Shown: in pieces, positions 1 to 56,871 of the stretch
Position numbering within the stretch: the stretch's first letter is position 1
Layout of the letters: every line of letters begins with the position of its first letter
DNA from: Gammaproteobacteria bacterium
GTDB lineage: Bacteria; Pseudomonadota; Gammaproteobacteria; Chromatiales; Chromatiaceae
DNA length: 56,871 nt
Direction: 5' to 3'
Assembly (NCBI GenBank): GCA_018812525.1
Contig: JAHJDE010000085.1
Coordinates: 1-56,871, forward strand
Notes under the pieces: generated by a model
The model's input: only the letters and a program-made list of their open reading frames with translations
The model's database searches: none
What the model was told of the DNA's origin: nothing
Position numbers and translations under genes: made by a program

Positions 1-135
1 AAAACTGCAAGAACCTCTTGCGGTTCAGGGATGAACCGCCATTTTCAATGGCCTAAGCCATTGAAAATGAAGAAAACGAAAAATCGCATTTTTCGTTTTC
101 GCCTTGCAAAATGGCCAGGATGGCCATTTTGCAAG
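1..135 (+). repeat. Five-hairpin repeat, copy A (cut by window edge)
   Basis: This is the left-truncated copy of the window's main repeat family. Read on this strand it holds half of hairpin 1 (1-17), hairpin 2 (stem 20-27/32-39), hairpin 3 (40-52/57-69), hairpin 4 (72-84/88-100) and hairpin 5 (103-117/121-135). All complete stems are perfect. The loop of hairpin 2 reads C-AGGGAU-G and that of hairpin 5 AGGAU, so both carry GGA. No gene lies within it. Confidence 0.9.
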
Positions 136-199
136 TTCCTCTCTGGTCATCCTCATCACAAACTATAGAAGAGGAAGAGGAAAAGGGTGATGAGAAACC

Positions 200-346
200 A
201 TGAACATTACCATCACAGGTCGGGCCGTGCCCGCGCCGAGGCTTCGACTGGCGGGCACAGCCCGCCCTACAAGACAGCTGTTAAATGGCGTGGCCCTGCC
301 CCTGAGCATGACCTGGATCAATGACCGATTCGGAACGGGCGGTTAG
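200..346 (+). other. Possible remnant of a small ORF (48 codons)
   Basis: An ATG with a purine-rich upstream stretch opens a 48-codon frame that begins MNITITGR, which resembles the start of ribosome hibernation factors. From codon 9 on the sequence is a palindromic repeat (GC-rich arms near 222-272) and no further similarity is visible. It may be a hibernation-factor gene broken by a repeat, or chance. The gap 136-398 otherwise holds nothing I recognise. Confidence 0.15.
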
Positions 347-398
347 TCTGCAAGCGCATCCCGGATGGTCGATCCGTGGATTGTGCGCTAGCCTCAGG

Positions 399-453
399 GC
401 CGTCTGACGATAAGCATCGTTGCCTCCTTGCCTACGTCAGACGGCTTTTTTTT
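399..453 (+). terminator. Rho-independent terminator or attenuator
   Basis: An 11-bp GC-rich stem (399-409 with 435-445) is followed directly by eight T residues. It lies about 100 bp before the next plus-strand gene, so it either ends a transcript from the left or attenuates the leader of that gene. A small hairpin (gggttgc/gcaaccc) follows near 507-528. Confidence 0.75.
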
Positions 454-551
454 GCCCCGATTTCGCCAAACACCCCAATCATTCAGGTTGATCCCAGCAC
501 CCTGACGGGTTGCAATAGACGGCAACCCACAACCCCACTACAGGAACAACG

Positions 552-770
552 ATGCCCTATTTCATCTATCGCGTCATCGGCCCCCGGAATCTCGAATACA
601 TCGACACCTTCGATGATTACAAGGAGGCAAAGGACAGTGCCCGTCTCCATCGGGTGAAGCTGGAGAGGGACACAGATGTCATTGTCAGAATGATCTTTGC
701 CAATAACCAGGCCGAGGCTGAAAGACTCCTCCTTGCCCCCCGCGAGGAACGCTATATCGACGAGGGTTGA
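552..770 (+). CDS. Small conserved hypothetical protein, 72 aa
   Basis: The 72-residue product is charged and has no signal peptide or membrane segment, so it is probably cytosolic. It contains the blocks YIDTFDDYKEAKD and EAERLLLAPREERYI. I recall similar small proteins of unknown function in sulfur-oxidizing gammaproteobacteria, but I assign no function. The start has an AGGA ribosome binding site seven bases upstream. The gene stands alone, 98 bp after a strong terminator, and converges on the mshP end. A function in regulation or binding cannot be excluded; nothing in the sequence argues for one. Confidence 0.6.
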   Translation: MPYFIYRVIGPRNLEYIDTFDDYKEAKDSARLHRVKLERDTDVIVRMIFANNQAEAERLLLAPREERYIDEG

Positions 771-845
771 TCCCTCTCCCTCGGAAGGGCGCGTGACCCG
801 CTGGCGCGATGACCGGGAACAGCGGTTCGAGATCGGGTTTTAGCC

Positions 846-1244
846 TCAACCGCCGTTCAGGGTAGCGCGGATCCTGCGATGCACATAATCGGGGCTGCCG
901 GCCACACCGGATGCGGCGGTCACTTCCACGTCATAGAGATTGTAGGCCCCTCCCCCCTCGGACACCGGGTAGGGGGTACAGCGGTCAATGGTGATACTGA
1001 AGGCATCGAGGGTAAAGTTCGTGGGAACCGCGGGGCAACCGCCGGCGCGGACCTGGAACAGGGTCCACTCCACCCCTGCCCTGGCCGCGTACCAGGCGCG
1101 CACTGCTTGCAGGGTCAAGGCCGTGCCCGACTGCTGCGCCAGCAGCATATTGACCATATAGCCCCCCAGCAGGGAAACCACCACCAGCAGGAAGAGGGCG
1201 CTGACCAGGGTGAAGCCTCGGGGTCGAGAGAGGATCTGTCTCAT
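846..1244 (-). CDS. mshP: MSHA-type minor pilin, MshP-like
   Basis: This 132-residue protein has a short basic leader, then GFTLVSALFLLVVVSLLGGY, a prepilin-peptidase site with a hydrophobic alpha-helix. It fits MshP, which lacks the conserved Glu5 of major pilins. Two cysteines (in GGCP and DRC) may form a disulfide in the periplasm. Its ATG overlaps the mshO stop (ATGA), so translation is probably coupled. It is the last gene of the mshA/B-C-D-O-P order seen in Vibrio-type MSH pilus loci. It probably primes or caps a type IV pilus or pseudopilus. PilX-type assignment is the alternative. Confidence 0.7.
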   Translation of the reverse strand: MRQILSRPRGFTLVSALFLLVVVSLLGGYMVNMLLAQQSGTALTLQAVRAWYAARAGVEWTLFQVRAGGCPAVPTNFTLDAFSITIDRCTPYPVSEGGGAYNLYDVEVTAASGVAGSPDYVHRRIRATLNGG

Positions 1245-2134
1245 GGCAGGTTCGTCACCAGCACCTGGTGATGCAGCACCACGCTTTCACCGTCGCGGGT
1301 CAATTCCAATCTGATGGACACTACCCCGTTGCGGGTGCCGGAGCCTGGTGTATAGCTGAAGGCGCAGCCAGTGACGCGTTCGGCAAGCAGTGCGCGTTCG
1401 GCTGGATTGGGCAGTATCGAGAGCACTCCGTTTAGTTCCTGATCGCTGTCTACATCGCTGTGATTCGCTCGGATGCTGTAGCCCTGGTAGCGGCGCAGGG
1501 TCCCTGACCCAAGATCGCAGAGGTAGCTGACCGGGGTATCCACCAGATAGAAACGCTGCTCGGGCGAGGCCTGGGGAAAGGCCGTCTGTCCCAATCCGAA
1601 CCCGGAATCGGCGAAGCTGAATTGCAGGCCGGGCGGCGGACCTACCGTCACGGCAGCCACATTATGGCCGCCATAGGCATCGCTGTTGCCGTATCCCGTG
1701 TTGTAGACCACCAGGCAGGTGGCGCCGAGGTCGATACAGTTCGTTCCTCCAGCGACGGGGACAATCGCAGCACTGCCGGTGGGGGGACCGAGCCATTCGA
1801 AGGCTGTGTCGTTGGCGGCGGGACTAAAATTGAGATAATCCCCTGGCGGGCTGGCCCGGTAGCGCCCCCCTGTGAACGCATGGAGGAACTCCAGACAGCC
1901 GCCACCGCAACCGATCCGGACACTGTTCGGCAGGGCCTCGCGAAGCTCCCGGCCGATGCGATCCAGGGCGCCATCGGCGATATCCACCAACTCCCCGCGC
2001 CGGGCCTGGGCCACGAAGGCGGTCACCGGCCAGGTGATGAACTGCGCTACCACGGTTGCCAGGATGCCGCTCAAAACGATGACCACCACCAGTTCGACCA
2101 GGGTGAAGCCCTTGTTCCGATGGCCAGCTCTCAA
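1241..2134 (-). CDS. mshO: MSHA-type minor pilin, MshO/PilW-like
   Basis: The predicted 297-residue pseudopilin starts at a TTG giving (M)RAGHRNKG, then the processing site G/FTLVELVVVIVLSGILATVV. The rest is a periplasmic domain of PilW/MshO type with several cysteines. No ATG lies in the right place. The frame is also open further upstream to a TTG at 2314, but that stretch is encoded by the inserted 171-bp repeat and would wreck the short prepilin leader. The start therefore lies just inside the element's right-hand flanking direct repeat. Between mshD and mshP it completes the msh order. Confidence 0.7.
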   Translation of the reverse strand: MRAGHRNKGFTLVELVVVIVLSGILATVVAQFITWPVTAFVAQARRGELVDIADGALDRIGRELREALPNSVRIGCGGGCLEFLHAFTGGRYRASPPGDYLNFSPAANDTAFEWLGPPTGSAAIVPVAGGTNCIDLGATCLVVYNTGYGNSDAYGGHNVAAVTVGPPPGLQFSFADSGFGLGQTAFPQASPEQRFYLVDTPVSYLCDLGSGTLRRYQGYSIRANHSDVDSDQELNGVLSILPNPAERALLAERVTGCAFSYTPGSGTRNGVVSIRLELTRDGESVVLHHQVLVTNLP

Positions 2135-2138
2135 TTCA

Positions 2139-2309
2139 AATTTGTAGGTTGGGTTAGGTGCGCAGGCGCACTGTCCTTGGGTGGTCGGAAAGGCCGGTGC
2201 GCGCCGTAACCCAACAATACGCCGAGCCACCCGTTGGGTTAGGGCGCGCATCATCTTCGCGAGGAGATGAAACCCCGTCGCGTTTGCGCACCTAACCCAA
2301 CCTACCGAA
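2139..2309. mobile_element. 171-bp palindromic element with 9-bp direct repeats
   Basis: The ends are inverted copies of a gtaggttgggttaggtgcgc-type sequence, and the same nine bases (ctcaattca) flank it at 2130-2138 and 2310-2318. This looks like a target-site duplication. The duplication carries both the mshD stop and the mshO TTG start, so the operon remained readable after insertion. No transposase is encoded, so it is MITE-like. A related half-element is at 41348-41430. Confidence 0.7.
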
Positions 2310-2310
2310 C

Positions 2311-2754
2311 TCAATTCAGCCTCCAGCCACTGACGCTGATATTGATACGGGGATCGCCGTCATGGGTGACAGTAACGGCGATTTGCGTGGCGGGCGAACC
2401 GTTGAGGGTGACGGCGGTCACCTGAACCGCCACATTGTAGGCCTCCAGCCCGGCAATGACCGTGCCGGACTGGTCAACGGCGCCGGCTGTATTGCTCAAG
2501 CCGTTGTAATCCCAGACATCGTCGAAGGTGGCGCGGCCCGTATCCCCGCCCGGCGGATCGGCCAGGGGCTTGCCGATGATCTCCTCCAGATAGGCCTGGG
2601 CGATGGCGGTGGCCTGTTCGGTCAGCATGGGATCGGCGCTGTGGCGTGCGGCGTTGCTGATGACCAGCATGACACCTGTGACCACGACGGCAATGATGGC
2701 GATGGAGACGACCAATTCGACGAGGGTCAGGCCTTGGGAATGCCGCCGCACCAT
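2311..2754 (-). CDS. mshD: MSHA-type minor pilin, MshD-like
   Basis: The 147-residue product has a basic leader MVRRHSQG and then LTLVELVVSIAIIAVVVTG, a type IV prepilin N-terminus with Glu5. The mature part is small and probably periplasmic. I chose ATG 2754 because GAGGAAGA lies directly upstream and because a longer frame would put 70 residues before the leader. It begins eight bases after the mshC stop. MshD is a minor pilin in the MSH family; the assignment rests on position and fold class more than on detailed sequence. Confidence 0.7.
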   Translation of the reverse strand: MVRRHSQGLTLVELVVSIAIIAVVVTGVMLVISNAARHSADPMLTEQATAIAQAYLEEIIGKPLADPPGGDTGRATFDDVWDYNGLSNTAGAVDQSGTVIAGLEAYNVAVQVTAVTLNGSPATQIAVTVTHDGDPRINISVSGWRLN

Positions 2755-2761
2755 TCTTCCT

Positions 2762-3259
2762 CTACCAGTGAGCGAAACCGGTCTCGGCCTCGACTGTGAG
2801 GGTCCGATCGCCGACGGTAAGACCCGGCGCCACGGAGGTCCCTGTACCGGTATCGAGAGGCCGCCCGAGGGAATCGTAATAGAAATCGGCCGCGCCCAGA
2901 GCAAGGCCGTTGGGAACATTGTCGGTAATTGCTCCGCCACTGATCCGCTGTACGGCCACATCAAAATTCCCGCTGGTGCAGGCGGCGCGCTGGGTCAGGG
3001 CATAACCAGCGGCGCTGGTTTCAACCCTTGTCTCACAACCGGAGAATCGGGCCAATTTTTGGGCGTAGCGTACAGAGGAGAGGAGGTCTTCCTGGAAACC
3101 GCGCTCGGCATAGCTGGCACGGTCGAAAAAACGGGGCATCGCAACGAAGGAGAGAATGCCAAGCAGTAGCAGGGTTGTGACCAGCTCAACGAGGGTGAAA
3201 CCGGCATTCACCGATGCAAAGAAGGGGCGCCTACCTATTGGCAGGGCGCCCTTTGACAT
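2762..3259 (-). CDS. mshC: MSHA-type minor pilin, MshC/FimT-like
   Basis: This 165-residue protein has a 19-residue leader and then GFTLVELVTTLLLLGILSFV, followed by a GspH/FimT-like domain with two cysteines (SGCE, AACTSG). That matches MshC in the msh order. The ATG follows the mshA/B stop after one base, so translation is probably coupled; no good ribosome binding site is visible. A GTG giving (M)NAGFTLVEL is an alternative start with a shorter leader. Confidence 0.7.
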   Translation of the reverse strand: MSKGALPIGRRPFFASVNAGFTLVELVTTLLLLGILSFVAMPRFFDRASYAERGFQEDLLSSVRYAQKLARFSGCETRVETSAAGYALTQRAACTSGNFDVAVQRISGGAITDNVPNGLALGAADFYYDSLGRPLDTGTGTSVAPGLTVGDRTLTVEAETGFAHW

Positions 3260-3260
3260 A

Positions 3261-3728
3261 TTAAGGAGCAGCGTTGGTTACGGTTATGATACCCGTCGTT
3301 GGTGCATAGCCGATGGTGCGGGCGGTGTCGGAGGTATAGGTGTAGAGACAGTTGTCCCCTGCAATGGTCCCCGTAATCGTGAAGTTACCGGTTACGTCTT
3401 CCTCGATCACGCCTGTCATCACCTCCGCGCAAGTTCCTGCGGCATTGGTCGTACCAATCGGCCAACCGGCGGCGTTCACATCCACATTATTTCCACCGAA
3501 TCCCTGAACATCGTTAACCGCGCCAGAGGCATTATGCCTTCCCATCCACTGGGCATGGACCAGCGCGACACCCGCGCGAAGACCGCCGGCGAAACCATTT
3601 ACCGCTGCTCTTTTCGCGTCCGCCTGCAAATTGGCAAACTTCGGCAGGGCCGTCGCGGCCAGGATACCCAACAGCAGAATCACCACCACCAATTCAATCA
3701 GGGTAAAACCCGCTTGCATTCTTTTCAT
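3261..3728 (-). CDS. mshA: MSHA-type pilin (MshA or MshB-like)
   Basis: The 155-residue product starts MKRMQAG and continues [20 protein letters not shown], a canonical type IVa prepilin N-terminus with Glu5. A later region resembles MshA/MshB ([19 protein letters not shown]). Two cysteines near the C-terminus could form the pilin D-loop disulfide. A gaggtgg ribosome binding site precedes ATG 3728. It is the first gene of the local cluster. The secretion ATPase, platform and secretin genes are not in this window, so assembly must use machinery encoded elsewhere. Confidence 0.75.
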
Positions 3729-3783
3729 CTTTGTCCACCTCAAGGAGTAGTCGAATTTACATGCACAACCCGAAGAATCCATT

Positions 3784-5142
3784 CTAAGCTTCGGTATTGT
3801 AATGACTATACACCAAATCCGTATTTTTCCAATCCATCCACCATCCTTTTTGCCCCGGGTCAACTGCGAAGGGTTCGCAGGCGCAGAGCCCCGGTACCGC
3901 CGCCAGTTCCCCATCCAGGTAGATCAGCGGCTGCCGTTCCCGCAACCAGGGCGGCAGGCCCGCCTCTTGCAGCAGCTTTTTCAGGGGTTTGGTCAGTCCC
4001 CGCCCCGCGGGCCGGCATTGTTCGCCACCCCGGCGGTACCGGATCTCGACCCTTGCCCGTTCCCAGCGGGCGGGATCGATCCCGCCCTCGGCAAGACGGC
4101 GTTCCAGGGCACCGTTTCCCGGCAGTTCCAGCCGCTCGCCACCTGACCAGATGATAGTGCCCCCCGGCGAGGCGAATAGTGCGTTCCGTCGCAAAAGGTG
4201 CAGTTCATCGCGAAATCGCTGAGCCCCCGCATTGCCCCATTCCAGCCGGGGATGGCGATCCCGACCGGCGTTGACTGGCTCACTGCAAAGGCGTTCCAAC
4301 AGGCGATGATCTGGAATTGGAGCGCCTTGTCGCTTGATCCAGGCGCGCATGACAAGCCTTCGTTTCGATGGATCGAGTCGGGCAAAGGCATTCAAATCCA
4401 ATACGCCAGGTTGCTTGGCCATCCCCTCCAATAACTCCCTGGCCATTCCTTCCAACAGGCCCTCCGCCTCGGCGCAAAGGGCGGCGCTACGCGAAAGGGT
4501 CTCTGCGTAGGCGGGCCAGCGGGCCAGCATGAGGGGAATGATTTCGTGGCGCAGGTAATTGCGGTCGAAGGCAGTATCGCGGTTGGAGGGATCGTCCAGC
4601 CAGACCAACTCCTGCTGCTCGGCATATTGGATCAGCCGGCTCCTCGGGATTTGCAGCAACGGCCGCGCCAGATGACCCGGCCCAAAAGGACGACAGAGGG
4701 GCATGGCGGCCAGGCCGGCCGATCCGGCGCCGCGAAGGAGATGCAGCAGCAGGGTTTCAGCCTGGTCGTCTTGGTGATGGGCGGTCAGCAGGAGGTCCCC
4801 AGGCCGCATCTCCCCCGTCAATGCCTGGTAACGAGCATGGCGGGCTGTCGCTTCTGGGCTTTCGCCCTTCGTCACCCGCAGATTGAGCCGGCGCGGAAGG
4901 AAGGGCACTCGCAGTGATTCACATTGAAGGCGGCACCATTCGGCCCAGTCGCGGGAGGGGGGTTGCAGGCCGTGATCGACGTGGATGGCCAGGAGTTCCG
5001 CCCCCAACCCCTCCCGAATCCCGGCTAAGGCATGCAGCAGGACCATGGAATCCACCCCGCCGCTGAAGGCGATCAGATAGCGACTGGCGCGGGGCAAAGC
5101 CGCCAGGGATTGAATGAGGCTATCGGGGAGTGAAGAGGCCAT
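3784..5142 (-). CDS. tilS: tRNA(Ile)-lysidine synthase
   Basis: TilS attaches lysine to C34 of the CAU-anticodon tRNA-Ile using ATP, so that AUA is read as isoleucine. The PP-loop SGGVDS lies at about residues 27-32. [16 protein letters not shown] and [17 protein letters not shown] follow as in the family, and the C-terminal substrate-binding domain ([13 protein letters not shown]) is complete. About 452 residues is a normal length for proteobacteria. ATG 5142 is preferred; an upstream start at 5166 would add eight residues. It follows accA across a repeat-filled gap, as in Escherichia coli. Confidence 0.95.
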
Positions 5143-5229
5143 TTCGAGATCCACCGCGGGAGGCAAGGCACAGAAGGAAATTCTGTACCCTTTCTACCTT
5201 TGCCATGAAGCCCCATCAACCTAAAAACC

Positions 5230-5276
5230 TCCTTTCCATCCTTTGGTCCGTAACCGGTGCATCCTTGCACCACTTC
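5230..5276 (-). repeat. CARGGAUG hairpin repeat, copy 1
   Basis: On the minus strand this holds a 5-bp hairpin, ggtgc-AAGGAT-gcacc, whose C-closed loop fits the CsrA/RsmA consensus CARGGAUG. It is followed by further GGA triplets (acggacc, aaggatgg). A related copy lies at 30465-30508 with one compensated base pair and a G instead of A in the loop. It sits about 110 nt upstream of the tilS start, on the tilS sense strand. Confidence 0.65.
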
Positions 5277-5284
5277 TCAACCGC

Positions 5285-5342
5285 GTAGGAGCGAACTTGT
5301 TCGCGACCGGTCCGGCAAGATCGCGAACAAGTTCGCTCCTAC
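5285..5342. repeat. 58-bp palindrome
   Basis: Two 22-bp arms of the gtaggagcgaacttgttcgcga type surround a 14-nt spacer. The layout is that of the gtaggagcg palindromes at 12719 and 33765 but with a different inner arm. The accA-tilS gap also holds a gtaggggcgggtttcaaacccgcccctac palindrome near 5413-5440. Confidence 0.85.
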
Positions 5343-5480
5343 ATTATCTCCGCCGATGCATTCAGCCTCCGGGTAAATGGCCATGCGCTGTTTTGTACGG
5401 GCGGGTTGTACGGGCGGGTTTCAAACCCGCCCCTACGCATAGATTGGCCCTCTGCGAGAGGGTTGGGGTGACGACGAAAA

Positions 5481-6440
<960 letters not shown>

Positions 6441-6515
6441 GGGCGCATTGTACCCGAAGCGGATGGGTTAACGAAATTTCCCCGCCGGAACGCTGACTTC
6501 CGACCGGGGGGTTCT

Positions 6516-6679
6516 AGCCCGGATATTTCATGAATTCGCCGCGCCCTCGCTTGTCTTTTGATTCGCCAAAAAATTTTCTACGCTCGACCGTATAGCCCGA
6601 TACGGCGCTCGCTCAGAAAATTCCTTGGCCAATCAAAATCCGGCGCGATCATCACGGCAATTCATGAAATATCCAGGCT
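6516..6679. mobile_element. MITE-like palindromic element, 164 bp
   Basis: Near-perfect terminal inverted repeats (agcc-ggatatttcatgaatt and its complement) bound a non-coding core that holds further short inverted repeats. No ORF is present. It lies in the dnaE-accA gap beside two other repeat units. Confidence 0.7.
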
Positions 6680-6798
6680 CAGGGATTGCGGATTATAGTG
6701 TCGGGAATCTTGCCATCCTATCCTCAAAGGCAAAAATATCCCGGCGGGCTCAGTTCGAAGATTATCGCGCCCTACCCAACTCCCGTACCTGGCCTCCT

Positions 6799-6937
6799 GA
6801 TCGTTCCCACGCTCCGCGTGGGAATGCCGCCAGCGACGCTCCAGCGTTGCGGGTTGCCGGATACCTGGGGCATGCGCGGATCTCGGGACGCTGGAGCGTC
6901 CGGAGATGCATTCCCACGCTGGAGCGTGGGAACGATC
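6799..6937. repeat. Palindromic repeat, cgttcccacgct type
   Basis: The outer arms are gatcgttcccacgct and its complement, with a second hairpin beginning at each end (cccacgctccgcgtggg; cccacgctggagcgtggg). This REP-like class is common in Chromatiales and some other gammaproteobacteria, to my knowledge. No coding content. Confidence 0.75.
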
Positions 6938-6972
6938 ACGCGGACACCTGGCTCGCGCGCGGGGTTGGGTTG

Positions 6973-7110
6973 CTCAGAGGCTGTGAATTATTCCCCTCTC
7001 CCTTGAGGTAGAGGGTAGGGTGAGGGTGTAAGACGTTGATTTAACATACCCCTCACCCCAACCCTCTCCCCTACTTAGGGGAGAGGGGGAGTTTTTTCAC
7101 AGCCTCTCAG
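6973..7110. mobile_element. MITE-like element supplying the dnaE stop
   Basis: The ends are ctcagaggctgtgaa and its inverted copy (one mismatch). Inside are opposed pyrimidine-rich tracts (ccctctccct and its complement). The dnaE stop at 7107-7109 lies within the right terminal repeat, so the element abuts or has replaced the original end of dnaE. Related ends occur at 34031-34055 and 53301-53354. Confidence 0.65.
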
Positions 7111-10100
7111 GCTCCCCCTGCCCTCGCCTCCCGCCCCTGGCCCCGGACGGGCCCGCCCTCCCGGCGGTTGTATTCGAGGCTGACATCCTCCCCAAACTGG
7201 CGCCGCAGTCCCAGCAGGAGTTCGTCGCCGGGCATGACGCGCCAGGACTCGCCCAGCATCAGGGTGGCCTCGGCCTCCGCGGCACGAAGTTTGACAGCCA
7301 TCCGGCAACCCTCGCCGCGATAGGGCTCCAGCAGCTCGCGCAGTTGCTGCGCCAGTGCCTTTGGCGCGATCTTCCGCTCCCTCAGCCAGGACTGGTCGAT
7401 GCCGAGCAGCAGCCGTGACGCCTTGAGCGCCCGCGCCTGCTCGATGGTCTGGGCCTGTTCGGCCCGCAGGGACCAGCCGCCGCGATAGTCGTCGTAGACC
7501 AGTTGGCCGGTGACGATGAGGATGCGGTCCGGGGTCAGGAGCGCCCGGAATGCCTCGTAGGCCTCGGAGAAGAAGGTCGCCTCGACGCGGCCGGTGCGGT
7601 CGTCCAGGACCACCGAAGCCATGGGGCCGCGCTGGGTACGGCCATGGCGCACGGAGACCACCATGCCCGCCACACTGACCAGCCGGCGCTCGCGCCTGCC
7701 GCCCCCTTCGTTTTCCTGGGAGACCAGGTCCCCCAAACTGGCGCAGCCCAACTGCCTGAGTTCGTCGCGGTGGCGATCAACCGGATGGCCTGTGAGGTAG
7801 AGGCCCAGGGTCTCCTTTTCGCCCTGGAGCCGGATCTCGTCCTCCCACTCCTCGCTCGGTTCGGGCATGACCTGGGCCGGGGTTTCCATGCCCTGATCCA
7901 GATCGTCCATGCCAAACAGGTCCCCCATGCCGGCCGACCGGGACTGGTGCTGCTGCTCCGCCAGCTTGAGGGCCAGGGGCAGTTGCAGCATCAGGGTGGC
8001 CCGGTTCGGCCCCAGTTCGTCCAGGGCGCCGGCGCGGATCAGGGCCTCCAGTACGCGCCGGTTGGCCTTGCGCAGGTCGATGCGCTTGCAGAATTGGAAC
8101 AGGTCGGCGAAAGGGCCACCCGCGCGGCGCGACGCCATGACCCCTTCGATGGCCGACTCCCCCACCCCCTTGATGGCGCCCAGGCCATAGAGAATGGTGC
8201 GGTCGTCGCGCTCGGTGAACATGTAGTCGGAGTGGTTGACGTGGGGCGGCTCCACCCGCAGCCGCATCTGGCGGCACTCCTCGATGAAGGTCACCACCTT
8301 GTCGGTGTTGTCCATGTCCGAGGAGAGCACGGCGGCCATGTAGGCGGCGGGATAGTGGGCCTTGAGCCAGAGGGTCTGGTAGGAGACCAGGGCATAGGCG
8401 GCAGAGTGGGACTTGTTGAAGCCGTAGCCGGCGAACTTCTCCACCAGATCGAAGATCCGCATGGCCAGCTCGGGATCGATGCCCCTGTCCGCCGCCCCCT
8501 GCTGGAACCCCTCCCGCTGCCTGGCCATCTCCTCAGGCTTCTTCTTGCCCATGGCACGGCGCAGCAGGTCGGCCCCGCCCAAGCTGTAGCCGGCCAGGAC
8601 CTGGGCAATCTGCATGACCTGTTCCTGGTAGAGGATGACGCCGTAGGTCGGCTCCAGGATCGGTTTCAGGGATTCGTGCTGATACTGGGCGTCGGGGTAG
8701 GAGATTTTCTCCCGCCCGTGCTTGCGGTTGATAAAGTTGTCCACCATCCCAGACTGCAAGGGACCCGGCCGGTAGAGGGCCACCAGTGCGGTGATATCCT
8801 CGAAACGGTCGGGCTGGAGCTTCTTTATCAGCTCCTTCATGCCGCGCGATTCGAGCTGGAAGATGGCCGTGGTCTCGGCCCGCTTCAACAGCTCGAAGAC
8901 CGCCGGGTCGTCCATGGGGATGCGCGTGATGTCGATGGGCGCCTCGCCCTGGACGGCGCGCTTGCGGTTGATGGTCTTGAGCGCCCAGTCGATGATGGTC
9001 AGGTTGCGCAGGCCGAGGAAGTCGAACTTGACCAGGCCCACCTCTTCCACGTCGTCCTTGTCGTACTGGCTGACCAGCCCCTCCCCGCCCGCTTCGCAGT
9101 AGAGCGGGACGAAATCGGTCAGGTCCCCCGGCGCGATCACCACGCCGCCCGCGTGCTTTCCGGCGTTGCGGGTGAGCCCTTCGAGGGAGCGAGCCATGTC
9201 GATCAGCTCATGCACATCCTCCTGCTTGTCGTAGCGCTGCTTGAGTTCCTCGCTCTCCTCCAGCGCCTTGTCCAGGGTCATCTTGAGATCGAAGGGGACC
9301 AGCTTGGCGAGCTTGTCCACAAAGCCGTAGGGATGACCCAGCACGCGGCCCACGTCGCGAACCACGGCCTTGGCGGCCATGGAGCCGTGGGTGATGATCT
9401 GTGACACCGAGTCGCGGCCGTAGCGGTCCGCCACGTAGTCGATCACCCGATCGCGCTTGTCCATGCAGAAGTCGATGTCGAAGTCTGGCATGGAGACGCG
9501 CTCGGGATTGAGGAAGCGCTCGAACAGGAGGTCATGCTCGATGGGGTCGAGGTCGGTGATTTTCAGCGCATAGGCCACCAGGGAACCCGCCCCGGAACCG
9601 CGCCCCGGCCCGACCGGCACATCGTTGTCCCTGGCCCACTGGATGAAGTCGGCCACGATCAGGAAGTAGCCGGGGAAGCCCATCTTGATGATGACATCCA
9701 GCTCCAGCTCCAACCGCTCCTCGTATGCCTGGGAATTACGGTGACACTTTACTAAATACACCTCATCCTTATCAGGTGTATTTAGTAAAGTGTCACCGTA
9801 ATTCAGCCGTTGTTCCAGCCCCTTGCGGGACTCGTGGCGGAAGTATTCGTCAACCGTGAAGGGCTTGGGGATGGGGAAGTCGGGCAGAAAGTTCTTGCCC
9901 AGGGTCAGCTCCAGATTGCAGCGCTTGGCGATCTCGACGCTGTTTTCCAGGGCCTCCGGCAGATCGGCAAACAGGGCCGCCATCTCCTCCGCCGAGCGCA
10001 GATACTGCTGCTCGCTGTAGTTCCTGGGCCGGCGCGGGTCGTCCAGGACCCGGCCCTCATGGATGCAGACCCGCACCTCGTGGGCATGGAAATGGGCCGG

Positions 10101-10715
10101 ATCGAGAAAGCGCACGTCATTCGTGGCCACCACCGGGACGCCCTTGGCCAGTGCCAGATCGACCGCACCGTGGAGGTGGGCCTCTTCGTCCTCCCGTCCG
10201 GTGCGGGACAGCTCCAGATAGTAACGGTCGCCGAAGAGCCGCAGCCAGCCATCCAACAGGGATTCGGCATGTCCCGAGTTACCGGCAAGGATGGCCCGGC
10301 CCACATCGCCCAGGCGCCCGCCGGACAGCAGGATCAGCCCCTCGTTCAACCCTGCGATCCAGGCCCGCTCCAGCATGGGCCGGCCCAGGTGCTGTCCCTG
10401 CCGGTACCCCAGCGACACCAGCCGGGTCAGGTTGCGGTAGCCCTGGCTGTCTTTCACTAATAAGGTCAACCGATCCGGCCGGTTCTCGTCCTCGGGATTG
10501 CGCAGCCAGAGATCGACCCCGGCGATGGGCTTGACGCCGGCGGCCATGGCCGCCTTGTAGAATTTCACCAGCCCGAAGAGGTTGCACTGATCGGTCATGG
10601 CCACCGCAGGCATGCCCAGCTCTGCCACCCGCTGCACCAGGGGCTTGATGCGCACGACGCTGTCGACCAGCGAGTATTCGCTGTGGAGGTTGAGGTGGAC
10701 GAAAGGCTCAGCCAT
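7107..10715 (-). CDS. dnaE: DNA polymerase III alpha subunit with in-frame palindrome insert
   Basis: This is the replicative polymerase of the holoenzyme, about 1202 residues against about 1160 in E. coli. The PHP domain starts with HLNLHSEYSLVDS. The polymerase core shows VGPGRGSGAGSLVAYALKI and the catalytic aspartates in PDFDIDFC. Fingers, tandem helix-hairpin-helix and OB-fold regions follow. Between GLEQRL and QAYEERL, in the linker before the palm, 24 residues (about 305-328) are encoded by a 72-bp perfect palindrome at 9733-9804. Reading frame and flanks are intact, so the gene is likely functional. ATG 10715 is preferred to an upstream TTG. The stop lies in a MITE end. Confidence 0.96.
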   Translation of the reverse strand: MAEPFVHLNLHSEYSLVDSVVRIKPLVQRVAELGMPAVAMTDQCNLFGLVKFYKAAMAAGVKPIAGVDLWLRNPEDENRPDRLTLLVKDSQGYRNLTRLVSLGYRQGQHLGRPMLERAWIAGLNEGLILLSGGRLGDVGRAILAGNSGHAESLLDGWLRLFGDRYYLELSRTGREDEEAHLHGAVDLALAKGVPVVATNDVRFLDPAHFHAHEVRVCIHEGRVLDDPRRPRNYSEQQYLRSAEEMAALFADLPEALENSVEIAKRCNLELTLGKNFLPDFPIPKPFTVDEYFRHESRKGLEQRLNYGDTLLNTPDKDEVYLVKCHRNSQAYEERLELELDVIIKMGFPGYFLIVADFIQWARDNDVPVGPGRGSGAGSLVAYALKITDLDPIEHDLLFERFLNPERVSMPDFDIDFCMDKRDRVIDYVADRYGRDSVSQIITHGSMAAKAVVRDVGRVLGHPYGFVDKLAKLVPFDLKMTLDKALEESEELKQRYDKQEDVHELIDMARSLEGLTRNAGKHAGGVVIAPGDLTDFVPLYCEAGGEGLVSQYDKDDVEEVGLVKFDFLGLRNLTIIDWALKTINRKRAVQGEAPIDITRIPMDDPAVFELLKRAETTAIFQLESRGMKELIKKLQPDRFEDITALVALYRPGPLQSGMVDNFINRKHGREKISYPDAQYQHESLKPILEPTYGVILYQEQVMQIAQVLAGYSLGGADLLRRAMGKKKPEEMARQREGFQQGAADRGIDPELAMRIFDLVEKFAGYGFNKSHSAAYALVSYQTLWLKAHYPAAYMAAVLSSDMDNTDKVVTFIEECRQMRLRVEPPHVNHSDYMFTERDDRTILYGLGAIKGVGESAIEGVMASRRAGGPFADLFQFCKRIDLRKANRRVLEALIRAGALDELGPNRATLMLQLPLALKLAEQQHQSRSAGMGDLFGMDDLDQGMETPAQVMPEPSEEWEDEIRLQGEKETLGLYLTGHPVDRHRDELRQLGCASLGDLVSQENEGGGRRERRLVSVAGMVVSVRHGRTQRGPMASVVLDDRTGRVEATFFSEAYEAFRALLTPDRILIVTGQLVYDDYRGGWSLRAEQAQTIEQARALKASRLLLGIDQSWLRERKIAPKALAQQLRELLEPYRGEGCRMAVKLRAAEAEATLMLGESWRVMPGDELLLGLRRQFGEDVSLEYNRREGGPVRGQGREARAGGA
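9733..9804. mobile_element. 72-bp perfect palindrome inside dnaE
   Basis: Two identical 31-bp inverted arms flank a 10-nt loop. The length is 24 codons, so dnaE stays in frame. The encoded insert reads NYGDTLLNTPDK then DEVYLVKCHRNS. One arm recurs at about 41474-41503, fused to a RAYT-like transposase remnant, which suggests a mobile palindrome family. In the dnaE mRNA sense the loop contains AAGGAUG. Confidence 0.9.
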
Positions 10716-10781
10716 CGGCAAGAAAAGGGGGGGTTAAGGGGATGGGGGCAGTGTAGTGCCGATCAGGGAGCTATTCCAGGC

Positions 10782-10846
10782 TTTAGGCTTTAGGCTGAAT
10801 CTCGGGACTTAAACCTCAAGCCTAAAGCCTCAAGCCTAAAGCCTCA
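10782..10846. repeat. Tandem 7-14-mer inverted array in the rnhB-dnaE gap
   Basis: Short units of the ggctttaggcttta type on the left face several cctcaagcctaaag units on the right, so the array can fold back. A sister array lies after glnD at 30070-30138. It may serve as a transcript end signal, but there is no U-run. Confidence 0.6.
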
Positions 10847-11396
10847 TCCTCACTGGCCCAAAGGATCTGCGGTGCTGGGGGGTGATGCCGAACCGGTCAA
10901 GGGCCTCAAGGTGCTGCCGGGTCGGGTAGCCCTTGTGGGCGGCGAAACCATAACCCGGATAGACCCTGTCCAACTCCCGCATCTCGGCGTCACGGGCGGT
11001 CTTCGCCAGGATGGAGGCGGCGCTGATGGCGGCCAGGCTGGCGTCCCCGCCTACTCGAGCCTCTGCCGCCATCATGAGCCCTGCGGGGACGCGATTGCCA
11101 TCCACAAGCACCAGTCCCGGCGCGGGCTGCAATCCCTCGATGGCCCGCCGCATGGCAAGCATAGTGGCATGCAGGATATTGAGCCGGTCGATCTCCGCCA
11201 CGTCCGCCCGTCCCAGGGACCAGGCCAGGGCCTTGCACCGGATCTCCAGGGCCAGGGCCTCGCGCCGCTTCTCCGATAGCTTCTTGGAATCCGCCAACCC
11301 GGCGATGGGCCGCTCCGGATCGAGGATCACCGCCGCCGCCACCACCGCGCCCACCAGGGGACCGCGCCCCGCCTCGTCCACACCGGCCGTTAACAC
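10836..11396 (-). CDS. rnhB: Ribonuclease HII
   Basis: RNase HII nicks DNA at embedded ribonucleotides and removes RNA from hybrids. The 186-residue protein has the [12 protein letters not shown] motif with two active-site acidic residues near the N-terminus, then [10 protein letters not shown], and VDGNRV with a further acidic residue. It starts at a GTG that overlaps the lpxB stop by several bases, so it is probably translationally coupled to lpxB. The lpxB-rnhB-dnaE order is standard. The C-terminus runs into the tandem repeat array. Confidence 0.95.
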
Positions 11397-12532
11397 TGTT
11401 GCTGCAAGAGTTCGATGATGGCCTCCGCCGCCAGTTCCGAGCTGTTACAGTGCAGCTCCCTGTGGATGGCAGCATAGCGGGCCTCGATGCATTCCCTGCG
11501 TGGCCTGTCATCCAGGAGAGCGGTGATGGCCGCCGCGATCCTTTCGGGCTCGCACGCCTGTTGCAGGAGCTCCGGCGCCAGCCCCTCCCCGGCCAGGAGA
11601 TTGGCCATGGCGACGTAAGGCACCCTGATCAGGTGCCGGACAATCAGCGCGGTCAGCCGGCTGACCCTGTAGCCGACCACCATGGGCCGCTTGTGCATCA
11701 GGGCCTCCAGGGTCGCGGTGCCCGATGCGGTCAGGACCAGATCGGCCGCGGCCATGGCGTCGTGGGAATCCCCATCGAGCACCTGGCAATCCAGGCCCGC
11801 CCCGTACTGCCGCAGCATGGCATCCACCAGCGGCCGCAGGCCCTGCTTCGGGCAGGGCAGCAGGAAACGGACGCCCGGCCTTTGCCGCGCCAGGATCCGC
11901 GCCGCGCCGAGAAAGGGGCCGGCCAGGGATTCGATCTCCCGCACACGGCTCCCCGGCAGAATGGCCAGGACCTCATTCCCGGCGGCCAGTGAAAGCCGCT
12001 CGCGCGCCTGCTTCCGGTCGATGGCCAGGGGGATAAGCTCCGCCAGGTGATGTCCCACATAGCGGCAATTGACCCCATGGGCCTCAAGAAAGTCTCTTTC
12101 GAAGGGGAAGATACTCAGGACCAGATCGGCCGCCCTTCGCAGGGTCTTGACCCTTCCCCTGCGCCAGGCCCAGAAGGTGGGGCTGACATAATGCACCGTG
12201 GGGATGCCGGCGGCGCGAAGACGGGTCTCCAGCCCCAGATTGAAATCCGGGGCATCGATGCCGATGAAGAGATCGGGCCGCTCCTTGAGGAAGTGTCTGA
12301 CCAGCTTGCGCCTGGCGCGGAGGAGGCCGGGCAGATGGCGCAGGACCTCCACCAGGCCCATCACGGCCAGGTGCTCCGCCGGCAGAAGCCTTTCGCAGCC
12401 TGCCCGCTCCATGCGCTCCCCGACCACGCCGACAAATTCCACCTGGGGGATACGCTCCCTGAGGGCATGCATCAGACCCTCGCCGAGAAGGTCAGCGGAG
12501 ACCTCATAGGCGACTATGCCGATCTTGGTCAT
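11390..12532 (-). CDS. lpxB: Lipid-A-disaccharide synthase
   Basis: LpxB is the peripheral membrane glycosyltransferase that joins UDP-2,3-diacylglucosamine and lipid X to give the lipid A disaccharide. The 380-residue protein is full length. Characteristic blocks are the N-terminal [40 protein letters not shown] and LPGSRVREI. The usual family start is AGExSGD; here the equivalent reads [10 protein letters not shown], a small departure. It is followed by rnhB with overlap and preceded by about 560 bp of repeats that separate it from lpxA. Confidence 0.95.
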
Positions 12533-12560
12533 CGGGCTAGAAAGGCATCCAGGAAACTCA

Positions 12561-12592
12561 TCTTAACCGCCAAGGACGCAAAGAACGCGAAG
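12561..12592 (+). repeat. Short dispersed repeat, ccgcaaaggacgcaaag type
   Basis: The sequence aaccgccaaggacgcaaaga occurs in variant form at 13047-13072 (reverse), 33949-33980, 46068-46098, 46196-46236 (reverse) and 56422-56458 (reverse). This motif is widespread in environmental bacterial genomes. No function is evident. Confidence 0.7.
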
Positions 12593-12667
12593 GAAAACAT
12601 TGAGTTGCATTTACCTGCTTATTCACTGATCGGGTTTGCGATGAACTACAGATAAGTCATTGTATTC

Positions 12668-12832
12668 TTAGCGAGGCTTCGCCTCAGACCGACGAGACAT
12701 GAATTACGCCGCCATACCGTAGGAGCGCCTTGCAGGCGCGATTGGGGTGGTGAAGATCGCGCCTGCAAGGCGCTCCTACGAGTTGCAGCAGAATTTGACT
12801 CAAATGCAAAGCATTCCGGCACTCAAGAACCC
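12668..12832 (+). repeat. 165-bp repeat with 61-bp palindrome, copy 1
   Basis: The central palindrome 12719-12779 has two 24-bp perfect arms. Flanking single-copy-looking sequence is also shared with the second copy at 33717-33879, so the repeated unit is larger than the palindrome. Copies differ by scattered substitutions outside the arms. Non-coding. Confidence 0.85.
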
Positions 12833-12833
12833 T

Positions 12834-13048
12834 AGGAGCTGTCCGGAAATAAGTTGGACAATATCGCGCTCAGATTCAGGTCGGATTTGGTCGATCTGAT
12901 TGAGCAAAACCACCTATTTTCGCGGCAGAACCGCTCCCGCCGCCGTGGGAGCGGCTCTGCCGCGAAACAGATCGATTGAAGATCGGCCAAAGATGGCCTG
13001 AAGATGAGATGCGAGATGTACAAGTTATTCCCGGACAGTTCCTTAGCG
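12834..13048 (+). mobile_element. MITE-like element, about 215 bp, copy 1
   Basis: Imperfect terminal repeats (ggagctgtccggaaataag and its complement) are flanked by TA, as for Tc1/mariner or IS630-type insertions. A central hairpin (about 12921-12967) has arms of the ttcgcggcagaaccgctccc type. A second, inverted copy with one end missing lies at 49515-49697. No transposase for it is in the window. Confidence 0.75.
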
Positions 13049-13094
13049 TGCTTTGCGTCCTTTGCGGTTGATCTGAGAAATTCAGGAGATAGCA

Positions 13095-13865
13095 TCAGCG
13101 CACGATGCTGCGGCGGCAGTCGGCAAAGAACGCCGTAAAGAGGCGGAGCTCGTCGGCATCATCGGCCATTGCGGCGATGCGTACCTGGGCCTCCTCCAGT
13201 TTCAGGCCGGACTTGTAGAGGACCCTGTAGGCCCTTTTGATATTCTGCAGGGCCGTCTCACCGAAGCCCCGCCGCTTCAGCCCCTCGGTATTGATGCCGT
13301 AGGGCTCGGCGGGCTGGCCCGAGACCAGGACATAGGGCGGTACATCCTTGCTCACGGCGCTGCCCATGGCGAGAAAGGCGTGCGCCCCGATATGGCAGAA
13401 CTGGTGGACCATGGCAAAGCCGCTCAGGATGGCCCAGTCCCCAACCCAAACATGGCCGCCCAACGAGGCGGCATTGGAAAGGATGACATGGTCGTCAATC
13501 TGGCAATCGTGGGCCACATGGGTATAGGCCATCAGCAAAACATCGTTGCCGATGCGGGTGAGACCCTGGTCCTGGGCCGTGCCTCGATGGATGGTCGCGT
13601 ACTCGCGTATGGTGTTGCGGTCGCCGATCTCCAGATAGGTCCGTTCCCCGCCATACTTCTTGTCCTGGGGGTCCTCGCCCACCGAGGCGAATTGATAGAT
13701 CCGGTTGTCACGGCCGATACGGGTCGGTCCCTTGATGACCACATGGGGTCCCACGACGGTGCCTGGGCCTATGACCACCTCGGGACCGATGACCGAGAAG
13801 GGACCAACCTCCACGTCATCGGCCAGCTCCGCCCCTGCGTCTACGACAGCCCTGGGATCGATCAC
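13095..13865 (-). CDS. lpxA: UDP-N-acetylglucosamine acyltransferase
   Basis: LpxA performs the first step of lipid A synthesis, transferring 3-hydroxyacyl from ACP to UDP-GlcNAc. The sequence is a left-handed beta-helix of hexapeptide repeats (VVIGPGTVVGPHVVI and so on). The catalytic histidine lies in THVAHDC. A C-terminal helical domain follows (LKRRGFGETALQNIK). About 256 residues from the GTG at 13865, which is one base after the fabZ stop. A longer frame exists upstream but lies wholly within fabZ. The fabZ-lpxA order is conserved. Confidence 0.95.
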   Translation of the reverse strand: MIDPRAVVDAGAELADDVEVGPFSVIGPEVVIGPGTVVGPHVVIKGPTRIGRDNRIYQFASVGEDPQDKKYGGERTYLEIGDRNTIREYATIHRGTAQDQGLTRIGNDVLLMAYTHVAHDCQIDDHVILSNAASLGGHVWVGDWAILSGFAMVHQFCHIGAHAFLAMGSAVSKDVPPYVLVSGQPAEPYGINTEGLKRRGFGETALQNIKRAYRVLYKSGLKLEEAQVRIAAMADDADELRLFTAFFADCRRSIVR

Positions 13866-13866
13866 T

Positions 13867-14298
13867 TCAGTAGTCCCGGGAGGTGCACATGATTTCCGCC
13901 GTCGCGGCAATGGCGCCGTCTACCCTGGCCTCGCCGGAGAACATCCAGATACCACGCTTGGTCCCCTTCAGACGAACCTCCAGGTCGAGACGGTCGCCAG
14001 GCTCAACGGTTCTCTTGAAGCGGGCCTTGTCGATACCGACGAAATAGTAGAGCTTGTTACAGGCCTGTTCCGGTTCGGTCTCCATGGCCAACAACCCCGT
14101 TGCCTGGGCCAGGGCCTCCACGATGAGGACGCCGGGCATGACCGGTTTAACCGGGAAATGACCGGTAAAAAAGGGCTCGTTGAAGCTGACGTTCTTATAG
14201 CCGCGCAACCTTTCACCGGCCACGCACTCCTCGACCCTGTCGATCAGGAGAAAGGGATAACGGTGCGGCAGCAACTCCAGCACCCTTCTAATATCCAT
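13867..14298 (-). CDS. fabZ: 3-hydroxyacyl-ACP dehydratase FabZ
   Basis: FabZ dehydrates 3-hydroxyacyl-ACP in fatty-acid elongation and competes with LpxA for substrate. The hot-dog-fold protein of 143 residues shows [12 protein letters not shown], the active-site His in GHFP and the active-site Glu in [14 protein letters not shown] 14298 is preferred; a GTG three codons earlier is possible. It lies 38 bp after lpxD and one base before lpxA, in the standard lipid A block. Confidence 0.96.
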
Positions 14299-14336
14299 CG
14301 CGCTCACTTGCCCCCCTAATCCCGGATCGACGTCAA

Positions 14337-15353
14337 TCAGGACTTTTTATCCAGTTTGGCCTCTAAGGCCTTGATGCGTCGCACCAACTCATCCAGGTGA
14401 CGGAAATGGACTGAGTTGCGCAACCACTTCTTGTTCGGTTCGGCGGGAACTCCGCCACTGTAAACACCGGGCTCGGACAGCGAATGGGTGACACCCGTCA
14501 TGGCCGTGCAATGGACGTGGTCGGCCAACACGATATGGCCGGCATAAGCCGATGCGCCCGCAAGGGTACAATATCGGCCGATCCTGGTCGAGCCGGAAAT
14601 GCCCACATGGGCCGCAGCGGCAGTATGCTCCCCAATCTCGGCGTTATGGCCTATCTGGATCTGATTATCCAGCTTGACACCATCCCCGATCACAGTATCC
14701 CGTGCGGACCCCCTGTCGATGCAGGTATTGGCGCCGATCTCCACATCATTGCCAATGCGCACGCCTCCCAATTGCGGGACCTTGACCCAGCGACCATCGT
14801 CATTGGCAAAGCCGAAACCGTCCGCACCGATGACGGCACCCGGCTTGATCAGTACACGCTCGCCCATCACAACCCCATGACCGAGGGTGACGTTGGCCAG
14901 CAGCCTGGAATCGGCGCCGACCCGGCAACGGCGGCCTATGACGCATCCGGGACCAATGTAAACCCTGGCGCCCAGCTCGACCCCCTCTTCGATAACGGCC
15001 ATGGGACCGATACTGACCGCATTGCCCAGCAGGGCAGTATCGGCCACCACTGCAGAGGGATGAACGCCGACGGCTGACCGCTCCTCGGGAAAGAGCAGGG
15101 AGGCGGCCCTGGCGTAGAGAAGATAGGGATTATCCGACAGAAGTGCGCCACAGGGGCAGTCACTCACCCATTCGGGCTTGAGGACTACAGCGGACGCGCC
15201 GGTCCCAGCCAAATGCTTCCGGTAGGCCTTGTTGGCAAGGAAGCTCAGTGCGCCAGGACCGGCATCTTGCAGCGGCGCCACCTGATCGAGGATCAGATCC
15301 CCGTCACCAGTGAACTCGGCGCCGAGCGCCTCGGCAAGCTTAGAAAGCTGCAT
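14337..15353 (-). CDS. lpxD: UDP-3-O-(3-hydroxyacyl)glucosamine N-acyltransferase
   Basis: LpxD adds the N-linked acyl chain in the third step of lipid A synthesis. The 338-residue protein has an N-terminal uridine-binding domain ([16 protein letters not shown]), a long left-handed helix of hexapeptide repeats and the catalytic His in IGHNAEIG. The C-terminus ([19 protein letters not shown]) is a predicted coiled helix. It starts at ATG 15353, 19 bp after skp, and precedes fabZ. Confidence 0.96.
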
Positions 15354-15372
15354 TGCCAAGGCGCGATCCGGG

Positions 15373-15870
15373 CTATTTCTTCAACTTATCAAGCACGTTC
15401 GCGGTGACATCGAGCCGCTGGCTGAAGTAGACGCCATCGGCGAGGATGACATCAAAGCCCTCGGCCTTGGCAAACTCCTGCACCACTTCCTTGACCTTCT
15501 CACGCAGCTTCTGGAGTTCCTGGATGCGACGCAGGTTGCTGTCTTCGCGCAGGGCGGTCGTATCGCTTTCCAACTGGCGGCGACGCGCCAGGATATCTTT
15601 CTCCAGACGGCCGCGCTCCTCCTCGCTCATGACTGCGCCGTCCTTCTTGAGCTTGTCCAATAGCTCCTTCAGGCGCTTCTGCTTGGCGATCAGATCAGTC
15701 TGGCGTGGCTTGAATTCAGATTCCAGGCGCTTCTGGGCCTGGGAATACTGGGGGGACTCCTTGATCAGCTTCTCGGAATCCACATAGCCGATTTTCAACT
15801 CCTGTGCCGATACGGCAGAGACGAAACCGCAGAGGACAACGGCAGCGGTATATTTAACTAGGGCTTTCAA
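15373..15870 (-). CDS. skp: Periplasmic chaperone Skp/OmpH
   Basis: Skp holds unfolded outer-membrane proteins in the periplasm on the way to BamA. The 165-residue product has a signal peptide (LVKYTAAVVLCGFVSAVSAQ, probable cleavage after the second SA), then KIGYVDSEKLIKESP and a long charged coiled-coil region that forms the chaperone tentacles. I choose the TTG at 15870 because GGAGGT lies four bases upstream. The ATG at 15882 overlaps that ribosome binding site and is less likely. It sits directly after bamA. Confidence 0.9.
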   Translation of the reverse strand: MKALVKYTAAVVLCGFVSAVSAQELKIGYVDSEKLIKESPQYSQAQKRLESEFKPRQTDLIAKQKRLKELLDKLKKDGAVMSEEERGRLEKDILARRRQLESDTTALREDSNLRRIQELQKLREKVKEVVQEFAKAEGFDVILADGVYFSQRLDVTANVLDKLKK

Positions 15871-15888
15871 ACTTACCTCCATCAATGA

Positions 15889-18186
15889 TTAAAATGCGGA
15901 ACCCAGCGTGAACTGGAATATCTGTTCCTTATCCCCTGCCTGGCTGTTGAGCGGCGAGGCCAGACTTATCCCAAAGGGACCCAGGGGAGACAACCACACC
16001 AGGGAGACACCGGCCGAGGCACGAAGCTCGCTGGTATCGAAGGCGTTGGTGTCGCTGAATACGTTACCGACATCGACAAAGGTTCCCAGGCGAACGGTCT
16101 GGCCGGGGATGTCGAAGGGCGGTGGAAAGAACAGTTCCAGGCTACCCGCCGTCTTCAGGTTGCCACCAATGGGGCGCCCACTTATGCGATCAACGGGACC
16201 CAGGCTGTTGGCCTCGTAGCCGCGGACACTCTTGGGGCCGCCGGTGAAATAGTGCTCATAGAAAGGCAGGTCATTCGTATCGCCCATACCATCGCCATAA
16301 GCGACATCGAAGTCAACGGCGAAGATCCACTTTTCCGCCAGCGGGAAATAGCGCTGGTGGCGATATCCCGTCTTGTAGTATTCGAGGTCGCTGCCCGGAA
16401 TGCTCAGCATGCCGTAAAGCTGCTGGTAGCCGCCCTTGGTGGGCAACATGGACTTGTCGCGGGAATCGTGGCTCCAATTGGCGGACAGCTTGAAATTCAG
16501 ATACTCAGTATCGCTACCGTTTGCGGCAATGAAGTCATCAACCGCCCCGGAACGGCCCGTCACGGAATTAAGCTTGGTGTCCTCCAGATCAAAAGAGAGG
16601 CCGATGCGGTCAAACTCGTTGATGGGGATCCCGAAGTTCATCCCAGCCAGCATGGTATCGGTGCTGTAATCGGCGGTGCCGGCCTCATTAAAATCGGTGG
16701 ACTGGTATTTGAGGTTGAAGCCGCGGCTGATGCCATCCACCGTGTAGTAGGGATTGGTGTAGTTGAGTTGATAGAGGGTGTTCACGCTGCTGGTATTGAA
16801 ACCCAGCCCCACCTTCTTGCCGGTGCCGAGAAAGTTGTCCTGCTTGATGCTGGAGCTGAACATGACGCCCTGCTCCTGGGAGTAGCCCAGGCCGGCCATC
16901 AGGGAACCGGAACTCTTCTCCTTGACGGAGACATCCACATCCACCTGGTCGGTGGAACCGGGGACCGGCTTGGTCTCCAGACTGACCTCCTCGAAATAGC
17001 CCAGGCGCTGCAAACGCTCCTTGGAGAGCTTGACCTTGGTCCCGGAGAACCAGGCGGACTCCATCTGCCGGATCTCGCGGCGCAGGACCTCGTCACGGGT
17101 ACGGGCATTGCCCTTCATGTTGATGCGGCGGACATAGACCCGCTTGCCGGGGTCGACAAAGAAGGTCAGGGCCACGGTCTTGTTGGCCTCGTCGATATCC
17201 GGGATGCTGTTGACGTTGGCGAAGGCATAGCCATTATCGCCCATCAGCTCGGTGATCTTTTCCGAACTCTCGACCGCCTTCTTGCGGGAAAAGACCTCGC
17301 CGCGACTGATGCGGATGAGCGGAAAGAACTCCTCCGGATCCACAACCAGGTTACCGGCCAGCTTTAGATCGCTGATGGTGTAGACATCGCCTTCATGGAT
17401 ATTGATGGTGATGTAGATGTCCTGTTTGTCCGGTGAGATGGTGACCTGGGTCGAGTCGATACGGAAGTTGATGTAGCCCCGGTCCAGGTAATAGGACTTC
17501 AGGGACTCCAGATCCCCGGCCAGCTTCTGGCGGGAGTATTGATTGTCCTTGGTGAGGACTGTGAGCCAGCCCCCGGTGCTGAGCGCCATGGCACTCAGCA
17601 AATCGCCATCCTTAAAGGCCTCGTTGCCGACGATGTTGATCTGCTTGATACGCGCCGACTGACCCTCGGCGATATCGATGGCGATGGCGACGCGGTTGCG
17701 CTCCAGGGGCGTGACCGTGGATTTCAGGGTCATGCCGTACTTGCCGAGGCTGAAATACTGGCGATTCAGCTCACGCTCGATGCGGTCCAGCACGGACTGA
17801 TTGAAGACGCGGCCCTCGGCGAGACCGATATCCTTCAGGGCCTGCAACAGCTTCTTGTCTTCGATGCTCTTGTTGCCTGAAATATCGATCTTTGCGATGG
17901 CGGGGCGCTCCTGGACGAAGACCACCAGGACCGGGCCTTCGCGCTCGAGCCGCACATCCTTGAAGAACCCCGTCTTGTAGAGGGCGCGGACGACATCGCC
18001 CGTCTCATCACTGCTGATGGTCTGCCCGACCTGTACGGGAAGGTAGTTGAATACGGTGCCGGCGGAGATTCTTTGCAACCCCTCCACCCGGATATCCTTG
18101 ACGGTAAAGGTCTCGGCGCTGACCGATAGAGGCACGAGCAGCAGCAAGGAAGTTAGTAATCGGGACTGGCGAGAGGAAAAACGCAT
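15889..18186 (-). CDS. bamA: Outer membrane protein assembly factor BamA
   Basis: BamA is the Omp85 core of the BAM complex that folds beta-barrels into the outer membrane. The 765-residue product has a signal peptide (RLLTSLLLLVPLSVSA), five POTRA domains beginning at FTVKDIRVEGLQRIS, and a C-terminal 16-strand barrel. The conserved loop 6 motif appears as VRGYEANSLGPVD, and the terminal signature ends FQFTLGSAF. ATG 18186 is chosen because it directly precedes the signal peptide; the frame is open further upstream without a plausible leader. It follows rseP and precedes skp. Confidence 0.97.
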   Translation of the reverse strand: MRFSSRQSRLLTSLLLLVPLSVSAETFTVKDIRVEGLQRISAGTVFNYLPVQVGQTISSDETGDVVRALYKTGFFKDVRLEREGPVLVVFVQERPAIAKIDISGNKSIEDKKLLQALKDIGLAEGRVFNQSVLDRIERELNRQYFSLGKYGMTLKSTVTPLERNRVAIAIDIAEGQSARIKQINIVGNEAFKDGDLLSAMALSTGGWLTVLTKDNQYSRQKLAGDLESLKSYYLDRGYINFRIDSTQVTISPDKQDIYITINIHEGDVYTISDLKLAGNLVVDPEEFFPLIRISRGEVFSRKKAVESSEKITELMGDNGYAFANVNSIPDIDEANKTVALTFFVDPGKRVYVRRINMKGNARTRDEVLRREIRQMESAWFSGTKVKLSKERLQRLGYFEEVSLETKPVPGSTDQVDVDVSVKEKSSGSLMAGLGYSQEQGVMFSSSIKQDNFLGTGKKVGLGFNTSSVNTLYQLNYTNPYYTVDGISRGFNLKYQSTDFNEAGTADYSTDTMLAGMNFGIPINEFDRIGLSFDLEDTKLNSVTGRSGAVDDFIAANGSDTEYLNFKLSANWSHDSRDKSMLPTKGGYQQLYGMLSIPGSDLEYYKTGYRHQRYFPLAEKWIFAVDFDVAYGDGMGDTNDLPFYEHYFTGGPKSVRGYEANSLGPVDRISGRPIGGNLKTAGSLELFFPPPFDIPGQTVRLGTFVDVGNVFSDTNAFDTSELRASAGVSLVWLSPLGPFGISLASPLNSQAGDKEQIFQFTLGSAF

Positions 18187-18389
18187 GGTGATGTTATCCG
18201 GGTTCTTGGGTTTTCTCTGCCGATGATAGCGCGTCAAACCGCGCGCGCCCATCTTACGGGTGGCCACAAGTATATAGATCGGACGGGTAAATTAGAAGCG
18301 CGTGATCGAGCTTCCAGCGTCTTTTTTTTTCAATGTAATCAATGGGTTTTACGGCGCAAAAGCTAGAAATCACTTTAAGAAACCCGGCT

Positions 18390-19751
18390 TTATCCTTTAC
18401 TGAAAAGGCGAATCAAATCCACGTAGAAGGCCAGCAGCATCAGAGAGATCAGGAGGGCGATACCGATTCGCTGAGCCTGTTCCTGAACCTTCTCGGACAG
18501 AGGCTCTCCCTTGATCGACTCGATCAGGATATAGAGCAGATGACCGCCGTCAAGGACCGGCACCGGCAACAGGTTGAGCACAGCCAGACTGACGCTGACC
18601 AAGGCGAGAAACTTGAGGAATTGAATGAAGCCATAGCCGACCGTCTTGCCGGCTGCCTGCGCGATGGTGATCGGACCGCTCAGGTTATGCACCGAGGCAT
18701 CGCCGGTGACCATCTTCCCCATCACCTTGAGCGTCAGCCAGGAAAGTTCTCCCGTCTTTCCGATTGCCAGCCGCAGGGCGGTCAAGGGATCGTAGCGGAC
18801 CTCGCTACGCATCCGCTCGAAATGCCCCTTCGGGACCTGCACGGCAGCGCCGATCCAGCCGATCTCCTTCCCGCCCTCCTGTCGCACCCCGACCCGCAGC
18901 GGCAGGGCAAGTTCCCTCCCCTCCCGCAGGACCGTCAGATTCAGGGTCAGTCCCGGGCGATCCCGGATCAGGCGCACCCACTCGCTCCAGGAAGGAATGG
19001 ATTCGCCGTCGGAGGAGAGGATACGGTCGCCCACCGCCAGGCCCGCCTGTTGTGCCGCCTTTCCCTCGACAATCTCGCCGATGACGGGGGGAAGCCCCAT
19101 GGGGTGCAGTCCCAGTTGCCGGAACACCCCCTTGTCGTCCTTGACCAATTCGCCCAGTGAACTGCCGGTGAGATAGAGCCAGGCCTCGGAACCGTTCTCC
19201 CGCTTCACTTTCAGGGGCAGGTCCTCCGCATCGACCGCGGCCGCCAGCAGGGCATAGAGGGCCTGCTCCCAACTGGCGACCGGCTGGCCGCCGATCTCGA
19301 CGAGTTCATCGCCATAGGCGAACCCTGTCTCGGCAGCCACCGAGGCTGGCTCGATAGCGCCGACGACAGGACGGACACCGATCTCACCGACCGTATAGAC
19401 CAGCCAGAAGGCCAGAATGGCAAAGATATAATTGAGCACCGGACCGGCCGCGACAATGGCGGCACGGACGAGCCTGCCCTGGCGATTGAAGGCCCGATGG
19501 GCCTCGGCGGGATCGACCTCACCCTCCCGTTCATCGAGCATCTTGACGTAACCGCCCAAGGGGATGGCGGCCACCGCATATTCGGTGCCGTCACGATCCG
19601 TCCGGCTCCAGAGGGGATTGCCGAAACCAACGGAAAAGCGCAGTACCTTGACACCCAGCCGACGCGCCACCCAGAAATGACCGAACTCATGGACGGTCAC
19701 CAGGATGCCAATGGCCAGGACAAAGCCGAGGATTGAGGTTAGAAATTCCAC
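18390..19751 (-). CDS. rseP: Site-2 protease RseP
   Basis: RseP is an inner-membrane zinc metalloprotease that cleaves RseA within the membrane to release sigma-E. HEFGH in the first membrane segment binds zinc with a later NLLPVPVLDGGH motif. Two PDZ domains lie between (around ETGFAYGDELVEIGG and QQAGLAVGDRILSSDG). At 453 residues it is full length. It starts at a GTG. Its position between dxr and bamA ties envelope stress control to outer-membrane assembly, as in other gammaproteobacteria. Confidence 0.96.
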   Translation of the reverse strand: MEFLTSILGFVLAIGILVTVHEFGHFWVARRLGVKVLRFSVGFGNPLWSRTDRDGTEYAVAAIPLGGYVKMLDEREGEVDPAEAHRAFNRQGRLVRAAIVAAGPVLNYIFAILAFWLVYTVGEIGVRPVVGAIEPASVAAETGFAYGDELVEIGGQPVASWEQALYALLAAAVDAEDLPLKVKRENGSEAWLYLTGSSLGELVKDDKGVFRQLGLHPMGLPPVIGEIVEGKAAQQAGLAVGDRILSSDGESIPSWSEWVRLIRDRPGLTLNLTVLREGRELALPLRVGVRQEGGKEIGWIGAAVQVPKGHFERMRSEVRYDPLTALRLAIGKTGELSWLTLKVMGKMVTGDASVHNLSGPITIAQAAGKTVGYGFIQFLKFLALVSVSLAVLNLLPVPVLDGGHLLYILIESIKGEPLSEKVQEQAQRIGIALLISLMLLAFYVDLIRLFSKG

Positions 19752-19814
19752 CAGGGATACCTTTCGTGCTCTAAGTGCGTGGTGCGAAGTGCGGATTCGG
19801 GGAATTAGAGGGCG

Positions 19815-20999
19815 CTAGGCGCTTCGGGTTCCAAACCCATCGATCAGGGAGCGGGCCATTTCCCGCGCACGCCGGTCCAGATCCAGCAAGGCGTCGAGGG
19901 TCGCTGCCCCGCCGGCGTCCAGCCGCCCCAGAGTCTCCTCGATCAGGGCGGGGATGGCAAGGAAGGGGAGCCGCCGATCCAGAAAGGCCTCCACCGCCAC
20001 CTCGTTGGCCGCATTCAATACGGCCGGCATGCCGCCGCCCGCTGTCACCGCCTCGTAGGCCAGCCGCAGACAGGGAAAACGTTCCCGGTCGGGGGCCTCG
20101 AAGTCGAGCCGCGCCACTGCGAACAGGTCCAGGGGGGCGACCCCGGACGCGATCCGCTCCGGCCACGCCATGGCGTGGGCGATGGGGGTGCGCATGTCGG
20201 GATTGCCCAACTGGGCCAGGACGGAGCCGTCCACATACTCGACCAGGGAGTGGATGACGCTCTGGGGGTGGACCACCACCTCCACCCGATCAGGGCCGGT
20301 ACCGAACAACCAGCAGGCCTCGATCACCTCCAGACCCTTGTTCATCAGGGTGGCGGAATCGACCGAGATCTTCCGGCCCATGCGCCAGTTGGGGTGGGCG
20401 CAGGCCTGCTCCGGCGTCACCTGGGCCAGGGTCTCCCTGCCGGCGGCACGGAAGGGGCCGCCCGAGGCAGTCAGGAGGATGCGGCGCACGCCGATCCGGT
20501 CGAGCCCGCGGGCATAATCGCCCGGCATGCACTGGAAGACCGCGTTGTGTTCGCTGTCGATGGGCAGGATCTGGGCGCCGTGGCGCACTGCCTCATCCAT
20601 GAACAGGCGTCCAGAGACCACCAGGGCCTCCTTGTTGGCCAGCAGCAAACGCTTACCGGCCCTCACGGCGGCCAGGGCGGGCAGCAGGCCGGCGGCACCG
20701 ACGATGGCCGCCATCACGATCGGGGCATCGGGATCGGCGGCCACCTGCTCCAGGCCATCCATCCCCGCCAGCACCTCGATACCGGTCCCCGCCAGGCGCC
20801 CCCGCAAACGGGCAGCGGCGTCCGGGTCGCTCATGACCGCAAAGCGCGGCCGGTGGTCCAGGCATTGCCGGTGGATGCCATCCACATTGCTGTTGGCCGT
20901 CAGGGCGACCACCCGATAACGGTCGGGATGCCTGGCAACCACATCCAGGGTGCTGACACCAATGGAACCGGTGGAGCCGAGGATGCAGACCCCGATCAT
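19815..20999 (-). CDS. dxr: 1-deoxy-D-xylulose 5-phosphate reductoisomerase
   Basis: Dxr converts DXP to MEP with NADPH, the committed step of the MEP isoprenoid pathway. The nucleotide-binding motif [14 protein letters not shown] is at the N-terminus, followed by [18 protein letters not shown] and LTASGGPFR, which carry the metal and substrate ligands. The 394 residues match the family. It supplies precursors for the adjacent uppS product. About 145 bp of repeats separate it from cdsA. Confidence 0.97.
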
Positions 21000-21144
21000 C
21001 CAGAAATGCCCTCCATTTCATGCGAAGACGCCAAGAACGCCAAGGAGATCGGGAGACTCGCCCCGTGAAGAACAGACAGGGTGAATCCAATCGACGGCTT
21101 TGCGACTTTGCGCCTTTGCGCGAGAAGATTTATGGAGGTCAGGA

Positions 21145-21972
21145 TCATGCGACGCCCGCCAGCCAGAGGCCGAAAAGGAAGATGGGTCCGGCCGAGGTCA
21201 GGCTGTCGATGCGGTCCAGGACACCGCCGTGCCCCGGCAGCAGCCGGCCGCTGTCCTTGACCCCGCGCCGGCGTTTCACCAGGCTTTCGAAGAGGTCACC
21301 CACCACCGAGAAGAGCGCGGCCGTCAGACAAAGGGACAGCACCGCCAGGGTATTCAGTGCCCCCAGCGGCGCCCAGGCAATGAAAAAGAGAGCGCACAAC
21401 AGGGCACCCACCGAGGCGCCATAGACCCCCTCGCGGGTCTTGCCAGGGCTGATGGCCGGCGCCAGCTTGGTCTTGCCCCAGCGACGGCCGGTGAAATAGG
21501 CCCCGCTGTCCGCGCCCCAGATCAGCACCATCAGAAACAGCAACAAGGCCGGGCCGTCTTTTGGGTTGGCATGGAGTTCAACCAGGGCGACCCAGGAGGG
21601 AACCAGGACCAGAAATCCGGAAACGGCTTGAGACAGGGAGAAGGCATCGGGCGGCAGGGGCTCCGCCGGCTTCGCCAGGACCAACCCCACCAGCACCGCC
21701 AGCCACCAGAGGACCGCGCAGGCCAGCAGCAGGAACAGCCCCTCCTGATGGGGCCTCAGCCACTCGGCGGCAACCAGGGCCAGGGCCATCAGTAAGACAT
21801 AAACCCCCTGCCTCAGGGGCGAGGCGAGGCCGGAGAGCCGCGCCCATTCAAAGGCGCCCATCAGGACCACCAGCGCCAACAGCAGCGCCAGGACCTGATT
21901 GGGTAGCAGCAGGATAGCCGCGATGACAGCGGGAGCCAGGATCGCCGCTGTCAGGATGCGTTGTTTCAACAC
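21145..21972 (-). CDS. cdsA: Phosphatidate cytidylyltransferase
   Basis: CdsA makes CDP-diacylglycerol from phosphatidate and CTP for all phospholipid synthesis. The 275-residue protein is very hydrophobic with about eight predicted membrane segments. The family signature is visible near the C-terminus (GDLFESLVKRRRGVKDSG, then PGHGGVLDRIDSL). It starts at a GTG overlapping the uppS stop by several bases, so the two are translationally coupled. Confidence 0.95.
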   Translation of the reverse strand: MLKQRILTAAILAPAVIAAILLLPNQVLALLLALVVLMGAFEWARLSGLASPLRQGVYVLLMALALVAAEWLRPHQEGLFLLLACAVLWWLAVLVGLVLAKPAEPLPPDAFSLSQAVSGFLVLVPSWVALVELHANPKDGPALLLFLMVLIWGADSGAYFTGRRWGKTKLAPAISPGKTREGVYGASVGALLCALFFIAWAPLGALNTLAVLSLCLTAALFSVVGDLFESLVKRRRGVKDSGRLLPGHGGVLDRIDSLTSAGPIFLFGLWLAGVA

Positions 21973-22742
21973 GGGGTATTTTCCTTCCGTTCTGCCACGA
22001 CCTGCTCACCGGTCATGCCGAAGCGGCGCTGACGCCCCGCATAGTGGCGCAGGGCCTGGTCGAGGGCCGCCTCATTGAAATCGGGCCAATAGGCATCGGT
22101 GAAATAGAGCTCGGAATAGGCCGATTGCCAGAGAACGAAGTTGCTCAGGCGCTGCTCCCCCCCGGTGCGGATGAAGAGATCGGGATCGGGCCGGTCGGCA
22201 AAGCTGAGTTCGGCGGCAATGGCGGCCTCGTCGATGTCACCCGGCGCCAGCTCGCCGGTCTTCACCCGCTCGGCCAGGCGCCTTACCGCCTGCGCCAGAT
22301 CCCAGCGCCCACCGTAATTGGCCGCCACTTGCAGCAGCATCCCGGTGCTGGCGGCAGTGATCGCCTCGGTCTCGCCCATCTGGCGTTGCAGGCGGGCGGA
22401 AAAGGCGGAACGGTCGCCGATGATGCGCAGACGAACATTGTTCTTCCTGAGCCGTTCCGACTCCTGCTTGAGGGCGTCCATGAAGAGTTCCATCAGGAGC
22501 GCCACCTCGGTCTTGGGGCGCCGCCAGTTTTCGCTGCTGAAGGCGAAAACGGTCAGGACCTCGATGCCGATGTCGCCGCAATATTTGACGATGTTGCGAA
22601 GGTTCTCGGCGCCGGCGCGGTGCCCCGCGTGGCGCGGCTTGCCCTGGCGCTTGGCCCAGCGCCCGTTGCCATCCATGACGATGGCGATATGGCGCGGCAG
22701 AATGATCGAATCAGGCAAAGTGCCGTTTGAATCCTGAGACAC
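21966..22742 (-). CDS. uppS: Undecaprenyl diphosphate synthase
   Basis: UppS is the cis-prenyltransferase that makes the C55 lipid carrier for peptidoglycan and O-antigen. The protein shows HIAIVMDGNGRWAKRQG with the catalytic Asp, the HRAGAENLR block, SSENWRRP, and the C-terminal DLFIRTGGEQRLSNF. The 258-residue length is typical. It starts at GTG 22742. The gap to frr (22743-22861) carries a gtaggatgggtt-type repeat, and no promoter is obvious. Confidence 0.96.
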   Translation of the reverse strand: MSQDSNGTLPDSIILPRHIAIVMDGNGRWAKRQGKPRHAGHRAGAENLRNIVKYCGDIGIEVLTVFAFSSENWRRPKTEVALLMELFMDALKQESERLRKNNVRLRIIGDRSAFSARLQRQMGETEAITAASTGMLLQVAANYGGRWDLAQAVRRLAERVKTGELAPGDIDEAAIAAELSFADRPDPDLFIRTGGEQRLSNFVLWQSAYSELYFTDAYWPDFNEAALDQALRHYAGRQRRFGMTGEQVVAERKENTPC

Positions 22743-22861
22743 TCGGATTCTCCCTATGTCAGCTCCGTAGGATGGGTTGAGGAACGAAACCCATCATAAA
22801 AAGTGCGAAGTACGCGCTGCGTGGCGCAAAGGCAAAACGCACCGAGCACTCCGCACTCCCA

Positions 22862-23419
22862 TCAGACCGTCATCAGGTCCTCTTCCTTCTTGGTCAGTGC
22901 CTCATCGACCTCCTTGATGTGCTGGTCGGTGAGCTTCTGAATGATCTCCTGGCCCCGGCGTTCGTCGTCCTCGGAGATCAGCTTCTCCTTGACCAGATTC
23001 TTGAGGTCGGTATTGCTGTCGCGGCGGATATTTCGCACCGCGACGCGGGCCTGTTCGGCCTCGTGGCGCACGACCTTGATCAGGTCCTTGCGGCGCTGCT
23101 CGGTCAACGCCGGCATGGGAACGCGGATCACGGTCCCGGCGGTGTTGGGGTTCAGCCCCAGATCGGACTCCATGATGGCCTTCTCGACCGCCTTCACCAT
23201 GGACTGTTCCCAGGGCTGGATCATGAGGGTGCGGGCGTCCTCCACATTGACGGAGGCCACCTGGCTCAGGGGCGTCGCCACCCCGTAATAGGAAACGGTC
23301 AGGTGATCGAGCAGGCTCGGATGGGCGCGCCCCGTGCGGACCTTGGACAACTCGGTCTTCAGGGCCTCCACGCTTTTCGACATGCGGTCACTCGCGTCTT
23401 TCTTGATATCGTCAATCAT
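22862..23419 (-). CDS. frr: Ribosome recycling factor
   Basis: RRF splits post-termination ribosomes with EF-G. The 185-residue product begins [18 protein letters not shown] and contains [13 protein letters not shown] and the C-terminal block [20 protein letters not shown], all typical of the tRNA-mimic fold. ATG 23419 follows the pyrH stop after one base (TGAGATG), so it is probably coupled to pyrH. Frame extension into pyrH upstream is not a real start. Confidence 0.97.
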
Positions 23420-23420
23420 C

Positions 23421-24146
23421 TCAGTCTCCCCCATGAACCAAAGAGCCGATCTCTTCACCCCGGACCAGACGCATTATGGCGCCATGTTCGTAGATATTCA
23501 TCACCCGCAAGGGCATACCATGATCGCGGCAGAGAATAATCGCCGCCGAATCCATCACCCCGAGGCCCTCGGACAGGGCCTGATCATAGCTCAGGCTGGG
23601 GTAAAAACGGGCGTCCGCCACCTTCATGGGATCGGCGGAATAGACCCCGTTGACCTTGGTGGCCTTGATGAGCAGATCCGCGCCGATCTCGATGGCCCTG
23701 AGCCCAGCGGCCGAATCGGTGGTGAAAAAGGGATTACCCGTGCCGGCGGCGAACAGGGCGATGCACCCGGCATCCAGCAGTTCGACCGCGCGCCGGCGGC
23801 TGTAGCCCTCGCAGACCGTCTCCATGGGTATGGCGGAGAGGGTGGCCGTCCGGACCCCCTGTTTTTCCAGGGCATCCTGCATGGCCAGGGCATTCATGAC
23901 CGTCGCCAGCATGCCCATCTGGTCTCCCCGGACCCGATCCAGGCCGCCCTGGGCGAGCCCGGCGCCGCGGAAGATATTGCCGCCGCCGATCACCAGTCCG
24001 ATCTGGACCCCCGCCCCGGCCAGATCGGCAATCTCGGCGGCCAGGCGTCCGATCACGCCCGGATCGATGCCGAAATCACCCTCGCCCATCAGGGCCTCAC
24101 CGCTCAGCTTCAACAGGATCCGCCGGTACCTTATGTCTCTCTTCAT
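23421..24146 (-). CDS. pyrH: UMP kinase
   Basis: PyrH phosphorylates UMP to UDP; it is a hexameric amino-acid-kinase-fold enzyme regulated by GTP and UTP. Motifs include [12 protein letters not shown] for phosphate binding, [10 protein letters not shown] and the block [16 protein letters not shown]. It has 241 residues and starts at an ATG. It is separated from tsf by about 460 bp of repeats, including a reversed five-hairpin element ending 31 nt before this start. Confidence 0.97.
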
Positions 24147-24177
24147 CTAGTTTCCAATCGGAAGTCGGGAGTCAGGA

Positions 24178-24322
24178 GAGGTTCTTGCAAAACTGCAAGA
24201 ACCTCTTGCGGTTCAGGGATGAACCGTCATTTTCAATGGCCTAAGCCATTGAAAATGAAGAAAACGAGAATCACATTTTTCGTTTTCGTCTTGCAAAATG
24301 GCCAGGATGGCCATTTTGCAAG
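24178..24322 (+). repeat. Five-hairpin repeat, copy B (reversed relative to pyrH)
   Basis: All five hairpins are present on the plus strand. Hairpin 2 has one G-U pair (last base T) and hairpin 4 has one G-U pair plus a one-base loss. Both GGA loops are intact. It reads away from the adjacent gene pyrH, whose start is 31 nt away. Confidence 0.9.
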
Positions 24323-24387
24323 TTCCTCAGGATAAGCCGTTCCGGCTTCTAAATACTACTAGCAAGCCAACATGAAACGCCACCACC

Positions 24388-24433
24388 GTAGGTCGGGCTT
24401 TAGCCCGACACGTTGGCCTGAAGGCCAACCTAC
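24388..24433. repeat. Three-way-junction palindrome
   Basis: Outer arms gtagg/cctac enclose two perfect hairpins, tcgggc-ttta-gcccga and ttggcc-tgaa-ggccaa. The unit can fold as a three-way junction. It lies between copies B and C of the five-hairpin repeat. Confidence 0.75.
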
Positions 24434-24457
24434 ACCCTGCCGTTTCAAATTGACTGA

Positions 24458-24541
24458 AGAGGTTCTTGCAAAACTGCAAGAACCTCTTGCGGTTCAGGGA
24501 TGAACCGCCTTGCAAAATGGCCAGGATGGCCATTTTGCAAG
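24458..24541 (+). repeat. Five-hairpin repeat, copy C (hairpins 3 and 4 deleted)
   Basis: Hairpins 1, 2 and 5 are present and perfect, but hairpins 3 and 4 are cleanly missing, joined at the hairpin 2/hairpin 5 boundary. The two GGA-loop hairpins are kept. The deletion shows that hairpins behave as modules. Confidence 0.9.
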
Positions 24542-24564
24542 TGCCTCTGAATACTACCCATACA

Positions 24565-24591
24565 ACAAGGCCCGTTCATCACGGGCCTTGT
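24565..24591. terminator. Hairpin after tsf, probable terminator
   Basis: An 11-bp perfect stem (acaaggcccgt/acgggccttgt) with a 5-nt loop lies 17 bp beyond the tsf stop. The tail is weakly T-rich only in the plus direction (tctgtttcctt). It could attenuate tsf readthrough into pyrH or end a plus-strand transcript of the repeat array. Confidence 0.55.
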
Positions 24592-24607
24592 CTGTTTCCT
24601 TATGGCC

Positions 24608-25492
24608 TCAGAGCCTGGTCTGCGCCATGACCTCTTCGGCGAAGTTCTCCTGTTTCTTCTCGATGCCCTCGCCCACTTCAAAGCGCTTGAACGAGTTGAT
24701 CTTGCCGCCGGACTTGCTCAGCAGCTTGGCCACCGTGGTTTCAGGGTCCTTCACAAAGGGCTGGCCCAGGAGGGTGACTTCCTTCAGATATTTGTTCAGG
24801 CGGCCCTGCACCATCTTTTCGATAATGTCGGCGGGCTTGCCGCTATCCTGGGACTGGGCCAGGATGATTTCGCGCTCCTTGGCAAGCAGTTCGGGGGCTA
24901 CCTCGTCCTCGCTCACGCAGAGAGGGTTGCTGGCGGCGATGTGCATGGCGATGTCGCGGCCCAGTTCCCCTGTGTTGCCTTCGAGATCGACCATGACGCC
25001 GATGCGCACGCCGTGGCGGTAACTGGCGAGGGCGCCATTGGCGGAGGCGAAGCGGACGAAGCGGCGCACGTTCATGTTCTCGCCGATCTTGGAGATCAGG
25101 GCCTGACGCGCCTCCTCGATGGTGGTGTCCTCGCCGTCGTGCAGGGGCAGATTCATCAGCGCCTCGACATCGGCCACGTCAGAACCCATGACCCGCTCGG
25201 CCACCGCGTCGGCAAACGAGGTGAAATTGGCATCCTTGGCCACGAAATCGGTTTCGCTGTTCACTTCGACCATACAGCCCTGCTTGCCGTCATCGCTCTG
25301 CCGGATGACGATCACACCCTCGGCGGCGACGCGGCCCGCCTTCTTGGCGGCCTTGGCCTGGCCGGACTTGCGCATGTTTTCGATGGCAGTCTCGATGTCG
25401 CCATTGGTTTCCACCAAGGCCTTCTTACACTCCATCATCCCCGCGCCGGTACGCTCGCGGAGCTCCTTGACCAAATCGGCGGTAATTGCCAT
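24608..25492 (-). CDS. tsf: Elongation factor Ts
   Basis: EF-Ts recycles EF-Tu by nucleotide exchange. The 294-residue product begins [20 protein letters not shown], the UBA-like N-terminal domain with the [12 protein letters not shown] motif, followed by core and dimerization domains. The reading frame stays open upstream through a repeat, but ATG 25492 matches the family start exactly. The leader contains a sense-oriented five-hairpin element ending 36 nt before the start, inside the rpsB-tsf operon. Confidence 0.97.
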
Positions 25493-25528
25493 GGTTCTAC
25501 CTCGGTAATCTGTCTGTCTATTGAGGAA

Positions 25529-25675
25529 CTTGCAAAATGGCCATCCTGGCCATTTTGCAAGGCGAAAACGAAAAATGCGATTTTTCGTTTTCTTCATTTT
25601 CAATGGCTTAGGCCATTGAAAATGGCGATTCATCCCTGAACCGCAAGAGGTTCTTGCAGTTTTGCAAGAACCTCT
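25529..25675 (-). repeat. Five-hairpin repeat, copy D (tsf leader)
   Basis: A complete copy lies in the rpsB-tsf gap, with its hairpin 1-to-5 order running in the direction of transcription. Hairpin 2 has a single non-Watson-Crick pair, which is G-U on the transcribed-sense strand and A-C on the other. Hairpin 5 ends 36 nt before the tsf start. Confidence 0.9.
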
Positions 25676-25733
25676 ATTCTGTTTCAATCTGCACCCGGCC
25701 TCGTCCGCCAGGCGGCATCCTACATCCCTTCGC

Positions 25734-26468
25734 TCAGCCGCTGACCTCGACGAACTCGTCTCCACCGGTCAGCATGCGGGCAGTGGCGGTCTTGCCTTCC
25801 AACACGGCGGCGGAGACGCCCTGGGCATAGAGCTGGATGGCGCGGATGGCGTCGTCATTGCCGGGGATGACGTAATCGATGCCTTCGGGTGCGTTGTTGG
25901 TATCGACCACACCGATCACCGGGATGCCCAGGGTCCGGGCCTCGCTGATGGCGATCTTTTCGTGGCCGACATCGATCACGAACATGGCGTCGGGGATGCC
26001 ACCCATATTCTTGATGCCGCCCATGCTGCGGTTCAGTTTTTCCAGGTCGCGGCGCAGGCCCAGGGCCTCTTTCTTATGGAACTTCTTGTCGATGCTGCCA
26101 TCCTCGACCATGGATTCGAGGTCCTTGAGGCGCTTGATGGACTGCTTGATGGTCTTGAAGTTGGTCAACATGCCGCCCAGCCAGCGATGGTTCACAAAGG
26201 GCATATTGCAACGCTCGGCCTCTTCACGGACTGCCTCGCGAGCGGAGCGCTTGGTGCCGACAAAGAGGACCTTGCCGCCATTGGAAGAGAGCTTGCCAAC
26301 GAAGTTCATGGCGTCGTTGAACAGCGGCAGGGTCTTTTCCAGATTGATGATATGAATCTTGTTGCGGTGTCCGAAGATGTAGGGGGCCATCTTCGGGTTC
26401 CAGTAACGGGTCTGATGGCCGAAATGCACACCGGCTTCCAGCATCTGACGCATGGATATATTGCTCAT
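25734..26468 (-). CDS. rpsB: 30S ribosomal protein S2
   Basis: S2 is the small-subunit protein at the head-body junction that binds S1. The 244-residue product begins [20 protein letters not shown], the signature 1 region, with a later [20 protein letters not shown] block. ATG 26468 is the family start; an upstream frame lies in the leader. It diverges from map, and tsf follows across 240 bp that hold a five-hairpin repeat. Confidence 0.98.
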
Positions 26469-26614
26469 TGAAGCTCCAATTTGTATGGGTTTAATCCTCC
26501 ACGCATCCCCCATGACCACCAGATCCCTGCGGGATCCGGCACCCAGTCAAGGGTGACGATACGTGTGTGAATTCCAGGTGGAAGACCTGGTTGGTTTGCC
26601 CGAAGGCGGCGCGT
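26469..26614 (-). promoter_or_regulatory. rpsB leader, possible S2 autoregulatory region
   Basis: The leader contains at least two hairpins on the minus strand (ccaggt/acctgg and ccggatccc/gggatctgg) between the proposed promoter and the rpsB start. Gammaproteobacterial rpsB leaders are known S2-controlled operators. I infer this role from position and have not matched the published structure. Confidence 0.4.
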
Positions 26615-26643
26615 TTTATACCATAGGCGCCCTTTCACTACAA
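26615..26643 (-). promoter_or_regulatory. Candidate sigma-70 promoter for rpsB-tsf
   Basis: On the minus strand TTGTAG (26638-26643) and TATAAA (26615-26620) are spaced by 17 bp. This places the transcript start about 140 nt before rpsB, leaving room for the regulatory leader. Confidence 0.6.
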
Positions 26644-26666
26644 ATACCCTGCCAACCCCCTTACCC

Positions 26667-27446
26667 ATGAGCATCAGCATCAAGACTGTCGAAGAGATCG
26701 AACACATGCGTGTCGCCGGGCGGCTGGCCGCGGAGGTGCTGGAGATGATAGAGCCCCATGTCCGCCCCGGCATCACCACCGAGGAGTTGGACCGGATCTG
26801 CCACGACTATATCGTCGATGTGCAAAAGGCCACCCCCGCGCCGCTGGAGTACAACGGCTTCCCCCGCTCCATCTGCACCTCGGTCAACCATCAGGTCTGC
26901 CACGGCATTCCGGGCAACAAGCGGCTAAAGAACGGTGACATCCTCAATGTGGACATCACCATCATCAAGGACGGCTTCCACGGCGACACCAGCAAGATGT
27001 TCCCCGTGGGCGAGGTCTCGGCATTGGCGCGGCGCCTCTCCCAGATCTGCCTGGAGGCCCTGTGGCGCGGCATCCGGCAGGTCCGGCCCGGCACCGCCCT
27101 GGGCAACATCGGCCACGCCATCCAGGGCTTTGTCGAGGCCAATAACTACACGGTAGTACGCGAGTATTGCGGCCACGGCATCGGCCGCCAGTTCCACGAG
27201 GACCCCCAGGTGCTGCACTACGGCAAGGCCGGCGAGGGCACCCGCCTGCAGGCGGGCATGACCTTCACCATCGAGCCCATGATCAACGCGGGCAAGCGAC
27301 AGATAAAGCTGCTCTCGGATGGCTGGACGGTAGTCACCAAGGACCGAAGCCTCTCGGCCCAGTGGGAGCACACCGTTTTGGTTACCGAGACCGGTTACGA
27401 AGTACTCACCTTGCGACAAGGGGAACGGGTCTATGGGTCCGCCTAG
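26667..27446 (+). CDS. map: Type I methionine aminopeptidase
   Basis: Map removes the initiator methionine from nascent proteins. The 259-residue pita-bread enzyme has the metal ligands in NVDITIIKDGFHGDTS (two Asp), HGIGRQFHEDP (His), FTIEPM (Glu) and QWEHT (Glu). It is divergent from rpsB, as in many gammaproteobacteria, and its stop overlaps the glnD start by 14 bases. The upstream sequence has no clear ribosome binding site. Confidence 0.97.
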   Translation: MSISIKTVEEIEHMRVAGRLAAEVLEMIEPHVRPGITTEELDRICHDYIVDVQKATPAPLEYNGFPRSICTSVNHQVCHGIPGNKRLKNGDILNVDITIIKDGFHGDTSKMFPVGEVSALARRLSQICLEALWRGIRQVRPGTALGNIGHAIQGFVEANNYTVVREYCGHGIGRQFHEDPQVLHYGKAGEGTRLQAGMTFTIEPMINAGKRQIKLLSDGWTVVTKDRSLSAQWEHTVLVTETGYEVLTLRQGERVYGSA

Positions 27447-30087
27447 TAAGCCCCGGCCCCGCCCCTTGGTCGAGGGCGTGACCGAGCGATTGCGGGAACC
27501 CTCCTCCGGCCTGGCCCGCTACCGGGAGATCCTGAAACAGGGGGCGCGGGCGATGCGGGAGCGCTTCGATCTGGGCGAGCCCGCCGAGACCCTGGTGCGG
27601 GCCCGCGCCCAATTGATCGATGAGATCCTGACCGCCGCCTGGGGTAGCCACCTGGACATGACCACCGGCATCGCCCTGGTCGCGGTGGGCGGTTATGGAC
27701 GCGGCGAACTCCACCCCGCTTCCGATATCGACCTGATGATCCTCCTGGAGAGCGAGGATGAGGACACCGCCGAACGCACCGGGACCCTCCTCACCTTCTT
27801 CTGGGATATCGGTCTGGAGGTGGGCCACAGCGTCCGCACCCTCGGCCAATGCGTCGAAGAGGCCAGCAAGGACATCACCGTGGCCACCAACCTCATGGAG
27901 GCGCGCTTCCTGACGGGCGACCGGGAGCTGTTCGAGGCCATGCGCGCCGCCACCGCGCCGGACCGTATCTGGCCCAGCGACGAATTCTTCGCCGCCAAGT
28001 GCGAGGAACAGCGGGCGCGCTACCAAAAATTCGGCGACACCTCCTACAACCTGGAACCCAATATCAAGGAAGGCCCTGGCGGGCTGCGCGACATCCAGGT
28101 CATCGGTTGGGTAGCGAAACGCCACTACGGCGCCGAGACCATGTTCGGCCTGGTCGAGCACGGCTTTCTGACGGAGAAGGAGTACGGCTCCCTGATGGAG
28201 GGCCAGCAACTCCTCTGGTGCATCCGCTTCGCCCTGCACCTGTTCACAGGCCGGCGCGAGGACCGGCTCCTGTTCGATTACCAGCGCACCCTGGCGGGTG
28301 AGTTCGGCTACCTGGACCAGGACAACAACCTGGCCGTCGAGCAGTTCATGCAGCGCTACTACCGCACCATCATGGAGCTGAATCGGCTCAACGAGATGCT
28401 GCTGCAACACTTCCAGGAGGCCATCATCCTCCACACCGAGAGCTGCGACCCGGAGCCCATCAACCCCCGCTTCCACTCGTGCAGCGGCTATCTGGAGGCG
28501 GTCGACGAGCGCGTCTTCCGCCGCCAGAGCTTCGCCCTGCTGGAACTCTTCCTGGTGATGGCCCAACACCCCGAGCTAAAGGGGGTGCGCGCCAGCACCA
28601 TCCGCCAGATCCGGGCTCACCGCCACCTGATCGACGACAAATTCCGCAACGACCTGAGCAACCGCGCCCTCTTCATGGAGATCCTGCGCCAGCCGAGGGG
28701 CATCACCCACGAGCTGCGGCGCATGAACCGCTATGGGGTCCTGGCCGCCTATATCCCCCTGTTCGAGAACATCGTCGGGCGCATGCAGTACGACCTCTTC
28801 CACATCTTTACCGTGGACGAGCACACCCTGTTCGTGGTGCGCAACCTGCGGCGCTTCTTCTCCCCCGACCATCGCCACGAATTCCCCCTGTGCAGCGATA
28901 TCATCCGTAGCATCCCCAAACCCGAGTTGCTCTATCTGGCCGGTCTCTTTCACGATATCGCCAAGGGACGCGGTGGCGACCACTCGGAACTGGGCGCCCT
29001 GGACGCCGCCGATTTTTGTCGCCACCACCAACTCAGCAACCACGACAGCAATCTCGTCGCCTGGCTGGTGCGGCAACACCTGCTCATGTCCCTGACCGTC
29101 CAGCGCAAGGACATCAGCGACCCCGAGGTCATCCAGGAATTTGCCGATAAAGTCGCTGACCTGAATCGACTCGACTACCTCTTCCTGCTCACCGTGGCCG
29201 ACAACCACGCCACCAATCCCAAGCGTTGGAGCAACTGGAAATACACCCTGCTCTCCGAGCTCTATGGCGCCGCCCGGCGCGCCTTGCAGCGCGGCCTGGA
29301 AAATCCCCAGGCCCAGGACGAGGTCATCGAGGAACAGCGGAAACAGGCCCTGGAAGAGCTGAAGCAACAGGGGGACATCCCGCCATCCCAGATCGCGGCC
29401 CTCTGGTCCAGCATCGCCCCCGACTACTTCCTGCACAATCAACCGGAACGGATCGCCCGCCAGACAGCGGCCGTGCTCGCCACCACGCCGGAACACCTGC
29501 CCCTGGTGACCATCATGGGCGCCACGGTGCGCGGCTGTTCCGAGATCTTCGTCTATTCCCCCCGACGCAAGGGGATCTTCGCCAACAGCACCGGCATGCT
29601 CGACCGATTGGGGCTGAACATCGTCGATGCCCGCATTCAGACCACTACCGACGGCTATACACTGAACAGCTATCTGGTGCTCGAAGAGGACGGCCAGCCG
29701 ATCGCCGATCTGCGGCGCAAAGAGGAGGTCATTGAAACCCTGCGCCACGGCATCGAGCACCCGGAAGTGGTCAACCTGCAAGCCACCCGGCGCTTGGCGC
29801 GGCAGCTCCGGCACTTCGAGATCGGCACCCGGATCGATATCACCCGGGACATCCACCACGAACGCTCGATCCTGCGCATAACCACCAGCGACCGGCCGGG
29901 CCTGCTGGCCCGCATCAGTCTGGCCCTCTCGGACTGCGATATTCGTCTGCTGAATGCCAAGATCGCCACCCTGGGCGAAATGGCCGAAGACATCTTCTTT
30001 ATCGGGAGCCGCGACGGGGGCGGCTATCTGGACGAACCGCTGGCGGAGCGCCTGAAGGCGGCGTTGAGGAAGAGGCTTGAGGCTTGA
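27433..30087 (+). CDS. glnD: PII uridylyltransferase / uridylyl-removing enzyme
   Basis: GlnD senses glutamine and uridylylates or deuridylylates PII. The 884-residue protein shows the nucleotidyltransferase motif GGYGRGELHPASDIDLMIL near residue 80, a GlnD-type linker, the HD motif in LAGLFHDIAKGRGGDHSE, and two C-terminal ACT domains (for example LRITTSDRPGLLARIS). All domains are intact. It overlaps map. The last codons merge into a gaggctt tandem repeat, so the C-terminus may have been extended or altered by it. Confidence 0.97.
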   Translation: MGPPSKPRPRPLVEGVTERLREPSSGLARYREILKQGARAMRERFDLGEPAETLVRARAQLIDEILTAAWGSHLDMTTGIALVAVGGYGRGELHPASDIDLMILLESEDEDTAERTGTLLTFFWDIGLEVGHSVRTLGQCVEEASKDITVATNLMEARFLTGDRELFEAMRAATAPDRIWPSDEFFAAKCEEQRARYQKFGDTSYNLEPNIKEGPGGLRDIQVIGWVAKRHYGAETMFGLVEHGFLTEKEYGSLMEGQQLLWCIRFALHLFTGRREDRLLFDYQRTLAGEFGYLDQDNNLAVEQFMQRYYRTIMELNRLNEMLLQHFQEAIILHTESCDPEPINPRFHSCSGYLEAVDERVFRRQSFALLELFLVMAQHPELKGVRASTIRQIRAHRHLIDDKFRNDLSNRALFMEILRQPRGITHELRRMNRYGVLAAYIPLFENIVGRMQYDLFHIFTVDEHTLFVVRNLRRFFSPDHRHEFPLCSDIIRSIPKPELLYLAGLFHDIAKGRGGDHSELGALDAADFCRHHQLSNHDSNLVAWLVRQHLLMSLTVQRKDISDPEVIQEFADKVADLNRLDYLFLLTVADNHATNPKRWSNWKYTLLSELYGAARRALQRGLENPQAQDEVIEEQRKQALEELKQQGDIPPSQIAALWSSIAPDYFLHNQPERIARQTAAVLATTPEHLPLVTIMGATVRGCSEIFVYSPRRKGIFANSTGMLDRLGLNIVDARIQTTTDGYTLNSYLVLEEDGQPIADLRRKEEVIETLRHGIEHPEVVNLQATRRLARQLRHFEIGTRIDITRDIHHERSILRITTSDRPGLLARISLALSDCDIRLLNAKIATLGEMAEDIFFIGSRDGGGYLDEPLAERLKAALRKRLEA

Positions 30088-30138
30088 GGCTTGAGGCTTG
30101 AGGCAAAAACTACAGCCTCAAGCCTATAGCCTCAAGTC
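30070..30138. repeat. gaggctt tandem array with inverted partner
   Basis: Three to four gaggctt units begin inside the glnD C-terminal codons and face inverted gcctcaagcc units that reach the stop of the opposite gene. The array can form a hairpin between the two convergent genes. A sister array lies at 10782-10846. Confidence 0.7.
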
Positions 30139-30320
30139 TATTTGTTGGTATTGATGCCCAACAGGGGATAGAAGGGGCAGAAATTGATCAGCCCGGTGAC
30201 TAGGGGCACTACGCCGATGTAGCCCCAGATGGGCAGATAGCCCAGCGCAGTCGCCGCAATCAGCACCACGCCAACCACTATCCGCAGGATTCGATCGATA
30301 CCGCCAACATTCTTCTGCAT
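30138..30320 (-). CDS. DUF2892-type inner membrane protein, 60 aa
   Basis: This small protein starts MQKNVGGIDRILRIVVGVVL and has two hydrophobic segments joined by a glycine-rich turn (about residues 10-28 and 33-52), then FCPFYPLLGINT. These are features of the DUF2892/YgaP-type membrane domain, often linked to rhodanese or thiol-sulfur genes. An agaggt ribosome binding site precedes the ATG. It lies downstream of a Crp/Fnr regulator in the same orientation, a pairing I recall as recurrent, so the regulator may control it. No function is proven. Confidence 0.75.
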   Translation of the reverse strand: MQKNVGGIDRILRIVVGVVLIAATALGYLPIWGYIGVVPLVTGLINFCPFYPLLGINTNK

Positions 30321-30396
30321 AGTCTTACCTCTCAGGGGATGGGGGAAACACAGGACAATGGTAGTGCAGCTTGCAGCAGGCTGTAAGTAACAATAT

Positions 30397-30588
30397 CACC
30401 GGTAACTATTCAGGTCGACCGGCTTTTTGGGCGATCTGAATGGTTACTCCACAGCTTTTGGGGTTTCCGTCCTTTGGTCCGTAAACGGCACATCCCTGTA
30501 CCACTCCTCCACAGGGGAGAAGTCTTACTCTCCCCTTTGGTCGCCCCAAAAAATCGCATTTTTTGGGGTGATCTGAATAGTTACTATC
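30397..30588 (-). repeat. Nested multi-hairpin repeat with CARGGAUG loop
   Basis: Outer arms gtaactattcag (30397) and ctgaatagttac (30576) enclose at least four hairpins. One, on the minus strand, is ggtac-AGGGAT-gtgcc; with its flank it matches the CsrA consensus RUACARGGAUGU at all 12 positions. Several other GGA triplets follow. Another hairpin (cccc-aaaaaat-cgc) shares its core with hairpin 4 of the five-hairpin element. It fills the gap upstream of the DUF2892 gene. Confidence 0.75.
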
Positions 30589-30612
30589 ACCGTAACAAAA
30601 CACCCTGGCCCC

Positions 30613-31290
30613 TTACCGGACCAATCCCCGCAGGGCGTCACGATCGCGCAACAGGATCTGCCCCCGCTTCAGTTCAAGCCAGCCGTGACGCTCGAACTCC
30701 TTCAGCAACCGGCTCACCACCTCGCGCGCCGTGCCCAGCTCCCTGGCCAGATTCTGGTGAGTGATCTCGATTATCTCGGAATGAATCGCCATCCGGTCCA
30801 GGGTCGCGGCCAAGCGCCCGTCCATGCGGCCGAAGGCGATGGCATCGATCAACATCACAAGCCCAGCGATGCGCTCGCCAAAGAGGGCAAAGACAAATTC
30901 CCGAAACTGCTCCGAATTCGCCAAAAGCTGCTGAAACAGTGCCTTCGGCACAACCACCGCCCGCACCTCGGTCTCCGCGATCCCCTCGGCGCTGTAACTC
31001 TCCCCCGCCAGGAGACAGGAGGTGGTCAGGACACAGGACTGGCCCGCCTCCACCCGATAGAGAACGATCTCCCGCCCCGATTCCGAGAGCTTCTGCACCC
31101 GGACGGAACCCTCCAGGACCAGCAGATAGTTCTGGCAGCCCCCGCCCTCCTGAAAGACCACCGATCCGGCCGGCACCGTCACCAAGACAGCCCCCTGAAC
31201 CAGTTGCAGGCGCAGAGGCTCATTCAGTTTGCTCAAGGCGGGAAAGGCATCAACCCAATCGGAATGTTCCATTATCTGGCTAACGATCAT
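30613..31290 (-). CDS. Crp/Fnr-family transcriptional regulator
   Basis: The 225-residue protein has an N-terminal cyclic-nucleotide-binding fold (GSVVFQEGGGCQNYLLVLEGSVRVQ split by turns) and a C-terminal winged helix with ITHQNLARELGTAREVVSR as the recognition helix region. There is no N-terminal four-cysteine cluster, so it is not an oxygen-sensing FNR. Cysteines at CQN, SCVLTTSC could be redox or ligand residues. It precedes the DUF2892 gene across a repeat array and is likely its regulator by context. The ligand is unknown. Confidence 0.85.
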   Translation of the reverse strand: MIVSQIMEHSDWVDAFPALSKLNEPLRLQLVQGAVLVTVPAGSVVFQEGGGCQNYLLVLEGSVRVQKLSESGREIVLYRVEAGQSCVLTTSCLLAGESYSAEGIAETEVRAVVVPKALFQQLLANSEQFREFVFALFGERIAGLVMLIDAIAFGRMDGRLAATLDRMAIHSEIIEITHQNLARELGTAREVVSRLLKEFERHGWLELKRGQILLRDRDALRGLVR

Positions 31291-31360
31291 GGGGAGAGTC
31301 GAACCACCCCGAAAGATGAAAATGTCGCCTCAATCATGATCATAAAAAGGTACAAACGAC

Positions 31361-31393
31361 GAAAGGCCATCCCTGGGGATGACCTTTCGCAAG
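31361..31393 (-). terminator. rplS operon terminator
   Basis: On the minus strand a 13-bp near-perfect hairpin (gaaaggtcatccc/gggatggcctttc) is followed by a T-rich run ending in cctttttat. It lies about 40 bp beyond rplS and ends the rpsP-rimM-trmD-rplS transcript. The sequence CAGGGATGG occurs at its apex, which may be coincidence. Confidence 0.75.
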
Positions 31394-31432
31394 GGTCAGG
31401 AAAGACAGCCGCAAGACGCGGCCGGCCGATCC

Positions 31433-31777
31433 TTAGACCTTTTCCTTGATGCGGGCGGCCTTGCCGGTCAGGCCACGCAGGTAGTAGAGCTTGGCGCGAC
31501 GGACATCCCCACGGCGCACCACCTTGATATCGGCGATGCTGGGGCTGTAGGTCTGGAAGACGCGCTCGACACCCTCGCCATGGGAGATCTTGCGCACGGT
31601 AAAGGCGGAGTTCAGGCCGCGGTTGCGCTTGGCGATGACGACGCCCTCGAAGGCCTGGAGGCGCTCGCGGGTACCTTCCTTTACCTTCACCTGTACGGTG
31701 ATGGTGTCGCCGGGACTGAAGTCGGGAACCTCGCGGCCCATCTGCTCGGCGTCGAGTTGCTGAATGATATTGCTCAT
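31433..31777 (-). CDS. rplS: 50S ribosomal protein L19
   Basis: L19 lies at the 30S-50S interface. The 114-residue product starts [13 protein letters not shown] and contains [20 protein letters not shown] and the C-terminal [20 protein letters not shown], all family-typical. An AGGAG ribosome binding site is present nine bases before the ATG. The leader is almost entirely a diverged five-hairpin element. Confidence 0.98.
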
Positions 31778-31808
31778 GACCCTATGCTCCTGATATTCAA
31801 TTTAGATA

Positions 31809-31954
31809 CTTGCAACCTTGCCATCCGGGCAAGGCCGCAAGACGAAAACCGAAAATGCGATTTCCGGTTTTCTTCATTTTCCAATGACTTATCGCCATTG
31901 GAAAATGGCGGGTCATCCCTGACCCGCGAGGCGCTTGCATATCGCAAACGCCTC
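31809..31954 (-). repeat. Five-hairpin repeat, copy E (diverged, rplS leader)
   Basis: The same five hairpins occupy the trmD-rplS gap in the direction of transcription, but about eight base pairs have changed at both partners and one pair has been added (hairpin 3). Five remaining mismatched pairs are all G-U on the operon strand. The hairpin 2 loop stays C-AGGGAU-G and the hairpin 5 loop CGGAU. The outer arm starts inside the trmD stop codon. Hairpin 5 ends 31 nt before rplS. Confidence 0.88.
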
Positions 31955-32699
31955 AATTGCCGGCATCGAGTCCGGCGATAAAATCGTCTAACAAAACCTT
32001 CTCTTCGTCGCTCAACTGGCGCCCCGCCAAGAGGTCGGGCCGCCGGAGCCAGGTCCTTCCGAGCGACTGCCGCAACCGCCAGCGCCGTATGGCCTCGTGG
32101 TTGCCGCTCAACAATACGGGCGGCACGTGCCGGCCCTCGTAAACCTCGGGCCGCGTATAGTGCGGGCAATCCAACAGGCCGTCCATATAGGAATCCTGCT
32201 GCGCCGAGGCCTCGGCCCCCAACACCCCCGGCAAGAGCCGGATCACCGCGTCCATGATCACCATGGCGGCCGGTTCGCCGCCGCTGAGGACATAGTCGCC
32301 GATGGACCACTCCTCATCGACACAGCACTCGACCAGCCGCTCGTCGATCCCTTCGTAACGGCCGGCCAGTATGATCAGGCCGGGACGTTGCGCCAATTCG
32401 AGGGCCGCTGCCTGATCGAAGCGGCGGCCCTGGGGGCTCATATAGAGCACCAGGGTCCCCGGTGCGGCCGCGCATCGGGCATCTTCGATGGCCTGGCGCA
32501 GGGGCCCGGGCTTCATCAGCATACCGGGACCGCCCCCGTAGGGCCTGTCATCCACCGTGCGATGCACATCATGGGTGTAATCACGCGGGTTCCACCAGGC
32601 CAGGCACGTGATCCCGGCGGTAAAGGACCGGCCGGTGACGCCCTGCCGCGCGAACTCCCGGAACATATCCGGAAACAGCGTGATCAGGTCGAAACGCAT
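31953..32699 (-). CDS. trmD: tRNA (guanine-N1)-methyltransferase
   Basis: TrmD methylates G37 of tRNAs with SAM and prevents +1 frameshifting. The SPOUT-fold protein of 248 residues shows [30 protein letters not shown]-type [13 protein letters not shown], and [11 protein letters not shown]. It starts at an ATG seven bases after rimM. Its stop codon overlaps by two bases the first stem of the downstream repeat. Confidence 0.98.
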
Positions 32700-32706
32700 G
32701 CCGGGC

Positions 32707-33249
32707 TCAGAACTCGGGGTCCCAATCGACCCGCATGCGCCGGGACGCCAGATCCACCTCTCGCACGACCTGGTCGCGGATGAAGGGAATCAACCGTTCC
32801 CGCTCGCCCTTGACCACCATGACATCGTTGGCGCCGGTCTCGAACAGGTGGTCGATATGGCCCAGATCAGCACCGCCGACCGTTTCGACCTGCAATCCCT
32901 CCAGGTCGATCCAGTAATATTCGCCGGGCCTGGACCTGGGCAACTGATCGCGCCTGACCGCAATCTCCACTTGCAGCAATCCCACCGCCTGGTCCCGGTC
33001 ATCAATGCCCACCAGCTTGGCAACGACACCCTTGCCCTGGAGCCGGCCCTCTTCCATCTCGCAAGTCTGCCAGCCGTCCTGCAGCCGCAAGAGCCAAGGG
33101 CGGTACTTCAGGATATTCTGGCGCGGCGAGGTCTCGGAATAGATCTTCACCCAGCCCTTGACACCATAAAGGCCGGTAATCCGGCCAAGAGTGACGGTGT
33201 CGCCGACCTGAGCGCTATCCGGCTCGGGGCCGGAGGCTGTTCCGGCCAT
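32707..33249 (-). CDS. rimM: 16S rRNA processing protein RimM
   Basis: RimM assists 30S head maturation and binds S19. The 180-residue protein has the N-terminal RimM domain ([20 protein letters not shown]) and a PRC-barrel ([18 protein letters not shown], then ANDVMVVKG and IPFIRDQV). ATG 33249 is 11 bases after rpsP. A longer frame upstream lies in rpsP and is rejected. Confidence 0.97.
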
Positions 33250-33260
33250 AACCGCCCCGA

Positions 33261-33524
33261 TCAGGCGGCAGCGCTGGACTGCTGCTTGCGGAAGCCCTTG
33301 AGCAGCCCGGCAACGCGATCGGAGGACTGGGCGCCGGTGCCGATCCAATAATCGACGCGGGCCAGATCCACACTCAGGGGCGTTTCATTGCCCTTGGCCA
33401 CCGGGTTGAAGTAACCCAGGCGCTCGATGCAGCGACCATCGCGCGCGGAGCGCGAGTCGGTAGCCACGATGTGGTAGAAAGGACGCTTCTTGGCGCCGCT
33501 ACGCTGAAGACGAATTGTAACCAT
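33261..33524 (-). CDS. rpsP: 30S ribosomal protein S16
   Basis: S16 is an early assembly protein of the 30S body. The 87-residue product begins [20 protein letters not shown], which is diagnostic, and ends in an Ala/Ser-rich tail. It is the first gene of rpsP-rimM-trmD-rplS. A TAGAAT element upstream on the minus strand (33590-33595) may be the promoter -10; I see no strong -35. Confidence 0.97.
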
Positions 33525-33648
33525 CTGTCACCCTGTTATGCCAAACTGCCACCGCGGGACGACTTCCCCCGGCCAAAAGTAAACCGCGTATTCTACTGAA
33601 AAAATCGGCGATGGGAAGTCCGAAACGCATTTCAGGGAGCTGGAAGCT

Positions 33649-33696
33649 ACGTAACTATTCAGGTCGACCGGCTTTTTGGCCGATCTGAATGGTTAC
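33649..33696. repeat. gtaactattcaggtcg palindrome
   Basis: The imperfect palindrome has arms gtaactattcaggtcg and cgatctgaatggttac. It is nearly identical to 30397-30445. The two unpaired positions are G-U on the plus strand. Confidence 0.75.
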
Positions 33697-33716
33697 GAAG
33701 CTACAAACATCCCAAT

Positions 33717-33879
33717 CTAGCGAGGCTCCACCTCAGACCGACACGTGAATTACGCAGCCATACCGTAGGAGCGCCTTGCAGGCGCGATTGGGGTGGTGAA
33801 GATCGCGCCTGCAAGGCGCTCCTACGCGTTGCAGCAGAATTTGACTCAAATGCAAAGCATTCCGGCACCCAAGAACCTT
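33717..33879 (+). repeat. 165-bp repeat with palindrome, copy 2
   Basis: This is the second copy of the unit at 12668-12832 in the same orientation, with its palindrome at 33765-33825 identical in arms and loop. The rest of the gap 33525-34082 holds a cgcaaaggacgcaag unit (33949-33980) and a MITE-type end (34031-34055); I see no gene in it. Confidence 0.85.
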
Positions 33880-34082
33880 TAGTTACAGGGTGGGTAAGCG
33901 GAGCGCATTCAGCCTACGAACCATTCATCCTGAAAATCTCTTTTCAGCCGCAAAGGACGCAAGGAACGCCAAGGAAGACAATCTGACGTATTGTCTGTGC
34001 TCCCACCTTCCTGGTCAGGCCAGACGAAGCCTCAGAGGTTTTTTCACAGCCTCTCGGCAGAGATCGCACCGACAAGCCGCCT

Positions 34083-37000
34083 CTACGGGGATGCGCAGTC
34101 GCTGAGAATGAAAGAACGCGCTTCATCGAGGAGGCGGGGCCACTCCCTTTCCGGGACCTCGCCGGCCTGGGCATGGGCAATGGCCCGCATGATCAGACCG
34201 GCCTGTTCGTGGTTGAGGCGGCCCGAAGGGACGGCCTCGATGAAGAGCCAGGCGGGGGCCTCCTCGGTGGCCGGCGGCTTGAGAAGACCGGCCCTGGACG
34301 CCGCGCCGGCCAGCAGCGAGGAAACCAGCAGTTCCAGCCCAGGTGTCTGGCATTGCTGCTCGATCAACAGTTCTGCCGCCGCCAATCGCTCTCGGGCCAG
34401 GGCATTGAGCCGCTCAGCAGGTGAAGGCGCCGCGGTATCCGCCTCGTAAAAACTGGGTCCGGCCTGGACAGGAGACGCAGCGCCCAGGCGCTCCAGGCTG
34501 CGGAGGCTCAGGAGATCGACCAGTGCCACGGTGATGGGCGGGTCGCTTTGTTGAGAGAGGCTGATGGCGGCCGCCTCTGCCTCCTCATCGACCCGATCCA
34601 GCACGGCCAGCAGTCCCCCACCGGACCCCATGATGCGCTTCAGGCGTGGGCCGAAGCTGCGCTGAATCTCCCCGATGAGCTGGGCCAGCGACTGCTCCAG
34701 CGCCCGATCCGGTTCCGGCGCGGGGGCCTTCCCTGCCTCGGCCCCGCCGTCCTCATCCGCTGTAGTGGCGTCCTCGTCCGCCGGAGGAACCTCGTTTCGG
34801 ACGGAGTAGCGGGGTTTCTCCTCCTCCAGATCCTCCAGCAGGACCTCCAGCAGCTTGCGGGAGACGCCCACCACATCCTCACCCCCGTCGGGATTGACCA
34901 CATTGTCGAACAGGGCCTGCTTGTTCCGCACCAGGCCGTAGACCCGTTCCTCATAGGAGTCGCTGGAGACCATCAGGATGATCTGCACGGTCTCCTTCTG
35001 CCCCAGCCGATGGATACGGGCGATGCGCTGTTCCAGCACGGCCGGGTTCCAGGGGATGTCCAGATTGACCAGGACCGAGGCATTTTGCAGATTGAGGCCG
35101 ACCCCGCCGGCATCGGTGGAGATAAAGACCTGCACCCCGTCATCCTCGCGGAAGCGGTCGGTCAGATCGCCGCGCTTTGCCGTGGGCACGCCGCCGTGCA
35201 GCCGGACGCAGCCGAGGCCCATGGCACTCAGGCGCTCCTCGGCCATCTCGGTCATGCGGGTCCATTGGGAGAAGACCACCGCCTTGCGGCCGCCCTGGAG
35301 GCAGAGCTCATCCAACAAATTCTCCAGCTCGTCCAATTTGGGTGCGCCCTGGATTGAATCGTCGATCAGCCCGGCCGCATTGGCGGCCATGCGCGCCTGT
35401 TGCAGGGTCGCCATGAGCCGGTTCTGCTCACCCGGCGTCAGGGGCCGGCGCTTGGAGATGGCGCCGATACTCGCGGCAGCGGAGAGGGCGGCATCGTGCA
35501 ATTCCCGCTGCTTCTCGGTCAGGGGCAGGTCGAGGCGCTGCTGGATGCGTTGCGGCAACTGATCGCTGACCAGACGCCGGTCACGACGCAGCATGACGGG
35601 GGCCAGCCGCCGCCGCAATTCAGAGAGGTTGCGGTAGCCGAGCACCTTGCCCCGGTCGTCGGTGACATGGAAATCGACCAGATACCGCCACAACGGCCCC
35701 AATGCCTTGGGGTCCACCACCTGCATCAGGCTGTAGAGGTCCTCCAGCCGGTTCTCCAGCGGCGTGCCGGAGAGCACGAAGGCGTAGCGGGAGGGGATGA
35801 GCTTTACGGCGGAGGCGATCTTGGTGCGCCAATTCTTGATGCGCTGGGCTTCGTCCAGGATCAGGAGATCGGGACGGAGGTTTTCATTGATCAGAGAGAG
35901 ATCGCGCAATACCAGTTCGTAGTTGATGATGGTGAAGCCGGCCCCGCGGCGGTATTGCGCCGCCCGCGCCTCGGGACCGCCCTGCACCACATTGACCGGC
36001 TGGCCGCTGAAGCGCTCGATCTCCCGCGCCCATTGATGCTTCAGCGAGGCGGGACAGATCACCAGGATGCGTTCGGCGCCGGCGTTGCGTTGCAGCCAAA
36101 CGGCGGCGCTGATCGCCTGGAGGGTCTTGCCGAGACCCATGTCATCGGCCAGCAGCGCCCGGCCATTGGCGGTCAGGAAGGCGACCCCCTCGGCCTGATA
36201 GGGATAGAGACGCACACGGATTCCCGGCAGCCGCCCTCCCGCCGTGCCGATCTGCTCGCCCAATTCCCTGGCCCGCAACCGGCGCGCGGCAGACTCGGCC
36301 AGGTGGTTGACATGGGCGACCACATCCTCGCCCAGATCGAAGTCGTCCCGGTCCCGGACCCGATCGGCGAAACGGAAGAACTCCTCCGGCAGGCGGCCGC
36401 GAAACCGGCCGGTTTCATCGAAATACTCGTCCAACAGGGTATCCAGCCCCGGCGGCAGCGGATCGCTCCGGTGCAGCAGGATGGCGGGGGCCTCCTCCAC
36501 CTCCCAGGAGAGATGGGCATAGGGATAAGGCGTGGACTGGGCGCTCAGTCGGGCGAAATCGGGCCGCTTGCCCAGCTTGTGCAGCACCGCCTCGATATGC
36601 TTGCAGGTACCGAGCTGGTTGTGGGCGAAGTCGGGACAGGTGCAGTAGTTGGCCCGCTTCCGCAGGGAGCGGATGTGGACCTGATAGCTGCGCGGGAAAT
36701 GGGAGGCCGACTTGACCGACTGGGTGTGCCAGAGTCCGAAGACATCCCCGGCGCCGATCTTCTCCACCTGCACCTCGGTCCGCCCCCGCTGCGCCCGTTC
36801 CTCCAGGGCGAGGCCGACCGCGTCGGCGAGGGTCGCCCCCTCGGAGGCACGCGCCCCATAGGCGAACAGGACCGCCACCCCATGACGGCAGACCGGGCCC
36901 TCAGCGCCGCAGGGGCAATCCGCCACCAGATTGCCGTCGCTGTCATAACTGAGCATGACGACATAGGGCTCCTCGTCATCCAGATCCTCCACGCTGGCGC

Positions 37001-37145
37001 TCAAGCCATCCGTGCCGCAATAGAGATCGGCCACACAGCCCTTGCGGAAGTGGTCGAGCCCCCGCGCCACCAGGGATTCATCGGCGATGGCGTGCAACTG
37101 CTCGGCGTCGAAGAGATAGGGGTCCTGCTCGGGGGAGGTTGACAT
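34083..37145 (-). CDS. SNF2-family helicase with two SWIM zinc fingers
   Basis: The 1020-residue protein has two SWIM-type CxCx(n)CxH motifs (ADCPCGAEGPVCRHG near residue 90; YCTCPDFAHNQLGTCKH near 185), then a SNF2 ATPase core with ADDMGLGKTLQ (Walker A), LDEAQRIKN (motif II), SGTPLEN and the C-terminal IARIHRLGQKETVQ. A long acidic and helical tail follows. Such proteins remodel protein-DNA complexes; the exact role is unknown. ATG 37145 has GGAG eight bases upstream. It diverges from the GCS2-type gene. It is chromosomal SNF2, with no DISARM or other defence genes beside it. Confidence 0.88.
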   Translation of the reverse strand: MSTSPEQDPYLFDAEQLHAIADESLVARGLDHFRKGCVADLYCGTDGLSASVEDLDDEEPYVVMLSYDSDGNLVADCPCGAEGPVCRHGVAVLFAYGARASEGATLADAVGLALEERAQRGRTEVQVEKIGAGDVFGLWHTQSVKSASHFPRSYQVHIRSLRKRANYCTCPDFAHNQLGTCKHIEAVLHKLGKRPDFARLSAQSTPYPYAHLSWEVEEAPAILLHRSDPLPPGLDTLLDEYFDETGRFRGRLPEEFFRFADRVRDRDDFDLGEDVVAHVNHLAESAARRLRARELGEQIGTAGGRLPGIRVRLYPYQAEGVAFLTANGRALLADDMGLGKTLQAISAAVWLQRNAGAERILVICPASLKHQWAREIERFSGQPVNVVQGGPEARAAQYRRGAGFTIINYELVLRDLSLINENLRPDLLILDEAQRIKNWRTKIASAVKLIPSRYAFVLSGTPLENRLEDLYSLMQVVDPKALGPLWRYLVDFHVTDDRGKVLGYRNLSELRRRLAPVMLRRDRRLVSDQLPQRIQQRLDLPLTEKQRELHDAALSAAASIGAISKRRPLTPGEQNRLMATLQQARMAANAAGLIDDSIQGAPKLDELENLLDELCLQGGRKAVVFSQWTRMTEMAEERLSAMGLGCVRLHGGVPTAKRGDLTDRFREDDGVQVFISTDAGGVGLNLQNASVLVNLDIPWNPAVLEQRIARIHRLGQKETVQIILMVSSDSYEERVYGLVRNKQALFDNVVNPDGGEDVVGVSRKLLEVLLEDLEEEKPRYSVRNEVPPADEDATTADEDGGAEAGKAPAPEPDRALEQSLAQLIGEIQRSFGPRLKRIMGSGGGLLAVLDRVDEEAEAAAISLSQQSDPPITVALVDLLSLRSLERLGAASPVQAGPSFYEADTAAPSPAERLNALARERLAAAELLIEQQCQTPGLELLVSSLLAGAASRAGLLKPPATEEAPAWLFIEAVPSGRLNHEQAGLIMRAIAHAQAGEVPEREWPRLLDEARSFILSDCASP

Positions 37146-37239
37146 GGTTTTCTCCTGCTTTGATGGGGCGACGGAACCGGGGCATTTTACCCCCAATCCC
37201 CACTCGCATTTCACCCGCCCCCTGCCCATACTTCCGCCC

Positions 37240-38661
37240 ATGGGCACAGAGATCTCGCAGAGCCATTTCGAACCGGCCGATTTCGCGGCCTTCCAGCGGC
37301 GCCTGGCCGAGGAGACTGCCTTGCTAGGCCGCTGGCTGCGGGAGGCAAGCCTCCCTGTCCGGCCAACGCAGGGGGGTTATGAGCTGGAGGCCTGGCTGAT
37401 CGACCGGGAGGGTCTGCCGGCCCCGGCCATCGAACGGCTGCTGCCGCTGCTGAATGATGATCATGTGGTGCCCGAGCTGGCCCGCTTCAACATCGAATTG
37501 AACGGCAACGCCTTCGACCTGCAGGGCGATGCCCTATCGCGCATGTACACCGAGATCGGCTCGGCCTGGACCGCGGCCCGCCGGGCTGCACAGATCCTGG
37601 ACCTGGACCTGTTGATGATCGGCATGCTGCCCACCGTCGAGCAGAAGGACTTCAACCTTGGCGCCATGTCACCCCTGCAACGCTACCGCGCCCTCAACGA
37701 ACAGGTCTTCCAGTTACGCCAGGACATGCCTATTCAACTGGACATCGAGGGCCGGGACCATCTGCGCCTCAGCCATCAGGATGTCATGCTGGAGGCGGCG
37801 ACCACCTCCTTCCAGATCCACCTGCGCACCACCGGCAGCGACGAGACCGTCCGCCTCTACAACGCCTCCAAGGTCGTCTCCGGCCCCCTGGTGGCGCTCA
37901 CCGCCAACTCCCCCTTTTTGTTTGGGCACGACCTCTGGGCCGAGAGCCGCATCCCGGTCTTCGAACAGGCCATCGTCATCGGCCAATCGGATCTGACCAA
38001 GCGGGTCAGCTTCGGCATCAAGTACGCCGAGGGCTCCATCCTGGAGGTCTTCGAGGCCAACCTGAACCGCTATCCGATCCTGCTGCCGGTCATCTTCGAT
38101 GAACCGCCCGAGGCACTGGCCCACCTGCGGCTGCACAACGGCACCATCTGGCGCTGGAACCGCCCCCTGGTCGGATTCGACGCCGACGGCGCGCCCCATC
38201 TGCGCATCGAGCACCGGGTAGCGCCCTCGGGCCCGACCAGCCTCGACCTGATCGCCAACGCCGCCTTCTACTTCGGCGTCACCCGTGCGCTGCTGGAGGC
38301 AGAGGTCCCCATCGAGACGCAAATTCCCTTCGCGACCGCCTGCGACAACTTCTACCGCTGCGCCCGCGATGGACTGGATGCCCGCATCACCTGGAGCGGT
38401 GGGACTCAGGCCCCGGTCCGGGAACTGCTGCGCGACCTGCTCCTGCCCCAGGCCCGCTCGGGCCTGGCCGCCCTGGGGATCGACCGGGCCGAGATCGGCC
38501 AGTGGCTCGGCATCCTCGACGAACGCCTGGCCAGCGGCCAGAACGGCGCCACCTGGCAACGCCACCACCACGCCCGCAACGGTGGCGACCTGCGCGCCAT
38601 GACCCTGGCCTATCGGGAGCACCAGGAGAGCGGCCTGCCGGTACACCGCTGGCCCACCTGA
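37240..38661 (+). CDS. Glutamate-cysteine ligase family 2 (GCS2/YbdK-like) ligase
   Basis: The 473-residue protein has the GCS2 N-terminal motif as YELEAWLID, with LARFNIELNG, LDIEGRDHLRL and later LRIEHRVAPSGPT regions. GCS2 enzymes join a carboxylate and an amine with ATP; YbdK has weak glutamate-cysteine ligase activity. The substrate is not known here. ATG 37240 is preferred; an upstream frame lies in the divergent promoter region. It is followed after 22 bp by an AstE/aspartoacylase-like hydrolase, so the pair could form and break the same amide. Confidence 0.8.
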   Translation: MGTEISQSHFEPADFAAFQRRLAEETALLGRWLREASLPVRPTQGGYELEAWLIDREGLPAPAIERLLPLLNDDHVVPELARFNIELNGNAFDLQGDALSRMYTEIGSAWTAARRAAQILDLDLLMIGMLPTVEQKDFNLGAMSPLQRYRALNEQVFQLRQDMPIQLDIEGRDHLRLSHQDVMLEAATTSFQIHLRTTGSDETVRLYNASKVVSGPLVALTANSPFLFGHDLWAESRIPVFEQAIVIGQSDLTKRVSFGIKYAEGSILEVFEANLNRYPILLPVIFDEPPEALAHLRLHNGTIWRWNRPLVGFDADGAPHLRIEHRVAPSGPTSLDLIANAAFYFGVTRALLEAEVPIETQIPFATACDNFYRCARDGLDARITWSGGTQAPVRELLRDLLLPQARSGLAALGIDRAEIGQWLGILDERLASGQNGATWQRHHHARNGGDLRAMTLAYREHQESGLPVHRWPT

Positions 38662-38683
38662 GATTCTGGTAACTTTGCCCCCC

Positions 38684-39718
38684 ATGCTCAACGAACTCCA
38701 CCACATCCCTACCGGCCTGCTCGACCTCCGGGCCGAGCAACTGCTAGAGGCCCTCGGCAGTTCCACACTGATCCACCTGCCCGGCCGCCGGCCCGAGCCC
38801 CTGTTCGTCTCTGTCCTGCTGCACGGCAACGAGACCGCCGGTTGGGACGCGATCCGCCAACTGCTGCGCCATTACGCGCCAGGCGGCGGCCGGCTGCCCC
38901 TGCCCCGCGCCCTGAGCCTCTTCATCGGCAACGTCGCCGCCGCCGCCCGGAATGTGCGGCGCCTGGAAGGGCAGCCCGACTACAACCGAGTCTGGCCCGG
39001 CTGCGAAGGTAGCGAGTTCGCCGGCGATACCCCCGAACACGCCCTGATGCGGCGCCTGGTCGAGACCCTGGCCGGGCGCCACGTCTTCGCCAGCATCGAC
39101 ATCCACAATAACACCGGCCTCAACCCCCACTACGCCTGCGTCAACCGCCTCGACAACCGCTACCTGCATCTGGCCGCTCTGTTCGGCCGCACAGTGGTCT
39201 ACTTCACCCGCCCCTGCGGCGTCCAGTCCAACGCCATGGCCCGCATCTGCCCCTCGGTCACCCTGGAATGCGGCAAAACCGGCCAGAGCCTGGGGGCCGA
39301 GCACGCCATGGCCTATCTGGACGCCGCCCTGCACCTGTCGGGACTGCCCAGCCACCCGGTCGCGTCCCACGACATCGACCTCTTCCATACCGTCGCCATC
39401 GTCAAGGTACCGCCGGAGATACATTTCGGTTTCGATGACCCCGGCGCCGGACTCGATCTCCCCGGTGATCTGGAACGGCTCAACTTCCGCGAACTCCCCG
39501 AGGGCACAGTCCTGGCCCGCACCAAAGACAAGTCCATCATGCTCAGCGTCCGCGACGAGCAAGACCGCGACGTAACCGCCCTCTACCTGCAAGCCAACCA
39601 CGGCGAGATCCTCACCCGCCGCCCCCTCATGCCCTCCATGCTCACCACCAACGCTAACGCCGTGCGCCAGGACTGTCTCTGCTACTTCATGGAGCGCTAC
39701 CAGGACCACCTGCCCTAA
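38684..39718 (+). CDS. Succinylglutamate desuccinylase/aspartoacylase-family M14 hydrolase
   Basis: The 344-residue protein shows the zinc motif LLHGNETAGWDAI (HxxE), the third ligand in SIDIHNNTGLNP, and LECGKTG, where a catalytic Glu normally lies. These are family M14 features, and the fold releases acyl groups from amino acids. The substrate is unknown. It starts at ATG 38684 shortly after the GCS2-type gene, in one operon. Its stop is the last intact gene before the degraded IS island. Confidence 0.82.
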   Translation: MLNELHHIPTGLLDLRAEQLLEALGSSTLIHLPGRRPEPLFVSVLLHGNETAGWDAIRQLLRHYAPGGGRLPLPRALSLFIGNVAAAARNVRRLEGQPDYNRVWPGCEGSEFAGDTPEHALMRRLVETLAGRHVFASIDIHNNTGLNPHYACVNRLDNRYLHLAALFGRTVVYFTRPCGVQSNAMARICPSVTLECGKTGQSLGAEHAMAYLDAALHLSGLPSHPVASHDIDLFHTVAIVKVPPEIHFGFDDPGAGLDLPGDLERLNFRELPEGTVLARTKDKSIMLSVRDEQDRDVTALYLQANHGEILTRRPLMPSMLTTNANAVRQDCLCYFMERYQDHLP

Positions 39719-39858
39719 CTCAAGTTTGACATCCCCCCTGAAAATTCCGACGTTTTCTGGCGATAAGTCATTTTATTTTCGTGGGTGGTCTGCCGAAACT
39801 GAGATGTAGTGCCATAATATTCTGCGCGCTCCCTTGTGCCCTGCGGTGGCGTCGCAGG

Positions 39859-40377
39859 ATGTTCATTCGCCGCACAGCCACACGCAATACCGCCACGAAG
39901 GAGAGTTACCTCACCTTCCGCCTGGTGCGCTCCGTGCGCGTCGGTCGCCAGGTACGCCAGCAGACGGTGCTCAACCTGGGCCGCCACATCGAGCAGGTTC
40001 GGCTTGAGCACCACGGTCACCCTCTACGACCTGACCAACACCCATTTCGAGGGGGAGGCGCAGTCCAACCCCAAGGCCCGGCGCGGCCACTCCAAGGAGA
40101 AGCGCACCGACTGTCCCTTGCTGACCCTGGGGCTGGTGCTTGACGGCAGCGGCTTCGTGCGCCGCAGTGAGGTCTTCGCCGGCAACACAGCAGAGGCGAA
40201 GACCCTGGCGCCGATGCTGCGAGGGCTGGCCCGGTGTATCACCACAAGGAGAGCCGCTGCGACGGCCGCACCCTGCACGTGCGCAAGGCCACCCGCGCCG
40301 AGGGCGCCCAGCGCGACATCTACCGCGCTCTGGGTCTCGACGCCGCTCCGGGAGGGGTCAAGAAGATGATCGTCTAA
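39859..40377 (+). pseudogene. Degraded IS4-superfamily (IS1634-like) transposase
   Basis: Transposase segments occur in three frames: MFIRRTATRNTATKESYLTF at the start, LYDLTNTHFEG and CPLLTLGLVLDGSGFVRRSE in the middle, and VYHHKESRCDG with a C-terminal KATRAEGAQRDIYRALGL. Large internal parts, including most of the catalytic core, are deleted. It cannot encode an active enzyme. Likely end sequences (atgtagtgcca) lie at about 39806 and 40404. Confidence 0.8.
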
Positions 40378-40552
40378 ACCATCCCATCCGACTTTCGGCG
40401 AAAATGTAGTGCCACTCGCCGATGCCGTCAGTCATAACCGACGGAAAACAGGAGAGTTGCGGAAGGGGGGGGCAAACTTGGGCTAGGTGAACACAGTACT
40501 GCGCCCTTCTGGGCGATATGGGCTGGTGATTTTTCAAATCCGAGACTACACT

Positions 40553-40569
40553 TCTCCCAGATTGGGAGA
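40553..40569. promoter_or_regulatory. Inverted repeat before higB, candidate operator
   Basis: Seven-base arms tctccca/tgggaga with a 3-nt spacer overlap the ribosome binding site region of higB. Antitoxins of this class bind such palindromes to autorepress. Binding here is inferred. Confidence 0.45.
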
Positions 40570-40580
40570 TGTACAGAGCC

Positions 40581-40889
40581 ATGCGGGTTATTGCCAAAAG
40601 CACATTGCGGAAATTTTGGGAGCAACCTGCCTACCGGGATGCGCAGGGTCCGCTGGAAAGCTGGCATGACGAGGCGCTGAAATCGGCCTGGAACTCCCGG
40701 CAAGCCGTAAAGGACCAATTCCGTAGCGCAAGCATCTGTGGCAACAACCGGGTCGTGTTCAACGTTGCCGGCAACAAGTACCGGCTGGTTGTAGAGATGC
40801 AATACCGTTCGGGTATCGCCTGGGTAAAGTTTATCGGAACCCATGAGCAGTACGACAAAATTGACGTGGAGACCGTAAATGAATATTAA
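40581..40889 (+). CDS. higB: HigB-family mRNA interferase toxin
   Basis: The 102-residue protein begins MRVIAKSTLRKFWEQPAYRD and contains RVVFNVAGNKYRLVVEMQY and VKFIGTHEQYDKID, the RelE/HigB fold with its terminal histidine. HigB toxins cut mRNA on the ribosome. ATG 40581 is preferred over ATG 40569. Toxin precedes antitoxin, as usual for higBA, with an 11-base overlap. It sits in the IS graveyard, consistent with recent transfer. Confidence 0.85.
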   Translation: MRVIAKSTLRKFWEQPAYRDAQGPLESWHDEALKSAWNSRQAVKDQFRSASICGNNRVVFNVAGNKYRLVVEMQYRSGIAWVKFIGTHEQYDKIDVETVNEY

Positions 40890-41247
40890 ACCGATCCGTA
40901 GCGATGACGATTTACTGACAGCCTTCCGTCACCTCGAAGGGATTTTCCAGGCGGAAGCAGGCACGCTGGAGGCCGATGATGCCGAGATTCTGGTAACGCT
41001 CATTGAGGCCTATGAAAACAAGCATTACCCCATCGGACCTGCCGATCCCATCGAGGCCATCAAATTCCGGATGGAGCAGCAAGGCCTCTCACCTCGGGAC
41101 CTGGAGGCCTATATCGGCCCCAGTGGCCGGGTGTCAGAAGTATTGAACCGGAAACGCCCGCTCAGCCTGCGCATGGTAAAAAGGCTGCACAAGGGGCTGC
41201 GTATTCCCTACGAGAGCCTGTTGGGCGAGGGGAATTACATCGAATAG
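40879..41247 (+). CDS. higA: HigA-family antitoxin
   Basis: The 122-residue protein has an N-terminal segment of charged helices and then a Cro/C1-type helix-turn-helix (IKFRMEQQGLSPRDLEAYIG, then SEVLNRKRPLSLRMVKRLHK). It neutralizes HigB and represses the pair. It overlaps the toxin gene by 11 bases. The pair is complete and probably active. Confidence 0.85.
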   Translation: MNIKPIRSDDDLLTAFRHLEGIFQAEAGTLEADDAEILVTLIEAYENKHYPIGPADPIEAIKFRMEQQGLSPRDLEAYIGPSGRVSEVLNRKRPLSLRMVKRLHKGLRIPYESLLGEGNYIE

Positions 41248-41347
41248 GTTAAAGTTTCAGGGGAATGGGGGAACGTCACCTTGTATTCCTGGTTTCTATT
41301 AGCTCTCTTCCCAATGGCGGCGGCAGAGAAGTCTGGACAAAAAAAGC

Positions 41348-41430
41348 GCGGTAGGTTGGACTGAAGCACGAAGCCCATCAATGTGCGTTGACTCTTGTTG
41401 TTGGGCTTCCTAACGTCAGCCAACCTACGC
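41348..41430. repeat. gtaggttgg-type partial palindrome
   Basis: Arms gtaggttgg and ccaacctac flank an interior with cccatcaatg- and tgttgggcttc-type sequence. It is related to the element inserted between mshD and mshO. No coding content. Confidence 0.55.
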
Positions 41431-41473
41431 GCTGAAACCGTAAAAGTGTGGACCCAAAAATAATGATGGCGAT

Positions 41474-41662
41474 TATGTGTATTTAGCAAACTGTCACCGT
41501 AATTCCGTAATTCAGGAATACCGGGACAGGAATAGCGCGATCGTCGCAGCCTTCCGCAGTGGCGGCTATAGCATGCGTGAGATCGGCGACCATGTCAGAC
41601 TACATTACTCAAGGATTAGCCGGATCATTAAACTCGAACAGAAGGCACGGAGCAAGACCTGA
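41474..41662 (+). pseudogene. RAYT-like transposase C-terminal remnant with palindrome arm
   Basis: The open frame ends with SGGYSMREIGDHVRLHYSRI and the basic tail KLEQKARSKT, which resembles the C-terminal HTH of REP-associated tyrosine transposases. The HUH catalytic part is absent. The first 30 bases nearly equal one arm of the dnaE palindrome. A second, shorter remnant of the same tail lies at 56692-56744. Confidence 0.7.
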
Positions 41663-41682
41663 CCCCATCTCCACGAGATTTC

Positions 41683-44304
41683 CTACAACCGCTCCCGCAC
41701 CCAGCCTTCGACGGAGGCTAAAGCACCGGGTAAGGCAGCGGGATCGTTGCCGCCGGCCTGGGCCATGTCGGGCCGGCCGCCGCCCTTGCCGCCGACCTGT
41801 TCGGCCACGGCCTTGACCAGATCGCCAGCCTTGAAGCGGCTGATCAGATCACTGGTGACGCCGGCAATCAGGCTCACCTTGTCGTCGCCGACGGCGGCCA
41901 GCAGGATCACCGCGCTGCCCAGCTTGTTTTTGAGCTGATCCAGGGTCTCGCGCAGGGCCTTGGGATCGACGCCGTCCAGGGTGGCGGCCAGCAGTTTGAA
42001 GCCATCAATCTCGATGGCCTGGCCGGCCAGGTCGGAGCCCTGGCTGGAGGCCAGCTTGGACTTCAACTGATCCAATTCCTTCTCCAGACGACGACTGCGG
42101 TCCAGCACCTGGGCCAGCTTGTCGTCCAGGTCGTCGCGGCTCGACTTGATCAGATCGGCGATGCGGATCAGTTTTTCCTCGTCCGCCTCCACCCAGGTCA
42201 GGGCGTTCTCGCCGGTCAGGGCCTCGATGCGGCGCACACCGGAGGCGATCCCCTGCTCCGAGACGATCTTGAAGAGGCCAATATCGCCGACGGACCGCAC
42301 ATGGGTGCCGCCACAGAGTTCCACGGAGAAGTCGCCCATGCGCAGCACCCGAACGTGCTCGGTATACTTTTCGCCGAACAGGGCCATGGCCCCGGACGCC
42401 TTGGCATCCTCCAGGGACATGATGCGGGTCTCGACCATGTGGTTACGGCGTATCTCGCGGTTAACTATGCGCTCGATCTCGATCAACTGTTCACGCCGGA
42501 CCGGCTCGAAGTGGGAGAAATCGAAACGCAGCCGCTCCGGGTTCACCAGGGAGCCCTTCTGCTCCACATGCTCGCCCAGCACGGCCCGCAGGGCGGCGTG
42601 CATCAGGTGGGTGGCGGAGTGGTTGAGAGCAGTGGACAGACGCCTTTCACCGTTGACCCGTGCCTTGACCGGATCGCCGACGAACAACTCGCCGGACGTC
42701 AATCGGCCGATGTGGCCGAAGACGCTCCCACCCTGTTTGCGCGTATCGCTCACAGAGAACAGGCAGCCGTCGCCGGTCAGTTCGCCCGCGTCACCCGCCT
42801 GCCCGCCCGACTCGGCGTAGAAGGGGCTGACATCGAGCACCACCATCCCATCGTCGCCGGCGGCAAGGCTCTCCACGGATTCGCCATCCTTGAAGAGGGC
42901 AATGACCGTGGCTTCGTCCTCGACCCTTTCATAGCCGGTGAACTGGGTTTCACCCTCCAGGGCCAGGCTGATCGACTGGTTGGCGCCGAACTGGCTGGCG
43001 GCGCGGGCGCGCTCGCGCTGGGCCGCCATCTCCCGCTCGAAGCCCTCCTGGTCGATCTCAAGGCCGCGCTCGCGGGCGAAGTCCCCGGTCAGATCGGCCG
43101 GAAAGCCGAAGGTGTCATAGAGCTTGAAGACGGTCTCGCCAGGGATGCGTTTGCCCTCGAGGGCGGCCACCGCCTCCTCCAGCAGCCGCATGCCCTGTTC
43201 CAGGGTCTCGGCGAAGCGTTCCTCCTCCAGGCGCAGGACCCGTTCCGCCTGTTCCCGCCCTTTGACCAGCTCGGGATAGGCATCGCCCATGACCTCGCAA
43301 AGGGGGCGGACCAGCCGGTGGAAGAAGGGCTCCTTGCACCCCAGCATATAGCCGTGCCGAATGGCGCGGCGGATGATGCGGCGCAGGACGTAGCCGCGCC
43401 CCTCGTTGGAAGGCATGACCTCATCGACGATCAAAAAAACGGCCGAGCGGATGTGGTCGGCGATGACCCGCAGGGACTTCTCCTCCCGATCCTGGGTATC
43501 CGTCACCTCGGCTGCGGCATCGATCAGATGTTGGAAGAGATCAATTTCGTAGTTGCTGTGTACCCCCTGCATGACGGCGGCCAGGCGCTCCAGCCCCATG
43601 CCGGTATCCACCGAGGGCTTGGGCAGCGGGGTCATGTTGCCGCTCGCGTCCCGGTTGTACTGCATGAAAACCAGGTTCCAGATCTCGATATAGCGGTCCC
43701 CATCCTCCTCCGGAGTGCCAGGGGGACCGCCGTAGATGCCGGGACCGTGGTCGTAGAAGATCTCGGTACAGGGGCCGCAGGGACCGGTATCGCCCATGGT
43801 CCAGAAGTTATCGCTCTCATAGCGTTTGCCACCGGGCTTGTCGCCGATGCGGCTGAAGCGGTCGGAATCGACCTTGAGCTCCTTGAGCCAGATATCCGCC
43901 GCCTCCGTATCCTCGTCATAGACCGTGATCCAAAGGCGTTCCTTCGGCAGCCCCAGTCGCTCGGTCAGAAACTCCCAGGCATAGAAGATGGCATCGCGCT
44001 TGAAGTAGTCGCCGAAGCTGAAGTTGCCCAGCATCTCGAAGAAGGTGTGATGGCGCGCGGTATAGCCGACGTTCTCCAGGTCGTTATGCTTGCCCCCGGC
44101 GCGGACGCAACGCTGGGAGCTGGCAGCCCGTACATAGTCCCGCTTGTCCCGGCCGAGGAATACATCCTTAAAGGGAACCATGCCCGCGTTGGTGAACAGG
44201 AGGGTCGGGTCATCCTGGGGGATCAGGGTGCTGCTTGGGACTAACTCATGGCCCTTCCCGGCAAAGTAATCGAGAAAGGCCTTGCGTATCGCGCTGCTGT
44301 TCAT
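41683..44304 (-). CDS. alaS: Alanyl-tRNA synthetase
   Basis: AlaRS charges tRNA-Ala and edits Ser and Gly mischarging. The 873-residue protein has the class II core ([28 protein letters not shown]-type [14 protein letters not shown]), the editing domain with [12 protein letters not shown] and CGGTHVRS zinc ligands, and the C-Ala domain ([12 protein letters not shown]). It is complete. In E. coli and Pseudomonas csrA follows alaS; here the downstream region holds only higBA and mobile remnants. Confidence 0.98.
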
Positions 44305-44401
44305 AGGGGAGTAGAAAACCGATGGCTTTGGAAAGCGTGAATGATGCCATAAAAGGCGAAGGCAAAAAATCGGGCAGATGGAGACTGTTAGTCCAGTAGG
44401 G

Positions 44402-44836
44402 TCAGGGATCGAACAGCAACGTGCGGATCATCTCGCCAGGGAAGCCCCGGTATTCGAGGAAGCGGGCGTGGCGGGCCTGTTCCTTGCGGTCGGCGCAGGG
44501 GCCGGGGCCGAACTTGCGGTCATGGGCGGCACGCATTGCCTCGAACCAATCCTGTTCGAGCGACTCCAGCGCCAGTTCAGCCTGATCCGGCGCCACCCCC
44601 CGCTCACGGAGTTCACTCCGGATGCGGACAGGGCCATAGCCCCTGTCGGCCCGCTGGGCCGCGTACTGTTCGGCGAAACGTGCGTCGCTGAGCAGCCCGC
44701 GCCCGGCCAGGTCATCGAGGACCTGACCCAGTGCCTCGGCGGCGTACTTGCCGGCCAGCTTGCGTTCCAGCTCGGCCCGGCTGTGTTCCCGGACCGCCAG
44801 CAGGCGGACCGCTGCCTGCTCTATTTCGCCGTTCAG
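44402..44836 (-). CDS. recX: RecX regulator with probable CTG start
   Basis: RecX inhibits RecA filament extension. The frame reads [20 protein letters not shown] at its start, then [44 protein letters not shown] and a C-terminal RYRG-type [12 protein letters not shown], giving 144 residues with no frameshift. No ATG, GTG or TTG occurs between the recA stop region and codon 81. The most likely start is the CTG that overlaps the recA stop (CTGA). The next usable start, a GTG 80 codons on, would remove most of the protein. Coupling to recA would favour initiation. Confidence 0.85.
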
Positions 44837-45873
44837 GCCGGGGCCTCCTCGACCTGGGGTTCATTCTCGCGGGCCATGGGCAGTTTGTCCGGGGTGACGG
44901 CGGTACGAATCTTGGCCTCGATATCGGCGGCCATGGCCTTGTTTTCCCTGAGGTACTGGCGCACGTTCTCCTTGCCCTGACCGATGCGGTCCTTGCCGTA
45001 GCTGTACCAGGCGCCGGCCTTCTCGATGATGTTGTACTGCACGCCCAGGTCGATCAGCTCGCCCTCCTTGGAGATCCCCTCGCCGTACATGATCTCAAAA
45101 TTGGCCTGCTTGAACGGCGGGGCGACCTTGTTCTTGACCACCTTGACCTTGGTCTCGTTGCCGATGACCTCATCGCCCTTCTTGATGCTGCCGATGCGGC
45201 GGATGTCGAGGCGCACGGAGGCGTAGAACTTGAGGGCGTTGCCGCCGGTGGTGGTCTCCGGGCTGCCGAACATGACCCCGATCTTCATGCGAATCTGGTT
45301 GATGAAGACCACGATACAGTTGGTGCGCTTGATGTTGGCAGTGAGCTTGCGCAGGGCCTGGGACATCAATCTTGCCTGAAGTCCCACATGGGAGTCGCCC
45401 ATATCGCCCTCGATCTCGGCCTTGGGCGTCAGGGCTGCAACAGAGTCGATCACCACCATGTCGACGGCGCCGGAACGCACCAGCATGTCGGTGATTTCCA
45501 GGGCCTGTTCGCCGGTGTCGGGCTGGGAGACCAGCAGCTCATCGATGTTCACGCCCAGTTTCTGGGCATAGACAGGATCGAGGGCATGCTCGGCATCGAC
45601 GAAGGCGGCGGTGCCGCCCCGCTTCTGCACCTCGGCCACGGCGTGCAGGGTCAGGGTGGTCTTGCCGGAAGACTCCGGGCCGTAGATCTCGACCACACGC
45701 CCCTTCGGCAGGCCCCCTACGCCCAGGGCCAGGTCCAAGCCAAGCGATCCGGTGGAGATGGTTTCGATGTTCATGCCGGTGGTATCCCCCATGCGCATGA
45801 CCGACCCCTTGCCGAACTGCTTCTCGATCTGACTCAGGGCCGCCGCCAGGGCCTTCTTGCGATTCTCGTCCAT
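44833..45873 (-). CDS. recA: Recombinase RecA
   Basis: RecA forms the filament for homologous recombination and induces SOS. The 346-residue protein has Walker [10 protein letters not shown], the L1/L2 regions ([18 protein letters not shown] and [16 protein letters not shown]) and an acidic C-terminus. ATG 45873 matches the family; the frame upstream is open through a repeat and is rejected. The leader carries a sense-oriented five-hairpin element 42 nt from the start. I see no CTGT-N8-ACAG LexA box in the leader. Confidence 0.98.
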
Positions 45874-45915
45874 TGGGTTGCCTCCAACCGGTGAAAAAAC
45901 GAATCTAAAGAGGAA

Positions 45916-46062
45916 CTTGCAAAATGGTCTTCCTGACCATTTTGCAAGACGAAAACGAAAAATGCGATTTTTCGTTTTCTTCATTTTCAATGGCTTAGGC
46001 CATTGAAAATGGCAGTTCATCCCTGAACCGCAAGAGGTTCTTGCAGTTTTGCAAGAACCTCT
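45916..46062 (-). repeat. Five-hairpin repeat, copy F (recA leader)
   Basis: A complete copy runs in the direction of recA transcription. Hairpin 5 has a compensated C-G to T-A change and its loop is AGGAA. Hairpin 2 has one G-U pair on the transcribed strand. Between this copy and thpR are further repeats (cgggtttgaaacccg type at 46106-46148, and the ccttcgtgttcttcgcgtcc unit). Confidence 0.9.
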
Positions 46063-46255
46063 AAAATGTCTCACGCAAAGGCGCAAAGAACGCCAGGAAT
46101 ATCGTAGGGGCGGGTTTGAAACCCGCCCGTACAAAACCCGCCCGTACAACGTATGGCCATTTACCCGGAGGGTGAATGCCTCGACGAAGATAATCCAGCG
46201 ATTTCCTTCGTGTTCTTCGCGTCCTTCGTGGTTTAAATGGCTTTAGCTGGCGGGG

Positions 46256-46284
46256 ATTATACACAGCCACAGGCTCAGGGAATG
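46256..46284 (-). promoter_or_regulatory. Candidate recA promoter
   Basis: TATAAT is present on the minus strand at 46256-46261. The -35 region (attccc or nearby) is weak. It would give a leader of about 380 nt that contains the five-hairpin element. An 8-bp hairpin (46270-46290) lies just upstream. Confidence 0.4.
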
Positions 46285-46291
46285 AGCCTGC

Positions 46292-46822
46292 TCAGCCCTT
46301 CTCCAGAGGGGGAGACAAGGGCCAGTGGTTGATGATCCGGTAGTAGGGGGGCTCCTGGGTCGGATTGGAGACGAAGAGACAGAAGCGGTCCAGCTGCCAT
46401 TCGATCGGTTTGCTCAATACCTCAGCAGCGACCGGCCTGGCCTTGCGGGCCAGGGTGACGTGGGGTTTGTATTCCCTCCCGTCCGGGATGAGGCCGCAGG
46501 ACTCCAGCCGACGCCCCAGGGAATCCTCCAGCATGCGCAAGTGAATCGGCACGACCGAGGGCCGCATAAAGAGCAACCCGGAACGGGGCCAGAAGCCGAA
46601 GCGGTCGAGGGTCAGGGAAAAGGGCGGGACGCGAACCTGGCTGGCCGCCTCCAGCACGGGGTCCAGCCGCCCATCCACCTGCCCCAGAAAGATCAGGGTC
46701 ATGTGCAGGTCCTCCGGGTGCGACGGCCTGCCCTTGAAATCGGGCTGGGATCGGGCGGCACGGTCGATGGCGTTTCGAACCTTCTCGTCGGGTTTCAGCC
46801 CGAAAAAGAGGCGGCGGCTCAT
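46292..46822 (-). CDS. thpR: RNA 2',3'-cyclic phosphodiesterase ThpR
   Basis: The 2H phosphoesterase family enzyme (formerly 2'-5' RNA ligase) opens 2',3'-cyclic phosphates. The two HxT motifs are seen as HMTLIFLGQ and HVTLARK in a 176-residue protein. Its start overlaps the pncC stop by four bases, so the two form one operon ahead of recA. Confidence 0.92.
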   Translation of the reverse strand: MSRRLFFGLKPDEKVRNAIDRAARSQPDFKGRPSHPEDLHMTLIFLGQVDGRLDPVLEAASQVRVPPFSLTLDRFGFWPRSGLLFMRPSVVPIHLRMLEDSLGRRLESCGLIPDGREYKPHVTLARKARPVAAEVLSKPIEWQLDRFCLFVSNPTQEPPYYRIINHWPLSPPLEKG

Positions 46823-47328
46823 ACCGATCCGTCCTGCAACAGATCCAGCAACCCCTGTAAGGCAGCCACCACGGCCTGAGCACGAACCTGAGTTCGATCA
46901 CCGCTGAACTGTTGCCGCCGCGCCAACGAGGGACCGTTACGCTCGGCCCAGGCCAGCCAGACGGTGCCAACTGGCTTCGCCTCGCTGCCACCGCCGGGGC
47001 CGGCAATGCCGCTCACAGCGACGGCGAGATCGGCGGGGGACCTCTCCAGGGCACCGGCGGCCATGGCCCGGACCGTCTCCTCGCTGACCGCGCCCCGCTC
47101 CCGGAGGATCGCCCCATCCACCCCCAGCATCTCCTGCTTGGCCTCATTGGAATAGGTCAGATAACCCCGGTCGAACCAAGCGCTGCTGCCCGGCACATCG
47201 GTCAGTGCCTTGGCGATCCAGCCGCCGGTGCAGGACTCGGCCACGGCCAGTCTCATACCTCGCCGGGCCAGTTCCTCACCCAGGCGTTGCGGCAAGAGGA
47301 TCATGGATTCATTCAAATTCAACTCCAT
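46819..47328 (-). CDS. pncC: Nicotinamide-nucleotide amidase PncC
   Basis: PncC deamidates NMN to nicotinate mononucleotide in NAD recycling. The 169-residue CinA C-terminal-like protein has AESCTGGWIAKALTDVPG, YSNEAKQEMLGV and AVSGIAGPGGGSEAKPVGTV, all canonical. ATG 47328 is the family start. The pncC-recA-recX-alaS order is conserved, with thpR interposed. Confidence 0.93.
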   Translation of the reverse strand: MELNLNESMILLPQRLGEELARRGMRLAVAESCTGGWIAKALTDVPGSSAWFDRGYLTYSNEAKQEMLGVDGAILRERGAVSEETVRAMAAGALERSPADLAVAVSGIAGPGGGSEAKPVGTVWLAWAERNGPSLARRQQFSGDRTQVRAQAVVAALQGLLDLLQDGSV

Positions 47329-47417
47329 GGCCGGAGTATCCACCGAAGCCGAGGCCGTGCCAATGGGCAAATGGGGTAAACTTGCGGTCTGTCAGAAAGA
47401 CCCAAGGCCCCCTCCCC

Positions 47418-47693
47418 ATGAATGAAATCCACTGCGAACACAACCCAGCCCCCGTTAAACTCGAAGTGCTGGGGGTCTACGACTGGCCCCTATGGAAAAA
47501 GGAGGTCTCCACCTTCCCCTGGACCTACAGCGAAAAAGAGACCTGCTACATTCTCAAGGGCCGCGCCCTCATCACCCCCGACGGCGGCCAGCCCCAGGCG
47601 TTCAAGCGCGGCGACCTTATCAGCTTCCCCGCCGGCCTCTCCTGCACCTGGGACATCCTGGAGGCCATCGAGAAACACTACGACTTCGGGTGA
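47418..47693 (+). CDS. Cupin-domain protein, 91 aa
   Basis: The protein has the small cupin fold: WPLWKKEVSTFPWTYSEKET, CYILKGRALIT and GDLISFPAGLSCTWDILEAI. It resembles the DUF861-type cupins, which include ureidoglycolate-hydrolase-like members, but its substrate is unknown. A long frame upstream is in the pncC antisense region, so ATG 47418 is chosen. It diverges from pncC and precedes ettA. Confidence 0.8.
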   Translation: MNEIHCEHNPAPVKLEVLGVYDWPLWKKEVSTFPWTYSEKETCYILKGRALITPDGGQPQAFKRGDLISFPAGLSCTWDILEAIEKHYDFG

Positions 47694-47789
47694 TTTGCCA
47701 GCAGGGTTCCCCGCCAAAGGCACCTGTTCTCCCCATCCCCCCGATATGCGAGAATGCGCGGCTATCCCAACACCCCGGCATGAAGACCA

Positions 47790-49457
<1,668 letters not shown>

Positions 49458-49514
49458 TAGACTCGACCTCCCCGCTCAACCGCGAAGGAAGCGGAGTCGA
49501 AGGGGGCGAGACGA

Positions 49515-49697
49515 CCTTTCTCATCTTCAGGCCATCTTTGGCCGATCTTCAATCGATCAATTTTCGCGGCAGAGCCGCTCCCATGGCGGTGGGAGCGGCT
49601 CTGCCGCGAAAATAGGCGGTTTTGCTCAATCAGATCGACCAAATCTGACCTGAATCTGAGCGCGATATTGTCCAACTTATTTCCGGACAGCTCCTTA
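49515..49697 (-). mobile_element. MITE-like element, copy 2 (one end lost)
   Basis: It is the inverted second copy of the element at 12834-13048. The right end retains the terminal repeat (ggagctgtccggaaataag complement), but the left end diverges before 49515. The central hairpin is perfect here, where copy 1 has one mismatch. Confidence 0.75.
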
Positions 49698-49770
49698 ACC
49701 AGCGCTTGATAATTTGCCGTCCGGCCTTTCCTTGTCTAGTCTTTGAGCCAATTCCACCACGGGGTTTTGT

Positions 49771-51087
49771 ATGTCGGGTAAAACCTATCGATTACTCTTC
49801 TGGGGGGAGATCCGCGAGGGCTTCGACGAAAACGTGGCCTGGGACGAGTTGCTCCGCGCCACCAAGATCAGCCGGGAGCGCTTCAAGGGCATGCAGGAGC
49901 GCGGTAAGGTGGCCGTCCTCTGCAAGGGTCTGAGTCCCCGCCAGGCCTTCGATTTCCAGGAGCGATTCGCCACCGCCGGTATCAAGACCCACCTCAAGGC
50001 GGACCCCGAGGGCATCCCGGTGCAGAGTTTCAAGGACGAGGAGGCCTTCCTGCCCACCCCACCCCCACAGGCCCCGGCTGCACCCTCAGCCAGGCCCGCC
50101 GATAACGACCAGCCCAGGGAGCATAACTTCAGGTTCACCGGCGAGGGCGGCGAGTATTTCCGCATCTGGATCCTCAACCTGCTGCTGACCATCATCACGC
50201 TGGGAATCTATGGGCCCTGGGCGAAGGTCCGCAACAAGGGCTATCTCTACGGCAACAGCTTCCTGGATGAGGTGAGTTTCCGCTATCTGGCCAAGCCCCT
50301 GATGCTGCTCAAGGGGCGATTGATCGCCCTGGGCCTCTTCGGGGCCGTGCTGGTAGTGCAACGCTTTGATCCGATCATCGGCTCCACCCTCCTATTCCTG
50401 CTGATGCTGGCCATGCCCTGGGCCATCAACCGCTCCCTGGCCTTCAATGCCCGCAACTCCGCCTACCGCAATGTCCGTTTCGATTTCAGGGGAGGCACCG
50501 GGGAGGCCTATGCCGTCTTCCTCCTCTGGCCCTTCCTCGGCAGCCTGACCTTCGGCCTGTTGTGGCCCTATGCCATCTACAAGCAGCAGCAATATCGGGT
50601 GGCGAACAGCCGGTTCGGCACCACCCCCTTCGAGTTCGGCAACGAGGCCCTGAGCTATTACAAGATCCTCGGGCTCGGGCTCCTCCTGGCCATCGCCGCC
50701 TTCTGGGTCAGCAGCCTCCTGGGGAACCTCTTCGCGCCCCTGGGCGTCCTCGGCTTCTTTCTGACCCTCGTCCTGATCGGGGCCTTCATGACAGTGCAGA
50801 TGACCAACCTGCTATTCAACTCCACCAATCTCGCCGACCTCTACTTCTCCAGCGACATGGAGACCCCCGCCTACACGGGGATCTATGTCGCCAATACCCT
50901 CCTGATCATCCTGACCCTCGGCCTCTACTACCCCTGGGCAAAGGTCCGGCTGCTGAAATACCGGGCATCGCGCCTCTCCCTGGTCGGCCATTCCAGCCTC
51001 GACCAGTTCCTTGCCGGGGCAAGGGATCAGGTCAGCGCCACCGGCCAGGAGATCGCCGATGTTTTTGATGTGGATTTCGGTCTTTGA
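49771..51087 (+). CDS. DUF898 (YjgN-like) membrane protein with extra N-terminal domain
   Basis: The 438-residue protein has a soluble N-terminal domain of about 100 residues (YRLLFWGEIREGFDE) and then a DUF898/YjgN-type domain: two repeats of RIWILNLLLTIITLGIYGPW and YVANTLLIILTLGLYYPW, each ending WAKVR, with several membrane segments between. YjgN-like proteins are of unknown function. The N-terminal domain is not recognised. It overlaps the next gene, an M48 peptidase, by four bases (TTGA), so the two probably act together. Confidence 0.85.
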   Translation: MSGKTYRLLFWGEIREGFDENVAWDELLRATKISRERFKGMQERGKVAVLCKGLSPRQAFDFQERFATAGIKTHLKADPEGIPVQSFKDEEAFLPTPPPQAPAAPSARPADNDQPREHNFRFTGEGGEYFRIWILNLLLTIITLGIYGPWAKVRNKGYLYGNSFLDEVSFRYLAKPLMLLKGRLIALGLFGAVLVVQRFDPIIGSTLLFLLMLAMPWAINRSLAFNARNSAYRNVRFDFRGGTGEAYAVFLLWPFLGSLTFGLLWPYAIYKQQQYRVANSRFGTTPFEFGNEALSYYKILGLGLLLAIAAFWVSSLLGNLFAPLGVLGFFLTLVLIGAFMTVQMTNLLFNSTNLADLYFSSDMETPAYTGIYVANTLLIILTLGLYYPWAKVRLLKYRASRLSLVGHSSLDQFLAGARDQVSATGQEIADVFDVDFGL

Positions 51088-52139
51088 TCGCGATACACGG
51101 CCACTATTACGACGGCCTCAGCTCCCGACGACTCGACGCCGAACTCATCCACGACGGACATCGGCTGAGCCTCCGGGCCGGAGATGAGATCCTGATCAGG
51201 GTCCGGCCCGACGAGGTGGAGATCGCCCCCCGCCTGGGCGACACCGCCCGCAGGATCGAATTTCCCTCCGGTGCCGCCTTCGAGACGGAGGACAACGAGC
51301 GGGTCGATCGGCTGCTGGAGGCCATCAACCCCTCTCCCCTGGCGGGGCTCCTGCACCGGCTGGAGTCGAACTACCCCAATATCCTGCTATCCCTGTTGCT
51401 GGTGGCGGCCCTCGTCTGGTGGTTCATTGCCCATGCCCTGCCCTGGACGGCCGAAAGGATCGCCCAGCGCCTGCCGGACGAGTTCAGCCGTCAGATCAAC
51501 CGGCAGTCCATCGCCTTCATGGAGCAGGAATGGCTGAAGCCCTCACGCCTGCCGGCCGGGCGCCAAGCGGAACTACTGCGGCGTTTCGAGACGGGGCTCG
51601 GGACCGCAGGCCTCGCAAGGCCCCGCATCCTCTTCCGCGACACCGAGACCCTGGGCGCCAACGCCCTTGCCCTGCCGCCGGATACCCTGGTCTTCACCGA
51701 TCAACTGGTGAAACTGGCCCAGCGGGACGAGGAGCTAACCGCCGTGCTCTTCCACGAGATGGGCCACCTGGAGGGCCGGCATGGCATCCGCCAGACCATC
51801 CAGAACTCGGCCCTGACCTTGATCGGCCTCCTGATCTTCGGTGACATCTCATCCATCACCGATGTGGGCGTCGGCATCCCCCTGATGCTGACCCAACTGG
51901 GCTATTCCCGGCACTTCGAACGGGAGGCGGACGCCTTCGCCCTGCTCCAGTTGCAACGCAACGGGATCGCCCCGGAACACTTCGCCAACATCCTCCTGCG
52001 GCTGGAGCAGCAGGCCCTCTGCGAAGGGGGCAAGGAGGGCGCCGGCAAGGACTGCGCATCCGCCAAGAGCCACCTGTTCCACTACCTCTCGACCCACCCC
52101 GACACAGGGGAACGGATCGCCGCCTTCAAACAGCAGTAA
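51084..52139 (+). CDS. M48-family membrane metallopeptidase
   Basis: The 351-residue protein has an N-terminal soluble segment, one membrane segment (ILLSLLLVAALVWWFIAHAL) and a zinc peptidase domain with HEMGHLEGRHG and the third ligand in FEREADAFALLQL. It starts at a TTG overlapping the DUF898 stop. M48 enzymes (BepA, HtpX types) act in envelope quality control. Its partner is probably the DUF898 protein; the substrate is unknown. Confidence 0.88.
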   Translation: MIAIHGHYYDGLSSRRLDAELIHDGHRLSLRAGDEILIRVRPDEVEIAPRLGDTARRIEFPSGAAFETEDNERVDRLLEAINPSPLAGLLHRLESNYPNILLSLLLVAALVWWFIAHALPWTAERIAQRLPDEFSRQINRQSIAFMEQEWLKPSRLPAGRQAELLRRFETGLGTAGLARPRILFRDTETLGANALALPPDTLVFTDQLVKLAQRDEELTAVLFHEMGHLEGRHGIRQTIQNSALTLIGLLIFGDISSITDVGVGIPLMLTQLGYSRHFEREADAFALLQLQRNGIAPEHFANILLRLEQQALCEGGKEGAGKDCASAKSHLFHYLSTHPDTGERIAAFKQQ

Positions 52140-52204
52140 CGGCCCGAGGTGCTTGTTTCGTACAGGTGTACATCTATGCTGCTGCTTCAGGTGAAAAGAG
52201 ACCG

Positions 52205-53020
52205 CTATTTCTTGTTCAGCTTCACCAACACCTCGTGGGCGGTCTCTTCAACAGATTTCCCGTCCACATGGACCACCGCCCAGCCCCGGTCGCGGCAGAG
52301 GGACCGGGCCCAGCGCAGCTCATCCTTGACCGCGTCGTAATCGATGTAATCGGTTGATTTCGCCACCCCCATGCTCTTTACCCTGGCCTGCCGCCGTTCC
52401 ACGAGGGTCGCCGTTTCCAGGAACAGGCAGGCCACATTCTTGGGATCGACGGCGAACAGGGCGGGCGGGGTGGTGATGCCCTTGACCAGCGGGACATTCG
52501 CCACCTTCCAGCCACGGCAGGAGAGGTAGATGGACAGGGGCGTCTTGCTGGTGCGAGACAAGCCCACCAGCACGATGTTCGCTTCGTTGAGGTGGCTGAG
52601 GGTCTGGCCGTCGTCGTTCTTCAGGGCAAACTCCATCGCCTCCACACGATGGAAATACTCCTCCCCCACCTCGTGCAACAGGCCCGGCATCCCCTTCGGG
52701 GAGTGGCCGAAGAAGTGCGCTAGTTTTTGCAGGATGGGACTGATGAGATCGAGGCAATCGATACTTCGACTTCGGCATTCATTCTCCGTGAATGTCGCCA
52801 GTTCGCGGTCGACGAAGGTAAAGAAGACCAGTGCATGTTCATCCTCTGCCTCATCCAACAATTTGTTGACCTGTCCTTGGCTAAGCACATGGCTGATGCG
52901 CCGTATATTCACCTTGTCGTCACGGAACTGGGTGAGCGCGGCGGTCAGGATCGCCTCGGCGGTCTCACCTGTGGCGTCGGAGAGCAGAAAAAAGACGTTG
53001 CGATCGATCTTGCGCGGCAC
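52205..53020 (-). CDS. ppsR: Pyruvate phosphate dikinase regulatory protein (DUF299)
   Basis: This bifunctional kinase and phosphorylase modifies a threonine next to the catalytic histidine of PEP synthase or PPDK. A DUF299 protein is shown by VFFLLSDATGETAEAI, the P-loop-like GLSRTSKTPLS and RLNEANIV-type LNEANIVLVG. GTG 53020 gives (M)PRKIDRNVF and has GGAGGT three bases upstream; an ATG at 53041 is also possible. The neighbour ppdK suggests PPDK is its target rather than PEP synthase. Confidence 0.88.
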   Translation of the reverse strand: MPRKIDRNVFFLLSDATGETAEAILTAALTQFRDDKVNIRRISHVLSQGQVNKLLDEAEDEHALVFFTFVDRELATFTENECRSRSIDCLDLISPILQKLAHFFGHSPKGMPGLLHEVGEEYFHRVEAMEFALKNDDGQTLSHLNEANIVLVGLSRTSKTPLSIYLSCRGWKVANVPLVKGITTPPALFAVDPKNVACLFLETATLVERRQARVKSMGVAKSTDYIDYDAVKDELRWARSLCRDRGWAVVHVDGKSVEETAHEVLVKLNKK

Positions 53021-53262
53021 GAGACCTCCGGTTGCATGCAAGGAGTTGATGGGATTAAGGCAAACGGCAATAAATAATAGTATTCATGAGGAACTATTAG
53101 CAAAAGCAGGGCAGGAGTAGGGGCGGGTTTTAAACCCGCCCCTACCCGCGAAAACTGCCGCAGTAGCGCGGACAAGCCCGCTCCACGACGTGGTCAACTG
53201 CGGTTTCCAGGATCATATCGAATGCGGCTCTGTGCCAAATATTCCGTTCGCCTATAGAGGCA

Positions 53263-53295
53263 CTTGCAAAATGGCCTTCCTGGCCATTTTGCAAG
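53263..53295 (-). repeat. Five-hairpin repeat, fragment G (hairpin 5 only)
   Basis: Only the last hairpin remains, as a 14-bp stem with an AGGAA loop on the minus strand. It lies between ppsR and the ppdK terminator. The rest of the gap 53042-53367 has a cgggttttaaacccg palindrome (53119-53146) and no gene. Confidence 0.8.
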
Positions 53296-53309
53296 ACGAA
53301 GAGGTCGTG

Positions 53310-53336
53310 AAAAAACCTCCCGCAGTAGGCGGGAGG
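53310..53336 (-). terminator. ppdK terminator inside a MITE-type end pair
   Basis: On the minus strand the stem cctcccgc/gcgggagg with a 5-nt loop is followed by six T residues, 31 bp beyond the ppdK stop. The outer arms (gaggtcgtgaaaa/ttttcacagcctctc) are those of the MITE-like element at 6973-7110. Confidence 0.85.
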
Positions 53337-53367
53337 TATTTTCACAGCCTCTCAGTGCTCCAATAAC

Positions 53368-56010
53368 TCAGCCTTCCTTCACCGCTGCCTGGGCGGCGGC
53401 CAGCCGGGCGACGGGGACGCGGAAGGGGGAGCAAGAGACGTAGTCCAGCCCGACCCGGTGGCAGAACTGGATGGAGAGGGGATCGCCGCCGTGTTCGCCA
53501 CAGATGCCCATCTTCATCCCCTTCCTCTCGCCGCGACCCTTGGCCACAGCCATGCTCACCAACTGGCCGACGCCACTGGTATCCAATGACTGGAACGGAT
53601 CACGCTCCAGGATCTCCTTACGGATGTAGTTGGGCATAAAGGAGTTCACGTCGTCACGGCTGTAGCCGAAGGTCATCTGGGTCAGGTCGTTGGTGCCGAA
53701 GCTGAAGAAGTCGGCATGCCGGGCCACCTCGTCGGCGGTCAGGGCTGCGCGCGGGATCTCGATCATGGTGCCGATGGGGATATCCAGGGCCTCGGTATAG
53801 CCCTTGGCGGCCTTGACAGCCTGGATGGTCGCCTCGATCTCCTTGCGCAGCAGGGCCAACTCCTTATAGGTGCCGACCAGGGGGACCATGATCTCGGGCC
53901 TTGCATCTATACCGCTTTGCCTGCACTCGATGGCGGCCTCGGTGATGGCGGTCACCTGCATTTGCAGGATCTCCGGATAGGAGATGGAGAGGCGGCAGCC
54001 GCGATGGCCGAGCATGGGATTGGTCTCGTGCAACTGGCTAACGCGCGCCTTGATCATCTCCAGGTGTACCTTGAGACGGTCGGCCAGTTCCTGTTGCAGA
54101 TGCTCCTCGTGGGGCAGGAACTCGTGCAGGGGCGGATCGAGCAGGCGCACGGTCACCGGCAACCCCTGCATGGCAGTGAAGAGACCCTTGAAGTCCTCCC
54201 GCTGATGGGGCAGCAGCTTGTCGAGGCCGGCCCTGCGGTCCTCCTCGGTCTCGGCCAGGATCATCTCGCGCATGTCGGTGATGCGCTCGCCCTCGAAAAA
54301 CATGTGCTCGGTGCGGCAGAGGCCGATACCCTGGGCACCCCAGGCACGGGCACGCTCGGCATCCTTGGGGGTATCGGCGTTGGTCCAGACCTTCAGGGTA
54401 CGGATATCGTCCGCCCATTCCATGAGGGAACGGAATTCGTCGGAGAGCTTGGGCTCTACCCGCGCCACGTTGCCGGCCATGACTTCACCCGAAGAGCCGT
54501 CGATGCTGATGACATCCTGGTCGCCGAATACGCGGCCCTTGATGCTGATGGTGCGCTTCGCTTCGTTGATCTCCACTTCGCCGGCGCCGGCGATGCAGCA
54601 CTTGCCCCAGCCGCGCGCGACCACCGCCGCGTGGCTGGTCATGCCGCCGGTGGAGGTGAGGATGCCGGCGGCGGCGTGCATGCCGCTCACGTCCTCGGGG
54701 CTGGTATCCTTGCGCACCAGAATAATGGACTCGCCCGCATGGGTGCGGTCTACCGCCTCGTCGGCGGAGAAGGCGATCTTGCCGGAGGCGGCGCCCGGCG
54801 AGGCAGGCAGGCCGACGGTCAGGGTGTCGCGCTGGGCGCTGGCGTCGAAGGTGGGCAACAGCAACTGATTCAGGTCGTTGGCGGGGACACGTACCAGCGC
54901 CTCCTTCTGGGTGATGCGGCCCTCCACCACCATGTCGACGGCGATCTTTACCGCCGCATTCCCGGCGCGCTTGCCGGTGCGGGTCTGGAGCAGGAAGAGC
55001 TTACCCTTCTCGATGGTGTACTCGATGTCCTGCATCTCCCGGTAGTGGTTCTCCAGGATGCGCTTCACCTCCAACAACTGTTCGTAGATATCGGGGCGCC
55101 ATTGGACCATCTCGTCCACGTTTTGGGGGGTACGGATACCGGCCACCACGTCCTCGCCCTGGGCGTTGACCAGGAACTCGCCGAAGAAGGTGTTGTCGCC
55201 CGTGGAGGGGTCGCGGGTAAAGGCAACGCCGGTGCCGGAATCCTCGCCCATGTTGCCGAAGACCATGGTCTGGATGTTGACCGCTGTGCCCAGCAGGCCG
55301 GTAATCTCGTTGATCTCGCGGTAGCGCACGGCGCGGGGGATGTTCCAGCTCTTGAACACGGCCTCGACCGCCCTTTCCAATTGCTGATAGGGGTCCTGGG
55401 GGAACTCGGCGCCGGTGTGCTGCTTGTAGACCGCCTTGTAGGCGATAATCAGCTCTTCCAGGCCGGCCTCATTGAGATCGGTGTCTTCGGTGACACCGTA
55501 CTTACGCTTGATGCGGTCGAACTCGTCCTCGTAGTGATGGTGGGGGACCTCCATCACCACATCCCCGAACATATTTATCAGGCGGCGGTAGGCATCCAGG
55601 GCGAAGCGGCGGTTGCCGGAATTGTTCGCCAGGCCGTCCATCGCCTTGTCGGTGAGGCCCAGATTCAGCACCGTATCCATCATGCCGGGCATACTCACGG
55701 CGGCGCCGCTACGGACCGATACCAACAGGGGATTCTCATCGGAACCGAACTGCTTGCCGGTCTCCGCCTCCAGCAAGGCCATGTTCCTGTGCACTTCATC
55801 GAGAAGGCCATCGGGCAGCCTGCCGCCGATAGTATTGTATTCGGCGCAAGTCTCGGTGGTGATGGTAAATCCCGGCGGGACCGGTAATCCGATGGAGGTC
55901 ATCTCCGCCAGGTTGGCACCCTTGCCACCCAGGAGATCCTTCATCTCCTTGGTGCCTTCGGATTTGGTTTTTCCAAAATAATGGACCCGCTTCTGGGACG
56001 CCATCGCCAT
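53368..56010 (-). CDS. ppdK: Pyruvate, phosphate dikinase
   Basis: PPDK interconverts pyruvate, ATP and Pi with PEP, AMP and PPi. The 880-residue protein has the N-terminal ATP-grasp domain (LGGKGANLAEMTSIGLPVPP), the swivelling phosphohistidine domain with GGMTSHAAVVARGWGK (His catalytic, preceded by the regulated Thr) and the C-terminal PEP barrel (GLCRTEHMFF, FSFGTNDLTQM). ATG 56010 has GGAGGT six bases upstream. The regulator ppsR lies downstream in the same direction. Confidence 0.97.
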   Translation of the reverse strand: MAMASQKRVHYFGKTKSEGTKEMKDLLGGKGANLAEMTSIGLPVPPGFTITTETCAEYNTIGGRLPDGLLDEVHRNMALLEAETGKQFGSDENPLLVSVRSGAAVSMPGMMDTVLNLGLTDKAMDGLANNSGNRRFALDAYRRLINMFGDVVMEVPHHHYEDEFDRIKRKYGVTEDTDLNEAGLEELIIAYKAVYKQHTGAEFPQDPYQQLERAVEAVFKSWNIPRAVRYREINEITGLLGTAVNIQTMVFGNMGEDSGTGVAFTRDPSTGDNTFFGEFLVNAQGEDVVAGIRTPQNVDEMVQWRPDIYEQLLEVKRILENHYREMQDIEYTIEKGKLFLLQTRTGKRAGNAAVKIAVDMVVEGRITQKEALVRVPANDLNQLLLPTFDASAQRDTLTVGLPASPGAASGKIAFSADEAVDRTHAGESIILVRKDTSPEDVSGMHAAAGILTSTGGMTSHAAVVARGWGKCCIAGAGEVEINEAKRTISIKGRVFGDQDVISIDGSSGEVMAGNVARVEPKLSDEFRSLMEWADDIRTLKVWTNADTPKDAERARAWGAQGIGLCRTEHMFFEGERITDMREMILAETEEDRRAGLDKLLPHQREDFKGLFTAMQGLPVTVRLLDPPLHEFLPHEEHLQQELADRLKVHLEMIKARVSQLHETNPMLGHRGCRLSISYPEILQMQVTAITEAAIECRQSGIDARPEIMVPLVGTYKELALLRKEIEATIQAVKAAKGYTEALDIPIGTMIEIPRAALTADEVARHADFFSFGTNDLTQMTFGYSRDDVNSFMPNYIRKEILERDPFQSLDTSGVGQLVSMAVAKGRGERKGMKMGICGEHGGDPLSIQFCHRVGLDYVSCSPFRVPVARLAAAQAAVKEG

Positions 56011-56175
56011 GTTACGACCTCCAAATGGTGTTGATGTCAGAACTGGATATACCTGAGACCGCGAGATGCTACCACAACACCGGCGAATGAGGCCCAGATA
56101 ATGGCCTCAAAGGGTGTTTTATTTGATCCACGCCGCCATCCCTAGCCCAAGCCAGGCCCCGCGTCCCGGGACAAT

Positions 56176-56286
56176 CAGCCGCGACGGAAAGTAGGGTGCC
56201 GGTGAGCGATAGCGAACCGCATCGGTCGCGTGGCAGCGTCCGTCCGTGTTCGGTGCGGTTCGTGCCTCACCGCACCCTGCGGGCTT
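56176..56286 (+). repeat. 110-bp direct repeat, copy 1
   Basis: This and 56493-56602 are about 90 percent identical by eye and hold the internal inverted repeat cggtgcggttcg. They flank a cgggtctgaaacccg palindrome (56337-56365) and a ccttggcgttcttcacgtcc unit. No gene is in 56011-56826. Confidence 0.8.
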
Positions 56287-56492
56287 GCGCGGAGGCGGCT
56301 AATGGGTGACCCTGTTTTTTCCGTGCCAGGAATATTGTAGGGGCGGGTCTGAAACCCGCCCCTACAAAACCGCGTATGGCCGTTCTCCCGGAAGGTGAAT
56401 GCATCGACAGAGAATCCGGTGATTTCCTTGGCGTTCTTCACGTCCTTCGCGGTTGAAAGCGGTCTCCCAACAGTTCGGTGCGGTTCGTACCA

Positions 56493-56602
56493 CAGCCGCG
56501 ACGTAAAGTAGGATGCCGGTGAGCGATAGCGAACCGCATCAGTCGCGTGACAGCATCCGTCTGTGTTCGGTGCGGTTCGAACCTTACCGCACCCTACGGG
56601 CT
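56493..56602 (+). repeat. 110-bp direct repeat, copy 2
   Basis: This is the second copy of the unit at 56176-56286 in the same orientation, with scattered substitutions. It ends 30 bp before a 12-bp inverted repeat (gtcaggtctaac at 56635, complement ending 56678). Confidence 0.8.
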
Positions 56603-56691
56603 GCTTGGAGATCTCATCCAAAGCTTCTGTGTGTCAGGTCTAACGTACCAACATATGTTTGAATGTTAGACCTGACCCTGTTTTTTCTCTC

Positions 56692-56744
56692 AAGGATCAG
56701 TCGGATCATTAAACTCGAACAGAAGGCACGGAGCAAGACCTGAT
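56692..56744 (+). pseudogene. RAYT-like transposase tail, second remnant
   Basis: The 3' end of the frame (encoding RISRIIKLEQKARSKT) is nearly identical to the end of 41474-41662. The rest of the gene is absent and it directly precedes the IS110-type element. Confidence 0.65.
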
Positions 56745-56826
56745 AATCATCTAGCCGCCTCCTCACCCCGGCGGTATCGTCGAGTTTATGAAGACTTGTC
56801 GAACCACTGAAGAGAGGAGACGTGCC

Positions 56827-56871
56827 ATGAAACTGTATTCTGGAATCGATCTGCACTCAAACAACAGTGTG
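56827..56871 (+). CDS. IS110-family transposase, N-terminus (cut by window edge)
   Basis: The first 15 codons, MKLYSGIDLHSNNSV, are the typical start of IS110-family DEDD transposases, with the first catalytic Asp in GIDLHS. A gaggag ribosome binding site lies nine bases upstream. The remainder lies outside the window. In this family a non-coding end beside the gene can encode the bridge RNA that selects target and donor DNA. Confidence 0.8.
   Translation, partial: MKLYSGIDLHSNNSV

Follow-up and report, generated by a model that had tools for sequence, protein, structure and literature searches.

Dimers of GTAG REPs of the head-head (HH) type have an outward-facing GTAG at both ends, inverted hairpins and many, mostly intergenic copies (Di Nocera et al. 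2013, PMC3733652), and REPs lying in frame near protein N-termini have been described in the same work (PMC3733652). In the REPIN/RAYT systems (Bertels and Rainey 2011, PMC3116915) and the REP/RAYT units (Nunvar et al. 2010, PMC2817692) the REP doublet is the mobile unit, and excision has been reported for both; no flanking duplication is met in the sections of these two papers that we draw on. The spread of REPs was still called unelucidated in 2021, in the part of that paper which addresses it (PMC8266576). Here we analyze a dimer that shares the HH layout, down to its outward GTAGs, inverted hairpins and many mostly intergenic relatives, within a 56,871-nucleotide stretch of Gammaproteobacteria bacterium DNA (the window). 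It is bounded by a 9-bp direct repeat and separates two genes whose names, mshD and mshO, are those of a preliminary description of this DNA; what our analysis shows for them is confined to N_methyl domains and a conserved gene order in relatives.

Results

Structure of the element

The preliminary description had reported a palindromic 171-bp element flanked by identical nine-base repeats that hold the mshD stop and the mshO TTG start, and direct reading bears this out. The nonamer CTCAATTCA stands at 2130–2138 and again at 2310–2318, 180 bp apart, enclosing 171 bp (2139–2309) that form an inverted pair of GTAG-type REP hairpins. The mshD stop TGA occupies 2313–2311, and a TTG in frame with mshO is found in each repeat copy, at 2314–2312 in one and at 2134–2132 in the other. 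The conserved core consists of two inverted REP hairpins with GTAG pointing outward (2144–2305), and the direct repeat does not abut it, being separated from the conserved ends by 5 bp (AATTT) and 4 bp (CGAA). The features are as follows.

1241–2134, minus strand: mshO, short form, its GFTL motif preceded by 8 residues; carries an N_methyl domain (PF07963)
1241–2314, minus strand: mshO, long form, a 357-codon ORF that opens at the mshD-side TTG and reads in frame across the entire element
2130–2138: the 9-bp direct repeat, left copy; it reads TGAATTGAG on the minus strand and contains the TTG (2134–2132) at which the short-leader mshO starts
2139–2143: AATTT, 5 bp between the direct repeat and the conserved family end, outside the shared consensus
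2144–2215, plus strand: REP unit 1, GTAG tag and long hairpin (GTAGGTTGGGTTAGGTGCGC...GCGCGCCGTAACCCAAC)
2216–2232: spacer separating the REP units
2233–2305, minus strand: REP unit 2, inverted, GTAG tag outward (a head-head dimer in the terms of PMC3733652)
2306–2309: CGAA, 4 bp between the conserved end and the direct repeat
2310–2318: right copy of the 9-bp direct repeat, with the mshD stop TGA (2313–2311) and the ancestral TTG (2314–2312) inside
2311–2754, minus strand: mshD, N_methyl domain, with its stop inside the right repeat copy
2320–2324, minus strand: a Shine-Dalgarno-like GGAGG within the end of mshD, 5 nt ahead of the TTG at 2314–2312; direct reading finds it in the same place in the congener

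The 40-nt arms of the element are 80% complementary and the arms of the inner hairpin 94%. Folding of 2130–2318 gave z scores of −8.0 as RNA (minus strand) and −8.9 as DNA, with none of 200 shuffles reaching its stability in either case. The stem-loop of GTAG REPs is present, and so is their tag, a GTAG tetranucleotide at the outer end of the palindrome on each side. The hairpin cores (~35 nt between conserved GCGC clamps, 2159–2200 in the window) differ strongly between copies at all REP loci. Two mir-3923 matches in Rfam fell far below the gathering score and were taken as chance palindrome hits.

The motif GTAGGTTGGGTTAG has 54 exact matches in the 3.5-Mb, 215-contig genome, or 68 with at most one mismatch, against 1 for a reversed-pattern control. 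In 40 stretches around these matches we counted 27 inverted pairs of 76–401 bp, a number that leaves out pairs of at least 420 bp and single units. Gene context is available for 18 pairs, and across 16 of them no ORF of 120 codons or more extends; the other two are the window's pair and one with a 140-codon ORF. Exact copies occur in 8 of 55 genomes searched, this one included, mostly with few per genome. Copy number, mostly intergenic position and dimer arrangement are those of the GTAG REP superfamily, and its tag, hairpin, copy number and arrangement identify the element as a head-head GTAG REP dimer as that class is set out in PMC3733652.

The nine-base duplication and the empty site

The preliminary description had pointed to the empty site in relatives, and there its expectation holds: in G001, the only same-genus genome compared (its sequence matches Gammaproteobacteria bacterium RIFOXYD12_FULL_61_37 contig MGZB01000055), the junction is GGAGGTTGAATTGAGAGCTGGCC, in which both window flanks run directly into a single nonamer. 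The straightforward reading of this junction is an insertion that duplicated 9 bp, and such an insertion into the mshD/mshO overlap is well supported by the sequence comparison. The repeat might instead be a chance match beside an old repeat, in keeping with its presence at 1 of 27 copies only, but none of 702 mismatched pairings of left and right flanks (offsets within 15 bp) reached 9/9 identities, and in the congener the two flanks meet at exactly one copy, which makes coincidence scarcely credible.

The polarity of insertion and loss rests on two species, and the element with its 9-bp repeats could be ancestral, the congener having lost it by slippage between the repeats. Hairpins favor slippage deletion. 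Segments between short repeats are also often deleted by slippage in bacteria, as described in PMC2884548, but it is in the empty form alone that GGAGG, kept in both species, stands 5 nt ahead of the mshO TTG, and the ancestor would still require a duplication to arise. We consider such a loss very unlikely.

Flanks of the other copies

An exact flanking repeat was found at only 1 of the genome's 27 inverted pairs, the window's own. The other 26 have none of at least 6 bp within the offsets tried, and across the other copies no fixed-offset duplication is enriched, whatever the offset and for every length between 4 and 9. Among 13 pairs at loci from relatives the longest flanking repeat was 7 bp, and the 9-bp duplications that the preliminary description had proposed to look for elsewhere are absent from all 13, as from the 26, an outcome that goes against its transposase reading. 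When 52 distinct GTAG dimers of several sequence types were scored, same-flank duplicates having been removed before counting, the only standouts were the window's (score 9) and that on contig C52 of G001 (score 13), against mismatched flank pairings that scored at least 9 in 14 of 2652 cases and never 13. No donor copy with both AATTT and CGAA flanks is present among the genome's own copies listed. Nine base pairs is not a family signature.

Tight gene junctions in the two species

Three other tight junctions, two in the window's genome and one in the congener, carry REP-bearing insertions with duplications of 4, 5 and 16 bp (the last 15/16). All three duplications include a start codon, the other species has a single copy in each case, and both neighboring genes are open. 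On contig C94 of the window's genome a 265-bp composite insert has duplicated ATGA, and on C131 a 455-bp composite insert has duplicated ATGAA, each with one copy in G001; these 4- and 5-bp overlaps, both in composite inserts larger than the REP, could be microhomology or plain start-codon preservation. On C52 of G001 two abutting genes are parted by a GTAGGTCGG-type REP with a 15/16 duplication (GGAGGTCTGA[G/A]ATGAC), flanked by GGAGGTCTGAGATGAC and GGAGGTCTGAAATGAC, and therefore ribosome site, stop and start are all doubled; the empty counterpart in the window's genome is TGA-G-ATG.

A comparison of gaps with G001 listed 12 in which one side is longer by 40 bp or more and the other measures 45 bp or less. 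Six of these have GTAGG or CCTAC in the insert, with three exact or 15/16 duplications, one poor and two none; the insert at L113 11415 has only 4 of 6 letters duplicated, and the GTAGG- or CCTAC-bearing inserts at window 12537–13098 and 24171–24545 show no duplication. The mshD/mshO case was established apart from this comparison because G001 carries another repeat there. Eight further own elements (C10:16197, C10:24218, C10:28981, C131:13484, C94:9766, C113:5951, C43:4434 and C151:29962) gave no clean junction against G001, because the gaps have diverged and G001 holds another REP type or an altered copy. The element at C113:25116 lies in a stretch aligned throughout and has a copy in G001 too, and C151:43377 has no syntenic match in G001. 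Little synteny was found between 180 kb of own contig C175 and 220 kb of contig C1 of G001, where the one clean insertion (139 bp, with a 5-bp repeat) lacks GTAGG. All empty sites are drawn from one congener, and since it is only roughly 75–90% identical at the DNA level in the stretches compared, older junctions are blurred.

At several intergenic sites (L113 10219–10408, L117 10485–10609 and L113 2198–2388) the same place is taken in the congener by a GTAG REP of another type (for example GTAGGGTGGATAAGCG), as if REP sites were re-used. At window 10734–10739 the congener has a 175-bp MITE-like insert with inverted ends TCTGTCCGGGAATAACATG, a relative of which sits inside the 562-bp insert at window 12537–13098. 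A second repeat, CTCGCGCAAAGACGCAAAG, accompanies many REP insertions (L117 2482–2936, L114 5843–6107, L113 11415–11570 and window 21003–21131).

Transposase and RAYT genes

The preliminary description saw in the 9 bp the sign of a transposase, a view under which the element would be MITE-like and mobilized by a DDE enzyme whose target duplications measure 9 bp. A perfect 9/9 duplication with a matching empty site and palindromic ends would suit such an element. A duplication of fixed length is, however, expected at most intact copies and next to the terminal inverted repeats, and neither holds: it is found at 1 of 27 own pairs, the others having none at any offset, and at 9 bp in 0 of 13 pairs from relatives, and 5 and 4 bp lie between it and the ends. 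The variable lengths of 4, 5 and 16 bp at the other REP-bearing junctions argue against an ordinary cut-and-paste transposase as well. Among the Y1 (PF01797) genes and a 926-bp inverted pair on C13, no transposase gene bounded by the element's ends was found. The inference from 9 bp to a transposase is not upheld, and we regard a DDE-type origin as decidedly unlikely. The C13 pair encloses a 259-codon ORF with no transposase recognizable by eye.

A RAYT is encoded in the genome, as in a REPtron: two of four tested proteins score above the NCBIfam cut-off of the RAYT profile NF047646 (142 and 200 bits against 80). A RAYT gene flanked by its cognate REP was not found, none of the seven PF01797 (Y1) loci having GTAGGTTGGGTTAG at up to 2 mismatches in flanks of up to about 1.5 kb on each side. 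The element's ends were compared with those of a Y1 transposase, and no shared ends were found. The element could nevertheless have entered as a single strand through a REP-associated tyrosine transposase (TnpA-REP/RAYT), a route that is itself duplication-free, the 9-bp repeat then being a repair by-product or a similarity between flank and target. In its favor, the GTAG tag and hairpins are TnpA-REP substrates, cleaved at CT 5' or 3' of the REP according to the section of PMC8266576 on this enzyme, the 9-bp duplication begins with CT, and two RAYT genes are at hand. On the other side stand the flanks of the seven Y1 genes, the account in PMC2817692 that IS200/IS605-type movement makes no larger target duplication, and the need for a 7-bp chance match, and we judge this route unlikely.

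At L231 1024–1768 there is a 745-bp Y1-transposase (RAYT-like) unit with ATTACGGTGACA ends, located on C175 here; the congener has it at an unrelated position, on C3, together with short copies of its ends that number in the dozens. It is apparently a mobile RAYT-type unit.

Consequences for mshD and mshO

The preliminary description had both genes separated without damage to either. A stop and a start are indeed kept for both, but after the insertion GGAGG serves the TTG on the mshD side, the one on the mshO side lacks a Shine-Dalgarno, and the insertion is in frame, so that the claim is doubtful as worded; both genes are likely undamaged, by a route other than the one envisaged. The insertion adds 180 nt, in frame and without a stop, and MshO may therefore carry a leader longer by 60 residues, translation from the original start placing 68 residues before the GFTL motif instead of 8. 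Elements of this family are open and of a length divisible by three in 11 of 162 element-strand-phase combinations.

Ahead of GFTL, G001 offers no ATG/GTG/TTG start other than the overlap TTG, which lies 50 codons upstream, beyond a different repeat. Between the two species mature MshO has a dS of 0.81 and a dN of 0.11 and is therefore under purifying selection; the long leader is probably tolerated. The repeat in the congener's mshO leader (L091 about 1945–2085) is rich in CCCTCCCC/GGGGAGGG and lies, in frame, between GTTA and GTTA; its relatives include copies in L058 and one nested inside a REP in L086. At the mshD/mshO junction a repeat would thus have turned coding, with different in-frame repeats in the MshO leader of the two species.

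Discussion

Taken together, the variable start-codon duplications and the foreign bases beside the REP suggest a copying or repair process with survivor selection, and variable length with such selection fits the junctions better than a fixed-length transposase duplication. We consider it slightly more likely than not that a REP dimer was copied into the mshD/mshO overlap in a replication-coupled manner, with survivor selection and a possible long leader as its sequel. In this lineage a GTAG-tagged REP dimer (REPIN/BIME-like inverted hairpins) entered the TTGA overlap, bringing 5 and 4 bp of foreign bases at its flanks, and the target's 9 bp were copied twice, as the congener's empty site shows. 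A stalled or nicked fork, perhaps started on this course by a REP nickase (TnpA-REP), may have copied a REP locus and resumed a few bases behind its point of departure, and such copy-in would yield duplications of variable length like those at similar junctions (4, 5, 9 and 16 bp). At abutting genes insertions would survive mainly when the duplication restores stop and start, which would explain why loose intergenic gaps, unlike such junctions, show no duplications. Thereafter mshO would be translated either from the mshO-side TTG, without a Shine-Dalgarno, or from the original TTG, which would lengthen its cytoplasmic leader by 60 residues, as the in-frame insertion allows. Replication or strand switching is inferred here from four junctions.

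More tentatively, replication-coupled copy-in may be how REP dimers at large spread, with a target duplication of variable length (4 to 16 bp here). Its signature would be seen only at abutting genes, where an insertion has to duplicate stop, ribosome site or start in order to survive; this we hold to be possible but rather doubtful. If it is true, REPs can separate overlapping genes or give proteins new in-frame leaders. Tight gene junctions would act as a filter that keeps the duplication readable, and junctions with matched empty sites are what can tell apart transposition as a single strand, classical transposition and copying coupled to replication.

In the literature searched, as far as its relevant sections go, we recognized no report of target duplications at REP insertions; one may exist in print. 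The word stem 'duplicat' does not occur in the main text of PMC3733652, and compared with the dimers treated there, the window's family has long hairpins with variable cores. With DDE-type MITEs the element shares its small palindromic form and a target duplication at one copy; unlike them, its family has no fixed duplication across copies, and the duplication does not abut the ends. As in the REPIN/RAYT and REP/RAYT systems, in the portions of PMC3116915 and PMC2817692 concerned, RAYT genes are present in the genome, but unlike those units this REP type has no adjoining RAYT in the flanks examined. Two entries in a table of PMC2817692 come close in sequence, both with a short hairpin and in a different host: the Coxiella burnetii REP GTAGGTTGGGCTGAGCTTGCGAAGCCCAAC has the same GTAGGTTGGG beginning as the window's REP, and the Thioalkalivibrio REP GTAGGTCGGCCTTCAGGCCGAC matches the REP inserted on C52 of G001. 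The element itself is an ordinary REP; it is the junction that is unusual, and useful.
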